A stretch of 64,000 nucleotides of DNA from Neoarius graeffei (Eukaryota; Chordata; Actinopteri; Siluriformes; Ariidae): NCBI RefSeq assembly GCF_027579695.1, contig NC_083586.1, positions 6,382,001 to 6,446,000 of the forward strand, written 5' to 3'. The first letter of the stretch is position 1. Every line of letters starts with the position of its first letter. Shown one piece after another: positions 1-64,000 of this stretch. The position numbers and the translations under genes are program-made. Below the pieces are notes generated by a model. It did no database searches and was not told the origin of the DNA. It saw only the letters and a list, made by a program, of their open reading frames with translations.

Positions 1-2210
1 TTTGATATCAAGAAGGAAGTTAATTGATTGAAGACAATTTTTCAAGGATTTTCCCCTATGAATGGTAAATTTGATATTGGCCTGTAGTTGTTTAATACTG
101 AAGCATCCAGATTATTCTTTTTAAGTAGGGGCTTTACAACAGCTTTTTTTCAGGGACACAGGAACAATGCCAGTCTCTAGGGATGTATTTATGATTTGAA
201 GCACATCTGTAATTATAAGATGAAGAACAGACTTAAAAAAGTTGGTGGGCAGAATGTCCAATTCAGATGTTGAGGAACTGAGATTTTGTACAGTTTTTTC
301 AAGAGTCTCATAATCAATTAAACAAAATTCTGACATTGTGTTGAAGTTATCTGTCTGTGTCACTGGTGATTGCAGTTTTTCAATTATTTGCAACTGAGAT
401 ATATTATGAGCAATATTCTGCCATATTTTATCAATTTTACCTTTGAAGAAGGATGCAAACTCTTTGCATTAACTGAGAGAAGTTCAGGTGCTAATTGTGG
501 TGGGGGATTAGTTAGCTTCTCTACTGTTGAAAATAGCACACTGGCATTGTTCATATGCCTGTTGATGATGTTGGAGAAGAAAGACTGTCTTGCTTTACGA
601 ATTTCATAATTATATTTACAAAGCATCTCTTTATGGATTTGATAATGGATGTGAAGTTTAGATTTGCGCTATTTTCTTTCAGTCTTTCTACATTCTCTCT
701 TTAGCAATTTAACAGCTGGGTATTGCTTCCATGGTGCTTTCTGCTTGTCATTGACTCTTTTGATTTTGAATGGAGCAATATCATCCATAATTTGGGTCAT
801 ATTTAAATTAAAAATTTCCAGTAAATCATCTACAGAGTCTGACATTTTGGTTGAGATCCGAGAGAGAGCTTGCTCAAAGAGAACACATGTGTTGTCGTTT
901 ATGACTCTCCTACCCATAGTTGTTGAGCTGTTCTGAATGTGAGGAGACATAGAAACATCAGAGAAAACACAAAAATGATCAGATAAGGCCAGGTCAACAA
1001 CAGTAGTAGAAACAGTAAGACCCTTTGTGATGACGAGGTCAAGGGTATGACCACGAGAGTGGGTCGGCCCCTGTACATGTTGTACTAGGTTGAAGTTGTC
1101 AATAAGTGCAAGTAGTTCTCTGGCATAAGTGTTTGCAGGATTATCTACATGCAAGTTAAAATCCCAGATATAATAAGACAGTCAAACTCTAAGCAAATGA
1201 CTGACAACAGTTCACCAAACTCTTCCAGAAAAATTTTGGCTGAATGTCTCGGAGGCCTGTAAATAGTTAATAACAATATGTTAGGAGAGCATGTAACAAG
1301 TGCACATAAGTGGTGAAAGGATGTAAAATCACCAAGTGAGGATTGTTTACATTGAAAAGAAACTTTGAATATATTTGAGATGCCTCCACCTTTTCCCTGT
1401 CAGGTAACATTCATAAAATTAAAATTTGGGGGAGCTGCTTCAATAAGGGTGGTAGCACTATTTGCTTGATCCAGCCAAGTTTCAGTTAGAAGCAAAAAAT
1501 CAAGATTGTATTTGCAGATAAGATCATTAATTAAAAATGACTTGTTTGAAAGTGATCTAACGTTCAGAAGAGCTAGCTTTACAGAAAGTCTAGAAGTAAT
1601 ATCCGCTTGGGCACGCTGATGTTGTTTTGAAACAGGAAGGAGACTAGACTGGTTTACCCCCTGGGTTAAATATGCTCTATGTTTTCTATTTCTTATCAAC
1701 ACAGGAATAGAGAATGGCATAGGCATACTGGGTCCCAGCTTGTTTTCAAAACTACACCCAATGCAGGGACCCACAGCACATCATACAAGACTCTCTGTAT
1801 GTTCCATTTGGTTTGAGGGTGTAAAGATTGGAGATGTCATGTATCTTTTAGATGGTGAAAAAGATTGGTAGCCAGCTGAAAGTCCTGGGCGAACACAGTT
1901 CAGTCTGTTGGTTGATTTTTGATGAGCTGGGTACACTGCTTGTCGCGACAGATTTGGGCTGGAAAAAGAGAGTGTAGCCATTGGCAGCAGTCTCTGCATA
2001 CTATTAGGGAAATCCATGCAGGGGGGAGACAGAGATGGTACAATAAAATCAGAAGAGCGAGACTTTGGTGAGGTCTTTGTGAGTGTTTCCATGACTGTCT
2101 CTGTGGTGACTGTCTCCCTGATAGTCTCTGTGATACTTGCATGGGGTCGAGATGTGGGTGATGCAGCCTTGACATGATTATCTTTGGTCAGGTCCTCAAT
2201 CTGGATGGAA
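1..2210 (-). mobile_element. L2-type LINE, 5' portion, broken, runs off the left edge
   Basis: Several minus-strand reading frames follow one another in the order of a LINE ORF2. The endonuclease N-terminus lies at about 1400-1774 (ALLNVRSLSNKSF, LLLTETWL). The endonuclease C-terminus lies at 669-1154 (GPTHSRGHTLDLVITKGL, then LSDHFCVFSD). Linker sequence follows at 384-626, and the start of the reverse-transcriptase region at 121-393. The frames are interrupted by shifts between these blocks, for example around 1160-1400, so this copy cannot encode a working protein. A serine- and proline-rich frame at 1781-2175 may be the 5' leader or ORF1 part. The L2/jockey-group assignment rests on the endonuclease motifs; the exact family and the 5' end are uncertain. 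The catalytic reverse-transcriptase core would lie beyond the window. Confidence 0.8.
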
Positions 2211-2651
2211 TCGCAAACTGTACTGTGAAAGGGTTACTATGGTTATGGGCATGGTAGCCACCCCTACATCAGATGTTGGAAGAACAGCTGGATGCACTGG
2301 CACCCATTTGGCCTGGTGTAGTGAAAACCCAGACCCTTACCCTTTCCCTCTGTACAGGTTTGAGCCCACAGTGTTAAAAAAATAGCTGTAACGCTGAACA
2401 CCGCCTGCTGTGGTCAGATTCAGAGTACAGCCTTTGTTAGAGTTAACAAAAAGCCAGGCCCAGGATCTTAGATGGGGTAAGAGAGAGCTAAGCTGAGTAA
2501 GCCAAGTGTGAATCCTGGAATCTTCTGCACTGTCCTGAGACTTCTTGTCCCATCATGACACCAAAAGGACTCATGAAAGCAAGAGCCTATAGAATAAAGA
2601 TTTCACTCAAGGTCATGTGACTTGCAACTCAAGTGACACAACAAAGAAACA
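2211..2651. other. spacer without recognised gene
   Basis: No coding pattern, tRNA or named repeat was recognised between the LINE and tRNA-Glu. It is ordinary mixed-composition sequence. Confidence 0.4.
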
Positions 2652-2723
2652 TTCCCATACTGGGAGTCAAACCCGGGCCACCTGGGTGAAAACCAGGGAT
2701 CCTGACCACTAGACCATATGGGA
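2652..2723 (-). tRNA. tRNA-Glu (anticodon TTC)
   Basis: The reverse strand reads as a 72-nt tRNA-Glu: acceptor strands TCCCATA and TATGGGA, D arm GTCTAGTGGTCAGGAT, anticodon loop with TTC (TTTTCAC) closed by CCTGG/CCAGG, and T loop TTTGACT. One T-stem pair is a C/A mismatch, so it is a slightly worn gene or a recent pseudogene. No T4 terminator directly follows. Confidence 0.8.
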
Positions 2724-2822
2724 CAGCCTTGACATGTAAAGGTCACCTTTGAAGTGCTTAGGCCATTGGTGAGAACTCAGGCATTTTCCAGAAAAGTAGC
2801 TGTTATTTTTTTATTTTATTTA

Positions 2823-3995
2823 GTCAGGCTGGAAAAGATTACAAAACCATCTCTAAATAGTTTGGACTCCATCAATCCACAGTCAGACAGACTGTGTACA
2901 AATGGAAGAAATTCAAGACCATTGTTACTCTCCCCAGGAGTGGTCAAACAACAAAGATCATTCCAAGAGCAAGGTGTGTAATAGTCGGCGAGGTCACAAA
3001 GGACCCCAGGGTAACTCCTAAGCAACTGAAGGCCTCTCTCACATTGGCTAATGTTCATGAGTCCACAATCAGGAGAACACTGAACAACAATGGTGTGCAT
3101 AGCAGGGTTGCAAGGAGAAAGCCACTGATCTCCAAAAAGAACTTTGCTGCTCATCTGCAGTTTGCTAAAGATCACATGGACAAGCCAGAAGGCTACTGGA
3201 AAAATATTCTGTAGATGGATGAGACCAAAATAGAACTTTTTGGTTTAAATGAGAAGCGTTATGTTTGGAGAAAGGAAAACACTGCATTCCAGCCTAATAA
3301 AATAATCCCATCTGTGAAACATGGTGGTGGTAGTATCATGGTTTGGGCCTGTTTTGCTGCATCTGGGCCAGCACGGCTTGCCATCATTGAAGGAACAATG
3401 AATTCTGAATTATGCCAGCGATTTCTAAAGGAAAATGTCAGGACATCTGTCCATGAACTGAATCTCAAGAGAAGGTGGGTCAGGCAGCAAGACCCTAAGC
3501 ACACAAATCGTTCTACCACAGAATGGTTAAAGAATAAAGTTAATGTTTTGGAATGGCCAAGTCAAAGTCCTGACCTTAATCCAATGGAAATATTGTGGAA
3601 GGACCTGAAGCGAGCAGTTCATGTGAGGAAACCCACCAGCTTCCCAGAGTTGAAGCTGTTCTGTATGGAGGAATGGGCTAAAATTCCTCCAAGCCGGTGT
3701 GCAGGACCGATCAACAGTTACCGGAAATGTTTAGTTGCAGTTATTGCTGCACAAGGGGGTCACACCAGATACTGAAAGCAAAGGTAGACATACTTTTGCC
3801 ACTGACACATATCTAATATTGGATCATTTTCCTCAATAAATAAATAACCAAGTATAATACTTTTGTCTAATTTGTTTAACTGGGTTCTCTTTATCTACTT
3901 TTAGGACTTGTGTGAAAATCTGACGATGTTTTAGGTCATATTTATGCAGAAATATAGAAAATTCTAAAGGGTTCACAAAGTTCCAAGCACCTTTG
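2823..3995 (+). mobile_element. Tc1-like transposon, copy 1 (left end missing)
   Basis: This is a Tc1/mariner-superfamily element that begins abruptly inside the transposase gene. It ends with the usual right terminal repeat (GGTTCACAAAG...CAAGCACCTTTG), followed by TA. The same family recurs at 34613-35975 and 56786-58491. The left terminal repeat and the transposase start codon are absent here. Confidence 0.9.
2894..3775 (+). pseudogene. Tc1 transposase pseudogene
   Basis: The protein would cut and paste the element through a DDE/D catalytic core. The first frame (2894-3214) covers the second helix-turn-helix (TTKIIPRARCVIV, KQLKASL, ESTIRRTLNNNGVHSR). The second frame (3215-3775) starts at MDETKIELFGLNEKRYVWR, which holds the first catalytic Asp, then GGGSIMVWACFAASG, and SPDLNPMEILWKDLK with the final acidic residue. 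A stop codon replaces the Trp of the usual LWMDETK motif. The second-Asp motif reads QQDPKHT instead of QQDNDPKHT, a two-residue loss. The protein is therefore inactive. Confidence 0.9.
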
Positions 3996-4351
3996 TAAGA
4001 GTGATGCAGAACTGAGTGGAGATGTTATCTGTAAGAAAATTTTCCCTCTCTCAAAGGGTTGCTGGTTACAGCCCATGGTCAGACTCTGAGCAGAAGCTTC
4101 CACCTTTGTCAGTGTGAACAACAAGTCTTGTACAAAGTGCTGTATGGGGTAAGAGAGAACCAAGCAGCAATGCGAGAAGCGTCTGATCCGAGGTCACACA
4201 CAGCAACCATCGTGCCCCAAGCGGACGTAAGGTTTCAAGCAGTGGTGATCCTTTCTCATTTTGCTATCCCTCACAAGCCATGCTAACAGTTGCAATCCAT
4301 GGACAAACTCAGAGATGAAGAGTGACTCAGTGAAACTGAAAAATCTAAGAT
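3996..4351. other. spacer without recognised gene
   Basis: About 350 bp with no supported gene. A short stretch near 4066-4110 (CAGCCCATGGTCAGACT) recurs near 6355-6375, which suggests an old dispersed repeat. Confidence 0.4.
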
Positions 4352-4363
4352 ATAACCCAGATT

Positions 4364-4722
4364 GGCGGCACGGTGGTGTAGTGGTTAGCGCTGTCGCCTC
4401 ACAGCAAGAAGGTCCTGGGTTCGAGCCCCGGGCCCGGTGAGGGCCTTTCTGTGCGGAGTTTGCATGTTCTCCCCGTGTCCACGTGGGTTTCCTCCGGGTG
4501 CTCCGGTTTCCCCCACAGTCCAAAGACATGCAGGTTAGGTTAACTGGTGACTCTAAATTGACCGTAGGTGTGAATGGTTGTCTGTGTCTATGTGTCAGCC
4601 CTGTGATGACCTGGCGACTTGTCCAGGGTGTACCCTGCCTTTCGCCCGTAGTCAGCTGGGATAGGCTCCAGCTTGCTTACGACCCTTTAGAAGGATAAAG
4701 TGGCTAGAGATAATGAGATGAG
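4364..4722 (+). mobile_element. tRNA-headed SINE (type A) with target-site duplication
   Basis: This is the common teleost SINE. The head carries Pol III box-like sequences (GTGGTGTAGTGGTTAGCGC and GGTCCTGGGTTCGAGCCCC). The body contains AACATGCAAACTCC-like and TCCAAAGACATGCAGG blocks, and the tail ends in GAGATGAGAT. It is flanked by a perfect 12-bp duplication, ATAACCCAGATT, at 4352-4363 and 4723-4734. This supports target-primed insertion of a full copy. Confidence 0.9.
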
Positions 4723-4854
4723 ATAACCCAGATTCCGACCAGGGTTACGGAGATGCCAGAACAGAATCCAATCGCTTCTCTGATTACAGCTCTCCAGACT
4801 CTGAGTTATCTGTGTTCCCTTACCAGAAAACCAGCTGCTGGTTGAAGCATTTTG

Positions 4855-4926
4855 TGGTCAGCCAAGCATCTGGCAGAGAATCTTCTAATTTGTAGTCAGC
4901 CCTGTTATCCATTGCACCACTGACCC
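4855..4926 (-). pseudogene. tRNA-Arg-derived relic
   Basis: The reverse strand starts GGGTCAGTGGTGCAATGGATAA and continues through CTGACTACAAATTAGAAGATTC. This follows tRNA-Arg(ACG), compare 44599-44671, but the anticodon loop and T arm have decayed. Confidence 0.55.
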
Positions 4927-5008
4927 AAGCAGAGCCATGATAAGTGAGATCCAAACTACGTACGAATTTCCATTTAGTCACTGTTCAATAGTGAGATGGA
5001 AAGCACAA

Positions 5009-5080
5009 TGCCATGACCCAGCTTCAAACCAGGGTTGCTGAAGTCATAACGCAGAGTACTAACCACTATACTATCACAGC
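5009..5080 (-). pseudogene. tRNA-His-like gene or relic
   Basis: The reverse strand matches tRNA-His across GTATAGTGGTTAGTACTCTGCGTT and CTGGTTTGAAGC. The anticodon loop reads TTATGAC, so the anticodon is ATG rather than the usual GTG. Several stem pairs are lost, so this is probably a pseudogene. Confidence 0.6.
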
Positions 5081-5194
5081 ACTCCACCTCCCAAGGGCAG
5101 AGTGCCTGATCGCGTTGCCACAAACTCAGTGGCTAGACATGGATTGGGCCATCCCGGCCCACTTTTGGCCTGGTGTTGTGAGAACAGTCAGCTT

Positions 5195-6236
5195 TTTAGT
5201 TCAGTTCAGTTCAGTTCATTTTCATTGCTCATTTTATGTTAACACATGGCCAACTTGCAATGAAATGCAGTGGACCAGATAAGAACCAGAAACAAGTCTC
5301 TCAGCACTGGGGCCCAACAGGAGTTTAACAGAATATCAGTTAAAAAAAAGATTCAAAGTCCTAAAGATAAAAAAAAACCAACGGAAGTTAAATTCAAGTG
5401 AAAATAGAAATAACTGAGATGTATGCATGCATTGTCTCAGGGTGGTAGTGTGGGGAGGGGGTGTAGCACAAGCACCTGTATTGCACATCGGAAAAATTGA
5501 CATGCGTGGCTACCAGTAATTGCACTTTGTTGAAGACCAATGAAGTACTGACCATGTAAACAGAGTTTTGATATGTGTGGGTAAATGTGGAAACAGTAAA
5601 TATGTAAATGCTTTGGTGATATGTAAACAGAGTCTTGAGATATGTTGGTGATATGTAAACGGAGTCTTGTGATATAAACAGAGTCTTGTGATATGTAGAT
5701 TGTGGACCTGTAGTAGTTTGAAATGATGTTTACCTTCATGCTAAACTTCTTCAGCCTCCTCAGGAAGCACAGCCGCTGGCGAGCTTTCCTGACCACAGTG
5801 TGGAACTTGAAGCTGCTGACCCTTTCGACCTCATGCTCGTTGATGTAGATGGCCTAGTGTGTCCTCCCTTGCTGTCTCCTGTAGTCCACTATCAGCTCCT
5901 TAGTTTTCCTGACGTTGAGAGAGAGGTTGTTGTTCTGGCACCAGCTGGCTAATGCCTTCACTTCCTCTCTGCATGTCATCTCATCGTTGTCCGTAAGGAG
6001 GCCCAAGATGGTTGTGTCGTCAGCAATCTTGATGACAATGTTGGCGCTGTATTTAGCAGTGCAGTCGTGGGCGAACAAGGAGTACATGAGGGGACTGAGC
6101 ACACAGCCCAGTGGCGCACCTGTGTTCAGGATAAGCGAGGAGGACGTGTGGCTACCGATTATCACCACCTGGGGTCTGCCTGTCAGAAAGTCAAAGATCC
6201 ATCTGCAAATGGTCATCTGCTCATGAAATCGTTAAA
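5195..6236 (-). mobile_element. LINE fragment, reverse-transcriptase C-terminal part plus 3' end
   Basis: A minus-strand frame at 5854-6216 holds the end of a LINE reverse transcriptase: [25 protein letters not shown], the catalytic [10 protein letters not shown] box, and [20 protein letters not shown] second frame (to about 5690) gives VRKARQRLCFLRRLKKF, the region that follows in this family. Between these and the 3' end lies a short minisatellite. A run of TTCAG-type repeats at 5195-5220 probably marks the LINE 3' tail. The element is 5'-truncated and frame-broken, and its clade is not certain. Confidence 0.75.
5550..5700. repeat. degenerate minisatellite
   Basis: Four or so imperfect copies of a unit like GATATGTAAACAGAGTCTTG sit within the LINE fragment. 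Confidence 0.6.
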
Positions 6237-7297
6237 TATTTTGTCATGATTGCATTTTCTCTGCTCATCCCAAGGCAGTTTTACTTATTAAGCGCAAATT
6301 TGCAGCTCAATGCTTTCAAGATCTTGCAACCTGATTTGATTTTGGTCGCTGGTCACAGCCCATGGTCAGACTGTGAGCTGAGCTTTGTCAGAGAGCTTTC
6401 AGAAAATAGGTTTCGGTGGCCTTTTTGAAGGACGCTTTAGGTTCAGAAAATGCTAAATGTAACTCAAAGAATGTTGAACCTTGGTCCTATCTACTGAGCT
6501 GTGCAGGCTCTACGATGAGCTATATTGAACCATATGATATGTATTTTCTTTTAGAACGTGAAAAATTTTGTCCATCAGCTCACTTTGAAAATGTTACCAG
6601 AATTTTGTCCATCAGGTCACTTGGAAAATGTTACCATTGGAAACAGTTGGTGCATTATGAAATGCAAAATACGATAAATGAGACTCCAAATGCTTGAGCA
6701 ACTCATCTCATCTCATTCTCTAGCCGCTTTATCCTGTTCTACAGGGTCGCAGGCAAGCTGGAGCCTATCCCAGCTGACTACAGGCGAAAGGCAGGGTACA
6801 CCCTGGACAAGTCGCCAGGTCATCACAGGGCTGACACATAGACACAGACAACCATTCACACTCACAGTCAATTTAGAGTCACCAGTTAACCTAACCTACA
6901 TGTCTTCGGACTGTGGGGGAAACCGGAGCACCCAGAGGAAACCCACGCAGATACGGGGAGAACATGCAAACTCCACACAGAAAGGCCCTCGCCGGCCATG
7001 GGGCTCAAACCCAGACCTTCTTGCTGTGAGGCGACAGCACTAACCACTACACCACCATGCCGCCCCGCTTGAGCAACTGAAATCCAAGAATGGGACAACA
7101 TTTCTCTTTCAAAACTACAGCATTTGTTCTCCTCAGTTCCCAAACATTTACAGAGTTTTGTTAAAACAAGAAGTGATGCAGCACAGTGGTAAACATGCCC
7201 CTGTTCCAACTTTTTGAAATGTGTTCCTGGCATCAAATTCAAAATTAGCATACCTTTTTCAAACAACAATAAAATTTCTCAGTTTCAACATTTGATG
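6237..7297. repeat. dispersed repeat interrupted by a SINE
   Basis: Sequence on both sides of the SINE at 6704-7066 reads as one former unit (GCATTATGAAATGCAAAATACGA before, GGGACAACATTTCTC and CAATAAAATTTCTCAG after). It resembles the 3' part of a dispersed fish transposable element. The family was not identified and there is no usable reading frame. Confidence 0.4.
6704..7066 (-). mobile_element. tRNA-headed SINE (type A)
   Basis: A full-length minus-strand copy runs from the GATGAGATGAG-type tail at 6704 to the GGCGGCATGGTGG head near 7066. The 12-bp duplication GCTTGAGCAACT flanks it at 6692-6703 and 7067-7078. Confidence 0.9.
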
Positions 7298-7607
7298 TGT
7301 GTGGCAGCGGGGGCATGGTCAAGCACCGGTCTGTGACAGGAGGGCGGAGTAAGGGAAGGTAAGTGGCAGAATCACTACACCTGACGGCAATTAACCTGTG
7401 TTTGTCTGTGTCTTCCCAGTGACCGCGCCCTATTTAAGGAGGGAGAGCGAGAGCAGAGGATCTCATCCCCGAACCAGACGCCGGTTGTGTGTGTCTGTTT
7501 GATTAAGCTATTGTTCGCTGAAAAGCGTGGCAATAAAAGCCCCTGTGTACAAACCTGTTCTCTGTCCTGCCGTCCTCTGTGCTCCACCCTACGTTAGAAC
7601 TGTTACA
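7298..7607 (+). repeat. left LTR of the Gypsy fossil
   Basis: Begins TGTG(TG)GCAGCGGGGG and ends GAACTGTTACA, the TG...CA form of an LTR. It contains a TATTTAAGG TATA-like box near 7430 and an AATAAA signal near 7532. Confidence 0.8.
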
Positions 7608-7608
7608 G

Positions 7609-7626
7609 TGGTGCCGAAACCCGGGA
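7609..7626 (+). other. primer-binding site matching tRNA-Phe
   Basis: TGGTGCCGAAACCCGGGA directly follows the left LTR. It is the exact complement of the 3' 18 nt of vertebrate tRNA-Phe including CCA, as recalled from the tRNA-Phe sequence. Confidence 0.75.
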
Positions 7627-7652
7627 AAGTGGAGCACCAGCTGAGCAGCCCC

Positions 7653-8972
7653 ATGGAGTCCTCCCCGTTCACCGACCTGGTCCACGCCCTCGCCACGGCC
7701 CAGCAAAGCCAGCATCAGGCGCTCGTCACCCCCTGGAAGGAGCAAGAGCGACGCTTCAAGGCCCTGGTGCTGGCCCAACAAGAAGATCGAGAGGCGTTCC
7801 AGCACCTCCTCGCGTCGGCAGGGTCCACCAGCGCTCCTACCGCGGGCCTGTCTCCCCTCACCGTCACCAAGATGTGCCCGCAGGACGACCCCGAGGCGTT
7901 CATCACACTCTTTGAGGAAGTCGCCGAAGCCTCGGGGTGGCCGATGGAGCAGCACGCGGCGCGCCTCCTCCCCCTGCTAACGGGAGAGGCACAGCTGGCC
8001 GCGCTACAGCTCCCCGCCAACCGCTGGCTGGCCTGCGCGTCCCTCCGCCGGGCCATCCTCCAGCACATGGGGCACACCCCAGAACAGCAGTGCCAGCGCT
8101 TCTGCGCGTTGCGCTTGGAGGAAGTCGGCCGGCTGTTCGCGTTTGGCCAGCTGCTCCGGGATGCCTACTGGCGGTGGTTGATGGCCGACAACCACGACGC
8201 CGAGGGAATCATCGACCAGGTGGTGCTGGAACAGTTCATCGCTCGCTTGCCAGCAGGAACCGCTGAGTGGGTCCAGTGCCACCGCCCGGCATCGCTGGAT
8301 CGGGCAGTCGAGCTGGCGGAGGACTATTTAGCGGCTGTCCTGGCGGCAGGACAGCAGATGGCATCTTCTCTTCTCTCCTCTTCTCTCTCTCTCTCTCCCC
8401 CTCCTCCTGTGTCCCGTCCTCGCCCCATTCCCCCACCGCAGAGGCGGGGGCCGGCGCCTCCCCAGCCGGCCCACCGCACCCGCGGTGCCCTCCCGTTTCT
8501 CCCTTCTGTGTCCGTCTCTCCCCCACCTCAGGTGAGTGAGCCCCAGAACACCGGTGCAGAGGGAAAGCCCGGGCCGGTCTGCTGGCGCTGCAGGGAGCCA
8601 GGCCACCTTCAACAGCAGTGCACAGCGATGGAAGTGGGTGCGGTGGTTCGGATCCCCGACACGCCAGAGGCCGCCCTCGATCGGGCCGGAGCATATCGCA
8701 TACCAGTGAGTATCCAAGGGGATACATATCAGGCATTGGTGGAGTCTGGTTGTAACCAGACCTCAATTCACCAAAGCCTGGTTCAAAACGAGGCATTGGG
8801 GGGAGCACAGGGGGTGAAGGTGTTGTGTGTGCACAGGGACGTTCACAGCTACCCTTTGGTGTCGGTCCACATTTTTTTCCGAGGGGAAAAATTTATAGTG
8901 AAGGCGGCGGTTAATCCTCGCTTTACCCACTCTGTAATTTTGGGGACGGATTGGCCGGGATTTCGGGATTGA
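7653..8972 (+). pseudogene. gag and protease-like region of the Gypsy fossil
   Basis: The frame reads a SCAN-like gag (DDPEAFITLFEEVAEASGWP, LLPLLTGEAQLAAL, LDRAVELAEDYL). A serine/proline-rich stretch follows, then a zinc knuckle CWRCREPGHLQQQC. A protease-like part comes next (GDTYQALVESGCNQTSIH, HSVILGTDWPGF). This order is typical of teleost Ty3/Gypsy elements. The part belongs to a broken fossil. Confidence 0.85.
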
Positions 8973-9170
8973 ATGAGATGCTTAGTAGAGAGTGGGTCCT
9001 GCCATTTGACAGGGGGAGGTCCCGGTGTCGCTCTGGCAGGAGCAGCTGTCACAGAGCCATCCATGTCATCTCCACGTCAGAGTGAGGAGCCGCCAGCTCC
9101 TCCTCTTTCTATTGGGGAATCCCTCACGGATTTCCCATTAGAGCAGTCGCGAGATGAGACTATGTGACAT

Positions 9171-9590
9171 GTGTTTGACCAAGTGAGAGTAATCGATGGT
9201 CAAACGCTCCAGCCAAACACCACCCTGTCCTTCCCCTACTTCGCGATTATGAAGGATAGGTTATACCGAGTGACGCAGGACACTCAAATTAAAGAGCGAG
9301 TCACGCAACTTTTAATTCCAAAGAGCCGCTGTGAATTGGTATTCCAGGCGGCTCACTTTAATCCTATGGCTGGACACTTCGGGCAAGATAAGACACTAGC
9401 CCGAATAATGGCCTGATTTTATTGGCCGGGGATTTGCAGCGATGTCCGTAGGTGGTGTACAGCGTGCCGCGAATGCCAGTTAGTAAATCCAGCGGCTGTC
9501 CCAAAAGCGCCTTTGCGCCCTCTACCATTAATCGAGACCCCGTTCGAAAGGATTGGGATGGATCTCGTCGGGCCATTAGATCGGTCAGCA
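9171..9590 (+). pseudogene. integrase zinc-binding part of the Gypsy fossil
   Basis: Frames here read IMKDRLYRVTQD, then QAAHFNPMAGHFGQDKT and CRECQLVNPAA, the H-H-C-C zinc-binding head of a Gypsy integrase. The start of the catalytic core (GMDLVGPLDRS-like) follows before the right LTR piece. Confidence 0.75.
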
Positions 9591-9679
9591 AAAAAAGCGT
9601 GGCAATAAAAACCCCTGTGTACGAACCTGATCTCTGTCCTGCCGTCCTCTGTGCTCCACCCTACGTTAGAACTGTTACA
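9590..9679 (+). repeat. end piece of the right LTR
   Basis: This 90-bp stretch repeats the last part of the left LTR (AAAAGCGTGGCAATAAAA to GAACTGTTACA) almost exactly. Confidence 0.85.
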
Positions 9680-10395
9680 ATATGTTTTCTCCACATTTCA
9701 CCTCCACACCACTCTGAAAGCTGCTCAGAATGTAGTGATTAATTTTTTGAGAGCAACAGCTCTGACAGTATTTCCAGCTGCAAGCCCGAAAGTACTGGAA
9801 CAGCAAGGACAATTCTGTTTGTTTGGGTTTTTTTTTTGCCATACACTGACGACATTTGCATTTGATGTCAAAAGTGGGTGGCACGGTGGTGTAGTGGTTA
9901 GCACTATCATATCGCAGCAAGAAGGTTCTGGGTTTGAACCCATTGGCCAAGGGGGGCCTTTCAGTGTGGAGTTTGCATGTTCTCCCTGTGCGGGTTTCCT
10001 CTGGGTGCTCTGGTTTCCCCCACAGTTCAAAGACATGCGGTTAGGTTATTATGGGGTAGCCATGGCCTGAGGTTAGGCTGAAGTGTCCTTGAGCAAGGGC
10101 ACCTAACCCACAACTGCTCCCTGGGTGCTGTAGCATAGCTGCCCACTGCTCTGGTTATGTGTGTGTGCTCACTGCTCACTTGTGTGTGTGGGTGTGTGTT
10201 CACTGCTCCAGATGCATTAAACGCAGAGTTTAAATTCCACTGTGTGCTTAAGAATTACATGTGACAAATAAAGGCTTCTTGGCTTGCCTTCTATATGTGA
10301 TAGGTCAGAATTTCAGCTTTTATTTCTTGATATTTGCACCTATATATGTTAACAGAATGGTGTTGGGAGTTTTGCACAGTCAAATGCAGGGACTT
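9680..10395. repeat. remnant of another DNA transposon split by a SINE
   Basis: Sequence at 9680-9875 (AACAGCTCTGACAGTATTTCC, CATACACTGACGACATTTG) and at 10286-10395 (GGTCAGAATTTCAGCTTTTA) resembles a second fish Tc1-like family. A SINE lies between the halves. The family call is from memory of the repeat and is moderate only. Confidence 0.5.
9876..10285 (+). mobile_element. tRNA-headed SINE (type B tail)
   Basis: The head is the same as in the type A SINE (GGCACGGTGGTGTAGTGG). After the CACAGTTCAAAGACATG block the tail differs: CCATGGCCTGAGG, CTTGAGCAAGGGCACC, TGCCCACTGCTCTGG, and a final ACAAATAAAGGCTTCTT. Related type B copies lie at 42816-43797 and 45397-45740. Confidence 0.85.
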
Positions 10396-13300
10396 TCAAG
10401 TCAAGTCAAGTTTATTTGTATAGCGCTTTTAACAATAAACATTGTCGCAAAGCAGCTTCATAGAATTTAACGACTTAAAACATGAGCTAATTTTATCCCT
10501 AATCTATCCCAAATGAGCAAGCCTGTGGCGACAGTGGCAAGGAAAAACTCCCTCAGATGACATGAGGAAGAAACCTCAAGAGGAACCAGACTCAAAAGGG
10601 AACCCATCCTTATTTGGGCAACAACAGACAACATGACTATAACATTAACAGTTTTAACATGAAGTCAGTTTCGTTGATGCTATAAACTCTTCATTGATGG
10701 AAACTTGAGTGCAAAACTGTTCATGGCAACTGTAGTCCTAAAGTTAGCAAGTCAACTGTAGTCCTCAGACATAAAAGCATTACTGTAAGTGTCCAGAGCA
10801 TCCTCAAAGTGTGACTTTCAACTGTCCACATGGGGCCGTCCTCCACAGGAACGATGTGATGAGACTCCAACCAGACACAGGGCACCAGGATGGATCAGGC
10901 AGGTCCAAGGAGCAGAAGAGTTCGGCATCTTGATCCCAGGACCGACATGTAACTCAGATGGAAAGATCGGGGGGGGGGAAGCGAGAGAAAACGCAGGCTG
11001 TTAGGTATGCACAATATCACCTGAATAAGTAGGAACAGTACCTGTATACATATTGCACAGTACAAGCAGGGCCTCTGGCAAAACCTAACTATGACAGCAT
11101 AACTAAAAGGGCAGAGCCAGAAGGTAATACAGGCATGAGGGAGCCCCGGGACATAAAACAGCCAGCCACTACATCGTCAACAGACTCGAGTGAGCAAGCG
11201 AGTAGGGGACTGACAGCATCCATACATCCCAGTTTACCAAAGACTCTATGTCTGAGGACCCTCCAGATCTACACCTTTACCTCATAAACACAATTAACAA
11301 AAGGCTTGACTAAACAGATATGTTTTCAGCCGAGACTTAAATGCTGAGACTGTGTCTGATTCCCGAACACAACTTGGAAGGCTGTTCCATAACTGTGGGG
11401 CTTTGTAAGAAAAGGCTCTGCCCCTTGATGCAACCTTCACTATATGAGGAACCAGCAGATAGCCTGCACCCTTTGATCTAAGTAGGCATGGTGGGTCATA
11501 GAGGAGCAGAAGTTCACTCAGGTACTGTGGCACGAGACTATTCAGTGCTTTAAAGGTCAATAGTAGTATTTTATAATCGATACAAAATTTGATTGGTAGC
11601 CAATGCAGTGTGGATAAGACAGGTGTGATGTGGTCATATTTTCTAGTTCTAGTAAGGACTCTTGCTGCCGCATTTGGAACTAACTGGAGCTTGTTCATGC
11701 ACTTATAGGAACATCCAGACAGTAAGGCATTACAATAATAAAACCTGGAAGTAACAAAAGCATGAACTAGTTTTTTTCCGCGTCATGGAGTGACATTAAA
11801 TTTCTTATCTTAGCAATATTTCTGAGATGAAAGAAAGCTATCCAGGTAATGTTATCAATGTGATTTTCAAATGAAAGACTGGGGTCAATAATCACTCCAA
11901 GGTCTTTTACTGCTGCACGTGAAGAAACAGAAAGGCCATCCAGAGTTACTGTGTAATCAGAAAGCTTACTTCTAGCTGCATGTGGTCCGAGTACAAGTGC
12001 TTCAGTCTTGTCAGAGTTAAGCAGAAGGAAGTTAATAAGCATCCAGTGTCTGTCCTTCACACATTACTCAGTTCTCTTAAGCTGGTGTCTCTCATCAGGT
12101 TTTGCAGAACCACACAACTGTGTGTCATCAGCACAGCAGTGGAAAATAATACAGTGTTTACGAATAATATCACCCAGAGGTAACATATATAAAGAAAAAA
12201 GCAGTGGACCCAAGACAGAACCTTGTAACTTTACCTCAGTATGTCTAGAAAAAGCACCATTTACATCAACATACTGATAGCGATCAGTTAAATTAGAGCT
12301 GAGCCAGGAGAGGGCCGTTCCCTTAACTCCCACAACATTTTCTAGTCTATCCAGAAGAATGGAATGATCAGCGGTATCAAATGCTGCATGAAGGTCAAGC
12401 AACACAAGCAGCGAGACAGCCCTGATCAGACACCAACAGTAGGTCATTTACTACTTTAACCAGTGCTGTCTCTGTGCTATGATGAGGTCTAAATCCTAAC
12501 TGATACATTTCATGGATGTTATTCCTATGTAAATATGAGCAAGCTGCTGTGCCACAGCTTTTTCAAGGATCTTGCAGATAAAGGGGAGTTTTGATATTGG
12601 ACAGCTGACAGGGATCAAGGTCAGGTTTTTTAATCAATAACTGCTAGTTTAAAGGATTTGGGTACATAGCCAATCCTAAGAGAAGAATTTATTATTTTTA
12701 GAAGTGGTGCAATTACTTTGGGTATTATCTTTTTGAATAGACATGTAGGCAAGGGATCTGGTACACAAGTTGAGGCTTTTGATGCGGAGATTAATGGAAG
12801 TAATTCAATTTCTCTAAGGGGAGTAAAACATTCTAATTGCTGATCTGATACAGTTCTATCAGTTAACTACAGGGTCTCTTACATTGTCTGACCTTAAATT
12901 AGTAGTTTGAGTTTTTTGTCGGATATTCTCAATTTTGTCATGAAAGAAATTCATGAAGTCGTTGCTACTACATACTACAGGTATGCACATGTCTATAGTG
13001 GACTTATTCCTGGTTAATTTTGCTACAGTATTAAACAGGAATCTAGGATTATTTTTGTTATCTTCTATTAGGGAGGGGAGATAAGTTGATCTAGCAGCAC
13101 TAAGAGCTTTTCTATACTTCAGGAAGCTCTCCTTCCATGCTAATTTGAAAGCTACCAATTTTGTTTGACGCCATTTACGTTCCAATTTTCAAGTGGTCTG
13201 TTTTAAAGTGTGAGTGTCTTCATTATACCAGGGTGCTAATTTTTTGTCTCTGAACTTTTTCCTTTTAAGAGGAGCTACATTAGCTTATGGCGGATAATGA

Positions 13301-13805
13301 GGTCAAGTATGGCAGAACGTTGACTCTAAGCATTCAGTTCCCTGATCAAGTTCTGCAGGGGCCGACAGTGACCCAATCAAAGTTGATAACTCTGGGAGAT
13401 CATTTATAAAGCTCTGTGCAGTAGTTGACGTGAATGTACATTTAATACAGTAGCATGGTGAGGTGCATTATTATTAGTCAGACATATTTTGAATGAGATG
13501 AGATAATGATCTGAGATAACTTCAGACTGTGGAAGTATGACTATATTTTCTACATTTAACCCGAATGTTAGTATTAGATCGAGGGTGTGACGACCATTAT
13601 GGGTCGGTCCTATGACATTCTGATTAATCCCTACTGAATCTAAAATGGACACAAATGCTGTTTTCAAAGGGTCTTCTGGGTTATCAAAGTGAATATTAAA
13701 ATCTCCGACAACTAAAGTTTTGTCTAAGTAAATAACCAGATCTGAGATAAAATCTGCAAATTCAGAAAGAAACTCAGAATATAGCCCCGGGGGCCTGTAA
13801 ATAAT
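10396..13805 (-). mobile_element. L2-type LINE, nearly full ORF2, multiply broken
   Basis: Minus-strand LINE. Its 3' end is the TCAAG-type tail at 10396-10413 followed by the GTTTATTTGTATAGCGC block. Endonuclease pieces lie at 13404-13800 (GDFNIHFDNPEDP, GPTHNGRHTLDLIL, EVISDHYLI). Reverse-transcriptase pieces lie at 12064-12447 ([38 protein letters not shown] in place of YADDTQL) and 11767-12060 (LLNSDKTEALVLG). The C-terminal domain is at 11294-11698 (NAAARVLTRTRKYDHITPVL, WNSLPSCVR). Stops and shifts separate the blocks, so it is inactive. The 3' UTR is about 880 bp. Confidence 0.88.
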
Positions 13806-14232
13806 AAGTCACCCATGAACCTGTTTTTGTTTTGTTTTTTTGGATGCCTTCTTTCCAGTAGAATATAGTGAATGGAATCATTGTAATAGTCATAAATCAT
13901 GGAGAAATAAACACAAGATTTTCTTGCTAGTTATGATAGTGGACACAGTGTAGCGTCTCTCCTGGGAATCACAGGTCCTACTCCCTAACTTGAATCACAT
14001 ACCAAGACAATGAAGTTACAGCCCTTGTTGAAAGCAGTAAAATCAGTAAAGCCATACAGATTTTGTGAAGAATGCAAAGGTGACATGAACCTGCGTTCAC
14101 ACAGATATCTAATAGAACGGGGGCTAATAGGGGCTTCATGCCCCAAATAGAAAGATGGCCAAGATGGCTTTTGTTTCCCCTTCACATGAGTGTTAGTGCT
14201 ATTGATGCTGGTCATTTGAGGTTAAGGCCTAT
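13806..14232. other. spacer, possibly LINE 5' flank
   Basis: No firm feature. A 76-codon minus frame at 13985-14215 has no recognised domain and may be LINE leader or chance. Confidence 0.3.
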
Positions 14233-14305
14233 GCCGCACTGGCCTCATCGATGAGGCACTGGACTCTTAAGCCAGTGTTTGTGTGTCAAATTTGATGAGA
14301 GAAAG
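14233..14305 (+). pseudogene. tRNA-Arg(CCT)-derived relic
   Basis: GGCCTCATCGATGAGGCACTGG...CTTAAGCCAG follows tRNA-Arg(CCT), but the anticodon loop is CTCTTAA (anticodon CTT). The T arm and acceptor 3' strand no longer pair. Confidence 0.5.
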
Positions 14306-14599
14306 GCTTTGTCCAGGGGCTTTTGAAATTACCGATTGCATGTGTTTAGCAGAGAGGGGAAAGCAGATTTCTTCTAACACCAAAATTTCCAAGATCCCAT
14401 TAATTGAGAGTACACACAAGGATGCAGCAGAAGCATGGCTGGCTTGCTAAACAAGAGGAAGCACATCAGTAGTAAAAATGTGTCGCCCATTTCAGTCCAG
14501 ACAAATCCAGGTGTATACAGTTTCTTTTCTTCTTCTGTCCCATGTCAATTTGCACCACGTATAGGGACCGTTACAGTGATAGAGACAGGTTCCTAGCAC

Positions 14600-15662
14600 T
14601 TCATCCCCCCCCTGTCGTTTGCCATCAGTCTTCTCATGTTGGACTTTTCAACATAAGTTTCACGAATGCCTCATCGGCGACGATCCATGTCCCGTTTGAA
14701 ACCATTCACCCGTACAACTGGGTTTGGGAATGCCTCACCGGTGTTTGCATCATGCAACAGTCTTAGCTCATTGCACAAGTGCACAATGGACTTGTCAGGA
14801 TTACTCGAAATCATTTCTGTCAACCATTGCACGCTTAGTCCTGGGTCATCAATCTCAGGCAGCCCTGCTCTTATAACAGAATAGCCAAAGGGGCCCCACC
14901 AATGGTGCCAGTTGTCCGCAACCCTTTGTTGGCTGTCCATTGCTAGCGATGATGCCTGCTTCAGTAGGATGCACAGAAACACAGATGGGCCGCGAGGCCC
15001 GCACCAGAGCGACAGAGTCGTCTGCAGCGGTGGCATGAATGGCCCGGTTGAGGTGCTATGGAATGTCTAGTTTCGTGAGCTCTCCTATACTCCCTTTGAT
15101 GCTTGTCTTCAATTTCAAACACTGAGCTTTTAACTTTGCTTCACTATGTTGCTCTAACCGAGGCATCCCTTTCTCACGTCTGATTGATAATGACGGCATT
15201 CTTCATGTTCCTCTTCCAAACGTCTTTGTACCTCAGTTTCTGTCCTCCTTGTTTCTGTCAGCCTCTTTCCTAGGCTCAGTTCTCCGTAGAAAACGGCTTC
15301 GGGTAGTAGACGTGTCCAGCCCAACGAAGTTGGGAGGCTGTGATAAGGGTTTCCACGCTTACTGTTTTGGCTCGCCTGAGGACTTCTACATTGGGGACCT
15401 TGTCCTGCCATCTTATTTTGAGGATTTGATGCAGGTGTCGCAGTTGTAGCCTGGTCAGATACTTGAAGTGTTTACCGTAGAGCCTCATACATTCGTTGGC
15501 GTAAAGCAGAGGTGATAAGACTGCGGCATTGTATACTTTCAACTTGCTGGTTCTCTTGATGTTATGGCGAGACCATAGTTGCTTTTGTAAAGCACCGAAG
15601 GCTTTGGTGGCAGCTTGAATCTGGCGGTCTACCTCCAAGTCTGATGAGTTGATGTTGTGCAT
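14600..15662 (-). mobile_element. LINE fragment, region downstream of the reverse-transcriptase core
   Basis: The minus frame 15276-15662 reads LEVDRQIQAATKAFGALQKQ, SKLKVYNAAVLSPLLYANEC, LRHLHQILKIRWQDKVPN and LRWAGHVYY. This is the conserved post-catalytic region of craniofacial-development-protein-2-like LINE ORF2s. A second frame to 15154 continues with AVFYGELSLGKR. Decayed sequence continues to about 14600 (ALVRAGLAAH-like). The upstream reverse transcriptase is missing, so the fragment is truncated on both sides. Confidence 0.75.
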
Positions 15663-15798
15663 CTGCTTAATGCCTATAATGTACTATAATGGAATGTGAT
15701 CTCAAAAACAAATTTCTGCTTGCTGCATACATTTCACAAGGCCCAAAGGCTGTATCCAACTGCATGGAAGAAGCCATGAGTTAAACCCTGTAGGGCAT

Positions 15799-15864
15799 GC
15801 TGAAATAGCTCAGTAGGGAGAGCGTAAGACTGAAGGTCCCTGATTCATGCATGGGGATTGGTGG
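15799..15864 (+). pseudogene. tRNA-Phe-derived relic with anticodon-arm deletion
   Basis: Starts GCTGAAATAGCTCAGTAGGG, the 5' half of tRNA-Phe. The anticodon arm reads AGACTGAAGGTCC instead of AGACTGAAGATCTAAAGGTCC, so eight bases between short repeats are gone. It cannot fold as a tRNA. It is paired with the Gln relic 104 bp downstream, as at 46078-46334. Confidence 0.7.
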
Positions 15865-15967
15865 TTTGTGTACACCTTTGACCAAGTGGGTGCTAAATTT
15901 TTTGCCAGAGCGAGGTCAGTTATATGGCAGTAATTTGATGGTAAAGACAATCTTGCAGCTGTGTCTT

Positions 15968-16032
15968 GGTTCCATGGTGTAATGGTTAGCACTCTGAATC
16001 CAGTGGTCTGAGTTCAACTCTCAGTGGAACCT
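15968..16032 (+). pseudogene. tRNA-Gln-derived relic with anticodon-arm deletion
   Basis: Reads GGTTCCATGGTGTAATGGTT and ends TCTCAGTGGAACCT, so acceptor, D and T arms are good. The anticodon arm is GCACTCTGAATCCAG: seven bases including the anticodon TTG are missing relative to normal tRNA-Gln. Total length is 65 nt instead of 72. Confidence 0.75.
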
Positions 16033-16280
16033 CTGAAGCTGCTCTTTGCACCTCTTTAAATAATATATTTCACCTGAAGGCTGCTTTTGAGCAAGCTTGC
16101 ATATCCCAAACCCTTTGTTTCCATCAACATGGAACAAGTTCTCTTCAAGATAGGTATGGTCCACTTCTGCAATTTTGGATCTGAGGTTTATTCCAGTACC
16201 ATCACAGCTTCAATGATATTGGGCACTATAGGTCTGGATTTGGGTGCAACATGGTGGCTCGGGGAGCATTAGAACAGTTG

Positions 16281-16645
16281 GCGGTGGCACAGTCGTGTAG
16301 TGGTTAACGCTGTCGCCTCACAGCCAGCATGTTCTGGGTTTGAGCCCAGTGGCTGATGGGGGCCTTTCTGTGTGGAGTATGCATGTTCTTCCTGTGCTTG
16401 TGTGGGTTTCCTCTGGGTGCTCTGTTTTCCCCTGAAGACATGCAGGTTAGGTTAATTGGTGGGTCTAAATTGACTGTAGGTGTGAATGGTTGTTTGTCTT
16501 TATGTGTTAGCCCTGTGATGATCTGGTGACTTGTCCTGGGTGTGCCCTGCCTCTCGCCCATAGTCAGCTGGAATAGGCCCCACCTTGCTTGCAACCCTGT
16601 ACAAGATAAGTGGTTACAGATAATGGATGGATGGATGGATGGAAA
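16281..16645 (+). mobile_element. tRNA-headed SINE (type A, ATGG tail)
   Basis: The head (GTGGCACAGTCGTGTAGTGG) and body match the type A SINE, but the tail is a GGAT/ATGG tetranucleotide run at 16622-16642 instead of GAGAT repeats. It is more diverged than the other copies. No clear target-site duplication was found. Confidence 0.85.
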
Positions 16646-17376
16646 GCATAATTGGCTGTGCCCCTAGAACCAAATCAGAGTGATTACTGCCCATCAATGT
16701 TTAACTCACATGGTCTGCTCACATGGTGTGATGGACCATCCATTGTACCCTCTGTTGCCACATTGGATTGTGTGGGTTGGGCTGTGAATGAGCTCAAGTT
16801 CTGATCAGATCCTGTGCACTTTAAATGAAAAACATCTGAGTCAGTCCCCTCAGAATAAAATAGTGGTCAACTGGTGAATTCTCACTATGGACTTTCTGGA
16901 AAAGCAGTCAGCTAATGACTGTATTATTTAGTGGTGAATAAGAGAAGAGAAAATACAAAGAAAAAGACCATCTATCTGTCTATCATACCCTAACAATGGC
17001 TACTACCTTCCTGGATCCTTCGGTAATTGCTGTTTTGGAGTGGTTTTGAGTGATTCAAGCAACTAAAGATACCTTTTAGAGTTTATGAAATTAAAGTTAC
17101 TTTCAAAATGAAGCACAATTAGATGAATTGAAAAAGGAGCACTGATTTTTACGAGATTCATTAGTGCTTCTCTTTGAGGCAATCTAATGCGTGTATTTGA
17201 ATTTCCTGCATCCTGCAATCAGTTGAGTTACTGTATTTCAATGGCACATCCAGATACAAGGAATCGATTGACATTTTGCAAAACAACCAGAGAAGCTCTT
17301 GTTTTGCAGAACATTTCCCTCAACAGAAAAAGGCTTCCCCTGTCCTGACAACAACAGGACCTGTAAAGGAGAGAAC
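16646..17376. other. spacer; part is shared with 45301-45840
   Basis: No gene. Sequence at 17036-17220 (TGAGTGATTCAAGCAACT, AAAGTTACTTTCAAAATGAAG) recurs at 45301-45396 and 45742-45840, where a SINE splits it. This marks a duplicated block linked to the tRNA-Phe/Gln units. Confidence 0.55.
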
Positions 17377-17450
17377 TGGCCAGTACAGGGATTGAACCTG
17401 TGACCTTGGCGTTATTAGCACCACACTCTAACCAACTGAGCTAACTGGCC
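17377..17450 (-). tRNA. tRNA-Ile (anticodon AAT)
   Basis: The 74-nt reverse-strand sequence folds as a full cloverleaf: acceptor GGCCAGT/ACTGGCC, anticodon arm TGGTG-CTAATAA-CGCCA, and T arm ACAGG-TTCAATC-CCTGT, all paired. It is among the best-preserved tRNA genes of the window. No T4 run lies immediately downstream. Confidence 0.9.
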
Positions 17451-18781
17451 AAAGAAAAAAAATGTCATGGCTGCTGAGGTGCTTCACTAAATAGTGACGA
17501 GGCAGTGACTTTGCCTTGAACAGATGTCTTTTCTCTTGATTATTGTTTTGAAGCCCACAGTTCGACCCACTCACATACAGTATTTACACAGGGGGATGAA
17601 AATCCCAACATCCAGTCTGAAAAACGTATTCTATCTACTGAGCAAAGTCAGCATGGATAGCTTTAACAATGTGAAAGAAGGATGGACACCTACTTCCCTT
17701 CTTCAACATGGTGGTCCAAAAGCCACCATGTGCTCTGAAGAACCACTTCTCACCAACCTCGACCCAATTGCTCACACTGAACAATAAAGCAACATCTGCT
17801 TCCTGAAACATGCGTCAAAAGAAGGTATTTCCTGGTAGTCCTCTCTCTCTCAATCCTCTCTCTCTCTCTTTGATGATGATGATTTAGTCCTGACTTTTTT
17901 TACCATGGGCATCAGGCAGAAAAATGGCAAAGTCCCACAGTTCAGAAAAATGGCAAAGTCCCACTGCTCAGTTTTACAATCACACAAACCTTCTTTACTG
18001 AGCTAGGACAATAATTGTATATCTGACTGTGGAAACAACAGTGGTGATGATAGTGATACGCGGTCACGTGGTTCCTCAGCCGCAAAAAGAAAACAAAAAC
18101 ACGAGTCAGCATTTCAAATTTAAGTAACTTCATTACCAGCATGAGCAGAGATCAATTTTCAGATCTTTTTTTGAGAATATCTAGAAGCAATTACACTGTA
18201 CGGCCACACGATGTAATTAAAGTACCAACAAGCTTTTCCTGCCCTTGCACTTTGCCCTGACTGAGCAATTCTCTTCATGCTCTCATCTCTGTGAAGGCCA
18301 CTGGTAAATTGGTGAGGACAAGCCTACAACGTTTGAATAAATCCATTTGATTAAATCAGAATAGGAAATAAAGCCTCAAGGTCCGGAATACTAAAAATGA
18401 ATACTGTTTTAATAGATCCTGGAGTTCAACTGGAGTTTTGTGTACGGAGTATCACAGTCATCGTCAACACAACTTCTCTGGAGTTTGCTTTCACATTTGC
18501 CAAAATGCCCGAAACAAACAAGATCCATTCATTTGTTTCTGTTCTTTTGAAACTGAGCTTTTCATCAGCCTTAAAAGACTGAAGAGAAATCACTATTTAT
18601 AATAGATTTTTTAAATTATTTCATTGCGTTGCGTATTGCGGGTGCACATAATTTGGTAGGTTAAGCCAGCTTGTGCAAAACGAGTTTTGGCACAAAACAA
18701 TATATATGCAGTATATTAAAAGCAAGCGCTGTTGGAGATGTTGCTTGACGTCTCACTCAGCAGAAAAGCACTTCAGGGTAC
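17451..18781. other. long spacer without recognised gene
   Basis: No gene or named transposon was supported in these 1.3 kb. A short CT-rich stretch lies at 17841-17871. Open frames here are short and lack recognised domains. Confidence 0.4.
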
Positions 18782-18869
18782 CCTTTGATAGCTCAGTTGG
18801 AAGAGCGGAGGACTGTAGTTGCTTGCGATGGCCATCCTTAGGTTGCCGGTTAGAATCCGGCTTGATGGA
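18782..18869 (+). tRNA. tRNA-Tyr (anticodon GTA) with a 15-nt intron
   Basis: Reads CCTTTGATAGCTCAGTTGG, then GGAGGACTGTAG. The short intron at 18819-18833 (TTGCTTGCGATGGCC) lies one base 3' of the anticodon, and ATCCTTAGG and a perfect T arm GCCGG-TTAGAAT-CCGGC follow. The intron position is that of all eukaryotic tRNA-Tyr genes. The acceptor stem has one T/T mismatch and two G/T pairs, so the gene is slightly worn. Confidence 0.85.
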
Positions 18870-18957
18870 AGCGTTTGTTCTGACAGAGAGTCTGATGCTA
18901 TTTTAGTAATAAAGATGGGGAGGTGGGGGTTAAAAAAAAAAACACACCCCAAGACTT

Positions 18958-19030
18958 TTCCCTGACCAGGAATCAAGCCCAGGCCACGGCGGTGAGAGCA
19001 CCAAATCCTAGCCACTAGAGGCAAACGGGA
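18958..19030 (-). tRNA. tRNA-Glu (anticodon CTC)
   Basis: The reverse strand carries CTAGTGGCTAGGATTTGGTG, the anticodon loop CTCTCAC and a 3' part ending GGTCAGGGAA, as in tRNA-Glu(CTC). The 5' acceptor strand (TCCCGTTTG) is altered. A long T run begins about 15 nt downstream and could act as a Pol III terminator. It lies 88 bp from tRNA-Tyr, in convergent orientation. Confidence 0.7.
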
Positions 19031-19910
19031 ATGCCCACAGGACCTCTGAGGACCAACCGTGGCTGGGTGTAATACCTTTGAGGCGCCATGTACTGTCTGG
19101 GCAAAGTACCTCTGCGGTCCTCAAGTGGAACCTGTCGTCACGTCTGTGTCCGGTACCTTACAAGCTTCTCGTGGCCGGGCGCAGTTCTTCCGAGGCCCTC
19201 CGGTGGATGTCCCTCTGGTGCTTCTCAAGGCTGAGTGCAGTACTTTTGGCTGGGCACAGTACCTTTGGGGCATCTGCAAAAATAAGGCAAATTTTAACTT
19301 ACATCTTCACAAATTATTCTCTGGGATAGGATTCTGTCGTTTTTACAAGTTTGACTGACCTTGACATCTCGCCCAATGTTATTGCAGTTTTTCTGGCAGG
19401 TTGCTCCTTTTGATGCCAGCTTATTGTGCTGATACTACAAGGAGCAAACAAATGGGAATTTAGTGATATTCATTCACCAAGGCAGGTAACTTTTGCTAAG
19501 TTGCATAACAGTTTACTACTTTTAACACATCACTCAATTTTGTAGCTTCATAGCAAGTCACACATTCACAGCTAGCTTACATGAGTGACCAAATTGCTTC
19601 ACGCACTGCATCCTCTCACAATTTCCCCCGGGGAATTGTCCAGTCTAGTTATTGTTGTTGTTCTTATGAAATTAGTGTTCATAATGAATTATATATGACT
19701 ATTTAACAATGTCAAGTGTATAACCATTTTAAGTGTACAAACATTCACGAAAAATATTTTTAAAGTTTCTGTCATGTGGTGCCCCCCCCCCACTGGCTGT
19801 GAGTGGTTGGTGCCCCTGGGCACTGTGCCGCAGGCCCATATAGTTAATCCGGCCTTGTCAGCAATAGCCAGTCATTACAATTTAATTTACAACTTTCCAA
19901 ATAAGACTTA
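19031..19910. other. spacer with weak internal repetition
   Basis: At 19060-19270 a GGGCACAGTACCTTTGGGG-like phrase recurs four or five times in degenerate form. The rest shows no gene. Confidence 0.35.
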
Positions 19911-21170
19911 TGGCCCTTTTCCACTACCCTTTTTCAGCTCACTTCAGCTCGCTTCAGCTCACTTCAGCCCGACACGGCTCGCGTTTCGACTACCAAAAAC
20001 CAGCACGACTCAGCTCGTTTCAGCCCTGCTTAGCCCCTAAAACTCGCACCGTTTTGGAGTGGGGCTGAAGCGAGCCAAACCGTGCCGACTGAGTCTGGGG
20101 GCGTGAGCAGACACTCCCCTGTGCACTGATTGGTGAGGAGGAGTGTCCTCACATGCCCACACACGCCCCGCGAGCACGCTGGGATCTGTAAACACCGTAA
20201 ACCCGGAAGAAGGAGAATTACGAATTACGAGAATTTCTGAAGCCTTATGCGCCTCGCCTCATCTATACGCTCTTGCCAGTATCTGTTGGCGTTGTCGGTG
20301 ACAACAAGCCACAGCACCAAGACCAGCAACACTAACGACTCCATGTCCTCCATGTTTATTGTTTACTATTCGGGTCGTGAGACTACCGCTTAAAAGCTCA
20401 CTGAATCAGTGACATACAGAGCATCGTGGACGAGTTCGCGGAGCGCAAGGCTCGCCGTATGCCCTTCAAATAATGCGCGCAGTAGGCTATTGATGTTTTA
20501 TTATGAGCCATGTACAGTATGTCGCCTAATGTTTTTTTGTTTCTGAGTTACATGTTCGTTTGAAGGACTTAATGTACAAAATAACATAGTTGCACCCCGT
20601 AGTGTTGAAATTGGTAAACACAGTGCATTCAGTGAGGTTTGCACTGCCCTCCTTTTATTTCTGACTCTTCCTGTCACCACTCTGAGCGCTCATTCGTATG
20701 CCCTTCAAATAATGTGCGCAGTATAGGCTATTGATGTTTTATTATGAGCCATGTACAGTATCCTAATGTTTTTTGTTTCTGAGTTACATGTTCGTTTGAA
20801 GGACTTGATGTACTAAATAACATAGTTGCACCCGGTAGTGTTGAAATTGGTAAACACCGCAGTTGCGGACATTTTGTAGCCTAAAATGATGTTATGATAA
20901 GCTTTAATAAAGGGCCCGGTCATTTGCCCCGCCCCCGGCCCGGCTCTGACTTGTTCCGCCACTGTCACTGATGTCACTGTTTGCGCTGCTTAACGACATC
21001 ACATGACGTCCACCCACTTTCGCTAACTCCACCCAATGTGTCCACCCACTTCCAGCCAGCACGGTTCAGCGCAGTTGTAGTCGAAATGCAACTCCAACAG
21101 CCCCGCTCAGCTCGACTCAGCTCGACTCGGCACGGCACGACTCAGCCGCGTTTGTAGTGGAAAAGCGGCA
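19911..21170. mobile_element. PIF/Harbinger-type non-autonomous element
   Basis: Terminal inverted repeats start TGGCCCTTTTCCACTAC on the left and TGCCGCTTTTCCACTAC on the right (reverse strand). Both continue into CAGCTC/GGCTGAG-rich subterminal arrays. The element is flanked by TTA on both sides (19908-19910 and 21171-21173), the target-site duplication typical of Harbinger elements. No transposase frame is present. Confidence 0.8.
20460..20865 (+). repeat. tandem duplication inside the Harbinger-type element
   Basis: A block starting GCCCTTCAAATAATG and ending GAAATTGGTAAACAC occurs twice with a period near 239 bp (from about 20461 and 20700) and only a few differences. Confidence 0.85.
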
Positions 21171-21717
21171 TTAGATCAAGTTTCTCCTGCCTTTCCTGTC
21201 TCTGTCTACATGCTCCTGGGGAGACTCCCAGAGTGTCCGGGAAACTAGGGATGTCTGAATCATTTAATTTTGTTATTTAGTCTAGTCTTAGTACCCCACA
21301 GCAACCTCATAACTTTGGCCAACCAAAGCAACATTGGATTGGGGGTCGAGCGCGTGAGCCAATGGAAAAATCCAGGCTGCCAGTTCTCACTATCACGAGG
21401 GAGGTTTGCTAATGCTCCATGTGCAAAGATAGGTTAGCAGGCATCCATTAAATTAGCTAACTTAATTTTCTGATATTTACCTAAAAGCTAAAAACACAGA
21501 AAACCTTTTTTCGTCTGACTTTTACTAGACTTAGAAATAGAATATTATTAGAAGAACATCATCAGAGGGTCTACCATTGGAAATTTATAATAGTCATAAT
21601 TGACATTAACAGTGACTTTAGGCATATTAAAGTTTGGTCTATAGTCACTGGATTTATCTAGATCTGTTACTATTAATAAGATTTAATTGACGCAAAATGT
21701 GGTCATTCATATATATA
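21171..21717. other. spacer without recognised gene
   Basis: About 550 bp with no supported feature. Confidence 0.35.
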
Positions 21718-21902
21718 CACGACATGCTCAAGGGCACTTCAGCCCAACACCACCCCATGTTAAATGTCTTTGAGCTGTGGGGTTAACCAGAGGTGACACA
21801 GGCAGAACACGCAAACTCCACACAGAAAGGCCCCCGCCAGCCGCAAACCCAGAACCTTCTTGCTGTGAGGCGACAGTGTGAACCACTCCATCCCCCTGCT
21901 GC
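21718..21902 (-). mobile_element. SINE fragment next to tRNA-Asp
   Basis: Minus-strand pieces of the tRNA-headed SINE are visible (ACGCAAACTCCACACAGAAA, AACCTTCTTGCTGTGAGGCG). The copy is diverged and incomplete. A shorter version of the same junction sits at 36243-36270. Confidence 0.7.
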
Positions 21903-21925
21903 ACAAGTTAATACATTTTTAAAGT

Positions 21926-21997
21926 CTCCCTATCAGAGAATCGAACCCCGGTCTTCCGCGTGACAGGCGGAGATACTGTCCACTATACTAACGAGGA
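21926..21997 (-). tRNA. tRNA-Asp (anticodon GTC)
   Basis: The reverse strand reads TCCTCGTTAGTATAGTGG, anticodon arm CCGCC-TGTCACG-CGG and T arm CGGGG-TTCGATT. The acceptor 3' strand (ATAGGGAG) and part of the T stem have mismatches, so activity is doubtful. It opens the first Asp/U5/U2 block. Confidence 0.75.
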
Positions 21998-22196
21998 TGA
22001 CGCAACAACTCTCATTTATCAATAAAAAATGTGGTATGGAAAGCACTTACTGCTGGGGTCAACAGCGTTCCTGTCAATAATCAAACTCCAGCTGATGTTT
22101 TCATATTTAATTTATAGGCTATATCCGTGATATTGGACAGATCACACAGCACTCAACTGTTCCTTTTCAAAATTCAACACCCCCCCATCCCGCTTG

Positions 22197-22240
22197 CTTA
22201 TCTATCTATCTATCGATCGATCGATCTATCGATCTTTCTT
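22197..22240. repeat. tetranucleotide microsatellite (TATC/GATC)
   Basis: A run of TATC and GATC units recurs in the second block at about 36564-36600. Confidence 0.8.
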
Positions 22241-22323
22241 TCAAAAAAGCTCATTCGTCAGACATTTCTCTGCCTGTGTGCAATGGCTAATAAAGCTGTA
22301 AAGGTGTAAGAGATTGGCCCAGG

Positions 22324-22340
22324 CCACCTTACCCTATACC
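22324..22340 (+). promoter_or_regulatory. snRNA proximal sequence element candidate, first U5
   Basis: CCACCTTACCCTATACC lies about 51-67 bp before the U5 start. It resembles the vertebrate PSE (TCACCNTNACT-like). It is conserved at 36668-36690 and 59257-59280. Confidence 0.55.
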
Positions 22341-22390
22341 AGCTTTCTGCACCTCCAATCCAGTGTCACTAACCTGATCCAGTGTAAAGT

Positions 22391-22508
22391 ACAGCTCAGG
22401 TTTCTCTTCATTGACGCATAAGTCTTTCGCCTTTTGCTAAAGATTGCTGGAGAGAAATGTTAATGAGTTCAATATATTTTTGTAGGCTTTGCTCTAGCAG
22501 AGCTGAAC
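22391..22508 (+). ncRNA. U5 snRNA gene, copy 1
   Basis: U5 is the snRNA that holds the exon ends in the spliceosome. This 118-nt match shows the 5' stem (GGTTTCTCTTCA pairing with GGAGAGAAA), the conserved loop 1 context CTTTCGCCTTTTGCTAAAG, an Sm-like site AATATATTTTTG and the 3' hairpin GCTCT-AGC-AGAGC. The invariant loop sequence is GCCTTTTAC; here the A is G, so this copy may be a variant or a pseudogene. A 3'-box-like AACAAATGTTAGA follows at about 22519. Confidence 0.8.
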
Positions 22509-22692
22509 ATTTTTAGTCAACAAATGTTAGAACAGTTGATTTTTTTGCAGAGAAGTATCTCCCACACGCCTCAAAAGGCGATGTTTCTCTTCAAAAGGAT
22601 CCAGCTGTTGGGGGCGGAGTCTAGGTGTGTTTACCTTTCTGGATTTTAATATGTAGAAGTGGTATATTTAAAGCCATTAGCTGCAGTAAGTT

Positions 22693-22880
22693 ATCATTTC
22701 TCCACATTTTGTTTAGAATTAAGTGTGGTATTTATTGTACTCAATTTAATATCTGATTTGTTCTCTGAAACGAGAGCGTAATATTAAGCAGATTTTTTTT
22801 TAGAACAACGAGCTGGGGTAGGAATTTGTTCTTTCAGCTCCATATACTAACCTGATGTTGTCGTACTTCTATCTTCGTTC
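22693..22880 (+). ncRNA. U2 snRNA-like copy 1 (diverged)
   Basis: Aligned with U2 it keeps CAATTTAATATCTGATTTGT and CAGCTCCATA...AACCTGATG, but the branch-site recognition GTGTAGTA is GTGTGGTA and many positions have changed. It sits 185 bp downstream of U5 copy 1. It is probably a pseudogene. Confidence 0.7.
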
Positions 22881-23134
22881 TAGAATTTTTTTTTCTTATT
22901 TAACACACTCTTTAAACGAAGCTGATAAATAGGTTATTTTGTAGAGTAAAGAATAAAAATAAGAATTTGTTTCTTTTATTTAATACTCTCATATGGTATT
23001 ATAGATTTAGGAATGGTTACCTTATTTTAAAAAAGAAAGAAAAAATATTTATTTTGCCTGCCCTAACTTTTTCCCTATTTTCTGGTTTTCTCCATGCTCA
23101 ACAAGACAGGTGTAGAATTGGGTGTGGGCGGTGT

Positions 23135-23195
23135 GGGAGAGAAATGTTAACGAGTTGAACGTATTTTTGTAGGCTTTGCTCTGGCAGAGCTGAAC
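23135..23195 (+). ncRNA. U5 snRNA 3' half, copy 1b
   Basis: The copy resumes at GGGAGAGAAATG and continues through GTATTTTTGTAGGCTTTGC to the hairpin GCTCTGGCAGAGC. The 5' half including loop 1 is missing. It begins the second tandem U5-U2 unit inside block 1. Confidence 0.75.
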
Positions 23196-23380
23196 ATTTT
23201 TGGTTATCAAGTGTTAGAACTATTGATCTTTTTGGATGGAAGCATCGCCACATACACTCTACAAGGAAATGTCTCTCTTCAAAAGGATCCAGCTGTTGGG
23301 GGCGGAGTCTAGCTGTGTTTACCTTTCTGGATTTTAATATGTAGAAGTGGTATATTTAAAATCATTGACAGTAGTAAATT

Positions 23381-23532
23381 ATTGTTTTTCGGACTTTTGG
23401 TTAAGTTTAAGCGTGGTGTTTATTCTTATCAATTTACTATCTGATCTATTCTGTAAATGAAAACGTGAGAACAGGGACCTGGACTAGGGGTTTGCTCCTA
23501 TCAACCTCATATTGTAGTATCTTCAGAAATAA
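23381..23532 (+). ncRNA. U2 snRNA-like copy 1b (diverged)
   Basis: Keeps TCAATTTACTATCTGATC, GACCTGGACTAGGGGTTTGC and CCTCATATTGTAGTATCTTC in U2 order. The branch-site region reads GCGTGGTG, so it is a pseudogene. Confidence 0.65.
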
Positions 23533-24265
23533 TGCTTTTGCTCAAAAAAGGATTTTTTTAAATTCTTGTTTGACACTCTTTAAGTGAAGTTGATAAATGT
23601 TTTTTTTTTCTAGAGTAGAGTTAAAATAAGAATTTGGTTCTTTTATTCTATACGCTCATGTGGTATTATAGTAGATTTAAGAATAGTTACCTTATTTAAA
23701 AAAAAAAGAAAGAAAAAATTCTTTATTTTGCCTGCTTTAACTTTTTCCCTATTTTCTGGTTTTCTCCATGCTCAACAACACAGGTGTAGAATTGGGTGTG
23801 GGCGGTATGGGCGTGTCCCTACCAATATTTCTGATTGAAGAGAAAAAATCCCACCCCGTGCGCGGTACACAAAGGGTTACTGTAGGTTTCCACTGGGCGA
23901 AACACCACGCCCAATTCGCTCATGAATATTCACTCTGGGGGCGTGGTCGCGGTGTCAATTAGCAAGTGCGGTTGCAGTGATGATGATGATGATAGTTTAT
24001 TTCAAACATGTAAACAAACAATGAATAAATAAGCAGATAACAAGAAAAACAAAACAGCATTTGCAACAAGAACACGTAAAAAGCCACTAAATTAGAAAAT
24101 AAACCTTAAATAATATAGGGAATAATAATATATCAAAATCAAAACAAAAGAAAACAAGACAAAAATACAAAAATACATTCCATGTCTGAAAAGGAGTGGG
24201 CTGAAGTAAAAACTTATTTAATCCCACCCTCTACTTTAGTCAATATAAATTGATTATCGAGCTTC

Positions 24266-24302
<37 letters not shown>
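24266..24302. repeat. AT microsatellite
   Basis: An uninterrupted AT run in the LINE 3' region; the second copy at 39179-39231 is longer. Confidence 0.9.
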
Positions 24303-24304
<2 letters not shown>

Positions 24305-24560
24305 CTTCAACTATTCAGATATCAATTCTCTATAACTATATCATATAATGAATTAATTATATGTGTATATCCATATGTCTACACACAAGTTTACTACAAA
24401 TACCACACTCACAATGGAGAACAAAATAAAAAGAAAACAAATAGATGAAGACTCAAAAAAGAAAAAAAGAAAATTTACACAATAAACAGCCAGTTATGAT
24501 TAATCCCCTTCATCCTTATACCTTGTGAAAATCAAATTTTTTGTACATCTTTTTAAAATG

Positions 24561-24904
24561 GGGTGGCACGGTGGTGTAGTGGTTAGCGCTGTCGCCTCAC
24601 AGCAAGAAGGTCCTGGGTTCGAGCCCTGGGGCCGGCGAGGGCCTTTCTGTGTGGAGTTTGCATGTTCTCCCCGTGTGTTTCCTCCGGGTACTCCGGTTTC
24701 CCCCACAGTCCAAAGACATGCAGGTTAGGTTAACTGGTGACTCTAAATTGACCGTGAGTGTGAATGGTTGTCTGTGTCAGCCCTGTGATGACCTGGCGAC
24801 TTGTCCAGGGTGTACCCCGCCTTTCGCCCGTAGTCAGCTGGGATAGGCTCCAGCTTGCCTGCGACCCTGTAGAAGGATAAAGCGGCTAGAGATGATGAGA
24901 TGAG
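24561..24904 (+). mobile_element. tRNA-headed SINE (type A) inside the LINE
   Basis: A full-length copy with the GGGTGGCACGGTGG head and GATGAGATGAG tail. A 14-bp duplication ATCTTTTTAAAATG flanks it (24547-24560 and 24905-24918). It is absent from the paralogous 3' end at 38.9-39.3 kb, so it inserted after or independently of the block duplication. Confidence 0.92.
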
Positions 24905-25134
24905 ATCTTTTTAAAATGCTTCATGTCTGGACATCCCTTGAGCTCCTCATTTAAACTGTTCCACCGCTTTACCCCACAAACAGAAATACAAAAACGTTTC
25001 TTGGTTGTGCGCACCCTATAATTTTTTAATTTAAATAAACCCCTTAAATTATAACTCCCATCTCTTTCAGTGAACAGTTTTTGAATATTATGTGGTAGTT
25101 GATTATTGTTTGCTTTGAATAATATTTGTGGTGT

Positions 25135-26258
25135 TTAATAGTCCACCAGATCTGCAAATTTCAGTATTTCTGACTGTAAGAATAATGTATTTGTATGATC
25201 CCGATAACCAGCCTTGTGTATAATCCTTATTGCTCTTTTTTGGAGAATGAATAATGAATGTATTGTATTTTTGTAATTATTGCCCCATACCTCTGCACAG
25301 TAACTTAAATAAGGTGAAGCCAGGGAACAGTAAAGAATCCGGAGTGAACTGTGATCTAGAAACTGTTTGACTTTGTTTAATATTGCAATACTTCTTGATA
25401 CTTTGGATTGTATGTTTTTTATCTGTGGTTTCCAGCTAAGTTTTTCATCAATAGTTGTTCCAATAAATTTGATTTCCTTAACTCTTTCTATAATAACCCC
25501 ATCTATTTGAATATTTAGTTGTGTGTTTGTTTTGTTGTTACCAAATAATATTACTTTGGATTTGTTCAGGTTTAATGATAATTTGTTACTGTTGAACCAT
25601 GTTATTAATTTACTTATTTCTGTTGTGATCTCCTGCAATAGTTCCATTAAATTATCACCAGAAAAGAGGATATTTGTATCGTCAGCAAACAAGACAAGCT
25701 TCATTACTTTAGATACACTACATATGTCATTGATATATAGTATAAAAAACTTTGGTCCTAACACTGACCCCTGGGGAACACCACAAGTTATGTCCAAACA
25801 TGCAGGAAGAACAATCTCCCAGCTTCACAAACTGTCTCCTGTTACTTAAGTAGCTTTTAACCCAGTTTAAAACTATACCCCTGATGCCATATCGTTCCAG
25901 TTTTTTTTATTAATATGTCATGATTTATTGTATCAAATGCTTTCTTTAAATCAATGAATATTCCAACTGCCTGTTTTTTCTGCTCTATGGAATTGGTGAT
26001 TTCTTCAACTAATTCTATTAAAGCCAGTGATGTTGATCTATGTGCTCTAAATCCATATTGACTGTCACTAAGTAGTTTATGTTTGTCAATAAATTTATCC
26101 AATCGGTTATTGAAAAGTTTTTCGAGAATTTTGGAGAATTGCGGAAGTAGTGAGACAGGTCTGTAGTTTGTGTAGTGGTGTTTGCTCCCAGTTTTGTACA
26201 GAGGAATGACTTTTGCTGTTTTCATTCTGTTTGGAAATCTACCAGTTAGAAATGACAA
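25135..26258 (-). pseudogene. LINE reverse transcriptase (two frames)
   Basis: Frame 25857-26258 gives the fingers part: YRPVSLLPQFSKILEKLF, YGFRAHRSTSLALIELVEEI, IFIDLKKAFDTINHDIL. Frame 25135-25797 continues with CGVPQGSVLGPKFFILYIND, the catalytic VLFADDTN box, LNLNKSKVILFG, and the C-terminal SPYLSYCAEVWGNNY. The catalytic Asp residues are present. A shift between the two frames near 25800-25860 breaks the protein. The expected role is target-primed reverse transcription of the LINE. Confidence 0.9.
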
Positions 26259-26698
26259 ATTGCATATGTGAATGGCTTGGATATTCCATCAATAACATTT
26301 TTCAATATCATCATGTCAATGTCATCACAGTCGGTAGATTTTTTGTTCATACATTTCCCAACAATATCAAGAATTTCTTTTTCTTCCACTGTTGTAAGGA
26401 ACATTGAAAAAAGAATTATTATCCATCAAATTGCCCAGATTTTCAGCAGATGTTCCTGGATCTGGGATTTGTTCCGCTAAGATTGGTCCTACGTTTACAA
26501 AGTAATGGTTGAAAATAATGGTTATATTCATATTTGTCATTATTAAGAAAGTACTTTGGATAATTTAGATATCTTGACCCATTTTTTATAATACTGTTCA
26601 AAGTGCTCCAAATTACTTTGATATTATTTCTGTTATCGTTTAATAATTTCTTATAATATTCTTTCTTAGCAGCCCTTATAATATTAGTTAATTTATTT

Positions 26699-27910
26699 TT
26701 ATATTTTTTTATATCTATCCTCTGCCTGTTTAGTTATCTGCTTTATGAACTCTCTATACAATGTATTTTTCTTTTTACAGACATTTTGTAAACCCCTTGT
26801 AATCCATGGACATACTGTATGTTTGACTTTTTTACTGTAATGAACAATTGGACAATTTTTATTATATAATGATATAAATATCCTCAAGAATTCCTCATAT
26901 GCTTTATTTATGTCTTTTAGTTGGTATATTTCATCCCAATTTTGTGCCAGCAAGTAATTTCTAAAAGTGTTAATTGATTCCTCTGATCTAAGTCGTCTGA
27001 AAAGTTTTGTGTTTTCTGGTTTATTATTCCCAAGTTTTGTTTCATAAACTGAGAAAACTGGTAAATGATCACTGATATCATTTATCAATAGTCCACTTAC
27101 TAAATTGTCATTAAAACTGTTAGTGAATATATTGTCTATGAGGGTGGCTCCGTGTGAGGTGATTCTGCTGGGTCGAGTAATTTTTGGGAATAAGGCCATA
27201 CTGTACATTGTGTTGATAACATTGTCTGTCATTTTGTGTTTATTTGGATTGAGCAGGTCAATATTGAAGTCTCCACATATGAAGACTGTTTTGTGACTCA
27301 CTTCTGAAAACATTTCCTCTATCCAGTTATTGAAGACCTCAATACTAGAATCTGGAGCTCTATATATACAACTAACAATTACATTTTTATGTTTCTCTCT
27401 GCAAATTTCAACTGTTATGCATTTCAGTGTGTAGTCAATTACTGTTGATATACTTTCCATCACACTGAATTTCAAGTCCCTATCCACAAATATGGCCACT
27501 CCCCCTCCACTCTTGTTTTGTCTATTTACGTAGTTGAATTCATAGCCCTCCAGCTCAAAGTCCGTGCCTTTGACGTTATGTATCCAAGTTTCAGATTTTG
27601 CTACAATGCTGAACGGATGCGAAAACTGATGTAGATATTCCTTGATGAGATTGAATTTTTCATACATGCTTCTACTATTGAAGTGGATAATTGAGAGTTT
27701 GCCATCAGCTTTAATGCTCTGATTGAACTGTTCATCAGTGTAATAACAGCAGTTGTTGTTAATGGCAGAGAAGAAATTATTGTCCGGGTCTATATCATAT
27801 TCCAAATCCTGTGATTTGTGATCAGTGTACACAAATGATTGTAGTTCCAGTAAATCCTGTTCCATAATCCTCTGAGATGTGTGGCTTATGGTCCTGCTCA
27901 TGATGGTCAC
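26699..27910 (-). CDS. LINE apurinic/apyrimidinic-type endonuclease region, 403 codons
   Basis: An open frame encodes the N-terminal half of LINE ORF2. It shows IIHFNSRSMYEKFNLIKEYL, the catalytic SETWI (for TETWL), SGGGVAIFVDRDL, YRAPDSS, CGDFNIDLLNP, RITSHGATLIDNIFTN and NDISDHLPVF with the final catalytic Asp-His. The length and motif order are those of jockey-group LINEs. It precedes the reverse transcriptase on the same strand, with frame breaks at about 26260-26700. Confidence 0.88.
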   Translation of the reverse strand: MTIMSRTISHTSQRIMEQDLLELQSFVYTDHKSQDLEYDIDPDNNFFSAINNNCCYYTDEQFNQSIKADGKLSIIHFNSRSMYEKFNLIKEYLHQFSHPFSIVAKSETWIHNVKGTDFELEGYEFNYVNRQNKSGGGVAIFVDRDLKFSVMESISTVIDYTLKCITVEICREKHKNVIVSCIYRAPDSSIEVFNNWIEEMFSEVSHKTVFICGDFNIDLLNPNKHKMTDNVINTMYSMALFPKITRPSRITSHGATLIDNIFTNSFNDNLVSGLLINDISDHLPVFSVYETKLGNNKPENTKLFRRLRSEESINTFRNYLLAQNWDEIYQLKDINKAYEEFLRIFISLYNKNCPIVHYSKKVKHTVCPWITRGLQNVCKKKNTLYREFIKQITKQAEDRYKKI

Positions 27911-27914
27911 TGAT

Positions 27915-28283
27915 ACTTTTCCAGGTCCTCGATATTTTTAACAACCAATACTTTGGCCTCCTCAGGTATACCGTTTAGTTTAATAAACACTTTACAGTTT
28001 GTAGTCCAAGTGTTCTGAATTTTCCTCTGTTTTTTAAAATGCATGCACTCCTGGCTGTACCCGCATTTTGTTTGGTCAGATGCTCGTTTATGTAGACACT
28101 GGATCCCTTTAGCTTGTACGCTTGCTTTAATAGTGCAGTCTTATGTTTCCTGTTGACAAATCTAATGATGATGGTCTGCTTGTCGCTGGTGTTCCTCCTT
28201 GGTAGCGGGTGGCAAACCTCGATGTTATCGCAGTCCAGGCGAATTCCCTTGGACTGCAGGAAAGCAGATACCTGTTGCTCCAT
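27915..28283 (-). pseudogene. LINE ORF1 C-terminal region
   Basis: Reads GIRLDCDNIEVCHPLPRR, KQTIIIRFVNRKHKTALL and VYINEHLTKQNAGTA, the RNA-binding ORF1 of CR1/L2-type LINEs. The last part (IKLNG, AKVLVVKNIEDLEKYQ) is in another frame down to 27915. Toward 28406 the frame probably continues (ISGEEPEDLDASS). Confidence 0.75.
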
Positions 28284-28289
28284 GGAGCT

Positions 28290-28400
28290 TGCATCCAGAT
28301 CTTCAGGCTCCTCCCCGCTGATAGCTTTTATCAGCGGGGGGAGCCCGGGGAGCTGGATGATAGATATTTGGGCTCTGTGGAGCCCGGGGAGCTTTGATAG
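28290..28400. repeat. hairpin and short direct repeats at the LINE 5' side
   Basis: CCCCGCTGATAGC-TTTT-ATCAGCGGGG forms a hairpin. GAGCCCGGGGAGCT and GATAGATATTTGGG each occur twice within 60 bp. Confidence 0.8.
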
Positions 28401-28569
28401 ATATTTGGGTTTAATTCAAATAGTGGCTGTTTTCACAAATGTGCTGCTTTGACTGTGGCAAAAGAAATGTGATCTTGACTTGGCTGAAAGTGTAGATGAT
28501 TCAGATGGTTTGCAAGATGACAAGAGAGTTTTTCTCTGTAAAATGCAAGCATGGGGGCAGTTGGTGTTT

Positions 28570-28642
28570 TGGAGAATGCAGGCATCCATCCCACTACCTC
28601 TTACATGCTAAGCAAGCACTCTACCACTTGAGACAATTCCCC
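28570..28642 (-). tRNA. tRNA-Ala (anticodon AGC), tandem unit 1
   Basis: The reverse strand reads GGGGAATTGTCTCAAGTGG, anticodon arm CTTGC-TTAGCAT-GTAAG and T arm GTGGG-ATGGATG-CCTGC. The acceptor strands pair at GGGGAA/TTCTCC-type positions. The D stem carries a mismatch, so it is a slightly worn gene. Confidence 0.8.
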
Positions 28643-29475
28643 TGCTGTGTTTCAGGGTTTGTCCAACTAACAACCGCAAGCCCCCCCGCCCTTCCTGGCC
28701 TGCTTATTGCTCTCTGGAACCATGCCTGAGTTTCCATTGGTTGTTTGTTTATTTTCAAGTGGGCAACTGCTCAGAAGCGGACTTTTGTTCTGGGGGAGTG
28801 TATTCTGACTCCCATTTGCATGAATACCAGGTGGTAAGCTTCAAGTGTTTTGCCACTAAAACAACCCAATCTCCTCACATGGAGTCCCTGGCATGCTTCT
28901 CACACTTTTGGAGCATGCCTCAGGAAGCATTTGTTGCTTCATTGTTCAATGAGAGCAGTTGGGTGGAAGGTGGTGAAAAGTGCCTTTTCAGGACAGCAGC
29001 ATGCTTTTCACCAGCAGGTTTAAGAATACAAGCAGGTAAGCATCATATTTTCAGTTTGTAAAAGCTGTCTCAGCTGACTTTGCACTCGAGCGAGAGTTAG
29101 AATTTCATAGTGGATGGTGGGAATATGACAAGCCTGTTGAAAAATGTGATTTGAAGATACTGAGGTCAGTCAGCAATTCAAGAAATAAAGCCAAGCAAAC
29201 TGAAAGGAATCTGTGATATCTCACCTTCGTAGCTCATCAGAGGAGCATATCAGCAGAAAAGTAGTGTGCAGTTAGTTGATTTGGTCATTGTTACAAACAG
29301 TGCCAAGGTTGTGGGTTTAATCCAAATAGTGGCTGTTTTTACAGATGAGCTGCTTTGAATGTGGCAAAAGAAATTTGATCTTGACTTGGCTGAAAGTGCA
29401 GATGATTCAGATGGTTTGCAAGATGACAAGAAAGTTTTTCTCTGTAATATGCAAGTAAGGTGGCAATTGGTGTTT

Positions 29476-29548
29476 TGGAGAACATGGGCATCCATCCCAC
29501 TACCTCTTACATGCTAAGCAAGCACTCTACCACTTGAGACAATTCCTC
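29476..29548 (-). tRNA. tRNA-Ala (anticodon AGC), tandem unit 2
   Basis: Same gene in the second 906-bp unit, with GAGGAATTG at the 5' end and ATGTTCTCCA at the 3' end. The anticodon loop TTAGCAT is unchanged. Acceptor changes make function less likely than for unit 1. Confidence 0.75.
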
Positions 29549-30330
29549 TGCTGTGTTTCAGGGTTTGTCCAACTAACAACCGCAAGCCCCCCCGCCCCTC
29601 CTGGCCTGCTTATTGCTCTCTGGAACCATGCCTGAGTTTCCATTGGTTGTTTGTTTATTTCCAAGTGGGCGACTGCTCAGAAGCGGACTTTTGTTCTGGG
29701 GGAGTGTATTCTGACTCCCATTTGCATGAATACCAGGTGGTAAGCTTCAAGTGTTTTGCCACTAAAACAACCCAATCTCCTCACATGGAGTCCCTGGCAT
29801 GCTTCTCACACTTTTGGGGCATGCCTCAGGAAGCATTTGTTGCTTCATTGTTCAATGAGAGCAGTTGGGTGGAAGGTGGTGAAAAGTGCCTTTTCAGGAC
29901 AGCAGCTTGCTTTTCACCAGCAGGTTTAAGAATACAAGCAGGTAAGCATTGTATTTTCAGTTTGTAAATGCTGTCTAAGCTGACTTTGCACATAAGCGAG
30001 AGTTAGAATTTCATAGTGGATGGTGGGAATATGACAACCCTGTTGAAAAATGTGAGTTGGAGATACAGAGGTCAGTTGGCAATTCCAGACATAAAGGCAA
30101 GCAAACTGAAAGGAATCTGTGATAGCTCACCTTCGGAGCTCATCAGAGCAGCATATCAGTAAACGCTGTCTAAGCTGACTTTGCACACTAGCGAGAATTT
30201 GAATTTTAGATTTGATGCTAGTATGATCTTTTATTGCCATGATGGAGTTTGTGGAGGAAATGCAGCTTTTGCTAATTAGACCTGTTGCACTGGAACAGAG
30301 TAAATATCCACCATGTTGCACTGTGTGCAG

Positions 30331-32129
30331 GAGGAGAAACTGAAGATGGTGCTGATGAACCCGACCAGCGCCTTGGTGCAGACTAACTATGTGGGAACCA
30401 TGCAGGCAGACACAGTCTACTTCTTGGCCATAACACCCCAATTTGTGATGGAGGTGGTCAAAGCCGAGAGTCCAGATGGCATCCTGCTCTCCATGGGTGG
30501 ACAAAAGGCACTCAACTGTGGTGAGACCTGTTCTGAATTATATCTCTACATGTGTAGATATAGAGTGGCAGCTACAATTATCAACAGTACATAATTACTG
30601 ACACCTTTTCAGATTTACCAATTGAAAACAATTTTACAAAGGTGAGTTTCAGTTACAACAGTTTTTATTGATTAATAAATCAACCGGAAGACACCCCTTG
30701 CCCTTTGATCCTGTCGTCTGATGACACAGCTCGTTACCTGAGATGGATTTTTTTTAGCACGATCAGCAAGTTGAGGAAAACCCGAATGCTCTCATCACAT
30801 GTAAGTATGGTGGAAAGATCATGGACATGTTTTTACTTATCAAATTCACTGATATTTCATGATATCCTTGTCGAAACCTACTTTGTTTCTTACTCTTTCA
30901 TTTGACAGTCGGCATTTTGTATCTTATCACGCGTTTGAGAAGTCATGTGAGGTGTTGATCATCGTGATCACTTTCACCAGTGTCCACCATTATCGACACC
31001 CTGTGGAATTAAGTGACATTTACAACTGTTATGGATCGATCTTTGTGTAGCATTGTTGAAGCAGATGAAGTACTTTAAAAAATATATAAGTGCTGTGATT
31101 TATCATAATTTTTTCCTGATTCATAACAGAATGGAATGCTTAGAGAGTATTTGGAATCTGATTGAAATAAATAGAATTAGACCAAAATCAAATTCCTAGT
31201 ATATATATATATATATATATATATATAATGTATGTATTATAAATTACATGCTTGAAATATTCAGGTTTTTCTATTCCATTTAGAATTTTTTTTCGCAGTT
31301 TGTTGTAAATATCTACCATATATTACAATATCAGACATTTTATATTTTTAGATATAGAAATATAAAGTTTTGGTTCGAGAACTTACATGCGACCTTTTAC
31401 CTGGATTTTCATGTGGTTATAATATCAATTGCCTGTTGACATTTATTGGTAAACTACAAACCTAGAAATTAATGCAAACAACAATGAGTGATTTAACAAA
31501 ATTTAATGTACAAAAGTACTTAGAAAGTGGGTAGAAATTGGAACAAAAAGATTTTCTGACACAGGTTAAACATTATCAGTTCATTTGTTTACAACCATTA
31601 GGATTACTTCCTCATTTACCTAAGCACTGACTTCGATATATTTATATAAAACATATTTTGGACTTAATACAAGTCTATATAAAAAAATTAAATAAAAACT
31701 GTTTTGTTAACTTAATTCCACATACCATTAAAAAAATAATTCTCATCTCGATGTCAATAATTGTGGAACGGTGTCGATAACTGTGGAACGGTGTAACATC
31801 ATCTGACACGCTAAGTAATCGGGAATCAACTTTTTTTTCCAGTGGAAGTTTGAGTGACTATTCATGCACAATTTACGTATTGAAAGTCTCTTCTACTTTT
31901 GCAATGGCCAAAAGATCTTTAAGGTGTCGATGACTGTAGCCGCAGCTCTAGATACTTAGGAGTAGTGGTAGGAGTGGTGCTGTTTCAGATTGGCGTACTG
32001 CAGCAGTACGGTGTGAAGGTTTTGGGCACACCTGTAGAGGCCATCATCGCCACAGAGGACAGACAGCTGTTTGCTGACAAGCTGAAGGAGATCGATGAGA
32101 GGATCGCCCCCAGTGTGGCTGTGGAGTCG
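30331..32129 (+). pseudogene. orphan two-exon fragment of carbamoyl-phosphate synthetase (CPS1-like)
   Basis: Exon 1 (30331-30520, 190 nt) follows an AG acceptor (GTGTGCAG) and ends TGTG before GTGAGA. It reads [33 protein letters not shown] and [14 protein letters not shown]. Exon 2 (31972-32129, 158 nt) starts after TAG and ends at GTGAGC. It reads [30 protein letters not shown] and IAPSVAVES. The phases agree (G+GA) across the 1.45-kb intron. This matches the large-chain first ATP-grasp region of CPS1/CPS III better than CAD. Residues that are near-invariant in the family are changed (NPN to NPT, QTNE to QTNY, GGQT to GGQK). No neighbouring CPS exons were found in the window, so it is most likely a partial genomic duplication. 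Confidence 0.8.
31197..31228. repeat. AT microsatellite in the CPS-like intron
   Basis: About 15 TA units in an AT-rich intron. Confidence 0.9.
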
Positions 32130-32519
32130 GTGAGCCCTGCTCTTCTCTCGTTACACTCCACACATGTATATCCAATATCCAGCACACGATATTCCCAGTC
32201 ACCCACTTTTAAAGGCCTATATAGATCAAATGGGTGTGCTTTTATACGAATGTTTGCATGTGTAACATTATTTATGATAATATTTACTCAGCATGTAATG
32301 ATATATTGCAATGATAAATTGTGATACATATTTATGACGATTTGAAGAAATGAATTACAAAACAATATCAGCTGTGAGCTACTGCTCACTTACGTATCCC
32401 CTCGCTCTCGCTTATATCAGAATACAAGCAATTGAAGGAATAGGACACTTATTATGAATGTTGACTTCAACAAATAATTAACCCTGAAACAAGTAAGTAA
32501 AGAGCAGTGTTCTCCCCAG

Positions 32520-32985
32520 GTATTTCAAATAGCATCCTGGTAAACTGTCATTTTGAAATAGCATTTTGCTTCTTGAAATAACGTCTAAATTCACCCTATA
32601 TATTTCATAAATACATTCAGTCGGTAAACAGATAGTCGATGTGTGACAGACCTGAAAACGGTATACACAGTATAGAACCCCCAGCTGAAGCTCAGTACCA
32701 AATATCAAGCAGTTGTGATTTGTAGTTGCTGAGAAGTGTGTTTCGAAAATTTTGTAAATCCACCCTATATGTTTCGTAAATACATTCATTTGGTAAACAG
32801 ATAGTCGATGTGGGACAGACCTGAAAACGGTATACACGGTATAAAACCCCAAGCTGAAGTTTGGTACTAAGTGGCTATGATTTGTGGTTGCTGAGAAAAA
32901 GGGTGTTTCGGATGGACAGAGATACAGACGGACGGACAGAGGTAACCCAGTATATCCCCCCTTCTTTGGAGTGGGGGTATAAAAA
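32520..32985. repeat. dispersed repeat with two internal copies
   Basis: A segment of about 165 bp (CACCCTATAT...GGTAAACAGATAGTCGATG...GAAAACGGTATACAC) occurs twice in tandem at 32591-32750 and 32756-32905. It is followed by GGACGGACAGAGG and a G-rich end. The transposon family is not identified. Confidence 0.6.
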
Positions 32986-33383
32986 AATGAATTGTAATTA
33001 TCAGGCTGTGTAATCACTAAGATAGATAGATAGCTCCCAAGCTGGGAATTTGTTTTGTTGCAGCAGCAAGTTATCAAACATGTGAAGAGAAAAAGACACA
33101 CTGTGCAACATAAAATAGAATTAAAAAAAAGAACAAGCTGACTTTACATTATACAGATAAAAATGTAACAATAAAAAAACCCTAAATATGCACTTTGTAC
33201 ATGTGCCTGTGCATTAATAGTGCTAAAATCAAGAATTGTGATAAATGAAGATAAAAACTGTGTAAAAGTGTCAGTATTGAACGGAAGACAAATAAATAAA
33301 TAAAAACAAATCAGCTCTAACAGTGCAAATGACTAATGACAGTAAACCCAAAATTAGGCCTCTTCAAGTAGCTTTTTTCCCTT

Positions 33384-33455
33384 TTCCATGACCCAGATTC
33401 GAACCAGGGCTGCTGCGGTTACAACGCAGAGTACTAACCACTATACGATCATGGC
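33384..33455 (-). pseudogene. tRNA-His-derived gene with anticodon GTA
   Basis: The reverse strand follows tRNA-His throughout (GCCATGATCGTATAGTGG, TTAGTACTCTGCG, GGTTCGAATC) and is 72 nt long. The anticodon loop is TTGTAAC rather than TTGTGGC, so the anticodon would be GTA, which reads Tyr codons. The acceptor and T stems have few mismatches. It is paralogous to the relic at 5009-5080. Confidence 0.65.
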
Positions 33456-33588
33456 AAACTATTCAAGTAGTCAGACACTTACTTTCAAGACCATACCACT
33501 CATAATTTTCACGTTCTGCTCCGGAAACAAAACCTCCCCCTCAGACTAACCTGAGAAACTAAGTCTGAAATTGTTTCCATGGAAACAT

Positions 33589-33965
33589 CTCATCTCATCT
33601 CATTATCTCTAGCCGCTTTATCCTTCTACAGGGTCGCAGGCAAGCTGGAGCCTATCCCAGCTGACTATGGGCGAAAGGCGGGGTACACCCTGGACAAGTC
33701 GCCAGGTCATCACAGGGCTGACACATAGACACAGACAACCATTCACACTCACATTCACACCTACGGTCAATTTAGAGTCACCAGTTAACCTAACCTGCAT
33801 GTCTTTGGACTGTGGGGGAAACCGGAACACCCGGAGGAAACCCACACGGACACGGGGAGAACATGCAAACTCCGCACAGAAAGGCCCTCGCCAGCCCCAG
33901 GGCTCGAACCCAGGACCTTCTTGCTGTGAGGCGACAGCGCTAACCACTACACCACCGTGCCGCCC
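33589..33965 (-). mobile_element. tRNA-headed SINE (type A)
   Basis: A full-length minus-strand copy with CTCATCTCATCTC tail and GGCGGCACGGTGG head. The 12-bp duplication CCATGGAAACAT flanks it at 33577-33588 and 33966-33977. It contains one extra CATTCACAC repeat in the body. Confidence 0.92.
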
Positions 33966-34149
33966 CCATGGAAACATGAAAATTTAAAATTTCTCAAATT
34001 TCTTAGTATGAAAAGGCACATCGACATCACCTTCTTAATATGTATACCAAGTTTCAAATCCATATCATGAATAGTTTTGGATATATGCTCCGGAAACAAA
34101 CATTGCTCTTAGAAACTAAGTCAAAATCTATTTATGTACAAGTTTGAAA

Positions 34150-34370
34150 AATATTTGAGAAAGTAGCCAGAATGTACAGTCCATAGCCCACTCTACAATT
34201 GACACACTGCATTATTTAAAATGTGTGTCCTTTTTTTTTTAGGCAAATAGTAAACAGAAGCTAACTGCAGTTAGGAACTAAAGTTGTGAGTGATGTTCCA
34301 GTAGGTTCTGTGGGCCGTTTTGAGGGTCAGTACAGGGGCTCCATAGCTCAGTGGTGAGAGCACTGGTCTA
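34150..34370 (+). pseudogene. tRNA-Thr unit cut inside the anticodon arm
   Basis: Flank and gene match 46650-46910 (AGAAAGTAGCCAGAATGTACAG to GGCTCCATAGCTCAGTGG). The tRNA begins at 34337 and stops at ACTGGTCTA (34370), where unrelated sequence begins (CAGCCTTTCTCAACCAGGG). The 3' half is absent. Confidence 0.75.
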
Positions 34371-34612
34371 GTACAGCCTTTCTCAACCAGGGTGTGGTCT
34401 GGCTTCATTAGGGGTGCCATCAAAAAATTATTCTAACATTGAAATAAATAAAATGAATTAAAATTCCAAAAAATGATAGTTACACTAATGCAGATCATTG
34501 CTGCATCATCAAAATTTGTCTCACAGCCCCCTTTCCCATGTCACAACATCACTGCTGGGGTCAGCATGACTGCATATATTTTATATGGGGGTTCCTTGAG
34601 AATTTGCATACT
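34371..34612. mobile_element. hAT-like terminal fragment
   Basis: GTACAGCCTTTCTCAACCAG resembles the CAG...TTCTCAACC terminus common in hAT elements. The segment lies between the cut tRNA-Thr and the truncated Tc1, and no internal frame is seen. Confidence 0.4.
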
Positions 34613-35975
34613 TCTGAAGGTGAAATTAGAGTCAGGCGTTTTCAATCAATGGGATGACAATCAGGTGTGAGTGGGCACCCTGTTTTATTTAAAGAACAGG
34701 GATCTATCAAAGTCTGATCTTCACAACACATGTTTGTGGAAGTGTATCATGGCACGAACAAAGGAGATTTCTGAGGACCTCAGAAAAAGCGTTGTTGATG
34801 CTCATCAGACTGGAAAAGGTTACAAAACCATCTCTAAAGAGTTTGGACTCCACCAATCCACAGTCAGACAGATTGTGTACAAATGGAGGAAATTCAAAAC
34901 CATCGTTACCCTCCCCAGGAGTGGTCGACCAACAAAGATCACTCCAAGAGCAAGGCGTGTAATAGTCGTTGAGGTCACAAAGGACCCCAGGGTAACTTCT
35001 AAGCAACTGAAGGCCTCACTCACATTGGCTAATATTAATGTTCATGAGTCCACCATTAGAAGAACACTGAACAACAATGGTGTGCATGGCAGGGTTGCAA
35101 GGAGAAAGCCACTGCTCTCCAAAAAGAACATTGCTGCTCATCTACAGTTTGATAAAGATCACGTGGACAAGCCAGAAGGCTAATGGAAAAGTGTTTTGTG
35201 GATGGATGAGACCAAAATAGAACTTTTTGGTTTAAATGAGAAGCGTTATGTTTGGAGAAAGGAAAACACTGCATTCCAGCATAAGAACCTTATCCCATCT
35301 GTGAAACATGGTGGTGGTAGTATCATGGTTTGGGCCTGTTTTGCTGCATCTGGGCCAGGACGGCTTGCCATCATTGATGGAACAATGAATTCTGAATTAT
35401 ACCAGCAAATTCTAAAGGAAAATGTCAGGACATCTGTCCATGAACTGAATCTCAAGAGAAGGTGGGTCATGCAGCAAGACAACAACCCTAAGCACACAAG
35501 TCGTTCTACCAAAGAATGGTTAAAGAAGAATGAAGTTCATGTTTTTGGAATGGCCAAATCAATGTTCTGATCTTAATCCAATAAAAATGTTGTGGAAGGA
35601 CCTGAAGCGAGCAGTTCATGTGAGGAAACCCACCAACATCCCAGAGTTGAAGCTGTTCTGTACGGAGGAATGGGCTAAAATTCCTCCAAGCCGGTGTGCA
35701 GGACTGATCAACAGTTACCGGTTGCAGTTATTGCTGCACAAACACCAGATACTGAAAGCAAAGGTTCACATACTTTTGCCACTCACAGATATGTAATATT
35801 GGATCATTTTCCTCAATAAATAAATGACCAAGTACAATATTTTTGTCTCATTTGTTTAACTGTGTTCTCTTTATCTACTTTTAGGACTTGTGTGAAAATC
35901 TGATGTTGTTTTAGGTCATATTTATGCAGAAGTATAGAAAATTCTAAAGGGTTCACAAACTTTCAAGCACCACTG
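34613..35975 (+). mobile_element. Tc1-like transposon, copy 2 (left terminal repeat missing)
   Basis: Begins at TCTGAAGGTGAAATTAG, inside the left untranslated part. It ends with the full right terminus GTTCACAAACTTTCAAGCAC-CACTG at 35975, followed by TA. This is the most complete transposase of the three copies. Confidence 0.92.
34749..35796 (+). pseudogene. Tc1 transposase, nearly whole, broken
   Basis: The start codon at 34749 gives MARTKEISEDLRKSVVD, the first helix-turn-helix, then GRPTKITPRARRVIV and ESTIRRTLNNNGVHGR. The frame meets a stop at about 35181 in place of Tyr in PEGYWK. It resumes with WMDETKIELFGLNEKRY (first catalytic Asp), GGGSIMVWACFAASGPG and MQQDNNPKHTSRS, where the usual QDNDPKH Asp is Asn. 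A shift near 35550 leads into the last frame ([13 protein letters not shown]), where the catalytic Glu of DLNPIEMLW is Lys. The protein is inactive. Confidence 0.92.
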
Positions 35976-36242
35976 TAGATGACTATGTCTTCTTGTCTTT
36001 TTTAACTTGCAATTTTCTCAACCTCATGCTTTTTCTGTGTACATCTCATAGATTTCTTGTCCTGAGTTTCCTAGTGCTATATAGTCAAAAATTGGAATTT
36101 TGTAACTGGGAATTTACAAATGCATATGTGCAGCATGAGAAGAATCCTTTTTGTTAATGGTATCAAAGGCTCAATGATAGAGACTTGAGAGCAACAGGTT
36201 TTGAAGAATCTGAACCTTCCTCAGCAGCAAGAACTCACAAGC
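35976..36242. other. spacer without recognised gene
   Basis: About 270 bp between Tc1 copy 2 and the second Asp/U5/U2 block. Nothing was recognised. Confidence 0.35.
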
Positions 36243-36290
36243 AACAACCACTCCATCCCCCTGCTGCCCAAGTTAATAAACTTTTAAAGC

Positions 36291-36362
36291 CTCCCCTTCA
36301 GGGAATCGGACCCAGGTCTTCCGCGTGACAGGCGGAGATACTATCCACTATACTAACAAGGA
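36291..36362 (-). pseudogene. tRNA-Asp (anticodon GTC), block 2 copy
   Basis: Same position and sequence context as 21926-21997. The anticodon loop TGTCACG is kept, but TCCTTGTTAG and the T arm TGGGT-CCGATT carry changes that weaken acceptor and T stems. It is likely a pseudogene. Confidence 0.7.
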
Positions 36363-36667
36363 TGACGCAATAACCCTCACTTATCGATAAAAAATGTGGT
36401 ATGGCAAGCACTTACTGCTGTGGTCAACAGCGTTCCTGTCAATAATCAAACTCCAGCTGATGTTTTCATATTTAATTTATAGGCCTACATCCGTGATATT
36501 GGACAGATCACACAGCACTCAACTGTTGCTTTTCAAAATTCAACACCCCCCACCCCACTTGCTTATCTATCTATCGATCAATCGATCGATCTATCTATCT
36601 TTCAAAAAAGCTCGTTGGTCAGACATTTCTCTGCCTGTGTGCAATGGCTAATAAAGCTGTAAAGGTG

Positions 36668-36690
36668 TAAGAGATTGGCCCAGGCCACCT
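36668..36690 (+). promoter_or_regulatory. snRNA proximal sequence element candidate, block 2
   Basis: The CCACCTTACCCTATACC motif is kept here but is separated from the U5 body by the hAT insertion. Confidence 0.5.
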
Positions 36691-36763
36691 TACCCTATAC
36701 CAGCTTTCTGCACCTCCAATACAGTGTCACTAACCTGATCCAGTGTTAAGTGTAGCTCAGGTT

Positions 36764-37954
36764 CAGTGGCGGCTCCTGAATTTTTTTTCAGGGGGGGGCA
36801 ATTTTCCCCCGTTATGTCTACACGGACCATAAATGTCCACAGGACTGAAGTAAATTGACCTAGTTAGCAAGAGTGGATCTTTAGATCTTGCAATTACTGG
36901 TATTTACCAAGGATATTACCAAAGTGCTAACTCTCAGAGCAAAGTGTGGCAAATATAAAAATGCACATTGAAAACATCAACAGTGAACTGATTCTGTGAC
37001 TGTGTGTGAGTGTGTGTCACGAAGTCAACCAAACCCAGAAAAACACCACGGTGTCTTTGCCTCATAGAGTTAACTCGAACACTCCACAAAATTTCACGCA
37101 TTGGATGAGCCGGTTTAATATGTGCCTGTTCTTGTTCACCTCATCGTTGTGGTGGCGAACTGCTAGCCTGTAGCCCTCATCCAGTTGTGCAGCGATGTTC
37201 ACTCTCCCAAAAGCCGAAAATTTCAGGCAGCTGCCCATGTGAATCTTTGATGACTCATGTTTTTTTATTTTCTCCGACAAATGATGCATGTCCGAAACTC
37301 CAGTGACCGTCCAAGCAGTGTTGTCCGTGGAGCCACCTCCAGGGTGGAAAAGTAAGCAGGGGGAGCAGAAAACCACTGAGGCGTCCTCGCAGCCAGCTCG
37401 CCAGGATTTGCGCTGGGACCATGTTGAAGTAAAACCTCAAGTATACGATTTCCCCCCCCCTTTGTCGAAATTTGTTTTATGTTTAGATTTGGTCGAGGGG
37501 GGTCCAGCTTGTTTTGTTGCCAATTTAGCTCGATTTGATCACTGACTAAATGGAACTTCTTTTAAGGACCGCACTGAATTGCTTTCCACATCCGTCTCAC
37601 CTCAGAAACTGAGCAGATCGAACGCAACTTTGCTGCACTTTGCAGTGACATAAGCACGTTAGGGCACGCCCCCCCGGAACCCATAGAGATTGCATTGAAG
37701 TGTCAGTTAGGAGAAAAAAAATATATTAACATGGGACTCTATCAGTGAACTCTTGGGCGATTTTCAACGTGACTGAAATCGCCCCAAAAGGGGCGGTACT
37801 CTAGAAGCAAGAGCACGCTGATTGGACAATGATACCCAGAGACAGATTAAATCGGCCTAGAGCAGCGCTGGTGAAAGTTTGTTTAAAAAAAAAAACTTTT
37901 TTTTTCATTTTGGCAGTGCGTCGCCCAATCGCCCTTATGCACCAGCTGCCCTTG
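36764..37954 (-). mobile_element. hAT element inserted into U5 snRNA
   Basis: The left end is CAGTGGCGGCTCCTG and the right end, on the reverse strand, CAAGGGCAGCTGGTG. The 8-bp flanks CTCAGGTT (36756-36763) and CTCAGATT (37955-37962) are a near-perfect target-site duplication. Internal deletions leave only part of a transposase. Confidence 0.85.
37062..37376 (-). pseudogene. hAT transposase fragment with TTF-type zinc finger (ZMYM1-like group)
   Basis: The frame reads MVFCSPCLLF, then HHLSEKIKKHESSKIH, the TTF-type zinc finger, and HHNDEVNKNRHILNRLI followed by VKFCGVFELTL. This is the N-terminal part of fish hAT transposases annotated as zinc finger MYM-type protein 1-like. Upstream frames (to about 37440) and the catalytic core are lost. 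Confidence 0.75.
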
Positions 37955-38070
37955 CTCAGATTTCTCTTCATTGACACATAAATATTTCGCCTTTTACTAA
38001 AGATTTCGGTGGAGAGAAATGCTAATGAGTTCAACATATTTTTGTAGGCTTTGCTCTGGCGGAGCTGAAC
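37955..38070 (+). ncRNA. U5 snRNA, copy 2, body 3' of the hAT insertion
   Basis: Reads CTCAGATTTCTCTTCATTG, loop 1 with TTCGCCTTTTACTAAAG, GGAGAGAAATGC, the Sm-like ACATATTTTTG and hairpin GCTCTGGCGGAGC. The invariant loop GCCTTTTAC is intact, unlike copy 1. Because the hAT duplicated its target, the body keeps all but the first few bases, yet its PSE lies 1.2 kb away. It is probably silent. Confidence 0.82.
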
Positions 38071-38234
38071 ATTTTTCATCAATAAATGTTAGAACTGTTT
38101 ATCTTTTTGCATTGAAGCATCTCCCACACACCCCACAAGGATCCAGCTGTTGGGGGCAAAGTCTAGCTGTGTTTATCTTTCTGGATTTTAATATGTGGAA
38201 GTGGTATATTTAAAGCCATTAGCTGCAGTAAATT

Positions 38235-38431
38235 ATCATTTTTCTGCATTTTGACTAGGATCAAGTGTAGTATCTATTCTAATCAATTTAATATCTGATT
38301 TGTTCTCTAAACGAGAGTGTTATATCCAGCAGGGTTTTTTTTTTTTTAGAACAAGTAACTGGGATAGGAGTTTACTCTTTCAGCTCCATATGCCAACCTG
38401 ATGTTGCAGTACCTCTATCTTTGTTCTAGGA
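38235..38431 (+). ncRNA. U2 snRNA-like copy 2
   Basis: Best-kept U2 5' half in the window: GATCAAGTGTAGTATCTATT contains the branch-point recognition GTAGTA, followed by AATCAATTTAATATCTGAT. The Sm region is a long T run and the 3' half reads GGGATAGGAGTTTACTC, AACCTGATGTTGCAGTACCTC. An upstream TTTACCTTTCTGG (about 38176) may be its PSE. The 5' end TTTTTCTGCATTTTGACTA is changed, so it is a variant or pseudogene. Confidence 0.78.
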
Positions 38432-38870
38432 AAAAAAAATTTTCTTATTTGACACACTCTTTAACTGAAGTTGATAAATGTTTTTTTTAGAGTAGAGAAT
38501 AAAAATAGGAATTTGGTCCTTTTATTCTATACTCTCATATGGTATTATAGTAGATTTAGGAATGGTTCCCTTATTTTAAAAAAGAAAGAAAAAAAATCTT
38601 TATTTTGCCTGCCCTAACTTTTTCCCTATTTTCTGGTTTTCTCCATGCTCAACAACACAGGTGTAGAATTGGGTGTGGGCGTGTCCCTACCAATATTTCT
38701 GTTTGAAGAAAAAAAATCCTGCCCCGTGCGCGGTACACAAAGGGTTACTGTAGGTTTCCACTGGGCGAAACACCACGCCCAATTCGCTCATGAAAATTCA
38801 CTCTGGGGGCGTGGTCGCGAAAACAGCAAGCACTTTTGGTGACCGTGTCAATTAGCAAGTGCGGTTGCAG

Positions 38871-39174
38871 TGATGATGATGATGATAGTTTATTTCAAAC
38901 ATGTAAACAAACAATGAATAAATAAGCAGATAACAAGAAAAACAAAACAGCATTTGCAACAAGAACATGTAAAAAGCCACTAAATTAGAAAATAAACCTT
39001 AAATAATATAGGGAATAATAATATATCAAAATCAAAAGAAAACAAGACAAAAATACAAACAAGGACGCACTAAGCAGTTTTGAGTTTACATGTCCGAAAA
39101 GGAGTGGGCTGAATTAAAAACTTATTTAATCCCACCCCTCTACTTTAGTCAATATAAATTGATTATCGAGCTTC

Positions 39175-39235
<61 letters not shown>

Positions 39236-39282
39236 TGTGTATTACTTATTACTAAACTATTCAGATATCAATTCTCTATGAC
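38871..39282 (-). mobile_element. LINE 3' end (same family as 23976-28406)
   Basis: GAT repeat, then GTTTATTTCAAACATG and the AT-rich 3' UTR, carried along in the duplicated block. It ends abruptly with no coding part. Confidence 0.85.
39179..39231. repeat. AT microsatellite
   Basis: About 26 AT units, longer than the paralogous run at 24266-24302. Confidence 0.95.
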
Positions 39283-39570
39283 TATATCGTCTTGTCTCGT
39301 CTCGTCTCATCTTCTTCCGCTTTATCTGGGGCCAGGTCGCAGAGGCAGAAGTCTAAGCATGGAAGCCCAAACTTCCCTTACCCCATACACCTCGGCCAGC
39401 TCCTCGGGAAGAACACCGAGGCATTCCCAGGCCAGCCGAGACACATAATCCCTCCAGCGTGTCCTGGGTCTTCCCCGGGGCCTCCTCCCGGGGGGACATG
39501 CCTGGAACACCTCCCCAGGGAGGCGTCCAGGAGGCATCTGAAAAAGATGCCTGTAGGTGCAATTGGTCTT
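39283..39570 (-). mobile_element. LINE ORF2 C-terminal tail, 3' end fragment
   Basis: The minus frame 39322-39537 reads GRRPRGRPRTRWRDYVSRLA, WECLGVLPEELAEVYG and REVWASMLRLLPLRPGPR, the very end of a common teleost LINE ORF2. It is followed by GAGACGAGACGAGACAAGAC, a 3' tail repeat at 39286-39306. Only the last few hundred bases are present, as in a heavily 5'-truncated insertion. Confidence 0.8.
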
Positions 39571-41094
39571 AAGCGATTAATCTCATTAAATCAGTCTCAT
39601 TGAATCAGTCTCATTGAATCAGTCTCATTGACTCATACCATTGAATCATACCATTGAATCAGTCTCATTAGTAATACCATTAATTTAGGCGTTTAATAAT
39701 AAATTACCAAACAGCTAGATTATGGTATATTCCAAATTATTATGATCACTACTGATGCAGCACTAATGTATTACTTACCGTATTACATAGACAGGCAATA
39801 GCACTCATGTACACTTTGGAGTTCTTTGAGATTGTGTGACTTAAAAAATATTAGTACAACAACAGACACAGTTTAACAATTAACTGAATTTATTATAGCA
39901 ATGATAAAAATTGAATAATAGCAGTTGAATACATTATGTACAATATGGTCATATACGTGATGAGCGTGTGTGTGAATGTGTGTCTCTGTGTGTGTGTGTG
40001 TGCAAGGGGACAGAGAGCAAAAGGGGGGTGTCCCGTACATGACTGCGCAGTATGGGAAGGAGGAGACAAAGAGGGTTTGAATGTGAGTGTGGGAGAATGC
40101 ACTGTAAAGTTTGAAATAAATCAGGCCTTGGAATGTTATCTAAGGTGTGTCTATGTGTGTGTGAGGGAGAGAAAGGTGTGTGTGTGTTTCAGGGATTGGA
40201 ATTTTATCTATGTGTTGGGGGAGGTGAGACTACCTCGTGGCTTGCCTTGAGACAAAAAGAATTAGCCGTGGCAGCTAACCCACTAGCTTATAACATTACT
40301 AAATCCACTGAAATCTTGATGAGATCCAAATATGTGTAAAAATGAAATTAAAAGTGTTAGGAAGGATAGGGATAGAGCATGCAACAACCTATCTATTAAA
40401 AACAACTGAGAGGACACATAGAACAATGATCTGAGTATCTACAGTGTGCACAATTAAACCGTTCCTGAGTTTAAATTCACACTGCTTCATAAAGCTAATT
40501 CCTAAGACTATTTTTTCCCAAAATGCCAGTCTTACTTCCAGTAATTTTGCTCCTATGTAGGAATGCAGAAATGTTCCGAAACTTTTGGAGTCCACAGGAG
40601 CACGTGAGTCGCTTCCATGAAGAAGCAGAGAATTCTTGGTCTGATGCTTCGTAGTTCGTGAAGAAAAGTCTCTGCTCAATAATGTGCACAGCAATTAAGT
40701 CAGAAGGAATCTGGCCGCTTCTAACTTTTAATTAACTGCTTTGGGAGGCAGTCGTAATGTTACTTATAGTGAACAAATAAAGTAAAAACCGGTTGTAACT
40801 CAATCTGAGTGAAATAGCGCGATTTAAGTAGTTTTACTGTGGCCAGTGGTAAATGAAAAATGCGCTGAATCTTCCTTCTTGCCAGGCAGAAGTCATGATT
40901 TCGAACAGTCTGGAGAGAGTGCCTCTTTATGTCTGTAGACGAAGTTCACAGAGCCAAAGAGATAGAACGGAAGTTTACTGAGTCACTTATAGGGTCATGG
41001 AGGATGTGACGTAGGTGATCCCGCCCCAGCATGACGTAGTCCATCGCGGAAGTTGGTTGATGGGATTTGTAGTCCTATATCGGCTGTACCTACC
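39571..41094. other. spacer without recognised gene
   Basis: Contains a CATTGAATCAGTCT repeat (39595-39670) and GT runs (39965-40000, 40150-40190). Minus frames at 40389-40694 show no domain I can name. Nothing further was recognised. Confidence 0.4.
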
Positions 41095-42130
41095 ATGGGC
41101 GATTGCTCTAAGACAACGAGGGAGGCTCAGCCTCCTCTAAAAATGACGAACATCGTGTAGGATGAATTGCGCTAGGCTTATGTTATAGCCAACTTTATAA
41201 CATTGCTATTTCAGATCCAGAATCATAGAAATATATGTGCTCAACCCAGCTACAGTGCAAAATCATTCCGTTATAACTTTCCCCAGTTCGCCTAATGTGT
41301 GCGTGAGTTTTTCCCCCTCGTGACAGCACGATGCAGCCCAGCCTCAGTGGACTTCAGTGGCATTTGGGAGCTATGCGCTTTTCAATATCAAAATGCAAGA
41401 CGATTATTGGACAAATACTGTGAAAACGCCCGCCCCACGGACTCCCACCCTCAGTGGACTTCAATGGCATTTGGGAGCTATGCGCTTTTCAGTATCAAAT
41501 TGCAAGACGGTTATTGGACAAATACTGCGAAAACACCCACCCCACGGACTCCCAGCCTCACAGTGGGAGGGACATGGCAAAGCGTTCCGCGAGGAGACTG
41601 GTGATTGGTGAAAGCGGCCGGATATTTTCTTTGATTGACAGCTCGTTTCAAATATAGACAGGCAGCGGTGAATCTCAGTTCAGTCCCATGCAGATTCGCA
41701 AGTGCTGTGGTGTATTGTAAGAGATCAGCTTACATTTCGATTTCATTCATTACATACGGTTTCTACCAGCTTTTTTAGTTTGTATATATTTTCATTGTAA
41801 ATAAAGTGTAAAATATAGTGTTGTCAAGTTTGCTATATTAGTTCCAGAACTTTCGTTTATTTGAGTGACTGAACTTGAACTTGAGGGGGCTAGTCAGCTA
41901 GCAAGAAAGCTGCGCACGGATGCCAAGCATTGCTGATTTAATTTTGGCGAAGCCATTTGCCAGTCTTCCTTTTGAGGAAAAAATTAAAATTAAAGAGCAG
42001 GGTAGACCAACGCCTCAACTTGACTTGGTGAAAAAGGTAGGGAATAATACTCGTTCCTTTCAGCTCTCCTGGTACGTGAAAGTGAATTGGCTAACAGCAA
42101 GTGACCCACATCAACAACAGTAAATAGGCT
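41095..42130 (+). mobile_element. hAT-type element fragment with internal tandem repeat
   Basis: The 5' part (GGGCGATTGCTCTAAGAC, GGCTCAGCCTCC) and the coding start match the ZMYM1-like hAT group also seen at 36764-37954. A 107-bp tandem duplication (GGCATTTGGGAGCTATGCGC...CCCACGGACTCCCA) lies at about 41344-41556. The right end was not found. Confidence 0.65.
41920..42123 (+). pseudogene. hAT transposase N-terminus (ZMYM1-like group)
   Basis: The frame reads MPSIADLILAKPFASLPFEE, IKEQGRPTPQLDLVKKVG and FQLSWYVKVNWLTAS, the N-terminal segment that precedes the TTF zinc finger in these transposases. It stops at codon 67 and the rest of the transposase is missing. Confidence 0.75.
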
Positions 42131-42815
42131 ACTTTAGTAATATGTCATGGATGGACCAAAAATATAGAATCTAATTAAAATGTTTATGCTGAGTATATTA
42201 TATTGGAATATATATTTTTCTGGATATTAATTAAACACAGCTACAATTTGGAAAACATTTTTAAACAAAAACACAGCCGAGAACATTTCACACTACAGAC
42301 CTGGATTACAAGTGAAGGGTTATCAAAATTGTCAATAAAACATTTCTCAGTCAAAATAAGTAAAACATAGGGAAAGTGTCACTGAATGAAATGTGCTCTA
42401 TGTTTGGCTCCCCAAGGTCAGTGCTTGTGCCTATTCCAGAACACTCTGCTGTTACTGCTGAGGTTCCTGACAAAGAGCTGCTTTCAATAATGAGCAATTT
42501 TTAAACAACATGCCACAATTTTAAAATATAAAATGTTAAAATATATCCCCCCTCCAACACCACCTTCATGTATATTGGACAGTAGGCTAATGGGCCAAAA
42601 GAACCTGTTATTTCACAGTTTGTGACCCTGCCAACAATCAGCCAGATCAGAGGCTGATCTGGGCAAAATTGATGTGTTTTTTCTTTTAAAATCTGGAAAT
42701 ATTGTAACTGACCAGCCTCCCCTGTTTGAAAGACTACCAGCTGCCACTGGTATGCATGTTAACAAGGTGATGTTACATGTTCCTAACATTTTTTGTTTTG
42801 ATGGTTCAATGTTAA
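42131..42815. other. spacer without recognised gene
   Basis: About 680 bp of AT-rich sequence with no supported gene. Confidence 0.35.
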
Positions 42816-43055
42816 GGGTGGCACAGTGGTGTAGTGGTTATCACTGTCTCCTCACAGCAAGAAGTTCCTGGGTTTGAACCCAGCGGCTGACAGGGGCCTT
42901 TCTGTGTGGAGGTTGCATGATCTCCCTGTGTCTGTGTGGGTTTCCTCCAGGTTCTCTGGTTTCCCCCACAGTTCAAAGAAATGTGGTTAGGTATATAGGA
43001 GCCATGGCCTGAGGTTGGGCTGAGGTGCCCCTGAGCAAGACACCTTACCCCCAAC

Positions 43056-43614
43056 TAGCCTGGCAAGCCAGACTAAATGTGAATATTTAGTCTGGTCTCG
43101 GTCGTAGACATTTCCGAAGGGTGTGGGTAGGAACAACCCGTTGTCTTTCAAACTGTCTCTGTGCGTATAGGCCAACGCTCTGACCAATCAGCGCAACAGT
43201 GACTGTGACGTAGTCAGAGCGACAGAAAGCAGTGGGGGAGTAGCCTGGCAAGCCAGACTAAATGTGACAGTGAAATGTCCTTCTTGAAAAGGAATGAGCG
43301 GAGAGCCTCTTCCTGCTCATGTTTCAATGAAAACTCCAAGTCTAATTTGTCTAAAACTGATTCCAAAGCAGAGTCAAAAGAGCGCTGTTCAATAGCCGTA
43401 GCCATCTTTCCTGTTGTGCTTTCTCCAGTGTCGCACAGCCTTGTCGTCACTCCTGCAAAAGCCCGCCCAAAGAATCCAAACAAAAACCTTGCGTTGTGAT
43501 TGGCGGGCACGATTTGATGCCCGGGGTGTGTTGTTGATATGGTCTGAGGCTAGACCCACTCGTAGGCAAAAATATTTTTGGCCGCTAGGCGGGTGGGTCT
43601 AGTTTACTAGGCTA
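43056..43614. mobile_element. MITE with TAGCCTGG terminal repeats
   Basis: Ends are TAGCCTGGCAAGCCAGAC on the left and TAGCCTAGTAAACTAGAC on the right (reverse strand). The repeat ACCCCCAAC (43047-43055 and 43615-43623) is an 8-9-bp target-site duplication, pointing to a hAT-like element. The left terminus also folds on itself (CCAGACTAAAT...ATTTAGTCTGG). The terminus sequence recurs internally at 43243-43268. Confidence 0.85.
43275..43405 (-). pseudogene. N-terminal piece of a RecQ-like helicase-type protein
   Basis: The minus frame reads MATAIEQRSFDSALESVLDK, then LEFSLKHEQEEALRSFLFKK. The EQ-A-L-F pattern just before a Walker A site is the opening of RecQ-like helicase proteins common in fish genomes. 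Here the frame ends before the ATP-binding loop, so only the extreme N-terminus is captured within the MITE. The family call is by resemblance. Confidence 0.5.
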
Positions 43615-43797
43615 ACCCCCAACTGCTCCTTGAGTGCTGTAGCATAGCTGGCCACTGCTGTGGGTATGTGTGTGTTCTCAATGCTCACTTGTGTGTGTCC
43701 ACTGCTTCAGACGGGTTAAATGCACAGGAGAAATTTTACTGTGTGCTTCAGTCTGTACTTGAGTGTACACATAACAAATAATGGCTTCTTCTTCTTA

Positions 43798-44384
43798 AAT
43801 CTACTCGGCTCGATAACACATGTTAAGTACTGACACAGATACTAATAAACAATCCTGTTGTCATCGCAGTGTGATTCTTGCTGTCTAAAAAGATCTCTTT
43901 TCTCCGTGAATAAAAACAAAAGCATGTCACATAAAATGATCAGTGATCAGGTTTATTTTACACCCAAATGCTTGACACTCAGCATCTTTAGGGTTGTTTA
44001 CAACAATTTAGAAGCAATATGTCCACGAGCTCCACTAGCCTCGGTAAATCATGTTTGGAGCGCTGTTTGTAGTGAAACCATCTGACCACTCACATTGTGG
44101 AGCAGCATGGTCATTCAGGCTACTGGAAGCTACACAAAACTTTTTCTGTATTTATAGGCTCTGAAAGAGATTCTCTCACAACATGAGCAAAATGTGCGCT
44201 GTTCAATTAATACTGTATCTTCAGCTACTATTAACACATCATATCCATCTTCTGTCAAACACTGCCTGGAAACACAATAAACTCTCTCAACAACCACTCT
44301 CTTCTTCCTTTTGGCATTTCATCCAAGTGTGCTATAGCCAAAACAGCTGGAGCATCTGTGTCTACTGTTGTACAAAAAGCAGTT
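43798..44384. other. spacer without recognised gene
   Basis: No supported feature in about 590 bp. Confidence 0.35.
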
Positions 44385-44588
44385 CCCAGGGAGCAGTCAG
44401 GGGTTAGGTACCTTGCTCAAGGGCACCCCACATTAGCCTAACTGCATGTCTTTGGGGGAAACCAGAGCACCTCAAGGAAACCCATGCAGACATGGGGAGA
44501 ACATGCTCCACACAGAAAGGCCCCCACCAGCCACTGAACCCAGAACCTTCTTGCTGTGAGGCAACAGTGCGAACCACTACACCACCCT
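44385..44588 (-). mobile_element. SINE fragment abutting tRNA-Arg
   Basis: Minus-strand head and body pieces of the tRNA-headed SINE (GGTACCTTGCTCAAGGGCAC, GAACCTTCTTGCTGTGAGGC), with an internal gap. The head ends 10 bp from tRNA-Arg. Confidence 0.75.
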
Positions 44589-44598
44589 TTAAAATTTC

Positions 44599-44671
44599 CG
44601 AGCCAGCCAGGAGTTGAACCTAGAATCTTCTGATCCGTAGTTAGACGCGTTATCCATTGCGCCACTGACCC
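44599..44671 (-). tRNA. tRNA-Arg (anticodon ACG)
   Basis: The reverse strand reads GGGTCAGTGGCGCAATGG, the anticodon loop CTACGGA and a 3' part ending CTGGCTGGCTCG. One anticodon-stem pair is A/C and one acceptor pair is T/G. A TTTT run begins a few bases downstream on the minus strand and could stop Pol III. Confidence 0.8.
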
Positions 44672-44820
44672 TATAATTTTGCAGCCTATTTGAGCACATC
44701 ACACGCAGAAAGCCAGAGATTTTATGATGTAATTTTCATGAGACTAGCACTTTAAGAACGATGCAGCCAGCATTCCTTTTTTTTTTTTTTCTAACAGGTG
44801 AACAATTTAAGGTCAACCCT

Positions 44821-44892
44821 GGGCTTATCCAGGATTTCAACCTTGGACCTCTCACAAGCGAAGCGAAACTCATACCAGACAAACCCAGATGA
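44821..44892 (-). pseudogene. tRNA-Pro-like relic
   Basis: The reverse strand carries TGGTATGAGTTTCGCTTCG, GTGAGAGGTCC and GTTGAAATCCTGG...AAGCCC, aligning with tRNA-Pro. The anticodon loop and D arm are damaged. Confidence 0.5.
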
Positions 44893-45396
44893 CCCACACA
44901 AAAGTGCTTATGTGCTACTGGAATTTCATTATATCTTTCAAAGGTTTGACTTTTCATGTCTGCAGGATCCTGCTCAACATTTGAGATGGTTGCATGAGAT
45001 GTGTGGAGGAAAGCAGGTTCATGTTACTTTTGCTTTCTTCAGAAAATCTCTATGGCTAACCTGACCAAAGTGCCAGGCTCATTGATATGACAGTTAGAGC
45101 ACATACTCAACTGTAGTGACAGGCACTCCATCACACCTTACACATGCTATTTGTCTCGTGATACGCCAAACCCATACGCAAGGTATTTTGAAGAAAGGTT
45201 TAACCGCAGCCTAGCCAAAGTTAAAATCAACATTTTGTGATTTGATGTATCCAATGCCTCCAATATGGCTGACTTCCAGTTTGATGACGACATGTGAAAA
45301 TACTCTATTTTTGAGTGATTCAAGCAACTCAAGATACATTTTATAGTTGATTAAAGTAAAGTTACTTTCAAAATGAAGCACAGTTAGATTAATTGT
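44893..45396. other. spacer; right part duplicated from the 17-kb region
   Basis: No gene. Positions 45301-45396 match 17036-17130. Confidence 0.45.
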
Positions 45397-45740
45397 GGTG
45401 TAAGTGGTTAGGACAGTTGCCTCATAGCAAGAAGGTTCTGGGTTTGCGGCTGGTGGGGCCCTTCTGTGTGGATTTTGCATGTTCTGTATGGGTTCTCAGG
45501 GTGCTCTGGCTTCCCCCACAGTTCAAAGACATGCACTTAGATTAATATGGGATGGCCGTGGGCTGAGGTGCCCTTGAGCAAGGCACCTAACTCCCAACTG
45601 CTCCCTGGGTGCTGTTAGCATGGCTGCCCACTGCTCTGTGTGTGCGCTCATTGCTCAGGTTTGTGTTCACTGCTTCGGATGGGTTAACTGCAGAGAGGAA
45701 TTTCACAAGCATGTGATGAATAAAGTTGTTCTTCTTAATT
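45397..45740 (+). mobile_element. tRNA-headed SINE (type B tail)
   Basis: Head GTGGTGTAAGTGGTTAGG, body CACAGTTCAAAGACATGC, tail CCTTGAGCAAGGCACC to GAATAAAGTTGTTCTTCTT. It splits sequence that is continuous at 17036-17220, which dates it after that duplication. Confidence 0.85.
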
Positions 45741-46077
45741 CAAAGAAGAGCACTGATTTTTAAGAGATTCATAAGTGCTTCTCCTTGAGGCAGTCTCATC
45801 TGTGTATTTGAATTTTGTGTCTCCTGTGAGCACTGCAATGTTTCTCTGGCTGTTACCCTAATTGTAGCACATTTAGTGTAGTTTGAATGTAAGTGCTTAC
45901 AAGTTGTCTTCTAGAAGTTCAGCACTTCTTGTACCTGACTTTTGCACTTGTGTAAAATGCCTGCTATGTGATGCAATGTGATCTCAAAAAAAAATCTGCT
46001 TGCTGTATATATTTGACAAGGACCAAATGTTGTATCCAACTGCTTGGATGGCAACATGACCTACTCATAGCGGGCTT

Positions 46078-46143
46078 GCTGAAATAGCTCAGTAGGGAAA
46101 GCATTAGACTAAAGGTCCCTGCTTCAATTCTGGGTTTTGGCGT
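46078..46143 (+). pseudogene. tRNA-Phe-derived relic with anticodon-arm deletion
   Basis: GCTGAAATAGCTCAGTAGGG then TTAGACTAAAGGTCCC. Eight bases (GAAGATCT) of the normal anticodon arm are missing, a different endpoint from the deletion at 15799-15864. It lies 120 bp before the Gln copy. Confidence 0.7.
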
Positions 46144-46262
46144 TGAGGAGTGTGGGTTGTGTACGTCTCAGCCTTTGCCCAAGGGCAGGTTTGATTTTTT
46201 TTTTTTTTTGCCAGGTCGATGCCAGTAATTTGGTGCTGAAAACAATCTTATATCTATGTCTT

Positions 46263-46334
46263 GGTTCCATGGTGTAATGGTTAGCAATCTGGCCTTTGAC
46301 TCCAATGATTTGAATTCAAATCTCAGTGGTATTT
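46263..46334 (+). pseudogene. tRNA-Gln-derived gene, worn
   Basis: GGTTCCATGGTGTAATGG and a full-length 72-nt frame are kept, with the TTG triplet present in GGCCTTTGACTCC. Anticodon-stem mismatches and an acceptor 3' end of GGTATTT instead of GGAACCT argue for a pseudogene. Confidence 0.65.
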
Positions 46335-46649
46335 CTGAAGTCTTTATTTGTAGCATCTGAGCTAACATGTCCAGGTTGTCTCAACTGCATGCTCATCAGA
46401 TTCACATAGAAGGATTTGAGCGATGTCTGGTATGCAGAGCAGTTCCTAAATGAAATTATCATATTAAAAGAACGAAAAACACTGGTCAGCTTTTTTTGGT
46501 TGGAGTTCTCATCACCTGAAAACCACTGGCTGCTGCTGAGGATGGCCCCACATGAAGAGCCTAAAGGTCAGTGAAGTCACTCATGGTGCTTATAACCATG
46601 TTTCTTGAGGGCTTGGCCTGTCCAGTGTTTTTGTTAGCTTAGATGAGAA
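46335..46649. other. spacer; partly shared with 53940-53990
   Basis: GTAGCATCTGAGCTAACATG and the following 40 bp match the reverse strand at 53940-53985, which confirms that the Gln units are duplicates. Confidence 0.5.
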
Positions 46650-46872
46650 AGTAGCCAGAATGTACAGCCCACAGCCCACTCTATGATTGACACACCACAT
46701 TATTTAAAATGTGTGTCCATTTTTTGCGAGGCAAATAGTAAACAAGCTAACTGCAGCTAGGAACTAAAGTTGTGAGTGGTGTTACAGCAGTTTCTGTGGG
46801 CTGTTTTGAGGATTGACACAGGGGCTTCAAGGTTCTGCTGTGGCCCCAATCTTCAGCTGCTGTGAAAGTCAG

Positions 46873-46945
46873 GGCTCCATAGCTCAGTGGTAAGAGCGCT
46901 GGGCTTGTAAACCAGAGGTTGTGAGTTCAATCCTCATTGGGGCCT
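46873..46945 (+). tRNA. tRNA-Thr (anticodon TGT)
   Basis: GGCTCCATAGCTCAGTGG, anticodon arm CTGGG-CTTGTAA-ACCAG, T arm GTGAG-TTCAATC-CTCAT and acceptor 3' TGGGGCC-T give a good cloverleaf with G/T pairs. It is among the better tRNA genes here. The flank is duplicated at 34150-34336. Confidence 0.85.
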
Positions 46946-47944
46946 GTAAGGGACACTTTGACTGGAGAAAGGTGATCTAGACAAAAGAGGGGATATTGAG
47001 GACCCTGACACCAGAAGGTGAGCAAGTGCTACTCATGATTTCTCATCACCTGAAGACCACTTTCTGCTGGTGAGAAAGGCCACATTTGGACAGTTTGAAG
47101 ATTACTGAGGACCTGAAGGTGTCTTTGGTGTGCAATTTCCACAAAACACTTTGCATTCAAGTCTCTATCAATGCACAGTTGACAAAATCAATAAAAAATG
47201 ACTTCAAGGGGGACCATATGATGATGGCTGGTGAGAAGATGTATTTGGACAGCATGCAGTCATCTTATCAGAGAAGTCTGCTTTTTATCCAGTTGTCTTT
47301 ATGTTTAAACTTTTTTTTATTTTTTATTTTTTTAGTTCTAAAAAAAAATTACTGAGGTCCGAGCTCAGTGACCTTATAGCTGGCGACAGACATGATTTTA
47401 ATACAGCCTAATTCCCAATAAAGCTATTCTCATTTACATTTTTTTTCTGTTTCTGTTATCAGACAATGGAACGAGTATGAAACAGTGACTAAAACGTGGC
47501 CCATTAAAACAACATGTTCACCAGCAGTCACATCCAAGCCATTTTCGCGCTGCTGCTCTGCACTGAGAAAATTCCTATTTTATAACCTCAGTGTCATCTG
47601 ACAAAATCTGCATGCACATAATTTTAAAGAAAACAACTGTGCAGTGATAGTTACTATATTTCCATATAAAATGATTACTCAGAGAGAAAGTTTGAAGAGA
47701 CAAGGTGTTTTTATTATTCTTTCTCTCCCACAGTGCACAGCCTCTGTCTGCCTGGGAAACCAACCACAAGAAGGATGTTTCGTTTTCAGTCAGGGATGAT
47801 TCGGCCTTATCTGCCCTGTAGTGAATAAACCTTTTAATCCTCTGGAGACAAAGATATCGTCTATCGAAAGTAGCAAAGATTTGTCCAAAAACTCACAAGA
47901 TTTGTCGCTAGTATTTTTTTTTTTAAAAGTCACTAAGTTGGCAA
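46946..47944. other. spacer without recognised gene
   Basis: About 1 kb with no supported gene. Short frames have no domain. Confidence 0.35.
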
Positions 47945-48076
47945 TAATGCTTCGAGAACTGACTGTTCACTTGTTGCCTAATATTTCCCACTTCTTGACA
48001 GGTGCCACTGTAACGAGATAATCAATGTAGTTCACTTCACCTGCCAGTGGTGTTAATGTTATGGCTGATCGGTGAA
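47945..48076 (-). mobile_element. terminal fragment of another Tc1-like family
   Basis: The reverse strand begins CACCGATCAGCCATAACATT, a known Tc1-like terminus, and continues GGTGAAGTGAACTACATTG, GATTATCTCGTTAC and GGCACCTGTCAAG. Only about 130 bp remain. Confidence 0.7.
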
Positions 48077-48389
48077 TATAAATGTACTATGTATGTATGA
48101 CTGAAGAACAGATCGAGCCTGTGTAATTGTGAAAATTATTATTTATATAATGATAGAAGTCTATATCTCTGGGGGGGGTGCAGGATCCTAGTACTTGGCC
48201 CACAGTAAGATAACGGACTATGCCATTTTGTGTAGAAAGGAGAAAGACTTTCACACACTGAAGTTATTATCTACAGTATCTATCTATCTATTTTCTTTCA
48301 CTCATCCCTACCACTTTGCCCCATTTTGCACAGATAAAAATGGATGCTGGGAAGAAGAATGACAATAAAATACAATTAAATTAAATTTT
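48077..48389. other. spacer without recognised gene
   Basis: Contains a short TATC run at 48281-48292. No gene. Confidence 0.35.
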
Positions 48390-48500
48390 ACCTGTAAAAT
48401 GCTTTTAACAGTGGACATAATCACAAAGCAGCTTTACAGAAATATATAAATTCCAGATATAAATTTTACATACAGTATATAGAATTTATCCTGAAGGATC
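48390..48500 (-). mobile_element. L2-type LINE 3'-end fragment
   Basis: AAATGCTTTTAACAGTGGAC and CACAAAGCAGCTTTACAGAA match the 3' end block of the L2 copy at 10410-10470. Confidence 0.55.
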
Positions 48501-48764
48501 GAGCCAGAAGGCGATGGTGGCAAGACGGGGTCACTGGTATCTCAGGAGTCGCATGTGTAGCGAGAGAGGGAGAGGGTTGAGCAGATAGAAAGAGAAACCC
48601 TCCTCTAAATACACACAATTTCAAACTGAAAGTCTGCAGTGTAATCTCACAGTCAATTCAAAATACGGTATTTTTGGTTGTTTATTTTATAACAGACATT
48701 TTCTGGAGTATTTCATTAAAGTGAGAGAAAAAACAGCTGCTGGTCTTGGTAATACTAATATCTA

Positions 48765-48865
48765 GATTGAGGCACTGCCTAAAAGCAGAGCTCCCAGCTG
48801 TTTCTGGGTTGTAGAATTTTCTTATGTCATAGCCAGCCTCTTTTGTTTTATATCGAGAATTATTT
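48765..48865. repeat. inverted copy of 56680-56784
   Basis: TCTAGATTGAGGCACTGCC and AAGCAGAGCTCCCAGCTG-TTTCTGGGTTG correspond to the reverse strand just left of Tc1 copy 3. Confidence 0.8.
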
Positions 48866-49044
48866 TAAAAAATTAAAAATAAAAATTCAGGTATGACATG
48901 CGCACATCGTGCATGGAGATTTTCCCGCCATCATTGGGTTGCCTGTGATGGCAGGTACGCGAGTACACGACACACAGTGACGTCGGGCGACAACAGCGAC
49001 AAGTTACTCACTACTATACTGTCCCGACTACTACTCTACTTCAC

Positions 49045-49160
49045 ACTTCACTACTCATGCCACTAGTTGTTGGGTTTCCTGTGGTGGCAGGCACACACAG
49101 GACCGAAACCATCAGAAAACAACTCAATGGGTTTCTTTATGTATCCACACTCTATGTCTA
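49045..49160. repeat. direct-repeat partner of 53490-53592
   Basis: TGGTGGCAGGCACACACAGG, ACCGAAACCATCAGAAAACA and TATGTCTATGGGGCTCC recur in the same orientation 4.4 kb away, bracketing both inverted-repeat elements described below. Confidence 0.8.
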
Positions 49161-49536
49161 TGGGGCTCCCCTCATGCGGGCCAGAGCTCCGCTAACACAT
49201 AGTCTGGTGGTTATTTCTCAATAGGGCACTCCATAACACTTTCATGCACATCTAGGGGTAAAAGCTGCCAACCGTTTTTTTTTTTAGTCAGAAGGGGTCC
49301 TAACAAGTAGAAATAGGGTGGTTGGCATCTTTGAAAATACCTATGACCCTGCTTTGGCAGCCATTTTGGAAACTGACATAGATATTTAATAAAATAGGAT
49401 CTTGGGAGCAATGAAGAACAATTAATATGCTGCAAAGCACAATACTTCTTGTACAGAGAACAAAATTGTACAGTTTTTACATTTTCATGAAATGTCAGCC
49501 ATGTTAGTATTCCAATATGGCTGCTGAAGAACGATA

Positions 49537-49901
49537 CTGTATCTCATCTCATTATCTCTAGCCGCTTTATCCTTCTACAGGGTCGCAGGCAAGCTGGAGC
49601 CTATCCCAGCTGACCACGGGCGAAAGGCGGGGTACACCCTGGACAAGTTGCCAGGTCATCACAGGGCTGACACATAGACACAGACAACCATTCACACCTA
49701 TGGTCAATTTAGAGTCACCAGTTAACCTAACCTGCATGTCTTTGGACTGTGGGGGAAACCGGAGCACCCGGAGGAAACCCATGCGGACACGGGGAGAACA
49801 TGCAAACTCCACACAGAAAGGCCCTCGCCAGCCACGGGGCTCAAACCCGGACCTTCTTGCTGTGAGGCGACAGCGCTAACCACTACACCACCGTGCCGCC
49901 C
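49537..49901 (-). mobile_element. tRNA-headed SINE (type A)
   Basis: Full-length minus-strand copy. AAGAACGATA flanks it at 49527-49536 and 49902-49911. It is nested in the inverted-repeat element. Confidence 0.9.
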
Positions 49902-50240
49902 AAGAACGATATTATGAAATTAATTTTTTAAAGAGATAAAGAATTTTGTTGTTTAAACACATTTCAACAGCTAATAAATTTACTTGTGACATTAACAGTA
50001 TTGACACCAATTAAGAATTAAGGAACATACAAGAACATTTATTTCTGCAAAGTATGAAATGTTTATTGTGAACATCATAGCAATGTCTTCAATATTAACA
50101 GGGCTGAAGATTAATAACACTAATATATGCTTTTAAACAGCTTCAGTAATGTACATTTTATACAGCTAACACTTAATTATCACTGACCCAAGAGCATGTT
50201 CTTAGCTAGATACTCTACTCATCCTCAGGGTCACAATTGT

Positions 50241-50606
50241 TTATGCAGTTGGTGGACCATTCACATTCACCATGGGTTTTGACCTTGTTGCTTCAAACCG
50301 CTTTTTCAATCTTGTTATTTCTGTTGCATTTATGAATTGAGAATAACATGTTTTATGCCACTTGATGCTATTGGGGTCCAGATTCATGTGCTTTTGTAAA
50401 TATTCAAAAAACTCAAAATATTCCTCATCTTTATATCTTATGTGTTCTTCAGCTTTGGTCTTTAAAGTCATCATTCCTGATTCACTTGCTTGATGTAAAG
50501 TTTTGTCATTCTTGTTCCTTCCACAGTCTTGTTGACATATGAAGCACTTCTGGAAGTCAATATCCCTTCCTCTTTTTCTCTTCTTGGAGCTGAATAAGGG
50601 TTCCAT
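50241..50606 (-). CDS. small cysteine-motif protein of the inverted-repeat element, function unknown
   Basis: A 121-codon frame reads MEPLFSSKKRKRGRDIDFQK, then CFICQQDC, a middle part TLHQASESGMMTLKTKAEEH, and SIKWHKTCYSQFINATE. The lysine/arginine-rich start followed by CxxCxxxC and a later WHKxCYSxF motif is a pattern seen in many uncharacterised fish proteins encoded by transposons. It probably binds zinc or DNA, but this is inference. There is no catalytic domain in the frame. It may be an N-terminal exon of a longer transposase gene now lost. Confidence 0.6.
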   Translation of the reverse strand: MEPLFSSKKRKRGRDIDFQKCFICQQDCGRNKNDKTLHQASESGMMTLKTKAEEHIRYKDEEYFEFFEYLQKHMNLDPNSIKWHKTCYSQFINATEITRLKKRFEATRSKPMVNVNGPPTA

Positions 50607-51954
50607 GACTGACTAAAAAACAAGGGATCCACAATACAAATAGTAGTGTCTCAGTGTACAGTTTTTAAAAATGTGAGACTTAGAAAAGAGTGCAAAAACT
50701 CATACTTAATGTAGCTTTGGATCCGTTAGCCCCATTCCTATAGAGACCTACTACTTTATATAAAATATATGTCTACACCAAATTCACGTGTTCTTGTCTT
50801 TGTTCCAGCTCCAAGGTGTCTTCATCCAGGCTGTGTTAAAAACTGGCAAGCAGGCAATCTGTCTAGTTTACAATGTCTTGTAAGGCTGTCTTGTACTGTC
50901 TTGTACAATATCACATCTGTACCTTGTCTCCCATTTTATAAATAATATGCATCATGTTACAAAACACATCAATGTTTAATTGGCGGAGGAAAACTACTTT
51001 CATGTTGAATAAACCCACTGATTTTCTCTGTTTTCAGGTACACTGCCACACCTTCTAGGATCTTCTAGATTGCTGCCTCTGGAACAAGTGACCTTATTGG
51101 CTGCTTTTTCCAGTTCTTCCAAGAAAAATCAAACCAAAATGTTTGAAGTATCATATTTTTAAGTGAATTAAAGGAGGTCTCTGATTGGACAACATAACAT
51201 ATGTTGCACACTCATAAAAAACAATATCTATTGCAGGTAATGGAGTGAAATTTATTTGATACCCATAATGCTTCGATGGTCAACCTACCATATGAACTAT
51301 GGCTTACACTTGTTATTTTGGTTATTTAAAGTTGTTAAATTATTATATTTTTCTGCTTTTCCATGACTTTTGAAATATTTTAAAACATTCTATTTGTAGT
51401 TTTTTGTTTTTTATTTCAGTATGCTTGAAGTGAATGGTGGACCAGATCTGATATATATATTTTTTTAATTTGGAATTTAGCATTATTTTATATTGGAAAT
51501 TCTTCATTAATGATAAGTGTGGATGTTATTTAATATAACCACATTATTTCTAACCATCAAAGACATATAATTTTTGACACTAAGATCATGTTTGTATCTT
51601 CCTGGAAGGTAAAATTACATGTTTTTATTACATTTCTGGCAGCCATATTGAATTCCAAGAGGGCCACCAGATAAAATCCTTGTTGGTAGATACCAGAACA
51701 TCTATTGAACAAAAAACTTAGGTTTAACCACAACTTTTATGGTGTAGATTGCTCCAGGAGTCCATTAGGTATTCAAGATTGTCCAATAGTCAGTTTCAAA
51801 ATGGCTGCCAAGGGATAGTCACAGGCATTTCCAAAGATGCCAACCACCATATTTCTGTCTCTTTGGAACCATTTTAACTAAAAAAACATGGTTGGCAGCT
51901 TTTACCCCTAGATGTGCAGGGAGTTATAATACCATTTTTATCCTCCAGACTAAC

Positions 51955-52074
51955 AGGCCACTAGGCGGTGTGTATGACTGGCAATTGCTATTATAACACT
52001 GGCCACTAGGCAGTGTATATGTCTGGTAATTACTTACACTGACCACTAGGCAGTGTGTATGACTGGTAATTACT
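51955..52074. repeat. short tandem array interrupted by the THAP element
   Basis: Three imperfect copies of a 40-45-bp unit like CCACTAGGCAGTGTGTATGA-CTGGTAATTACT. The array appears to continue as AACACTGG at 53484, beyond the THAP element. Confidence 0.7.
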
Positions 52075-52451
52075 ATTGAGGTATTTCACCCACGTGACCA
52101 AGTCACGTGACGCAGCCATTTTGGACAGCACGCTTAAGTCCTTCAGTGCAAGGCGGTATGAGATGGTGATCTTTGCACATTTTAACAAGAAAGTAAGCTG
52201 TGATTCGTGTTAAATTGGATCTGTCTTTTATCACAAACACTGTACCCAGCCTTGGTATGGAGCTCTGTTTATTTATTTCTGTGTCCCTTTTCTTTCTAGC
52301 CTGTTATTGCGTTTTATGTCTGATGTCTGCTACATGCAACCCTAGACAAATTAACACTGCCTTGTTTCACTGCTCAGGTGGGTTAACAAACACTGACCCA
52401 TTTACTTTTTGCTATATATTTTATCAAAATTGCGTTAACTGATAAACTAAC

Positions 52452-53310
52452 CTGAAATGAAATGATCACTGCAAAGTCTGGAGTACTCTGTTGGCTCCCA
52501 ATCCTGTCTCTTCACAGCTGCAATCCATTTGGCCCTCTTGTCTGGGTCAGTAGGAAACCGGTAGTGATGTGTCGGTCGCGAACGATCCGGTTCAAAGAGC
52601 CGGCTCTTTGAAGTGAACGACGGGAGCCGGCTCTTTGGTGGGAGCCGAAATAGTTTTTTGTCCTTAGGTGCCTCAGAGAGAGAGAGACTTTCACAAAAAA
52701 AGTTGCTGTCCGATTGCGTCTTTGTGTTGTCTATTACCATTCAAAGAAAAAAAAGTAGCATGGTGTACGCCTACTTTTTTTGGTTGGGGGGCTTGATGTC
52801 ATTCACAGCTGCGAAAATACGAAAATTGGTGTAATGCTTAAAGCTGTGGAGCGCAGGGGAGAGGAGTCTGTGAGGCACCTGAGGAGGGGAAAATCAGCTG
52901 TGTATTTTATATTGTAATATAACACAGTTTTGCATTATGTTTGTGAGAAAATAATTTATTAATTGGTAAGTAAGTTTTATTTCTATAGCTAGAACATTGT
53001 TACACTGCTATACTTTACAAAGCTTTACAATGGCTACAAAAACTAAAAAATAAAATGGAAAACATCCTATTGATAAAATATAAATAATAATGTAATTAAT
53101 TAACTAGTTAATTGCAGAAATTAAATCAAAAATAAAATCTCAGGAGCCGTTTGGGAGCCGAAAGAGCCGGCTCCTTATAGTAAGAAGAGCCAAAAGAGCC
53201 GGCTCCCGAAAAAGAGCCGAAATTCCCATCACTAGAAACCGGTAAAAGGAGCGTCCTGCACGCTGTCCCTGTCTGTTGTGGCAGCCCACAGCACAACAAG
53301 CAAACACCAT
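52452..53310 (-). pseudogene. THAP-domain first exon, split by a hAT insertion
   Basis: THAP domains are C2CH zinc fingers that bind DNA. The exon starts with ATG at 53310, encodes MVFACCAVGCHNRQGQRAGR and SFYRFPT, and is cut at 53235 by the hAT-like element. Below 52553 it continues with DPDKRAKWIAAVKRQDW and SRLCSDHFIS, then a GTTAGT splice donor. Counting the duplicated GAAACCGG once, the reading frame is uninterrupted for 59 codons. The Cys-Cys...Cys-x2-His ligands and the THAP Trp are present. No second exon was recognised, so whether it belongs to a transposase or a captured host gene is open. Confidence 0.82.
52562..53234. mobile_element. non-autonomous hAT-like element (AGAGCCGGCTC family)
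   Basis: Termini TAGTGATG and CATCACTA are inverted, and GAAACCGG (52554-52561, 53235-53242) is an 8-bp target-site duplication. Subterminal AGAGCCGGCTC repeats occur at both ends. There is no transposase frame. Confidence 0.9.
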
Positions 53311-53489
53311 GGTTATTTATAGAGTGCTTACTGACAAATTAATCTATTCTAGGTGTCTGTAACATGTTTTTTTTCAAGCTGGTTCTCCCTCTCTGTCTGC
53401 AGCGTTAGTATGTAGCTTGACGTTCAAAATGGCGGACACTGGGGCATCACGTGACCCTGTGACGTCAGGTGAAATACCTCAATAACACT

Positions 53490-53592
53490 GGTATGGTGGC
53501 AAGCATGCACGGGACTGAAACCATCAGAATACAACTTGATGAGTTTCTTTATGCATCCACTCTCTATGTCTATGGGGCTCCACTCATGCGGA
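53490..53592. repeat. direct-repeat partner of 49045-49160
   Basis: TGAAACCATCAGAATACAAC and CTATGTCTATGGGGCTCC match the left partner. Confidence 0.8.
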
Positions 53593-53609
53593 TCAAGAAT
53601 GCACACCAA

Positions 53610-53945
53610 TGCAAATAATACTATAGAGTCTGTGTAGACACAAAAGAAGGCATTGGTGCAAATGACATCACCTGTGCAGCACTGCTGACCTGTAAATCAA
53701 AATCCTTCCCATACCATGCGGCGCAAAGGGCAGCACCGATCTCCAGAGCCCTCGGCCTCTCGCCTATTACATAACTCAGGTTACAGTGGGGGGCTAGTCC
53801 TCTGAGAACTGCAAAAGTTTGTCTCCCCACTCGCATCTGTATTGCAACGTGCCTTGCCAGACAGCAGTAGGTATCATTTTTATGATGGTCTTTGGTATGA
53901 CCCAATCATGAGTAGAACTCGTGATCGACCAAAGGGAGCATGCAG
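53610..53945 (-). mobile_element. SINE-like repeat of another family
   Basis: GCCCTCGGCCTCTCGCC, GGGGCTAGTCCTC and CTTGCCAGACAGCAGTAGG are typical of a dispersed teleost SINE whose tRNA-like head would lie at the right end (TAGAACTCGTGATCGACC). The call is from memory of the repeat. Confidence 0.5.
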
Positions 53946-53995
53946 TTGAAACAATCTGGGCATGTTAGCTCAGATGCTGCAAACAAAGGCTTCAG

Positions 53996-54067
53996 AAGTT
54001 CCACTGAGAGTTGAACTCACATTACTGGAGTCAAAGTTCAGAGTGCTAACCATTACACCATGGAACC
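53996..54067 (-). tRNA. tRNA-Gln (anticodon TTG)
   Basis: The 72-nt reverse-strand sequence reads GGTTCCATGGTGTAATGG, anticodon arm CTGAA-CTTTGAC-TCCAG and T arm GTGAG-TTCAACT-CTCAG. One anticodon-stem mismatch (A/C) and a changed acceptor end (GGAACTT) are the only faults. It is the best Gln copy of the three. Confidence 0.78.
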
Positions 54068-54221
54068 AAAACATAGCTGTAGAATTGTTTTCAGCACCAA
54101 ATTACCAGCATATACTGACATTGCCCAGGCAAAAATAAACAAACACAGCCTTGCGACGTGGCTTTGTGAAAGTAAGTGCTGCAAATGTTTTTTTTTGTCT
54201 CACATGACTCGTGGCCCCTCT

Positions 54222-54305
54222 GTTAGTCATGGCCGAGTGGTGAAGGCGATGGATTTGAAGTCCATTGGGGCTTCCTTGCACAAGGTTCAAATCTTGCTGG
54301 CTATG
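54222..54305 (+). tRNA. tRNA-Ser (anticodon TGA), worn
   Basis: TAGTCATGGCCGAGTGG, anticodon arm ATGGA-TTTGAAG-TCCAT and a long variable arm GGGGCTTCC identify tRNA-Ser(TGA). Extra bases in the acceptor 5' side and near the T stem suggest decay. It is divergent from tRNA-Gln, 155 bp away. Confidence 0.7.
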
Positions 54306-55875
54306 TGCGGTGTGACGTTTGAGGCCCGTTGAGTGCTACCCGTATTGGTCTGGCTGGTGGTGGATTGGTTTCGCCTGGGCCCCTGTGCTCTTGGTGTGAA
54401 GCAGGGCAGTGGTCTTCTTTTGATCATTGCACATAGGTATTTGAGCAGTGACCCAAGTACATTGCCAACTCACGTGGTCAGCACAAGACCTGCGTGCGGT
54501 CAACGACGCATCTCGCTTTGGTGTCTAGCCAAGCGGACTACGGAGCAGTGTTTGGCTAGTGGTATCCAGTGGAGAAGCATTCTTCTATCTTGATCCTGAG
54601 GTCTGTTAAGTCCTGCTTACTGATGTTCGGGATGGTGTACTGATACCACGCCAAAATGCAGTTTTGCATCTTAAGGTACTGAAACAGATGCCTTGATGAT
54701 TCCCTACGCAATTCAGCATGCTTACGAGTAAGTTTGAGATTCTCTTTGCCATACAATGAGTGAAAACTGGTAATTGCAGTCCATTGTAGGGTTTCATTTT
54801 ACAGCACTGGATTTATTTAGCAGCGCTGCCCTTAGACAGTTGTACATCCAGTGAATCAACTAGGCTAGGTCGTAGACTCATTCACGTCCAACCTGAGGAT
54901 TTTGCCTCCCTGAAGCGTATGCGTTTTGAAACGAAGTGCAGCGAAGCATCTCCTGACATTGGTCCACGCTGTCACGAGGCCCCGTGTGCAGTCATCGCCA
55001 CCTGGTTAAAGTGATGTCCTTGATGTCCACTCGACGTCTCCCATGCTGCTTTGAATGTGCTGCCGACTCCATCTGAAATTGGGTTTGCCGATAGGCAGCC
55101 GAAGCCTTGGTTTGTGGTGGCTTTTACCCGAGCTTGTCTGGCAAAAGAGGGAGCGGTTCCAAATCCAGGTATCTGTCCTCAACGGAAAGGGCTTCTCTCC
55201 CTGACAGGTCGAGTCAAAGCACTGTCGTAAAACGTTTGCAGAAAAGTCCGTCTTTTCTGCAAACTTGTAAAAGCACTGCCCAGAGTATTGCAATAGTTAG
55301 CCTAGCGCATGACCCACACGTGAGAGATAACTGCATGCCGTGTCCATTCATTTTATATAGAAATTATGCTTTTAGATGCACGATCACGTCGCACCTGTTT
55401 CAGTGGACAAAAAGGCAACGACAAGATTCAGGTCGGCGGTGCTGCATGCGTGACGTCATTTGCGCCAGTGCCTTCTTTTGTTTCCACACGGACTCTACAG
55501 TATACTCCTCTCTGTAGTGGCGTGCGTTCTTGATACTGAGTCTTTTGAAAAAAAAAACATGAAAGCTCTAAAAAATTCGTCCTCAATCTTTGGTTAGTTG
55601 TCTGAGGATGATTTAGAACCTATAGCCACAGAGAAAGAGGCGGACGAATACACAAGCCAAGTCATTCATGAAAAAGAAGAGCAACAACTGCACCAGCTGT
55701 TTTCTGGAACCCTGGAAGTTAATACATGGTACAAATCATAGTTTGCATGGTTTTTATTTTATTTTTTATTATTTTTTAAATACTGATTTGGTGTTCAGCC
55801 TTCACAGTTATAAAGCAGTGTCTCTTTGTAATTGTCATCTTTGTAAGCTCACTTGCTCAGCAGAAGGCTCAATAA
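54306..55875. other. long spacer without recognised gene
   Basis: About 1.6 kb of mostly unique-looking sequence. A short plus frame near 55600-55690 (SEDDLEPIATEKEADEY) is acidic and resembles the start of a piggyBac-type or other nuclear protein, but this is too weak to call. Minus frames near 54556-54797 and 55006-55293 have no recognised domain. Confidence 0.35.
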
Positions 55876-55893
55876 TGGCAGTAAATAGTCACT

Positions 55894-56437
55894 AAAGGCC
55901 AATTTATGCTGACAACCCAGTCCTCGCAGACGGTGTCGCAGACAGTGTCTGCGTAGCCCCCCCACCTTCGCAGACGCTCTGCGCGCACCTCCCAAAAATT
56001 GTGACCACCGCAGAAGCCTCGCAGACAGCGCTGCAGACAAGAGGGCTCTGATTGGTCCACTCTACATCCGCTGTACACGCACTTCTGCTTCCCTACTTTC
56101 CCGGTTTGTTTTGTTTTCATGACCGGCATTTTTAAAAACACGAGCGAAGATGGAGCAGCATGAAGAGCGGTTGATCGAGGAAGTGAGGAAGTACGTACAT
56201 CTACACAACTCCAGTTCTAGTCATTATAAAAAAAAAAAGTTCTAGTCATTATAAGTAACCAGAGGATAAACACTCCACTAACCACACCCACCAACTACTC
56301 CTAGCGACTTTGCGCCCCCTTGCATTGTGGCGGTGAATAACATCGTGCACGCCTATTCCCCCGCTCAACAATAAATTACAACTGTCTGCGAAAAGCTATC
56401 TGCGAAAGCCTTGTCGCAAGAGCATGCAGAGGCCTTT
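55894..56437 (+). mobile_element. Harbinger-like MITE with a MADF/Myb-like start
   Basis: Termini AAAGGCCAATTTATGCT and AAAGGCCTCTGCATGCT (reverse strand) are inverted, with ACT flanking both ends. A plus frame from the ATG at 56150 reads MEQHEERLIEEVRKYVHLHN, the opening of the MADF/Myb-like accessory protein of PIF/Harbinger elements, and then breaks off. This is therefore an internally deleted Harbinger derivative. Confidence 0.8.
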
Positions 56438-56785
56438 ACTCTCACTTTACAGTGCTGGAGCTGCAGGAGCAGGTGGCGTAAAACGTATTGATTGTATTAT
56501 ATCTAGTTTTCAATATGATATTATTTTTCCAATATGTTTTTTTTGTTTTGTTTTGTTTTCTTCTCTCAGCAATGGTGAAATCGAATTTGTAAATAAAATC
56601 ACTGCCCTGACTCTACTCATCAGGCCACAGCTATTCTCTTTCTGTGTATGTTTTGTACAACATAAGGAAACAGTATAGTAACTATAATGGTAAAGAAATA
56701 AAGCAAAAGAGGCTGGCTATGATATAAGAAAATTCTACAACCCAGAAACAGATGGAGCTCTGCTTTTAGGCAGTGCCTCAATCTA
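56438..56785. other. spacer; right part is an inverted copy of 48765-48865
   Basis: No gene. Positions 56680-56784 mirror 48765-48865. Confidence 0.5.
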
Positions 56786-56964
56786 CAGTGGTGCTTGAAA
56801 GTTTGTGAACCCTTTAGAGTTTTCTATATTTCTGCATAAATGTGACCAAAAACATCATCAGATTTTCACACAAGTCCTAAAAGTAGGTAAAGAGAACCCA
56901 GTTAAACAAATGAGACAAAGATATTATACTTGGTCATTTATTTATTGAGGAAAATGATCCAATA

Positions 56965-58115
56965 TTACGTATCTGTGGGTGGCAAAAGTATGTGAACCTT
57001 TGCTTTCGGTATCTGGTGTGACCCCCTTGTGCAGCAATAACTACAACTAAATGTTTTCCGGTAACTGTTGATCAGTCCTGCACACCATCTTGGAGGAATT
57101 TTAGCCCATTCCTCCATACAGAACAGCTTCAACTCTGGGATGTTGGTGGGTTTCCTCACATGAACTGCTCACTTCAGGTCCTTCCACAACATTTTGATTG
57201 GATTAAGGTCAGGACTTTGACTTAGCCGTTCCAAAACATTAATTTTATTCTTCTTTAACCATTCTTTGGTATGTGGCAGTAAATAGTCACTAAAGGCCAA
57301 TTTATGCTGACAACCCAGTCCTCGCAGACGGTGTCGCAGACAGTGTCTGCGTAGCCCCCCCACCTTCGCAGACTTGTGTGCTTAGGGTCGTTGTCTTGCT
57401 GCATGACCCACCTTCTCTTGAGATTCAGTTCATGGACAGATGTCCTGACATTTTCCTTTAGAATTCACTGGTATAATTCAGAATTCATTGTTCCATCAAT
57501 GAAGGCAAGCCATCCTGGCCCAGATGCAGCAAAACAGGCCCAAACCATGATACTACCACCACCATGTTTCACAGATGGGATAGGGTTCTTATGCTGGAAT
57601 GCAGTGTTTTCCTTTCTCCAAACATAATGCTTCTCATTTAAACCAAAAAGTTCTATTTTGGTCTCATCCATCCACAAAACATTTTTCCAATAGCCTTCTG
57701 GCTTGTCCACGTGATCTTTAGCAAACTGCAGACGAGCAGCAATGTTCTTTTTGGAGAGCAGTGGCTTTCTCCTTGCAACCCTGCCATGTACACCATTGTT
57801 GTTCAGTGTTCTCCTAATGGTGGACTCATAAACATTAACATTAGCCAATGTGAGAGAGGCCTTCAGTTACTTAGAAGTTACCCTGGGGTCCTTTGTGACC
57901 TTGCCGACTATTACACTCCTTGCTCTTGGAGTGATCTTTGTTGGTCGACCACTCCTGGGGAGGGTAACAATGGTCTTGAATTTCCTCCATTTGTACACAA
58001 TTTGTCTGACTGTGGATTGGTGGAGTCCAAACTCTTTAGAGATGTTTTTTTAACCTTTTCCAGCCTGATGAACATCAACAACGCTTTTTCTGAGGTCCTC
58101 AGAAATCTCCTTTGT
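56965..58115 (-). pseudogene. Tc1 transposase pseudogene, copy 3
   Basis: The frame 57465-57848 reads ESTIRRTLNNNGVHGRVARR, WMDETKIELFGLNEKHYVWR and GGGSIMVWACFAASGPGW. Frames further left give [17 protein letters not shown] and RKPTNIPELKLFCMEEW. The initiator ATG and first helix-turn-helix (about 58020-58125) are altered. The inserted 100 bp replaces the PKHTSRS region, so the protein is inactive. The final acidic residue is Lys, as in copy 2. Confidence 0.9.
57274..57373 (+). repeat. 100-bp exact copy of 55876-55975 inside Tc1
   Basis: Every base from TGGCAGTAAATAGTCACT to CACCTTCGCAGAC equals 55876-55975. This includes 18 bp of flank outside the Harbinger MITE. It replaces about nine bases of the Tc1 sequence. 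Confidence 0.95.
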
Positions 58116-58497
58116 TTATACCATGATACACTTCCACAAACATGTGTTGTGAAGATCAGACTTTGATAGATCCCTGTTCTTTAAATAAAACAGGGTGCCC
58201 ACTCACACCTGATTGTCATCCCATTGATTGAAAACACCTGACTCTAATTTCACCTTCAAATTAACTGCTAATCCTAGAGGTTCACATACTTTTGCCACTC
58301 ACAGATATGTAATATTGGATCATTTTCCTCAATAAATAAATGACCAAGTATAATATTTTTGTCTTATTTGTTTAACTGGGTTCTCTTTATCTACTTTTAG
58401 GACTTGTGTGAAAATCTGATGATGTTTTAGGTCATATTTATGCAGAAATATAGAAAATTCTAAAGGGTTCACAAACTTTCAAGCACCACTGTATATA

Positions 58498-58570
58498 TTA
58501 AAGATTTCCGGGGAGAGGAATGTTAATGAGTTCAGCTTATTTTTGCAGGCTTTGCTCTGGTAGAGCTGCA
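58498..58570 (+). ncRNA. U5 snRNA 3' half, block 3
   Basis: Starts inside loop 1 at TAAAGATTTCCGGGGAGAGG, directly right of the Tc1, and continues to the Sm-like CTTATTTTTGC and hairpin GCTCTGGTAGAGC. The 5' half is missing and is not found left of the Tc1. Confidence 0.75.
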
Positions 58571-58756
58571 CATTTTTGGTCGTCAAATGTTAGAAATATC
58601 AAGCTTTTTGTATGGAAACCACACACACACACACTCACACACTCCCAAGGCGATATCTCTCTTCAAAAGGATCCAGCTGTTGGGGGCGGAGTCTAGCTGT
58701 GTTTACCTTTCTGGATTTTAATATTTGGAAGTGGTATATTTAAAGCCATTGAACAT

Positions 58757-58925
58757 AGGAGGTTCTCAGTCTTTTGGACAAAATCAAGTGTAGTATCTAT
58801 TTTTTTTTATCTGTTTAATATCTGGTATTTTGTCTGATTCTTATATTAAACAGCTTTTTGGGACAGGGAGTTAGAATAAGGGCTTGCTCTCTGCATCAAC
58901 CTGGTATTGTAATACCTTCAGGATT
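58757..58925 (+). ncRNA. U2 snRNA-like copy 3
   Basis: Keeps AAATCAAGTGTAGTATCTAT with the branch-point recognition GTAGTA, TTTAATATCTGGTA, a good Sm region CAGCTTTTTGGGACAGGG, and the best 3' half in the window (AATAAGGGCTTGCTC, CATCAACCTGGTATTGTAAT). The first bases (TTCTCAGTCTTTTGGAC) are near U2. T-run expansion in the middle argues for a pseudogene. Confidence 0.78.
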
Positions 58926-59194
58926 TTTTTTTTTTAATAAAAAAATGATGGAAGCTTTTGTTAATATGTGTTAATTGAGTGTTTGGTAGGTGTTCTGAAT
59001 GATGATGATATATCAAATTGATTTTTTTAGACCAGGTAGTTAAACAGGGGCTTGTTTCTTCTGTTTCATACATCAAAATGGTATTCTAATTAGTTCTAGG
59101 AATTATGACCTTGTTAAAAAAAAAAAAGAAAAAAAATTCTGTTTTTCTTTCTTTGCTCAGCTTACCTTTTCCCCATTTCCTGGTTTTCTCTATG

Positions 59195-59318
59195 TTGGAC
59201 AGACATTTCTCTGCCTGTGTGCAATGGCTAACAAAGCTATAAAGGTGTAAGAGATTGGCCCAGGCCACCTTACCCTATACCAGCTTTCTGCACCTCCAAT
59301 ACAGTTTCACTAACCTGG
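59195..59318 (+). promoter_or_regulatory. U5 promoter region of a further, missing unit
   Basis: CAGACATTTCTCTGCCTGTG, the PSE-like CCACCTTACCCTATACC and CAGTTTCACTAACCTG match the U5 upstream region of blocks 1 and 2. The U5 body does not follow; sequence changes at 59318. Confidence 0.65.
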
Positions 59319-59491
59319 GGTGGGTTTCCGCATAACGTTGCTCTTTAGGGCTAAAGAGAGAGTTGAAAGATTCTCTTAAGCAGCAAACGGTGTCTCTATA
59401 TGTAGCTTTCCTGAATTCACTCGTAAGAAGGGGTCTAAAGAGATGAAGAGCATTTTTACAGCATATTCCTGATATACACTTCCGTTCAAAA

Positions 59492-60717
59492 TAACGTGAC
59501 CAGACATCCTGGTTTGACCAGGATAGTCCCGATTTTGAGTTGTGTGTCCCCAGTCCCGACAAAGGTCCATCGGGACACTGAAATTTCCCAGTTTACACCA
59601 AACACTAACAAACTGTCCCGGTTACAGCGATCATACATAGCCAACGAGATGTCAATAAAGCTTCTAGCAATTCAGCATCAATGTGCGTGTGCGCAGTCAA
59701 CCTTACAATGTATCTATTTGTACAGTGTTGCAATATAGAGGCCACGTTATAACGTTTTTTTTGTGCTAGCGGCTGTCAACTACTACGCGACAATGCCACA
59801 CAGATGAGCGCTGGGCAGAGATGTTTGCGCACTTCAAGAGTAGGGAGATTCCTTACAGCAATGTCAGCCAGCTTTGCCAGTTTGCCATGTGCCTACCTGG
59901 CACCAATGCTCCAGTTGAGCAAATATTTTCACTCATGAGCAACACCTGGACTGATGAGAGGAATTGCATGATTGTGCCTACTCTCGAAGCCTTGCTCATT
60001 ACCCGGGCCAATTTCGACGATACTTGCTCGCAGTTTCACAGCAGGCTCTCAGGCAATAAAGCGCTACTGGAGCAAATTCACTCATCATGTAAATATATAC
60101 AATAAAATGGCATCTTCTTTAGGGTGGGTGGCTGTGTTTCTGAAACATTTTTTTGTTGTCTTTCATCTGTTTCATGTGTCTTTAATCTGTATCACAGATT
60201 GTCTTGACTTGTTTGATGCTGTTGTCAATTCAGGGTTCACTTTTTCAAAATCGTTAATAGCCTACACTGGTTAAGATTAAACAGAGACATTTGGGGTAAA
60301 GGTTCAGAGGTGACAACGATTAGGCTCATGCACTCCTTGCTGTTACAATGCATAGCCTATTGTTTAAAAAAAAAAGTTAATCACATAAAATGTTGATGTT
60401 AATATGCAAGCAATGCATTTTCTTGGCGTTTTCACAAAGGTGAAATAAATCAGTTGAAATTTAAGCTGTTGGCCTATTCCCTATCATCACATCTGTTGTC
60501 TGATTTTCTTACTTTAACTGATGAATTGTGATAGAAGTACATATAGATAACAAGAAAATACTTGATTATTCTCTGAAATGTTGATAAAAGTGAGCTTCTA
60601 CAAAATGATAAAAGCACCTGTCTGAGCCATGGTTTGAGCCGGCACATGTTTACATTAAAACGCGTGTGCGTGCACAAATGTGTCCCGGTTTTAGACTCGG
60701 GAAATCTGGTCATCCTA
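59492..60717 (+). mobile_element. hAT element nested in the MITE
   Basis: The 8-bp duplication GTTCAAAA flanks it (59484-59491 and 60718-60725). Ends TAACGTGACCAGACATCC and TAGGATGACCAGATTTCC (reverse strand) are inverted. A transposase C-terminus lies inside. Confidence 0.9.
59821..60105 (+). pseudogene. hAT transposase C-terminal dimerisation domain
   Basis: The frame reads SNVSQLCQFAMCLPGTNAP, VEQIFSLMSNTWTDERN and LITRANFDD. The P-x-N/S-A-x-VEQ-x-FS block is the hAT dimerisation signature. The catalytic and zinc-finger parts are missing, so the element cannot move itself. Confidence 0.85.
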
Positions 60718-61246
60718 GTTCAAAAGTTTGGGCTCACCCAGACAATTTTGTGTTTTCCATGAAAAGTCACACTTTTATTTCCCACCATAAGTTGTAAAAT
60801 GAATAGAAAATATAGTCAAGACCTTTTTCTGGCCATTTTGAGCATTTAATCGACCCCACAAATGTGATGCTCCAGAAACTCAAGCTGCTCAAAAGAAGGT
60901 CAGTTTTATAGCTTCTCTAAAGAGCTAAACTGTTTTCAGCTGTGCTAACATGATTGTACAAGGGTTTTCTAATCATCCATTAGCCTTCTGAGGCAATTAG
61001 CAAACACATTGTACCATTAGAACACTGGAGTGATAGTTGCTGGAAATGGGCCTCTATACACCTATGGAGATATTACACCAAAAACCAGACATTTAGTAGA
61101 ATTTAGCTAGAATAGTCATTTACCACATTAGCAATGTATAGAGTGGATTTCTGATTAGTTTAAAGTGATCTTCATTGAAAAGAACAGTGCTTTTCTTTCA
61201 AAAATAAGGACATTTCAAAGTGACCCCAAACTTTTGAATGGTAGTG

Positions 61247-62837
61247 TAAACATTAGTAGTTGTTAAATGCAGTCAATAAACTCATATGGTGTTTGTTTTT
61301 AACCAAAATCTAATGAGTGTTTAAAATAATATATAGTACCATCAGGAAGCATTTCATATGTAATGTGGTAATGAATTAATGAAGCTATTTTATGTTTTGG
61401 GGCATTTCTTTTATTCCAAGTGTGTTTTTTACTTAAATGAACAAATGTTCACACGAAATATTGAGCAAATAATAAGCTAAATAATGAGATAAATGTGTTC
61501 TCTGTGCTTGCTCATTTCACTGTTACCCCCCAATCATGCAGTCTTGATTATTTCACTGTTATCCACAGTGTCAAGGAGGTAATGATCTCCCTTATAAGGG
61601 AGAGAGAGAGAGGGGTTGATCTGTGTGTAGTGTGGATCTAAGGAGGCTGAATTGACCTCTTATACAAACACAATGTGAGATGTGCAGGAGAGATGGCATG
61701 AGGTTGTCGCAGTGCAGGATGAGGAGAAAGCTGTGCACTGGTGTCGGCTCTACTCTCCCGTTTGCTGCCCTGTGTTTGAACAGAAGCTGTTTTTAAGCAG
61801 TGGCATTGTGTGAAATGTAGCTCACCTACTGTACCTAATATGAAACAAATTATCCTCGCCCTCATCATGGCCAGAGGATGCATATGTAACATATTTAATC
61901 ATTAAAATTAATTGTGCATAATAATAAAGTCAACACGATATCAAGATATGCATGAAGGGCTGAGAGAAAAAAAAACAACAACATTAAGTTTAGATGAGAA
62001 TTCAGTGAGTGCTTGCAGAGAGCTCTTTATTTGCTGTCTGAGCTCAGCATGAGACGGATGAACGAGGCTGGGATGAGAATGGATTGAGTTCATAGAGAGA
62101 GCTCTCAGATTTCTCTGCTTGAGATCAACAAGAGGCGCTAAAGTTGAAAAAATCTGAGAATTATTTTAGACCTTAATGAAATTTCCTTTGAAACTTAGAA
62201 TCTAATTTGAGATTTTGTGCATCTTTTTGCTCTGGAGAAAAAAAAAGATAGAGATGAGAAATAAGCCATAGTCTCATTTTGGTTTCACACAGACCTCATA
62301 GTTGTTTTAGAGAAAGAAAAGGAAACATATTTGAGAGCTCTTTTCTAATTTTCTTTTCCTCTGGGCCTTTTCTATTCAATAAGGCCTTGTGTTTATTGAA
62401 CTTGATTGCTTGTTAGCTGTGAGCTTGTGCTGCCAGTTCTTCTTCTTCAGACCTCTGAGGAACAATCAATAGGAGGAACAGACAGCTGCCTGAGAAAGCT
62501 GACTGCTAACATCAGTGTACTGGATCAAGTGCTATTTTATAATCTGTTAAATAATGAGGGTGGAAACCATCGTGTTGAATTATGAATCAGAATCCTAAAC
62601 TATTTCTTCATATTAAGGTCTCTGAACATTGTGTTACATCATAGGAAGTGTAACATTTTAAAAGTTTGTTTTCCATTGATTGCTCAAAGAAAGCATTACC
62701 AAAGATGATGGCTGTAGATATTCAAAGCAAATAAATATCAAACTTTGGGAACAAAGACAGAAAACTGTATTTGAATGAAACAGGTAAACAGCTCTCCCTC
62801 CTGAGAGGAAAAAAAAACAAAAAAAAAAACAGTCTGC
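61247..62837. other. long spacer left of the V pseudogene
   Basis: About 1.6 kb, AT-rich, with no supported gene. An 84-codon minus frame at 61638-61892 has no recognised domain. Confidence 0.35.
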
Positions 62838-62877
62838 ACTTTTTGTACAGTGTGTTTTTGAGTTTTGTGTCCCTGTG
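62838..62877 (-). other. V(D)J recombination signal candidate, long-spacer type
   Basis: Directly after the V end on the minus strand: heptamer CACAGGG (62871-62877; consensus CACAGTG), a 24-bp spacer, and nonamer ACAAAAAGT (62838-62846; consensus ACAAAAACC). This is the 23-bp-type signal expected 3' of TCR alpha V genes. Confidence 0.65.
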
Positions 62878-63366
62878 GGCTCCATGGCGCAGTAGTACAG
62901 TGCAGAGTCTGATACTGCAGCAGGAAAGATCTCCACATCTACTTTCTTTTCCTTTTTATGAAGTCTGATAGACAGTCTTGGGTCAGGTTGTTGAGCTCTA
63001 GTGACAATTTCTGTGGATTCTCTAATCATCAGAAGAAACTCTGGTCTTGATTGAGGCTTTTGTCAATACCACTGGAGATATCTAGCCGAGTCATCATATG
63101 TGCAGGTCTGTGGTTTTGCTGCCCTCAGCTGAAGATATAATGGTTTGGTTGGGTGTGATGCTGCTGTCAACAGCACCTGCAATAAAGACATTGCAACAAC
63201 ATCAACATTTCTATTTTCATTATTTAATGATTTTTTTAAGCCAACTACAGTAAATCATCATGTTTTGGTGTCAGTACAAAATCTCCAGGATCCACCTAAA
63301 GCTTGTGTATAATATAAATAACTTACCAAAGATTTTAACAACTATGAAAACAAAGAAGAGTAACAT
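62878..63366 (-). pseudogene. T-cell receptor alpha V-like pseudogene (TRAV type), two exons
   Basis: The leader exon (63327-63366) reads ATG then MLLFFVFIVVKIF and ends at a GTAAGT donor. After a 150-bp intron, exon 2 (62878-63176) follows TTTATTGCAG. It encodes VDSSITPNQTIISSAEGSK, a first-Cys region TCTYDDSARYLQWY, QKPQSRPEFLLMIRES, and DVEIFPAAVSDSALYYCAME. Conserved Cys, Trp and YYC are visible. Two faults break it: a two-base loss near 63106, before the first Cys, and a stop (TGA for the Arg of WYRQ) at 63063-63065, probably a CpG change. An isolated TRAV segment or a remnant near the TRA/TRD locus fits best. A TRDV gene is also possible. Confidence 0.85.
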
Positions 63367-63555
63367 GATTGTGATGAGAGTCTCTTTTGCAGTTGATATA
63401 AATGGCAGTAACTCTGTGTAACTGTCTAAACTTTATCTCACCACATCTCGCTCCACCTACTTTTACACTCGTATCAATTCTGGCATCAATCTCTCAGTTT
63501 ATAGTCTTATACATTCTGCCCTCTTTTAATAAGAAATGACAAAGATGGAGTAATA

Positions 63556-63903
63556 ATCTCATATCATCTCTAGCCACTTTATCCTGTTCTACAGGGTTGC
63601 AGGCAAGCTGGAGCCTATCCCAGTTGACTACAGGCAAAAGGCAGGGGACACGCTGGACAAGTCACCAGGTCATCACAAGGCTGACACATAGACAGCCATT
63701 CACAGTCAATTTAGAGTCACCAGTTAACCTAACCTGCATGTCTTTGGACTGTGAGGGGAAACTGGAGCACCCGGAGGAAACCCAAGCGGACATGGGAAGA
63801 ACATGCAAACTCCACACAGAAAGGCCCTTGCCAGCCCCGGGGCTCGAACCCAGACCTCCTTGCTGTGAGGCAACAGCACTAACCACTACATCACCGTGCC
63901 GCC
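63556..63903 (-). mobile_element. tRNA-headed SINE (type A)
   Basis: Minus-strand copy from CTCTAGCCACTTTATCC to the GGCGGCACGGTGATG head. It is slightly more diverged than the TSD-flanked copies, and no clear duplication was found. Confidence 0.88.
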
Positions 63904-64000
63904 ACCTTATGTAGTTCTTTTGTGATATTAGCAGACAGTGTGATAATTTTTGCTCTGTGGAACATTACAGACTCATTAATGCTCCACACACACTGAAATA

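Follow-up and report, generated by a model that had tools for sequence, protein, structure and literature searches.

U5-U2 snRNA cassettes of Neoarius graeffei probably retain one gene or the other

U2 and U5 snRNA genes are linked in Plectorhinchus mediterraneus, with a U5-to-U2 spacer of 168-178 bp, and the part of that report available to us describes such linkage as seemingly common among the fishes studied for this gene family, naming Moronidae, Engraulidae and Oreochromis niloticus, and Soleidae, where U1 is linked too (PMC3464664). An accessible extract of PMC10532334 gives U2-U5 synteny for Ancistrus, and the available portion of PMC3544641 found no U2-U5 linkage in the toadfish Halobatrachus didactylus. 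In zebrafish, Region-2 of Chr4R is a snRNA/tRNA block with maternal 5S, U1 and U6 (PMC11075544, in the excerpt available).

Here we analyze a 64-kb stretch of the Neoarius graeffei genome (C18:6382001-6446000, hereafter the window; genome of 2.34 Gb in 38 contigs). A first-pass annotation of the window had called a tandem U5-U2 arrangement next to tRNA-Asp unusual, given how widely snRNA linkages differ among fishes; by the description in PMC3464664, U2-U5 linkage is not unusual. Linkage of U5 to U2 is known, and the window adds decayed members of it; the single new point is a reciprocal split of the sampled units into those that keep a good U5 and those that keep a good U2. In the explanation that we consider probable as a whole, a large U5-U2 snRNA cassette family has units that lost one gene or the other, and the window holds three of its decayed members. 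A search of titles and abstract openings in the open-licence literature, outside which most subscription papers lie, found no mention of U5-U2 cassettes decaying reciprocally.

Three damaged copies in the window

Infernal scans of the window with Rfam 15 at gathering score (cut-offs of 40 bits for U5 and 46 bits for U2) revealed five U5/U2 matches, all on the plus strand, with E-values of 6e-14 to 2e-6 over 64 kb, which places them beyond chance. A laxer scan of the window to E<=1 added no U5 or U2, the second pair of copy 1 included. BLAST searches used an intact U2 and a cluster U5 from the same genome as queries. The features, in window coordinates, are as follows.

21926-21997, minus strand: tRNA-Asp (GTC) of copy 1 (ARAGORN; Rfam 43.8 bits), head-to-head with U5 and belonging to the repeated unit
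22328-22349, plus strand: PSE-like element of U5 copy 1, CTTACCCTATACCAGCTTTCTG, about 63 bp before U5
22392-22504, plus strand: U5 copy 1 (Rfam U5 match at 22393-22504, 61.1 bits)
22597-22616, plus strand: conserved G-rich stretch GGATCCAGCTGTTGGGGGCG, upstream of the U2 PSE-like element
22630-22649, plus strand: PSE-like element of U2 copy 1
22663-22673: TATA-like TATATTTAAAG, after the PSE-like element of U2 copy 1
22693-22852, plus strand: U2-like relic (U2v) of copy 1 (Rfam U2, 47.5 bits; 73% to intact U2 of the same genome by BLAST)
23136-23191, plus strand: U5 3' half in a partial second pair of copy 1 (BLAST only, 91% over U5 nt 60-115)
23386-23530, plus strand: second U2-like relic of copy 1 (BLAST only, 67%)
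36291-36362, minus strand: tRNA-Asp (GTC) of copy 2 (ARAGORN)
36764-37954: insertion of about 1.19 kb in copy 2, following U5 nt 11 and bordered by the 8-bp near-repeats CTCAGGTT/CTCAGATT
37952-38066, plus strand: U5 copy 2 (Rfam U5, 72.9 bits), its body nearly complete and its promoter displaced
38235-38434, plus strand: U2-like relic of copy 2 (Rfam U2, 79.1 bits)
56781-58496: Tc1/mariner-like element in copy 3, abutting U5 at a TA of loop I
58496-58567, plus strand: 3' part (nt 44-115) only of U5 copy 3 (BLAST only, 90%)
58758-58929, plus strand: U2-like relic of copy 3 (Rfam U2, 54.4 bits)
58994-59115: further U2-like piece of copy 3 (BLAST)

The first-pass annotation had read a plus-strand U5-then-U2 order at 22.4-22.9, 37.95-38.4 and 58.5-58.9 kb, which Infernal recovers except for the 58.5-kb U5, seen by BLAST only, and the same order in a partial second U5 and U2 near 23.1-23.5 kb, which was seen by BLAST only. 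It had also noted a shared stretch between the two genes, and GGATCCAGCTGTTGGGGGCG is present twice, at 22597-22616 and 23285-23304, between U5 and U2 in both pairs. The PSE-like motif that it saw before U5 is in place. Linkage of the first pair stands; the gap is 188 bp, against the 185 bp given there.

We take the elements upstream of U5 and U2 to be PSE-like from their position and by comparison with vertebrate PSEs. The U5 PSE-like element was found in many U5 copies (absent in L011, L014, L036, L010, window copy 2 and others), and of 46 high-scoring U2 copies, 39 are preceded by elements closely resembling the PSE of U2 copy 1. Transcription of U2 by Pol III, which the TATA-like element might suggest, was set aside because the same element stands before high-scoring U2 copies; the internal run of five T in U2 also argues against it.

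Copy 1 has the layout of a linked unit, in which U5 is followed on the same strand by U2 at a distance of about 170-190 bp, with a PSE before each; copy 2 is without an adjacent U5 PSE and copy 3 without the U5 5' part. In the alignment, the U5 of copy 1 keeps its PSE, but loop I has an A-to-G change and the stem has lost a small piece. The upstream part of copy 2 (36246-36763) is 93% identical to 21881-22402 of copy 1, and the insertion that follows parts U5 from its promoter, so that the U5 PSE is left behind, displaced by 1.2 kb. Judged from its ends, this insertion may be hAT-like. A Dada transposon, which makes 6-7 bp repeats according to the available part of PMC8869645, was set aside since the insert has 8-bp near-repeats. 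The C17 copy L010 has upstream sequence similar to that of window copy 2. The Tc1/mariner-like element of copy 3 has inverted repeats at 56781-56999 and 58278-58496 (96%), and 57905-58258 matches 34968-34615 at 97%, the latter lying in a frame for which Pfam gives matches to Tc3-type transposases.

None of the three window U5 copies combines an intact loop I, an intact stem and an adjacent promoter. The window U2 copies score 47.5-79.1 bits, compared with 154.6-187.3 bits for the genome's good U2 (46 scored matches), and in the Infernal alignment the U2 at 38235 has broken stem I pairs. Both genes are intact in one unit in 0 of 3 copies. The first-pass annotation regarded these sequences as working U5-U2 genes in a repeat; five of the elements that it named do match Rfam significantly, on the plus strand and above gathering score, but the low U2 scores and the damage, promoter displacement or truncation seen across all three U5 copies make that reading very improbable. 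What holds is that the sequences are linked. "Genes" is too strong a word for the window, because its U2 copies reach only 47.5-79.1 bits and each U5 is mutated, parted from its promoter or truncated. Repeats are hard to assemble, but the identity between copies 1 and 2 across the cassette is only 85% and the damage differs from copy to copy, so that an assembly artefact is scarcely credible.

Genome-wide spread and unit anatomy

The unit with tRNA-Asp, described by the first-pass annotation as repeating, is spread across the genome. A similarity search with a 651-base query over copy 2 returned 62 matches, from which 40 candidates were scored, and places the cassette at a minimum of 40 sites (at least 40). 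The leading 40 comprise 33 on C1 (18.35-30.75 Mb), five on C18 (6.14-6.42 Mb, query included) and two on C17. This count is an undercount, as window copies 1 and 3 are absent from the matches listed.

Among the matches listed, the U5 family search yielded 47 scored places, of which 29 are on C1, all 29 on the minus strand; lower-scoring plus-strand U5 copies also exist. Among those listed for U2, 46 scored 154.6-187.3 bits. The U1 search gave 42 scored matches among those listed (17 in C1 18-31 Mb, one at C18:6157196), and a U1 lies 1.9-5.0 kb from a U5 in 14 of the 17 in the C1 block and in the C18 case, one U5 end in these distances being taken from a DNA match without an Infernal score. None of the 47 scored 5S matches among those listed is on C1, and linkage of 5S to the array was set aside on that ground.

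The L049/L050 stretch illustrates the anatomy. In contig direction it contains U2 (+), U5 (+) and U2 (-) with a degenerate U5 (-) upstream, then tRNA-Ser and tRNA-Leu (-), a U2-like sequence (-), U5 (-) and tRNA-Asp (+). Among the 20 loci L009-L028, 16 have a tRNA head-to-head with U5; 14 of these are Asp-GTC, another has the anticodon ATC and the last was called Asn-GTT. The other four loci are without a tRNA in the examined stretch: L010, L026, L028 and L009, which is window copy 2 and whose tRNA was moved beyond that stretch by the insertion.

Reciprocal scores and rates of change in units that keep U5 and units that keep U2

We compared Infernal scores in 43 same-strand U5-led pairs. U5 scored 61.1-87.2 bits (median 79.6) and the first downstream U2 47.5-89.8 bits (median 63.6); some units have a second U2-like copy at 58.5-78.5 bits. 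Twenty-eight of these pairs came from the U5 family search alone and 15 only from the window or the similarity search. That family search contributed 43 of its 47 matches to the examination (three on C13 and one on C24 were left out), eight of which are C3, C12 and C28 copies with no U2 match nearby. The remaining 35 consist of the 28 pairs and seven excluded U5 copies: L046, L073, L085 and L075 (U2 convergent), L080 (a cut-off partial U2 only), and L081 and L090 (no U2 match). In the U5 of L043, a T-A pair of the loop I stem is replaced by G-C, both partners having changed.

The U2-side sample contains 46 copies (45 of the 46 U2 search matches, without C1:29273823, and one from L050). The cluster PSE is present in 39 of them; none of the seven without it is in the block at C1 18-31 Mb, and one of them, L059, sits in a U1 array at C1 71.6-73.75 Mb. 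Within 328-480 bases upstream, 12 of the 39 copies with the cluster PSE have a U5 relic of at most about 87% identity, seven of which reach Infernal at 38.2-53.5 bits. No U5 was found over that distance before the other 27, five of which have a 14-base chance match. L117 and L118 have a U2 of 149.2 and 156.3 bits and no U5 match.

A good U5 and a good U2 can be close neighbours, as eight convergent (tail-to-tail) loci demonstrate (L046, L049, L050, L054, L060, L061, L073 and L085; U5 60.0-82.9 bits, U2 130.3-178.3 bits, thus every U2 above 130 bits); the U2 of a ninth, L075, is poor. In head-to-tail order, no pair with both genes good was found among the sampled pairs. The cassette in the sampled copies keeps a good U5 or a good U2, and not both in that order.

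Pattern scans gave a similar picture. An exact pattern that sets the U5 loop and stem in register with the U2 PSE and the 5' end of U2 had no occurrence in 2.34 Gb. A looser one with longer spacing and one base fewer had five, and in each of them a U5-like loop is combined with a good 5' end of U2. All five carry the relic change TTTTACTAAAC in a mutated U5 stem, and two (L001 and L100) score 53 bits as U5, the scores covering these two only. Cassettes with both genes intact are thus absent under the two exact patterns, which tolerate no mismatch and bound only well-kept cassettes with the usual spacing. The PSE plus U2 5' end alone occurs 40 times in the genome, six of these (C1 95-99.5 Mb) being truncated U2 copies. 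Among 119 examined genomic stretches, some of which overlap, the U5 loop plus PSE half-pattern is present in 31 and a relaxed both-gene expression in six: L001, L008, L064 and L100, with a relic U5; L116, which is intermediate; and L074, with U5 at 81 and U2 at 69 bits.

Birth-and-death of snRNA families is described in the part of PMC3464664 available to us. It could by itself produce the two unit types as ends of a decay continuum, with no complementary pattern and with both-intact cassettes missed. The censuses cover the matches listed only, many copies are decayed, and L116 is intermediate in both genes (U5 58.7, U2 126.5 bits), all of which agree with such a process. Its difficulty is that U2 stays at or below 89.8 bits in 43 of 43 U5-led pairs while 46 U2 matches reach 154.6-187.3 bits, and that the scans yield no exact both-intact match and, with the looser pattern, relic-type U5 loops only. 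We regard plain birth-and-death as unlikely.

In the explanation that we prefer, the ancestral cassette would have had the arrangement usual in teleosts, in which U5 is followed by U2 after a spacer of about 190 bp that contains the U2 promoter. Amplification together with U1 and tRNA genes would have given an interspersed array at C1 18-31 Mb and further blocks on C18 and C17, and units would subsequently have shed one gene under relaxed selection, leaving type A (U5 kept, U2 decayed) and type B (U2 kept, U5 a relic or none), with the surviving genes presumably transcribed. The window copies would be decayed type A units. Such one-gene losses would be cheap because the U5 and U2 RNAs act in trans and other units supply them.

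To compare the parts of type A units, we counted Fitch steps per column on FastTree trees, with columns treated as independent and p-values uncorrected. L046, whose U5 is not followed by a U2 on the same strand, was removed from the rate set; values with and without it are given below, U2v being given in halves.

30 rows, L046 included: U5 0.67, U5 promoter 1.00, spacer 1.08, U2 promoter 0.90, U2v 2.08/1.87, 3' flank 2.14 (U2v against flank, p = 0.03)
29 units, without L046: U5 0.58, U5 promoter 0.95, spacer 0.83, U2 promoter 0.41, U2v 1.60/1.40, 3' flank 1.76 (U5 slower than U2v, p = 3e-8; U2v slower than flank, p = 0.005; both uncorrected)
26 units, without L046, L010 and two window copies: U5 0.43, U5 promoter 0.28, spacer 0.66, U2 promoter 0.37, U2v 1.43/1.21, flank 1.67 (U2v slower, p = 0.001, uncorrected)

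In the 29 units, U2v changes 2.4-2.8 times as much per column as U5. Across the 39 U2 copies that have the cluster promoter, this promoter shows 0.56 steps per column, the U2 halves 0.97/1.47 and the flank 2.98. Pairwise divergence in the C1 subset is 2.6% for U5, 2.8% for the U2 promoter, 11-13% for U2v and 10.5% for the flank. These rate differences point to conservation of U5 in type A units and of U2 in type B units. By the parsimony count U2v is somewhat slower than the flank, suggesting that its drift is not wholly free, and the type A U2 promoter is conserved as strongly as U5, which a dead U2 would not predict. Gene conversion among copies could mimic constraint.

The conserved promoter bears on whether the type A U2-like sequence is still transcribed from it, either as a variant U2 or as a shorter RNA derived from U2. 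This promoter is among the slowest parts of the unit (0.41 against 1.76 for the flank), its PSE and TATA-like element are in place, U2v is somewhat slower than the flank (p = 0.005 or 0.001), and GTGTAGTATC is retained in some U2v copies; second U2-like copies in 13 loci have a better stem I, yet are without a PSE. Transcription of U2v is nevertheless rather improbable given that it changes 2.4-2.8 times as fast as U5 per column, that stem I pairs are broken in the three copies with alignments, and that all U2v scores are below 90 bits. The split fits complementary decay, which leaves the conserved promoter before a dead U2 unexplained.

A wider proposal, which we put forward tentatively and consider doubtful, is complementary degeneration across the genome: U5-only and U2-only descendants with their own promoter types would make up a second set of spliceosomal RNAs, perhaps specific to oocytes, in addition to the other U5 copies (C3, C12 and C28), and the promoter before the decayed U2 would still serve a purpose, such as helping to form the U5 3' end or driving an RNA derived from U2.

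Comparison with linked snRNA genes in other fishes

The split suggests that two genes can stay linked, as they are in other fishes, after one of them has lost its function, and the array would offer a natural case of trans-acting RNA genes decaying in complementary fashion inside a repeated cassette. It also calls for caution, in that Rfam matches barely above cut-off in such arrays can be relics.

The C1 block and zebrafish Chr4R Region-2, as far as the available text of PMC11075544 describes it, are both megabase blocks rich in snRNA and tRNA genes, with more snRNA genes elsewhere in the genome. They differ in that the maternal genes named for zebrafish are 5S, U1 and U6, whereas C1 has U1, U2, U5 and tRNA, with 0 of the 47 scored 5S matches among those listed. 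If the block were expressed in oocytes, the maternal-snRNA idea from zebrafish would extend to U2 and U5 in another genome. In Ancistrus, as here, U2 and U5 are linked, and the accessible extract of PMC10532334 makes no mention of a decayed partner. In Plectorhinchus mediterraneus, in the available part of PMC3464664, U5 also precedes U2 across a similar spacer (188 bp in copy 1) and a PSE is assigned to each gene. The Plectorhinchus clones described there hold both genes, with a nucleotide variability of 0.007 for U2 and 0.009 for U5, whereas in Neoarius graeffei one partner is decayed in the sampled linked pairs and the units lie scattered among tRNA and U1 genes across megabases.

U2 promoters and U2 copies beyond the block

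The cluster is the array of U5-U2 cassettes with tRNA and U1 genes at C1:18-31 Mb, with further blocks on C18 and C17. In most of its copies compared, intact and decayed alike, the U2 promoter has its PSE around −63 and a TATA-like element (TTTATTTAAAG or TATATTTAAAG) around −29. The window has this element before U2:

22663-22673, TATA-like element of the U2 promoter

The same promoter precedes six U2 5′ ends at C1:95.36-99.55 Mb (loci L110-L115), in which the initial ~63-67 nt are well preserved and are followed by unrelated sequence; no U5 match was found in their fetched flanks. A U1 array at C1:71.6-73.75 Mb contains one high-scoring U2 (locus L059), which is without the block PSE.

U5 copies on other contigs

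Outside the block, higher-scoring U5 copies (84.9-95.2 bits) occur on C3, C12 and C28; they are distinguished from the block U5 by the internal loop and 3′ stem. On C28, five copies lie within 4.3 kb.

Other features of the window

54192-55326, tRNA-Ser plus flank, similar to the tRNA-Ser/tRNA-Leu portion of the repeated unit in locus L049
62658-63062, minus strand, open frame whose V-set immunoglobulin match scores 24.2 bits, below the Pfam cut-off of 26
7503-8972, plus strand, open frame of 489 codons that matches the SCAN domain at 62 bits

The tRNA-Ser segment is an additional relic of the array. The SCAN-domain frame is probably of mobile-element origin.
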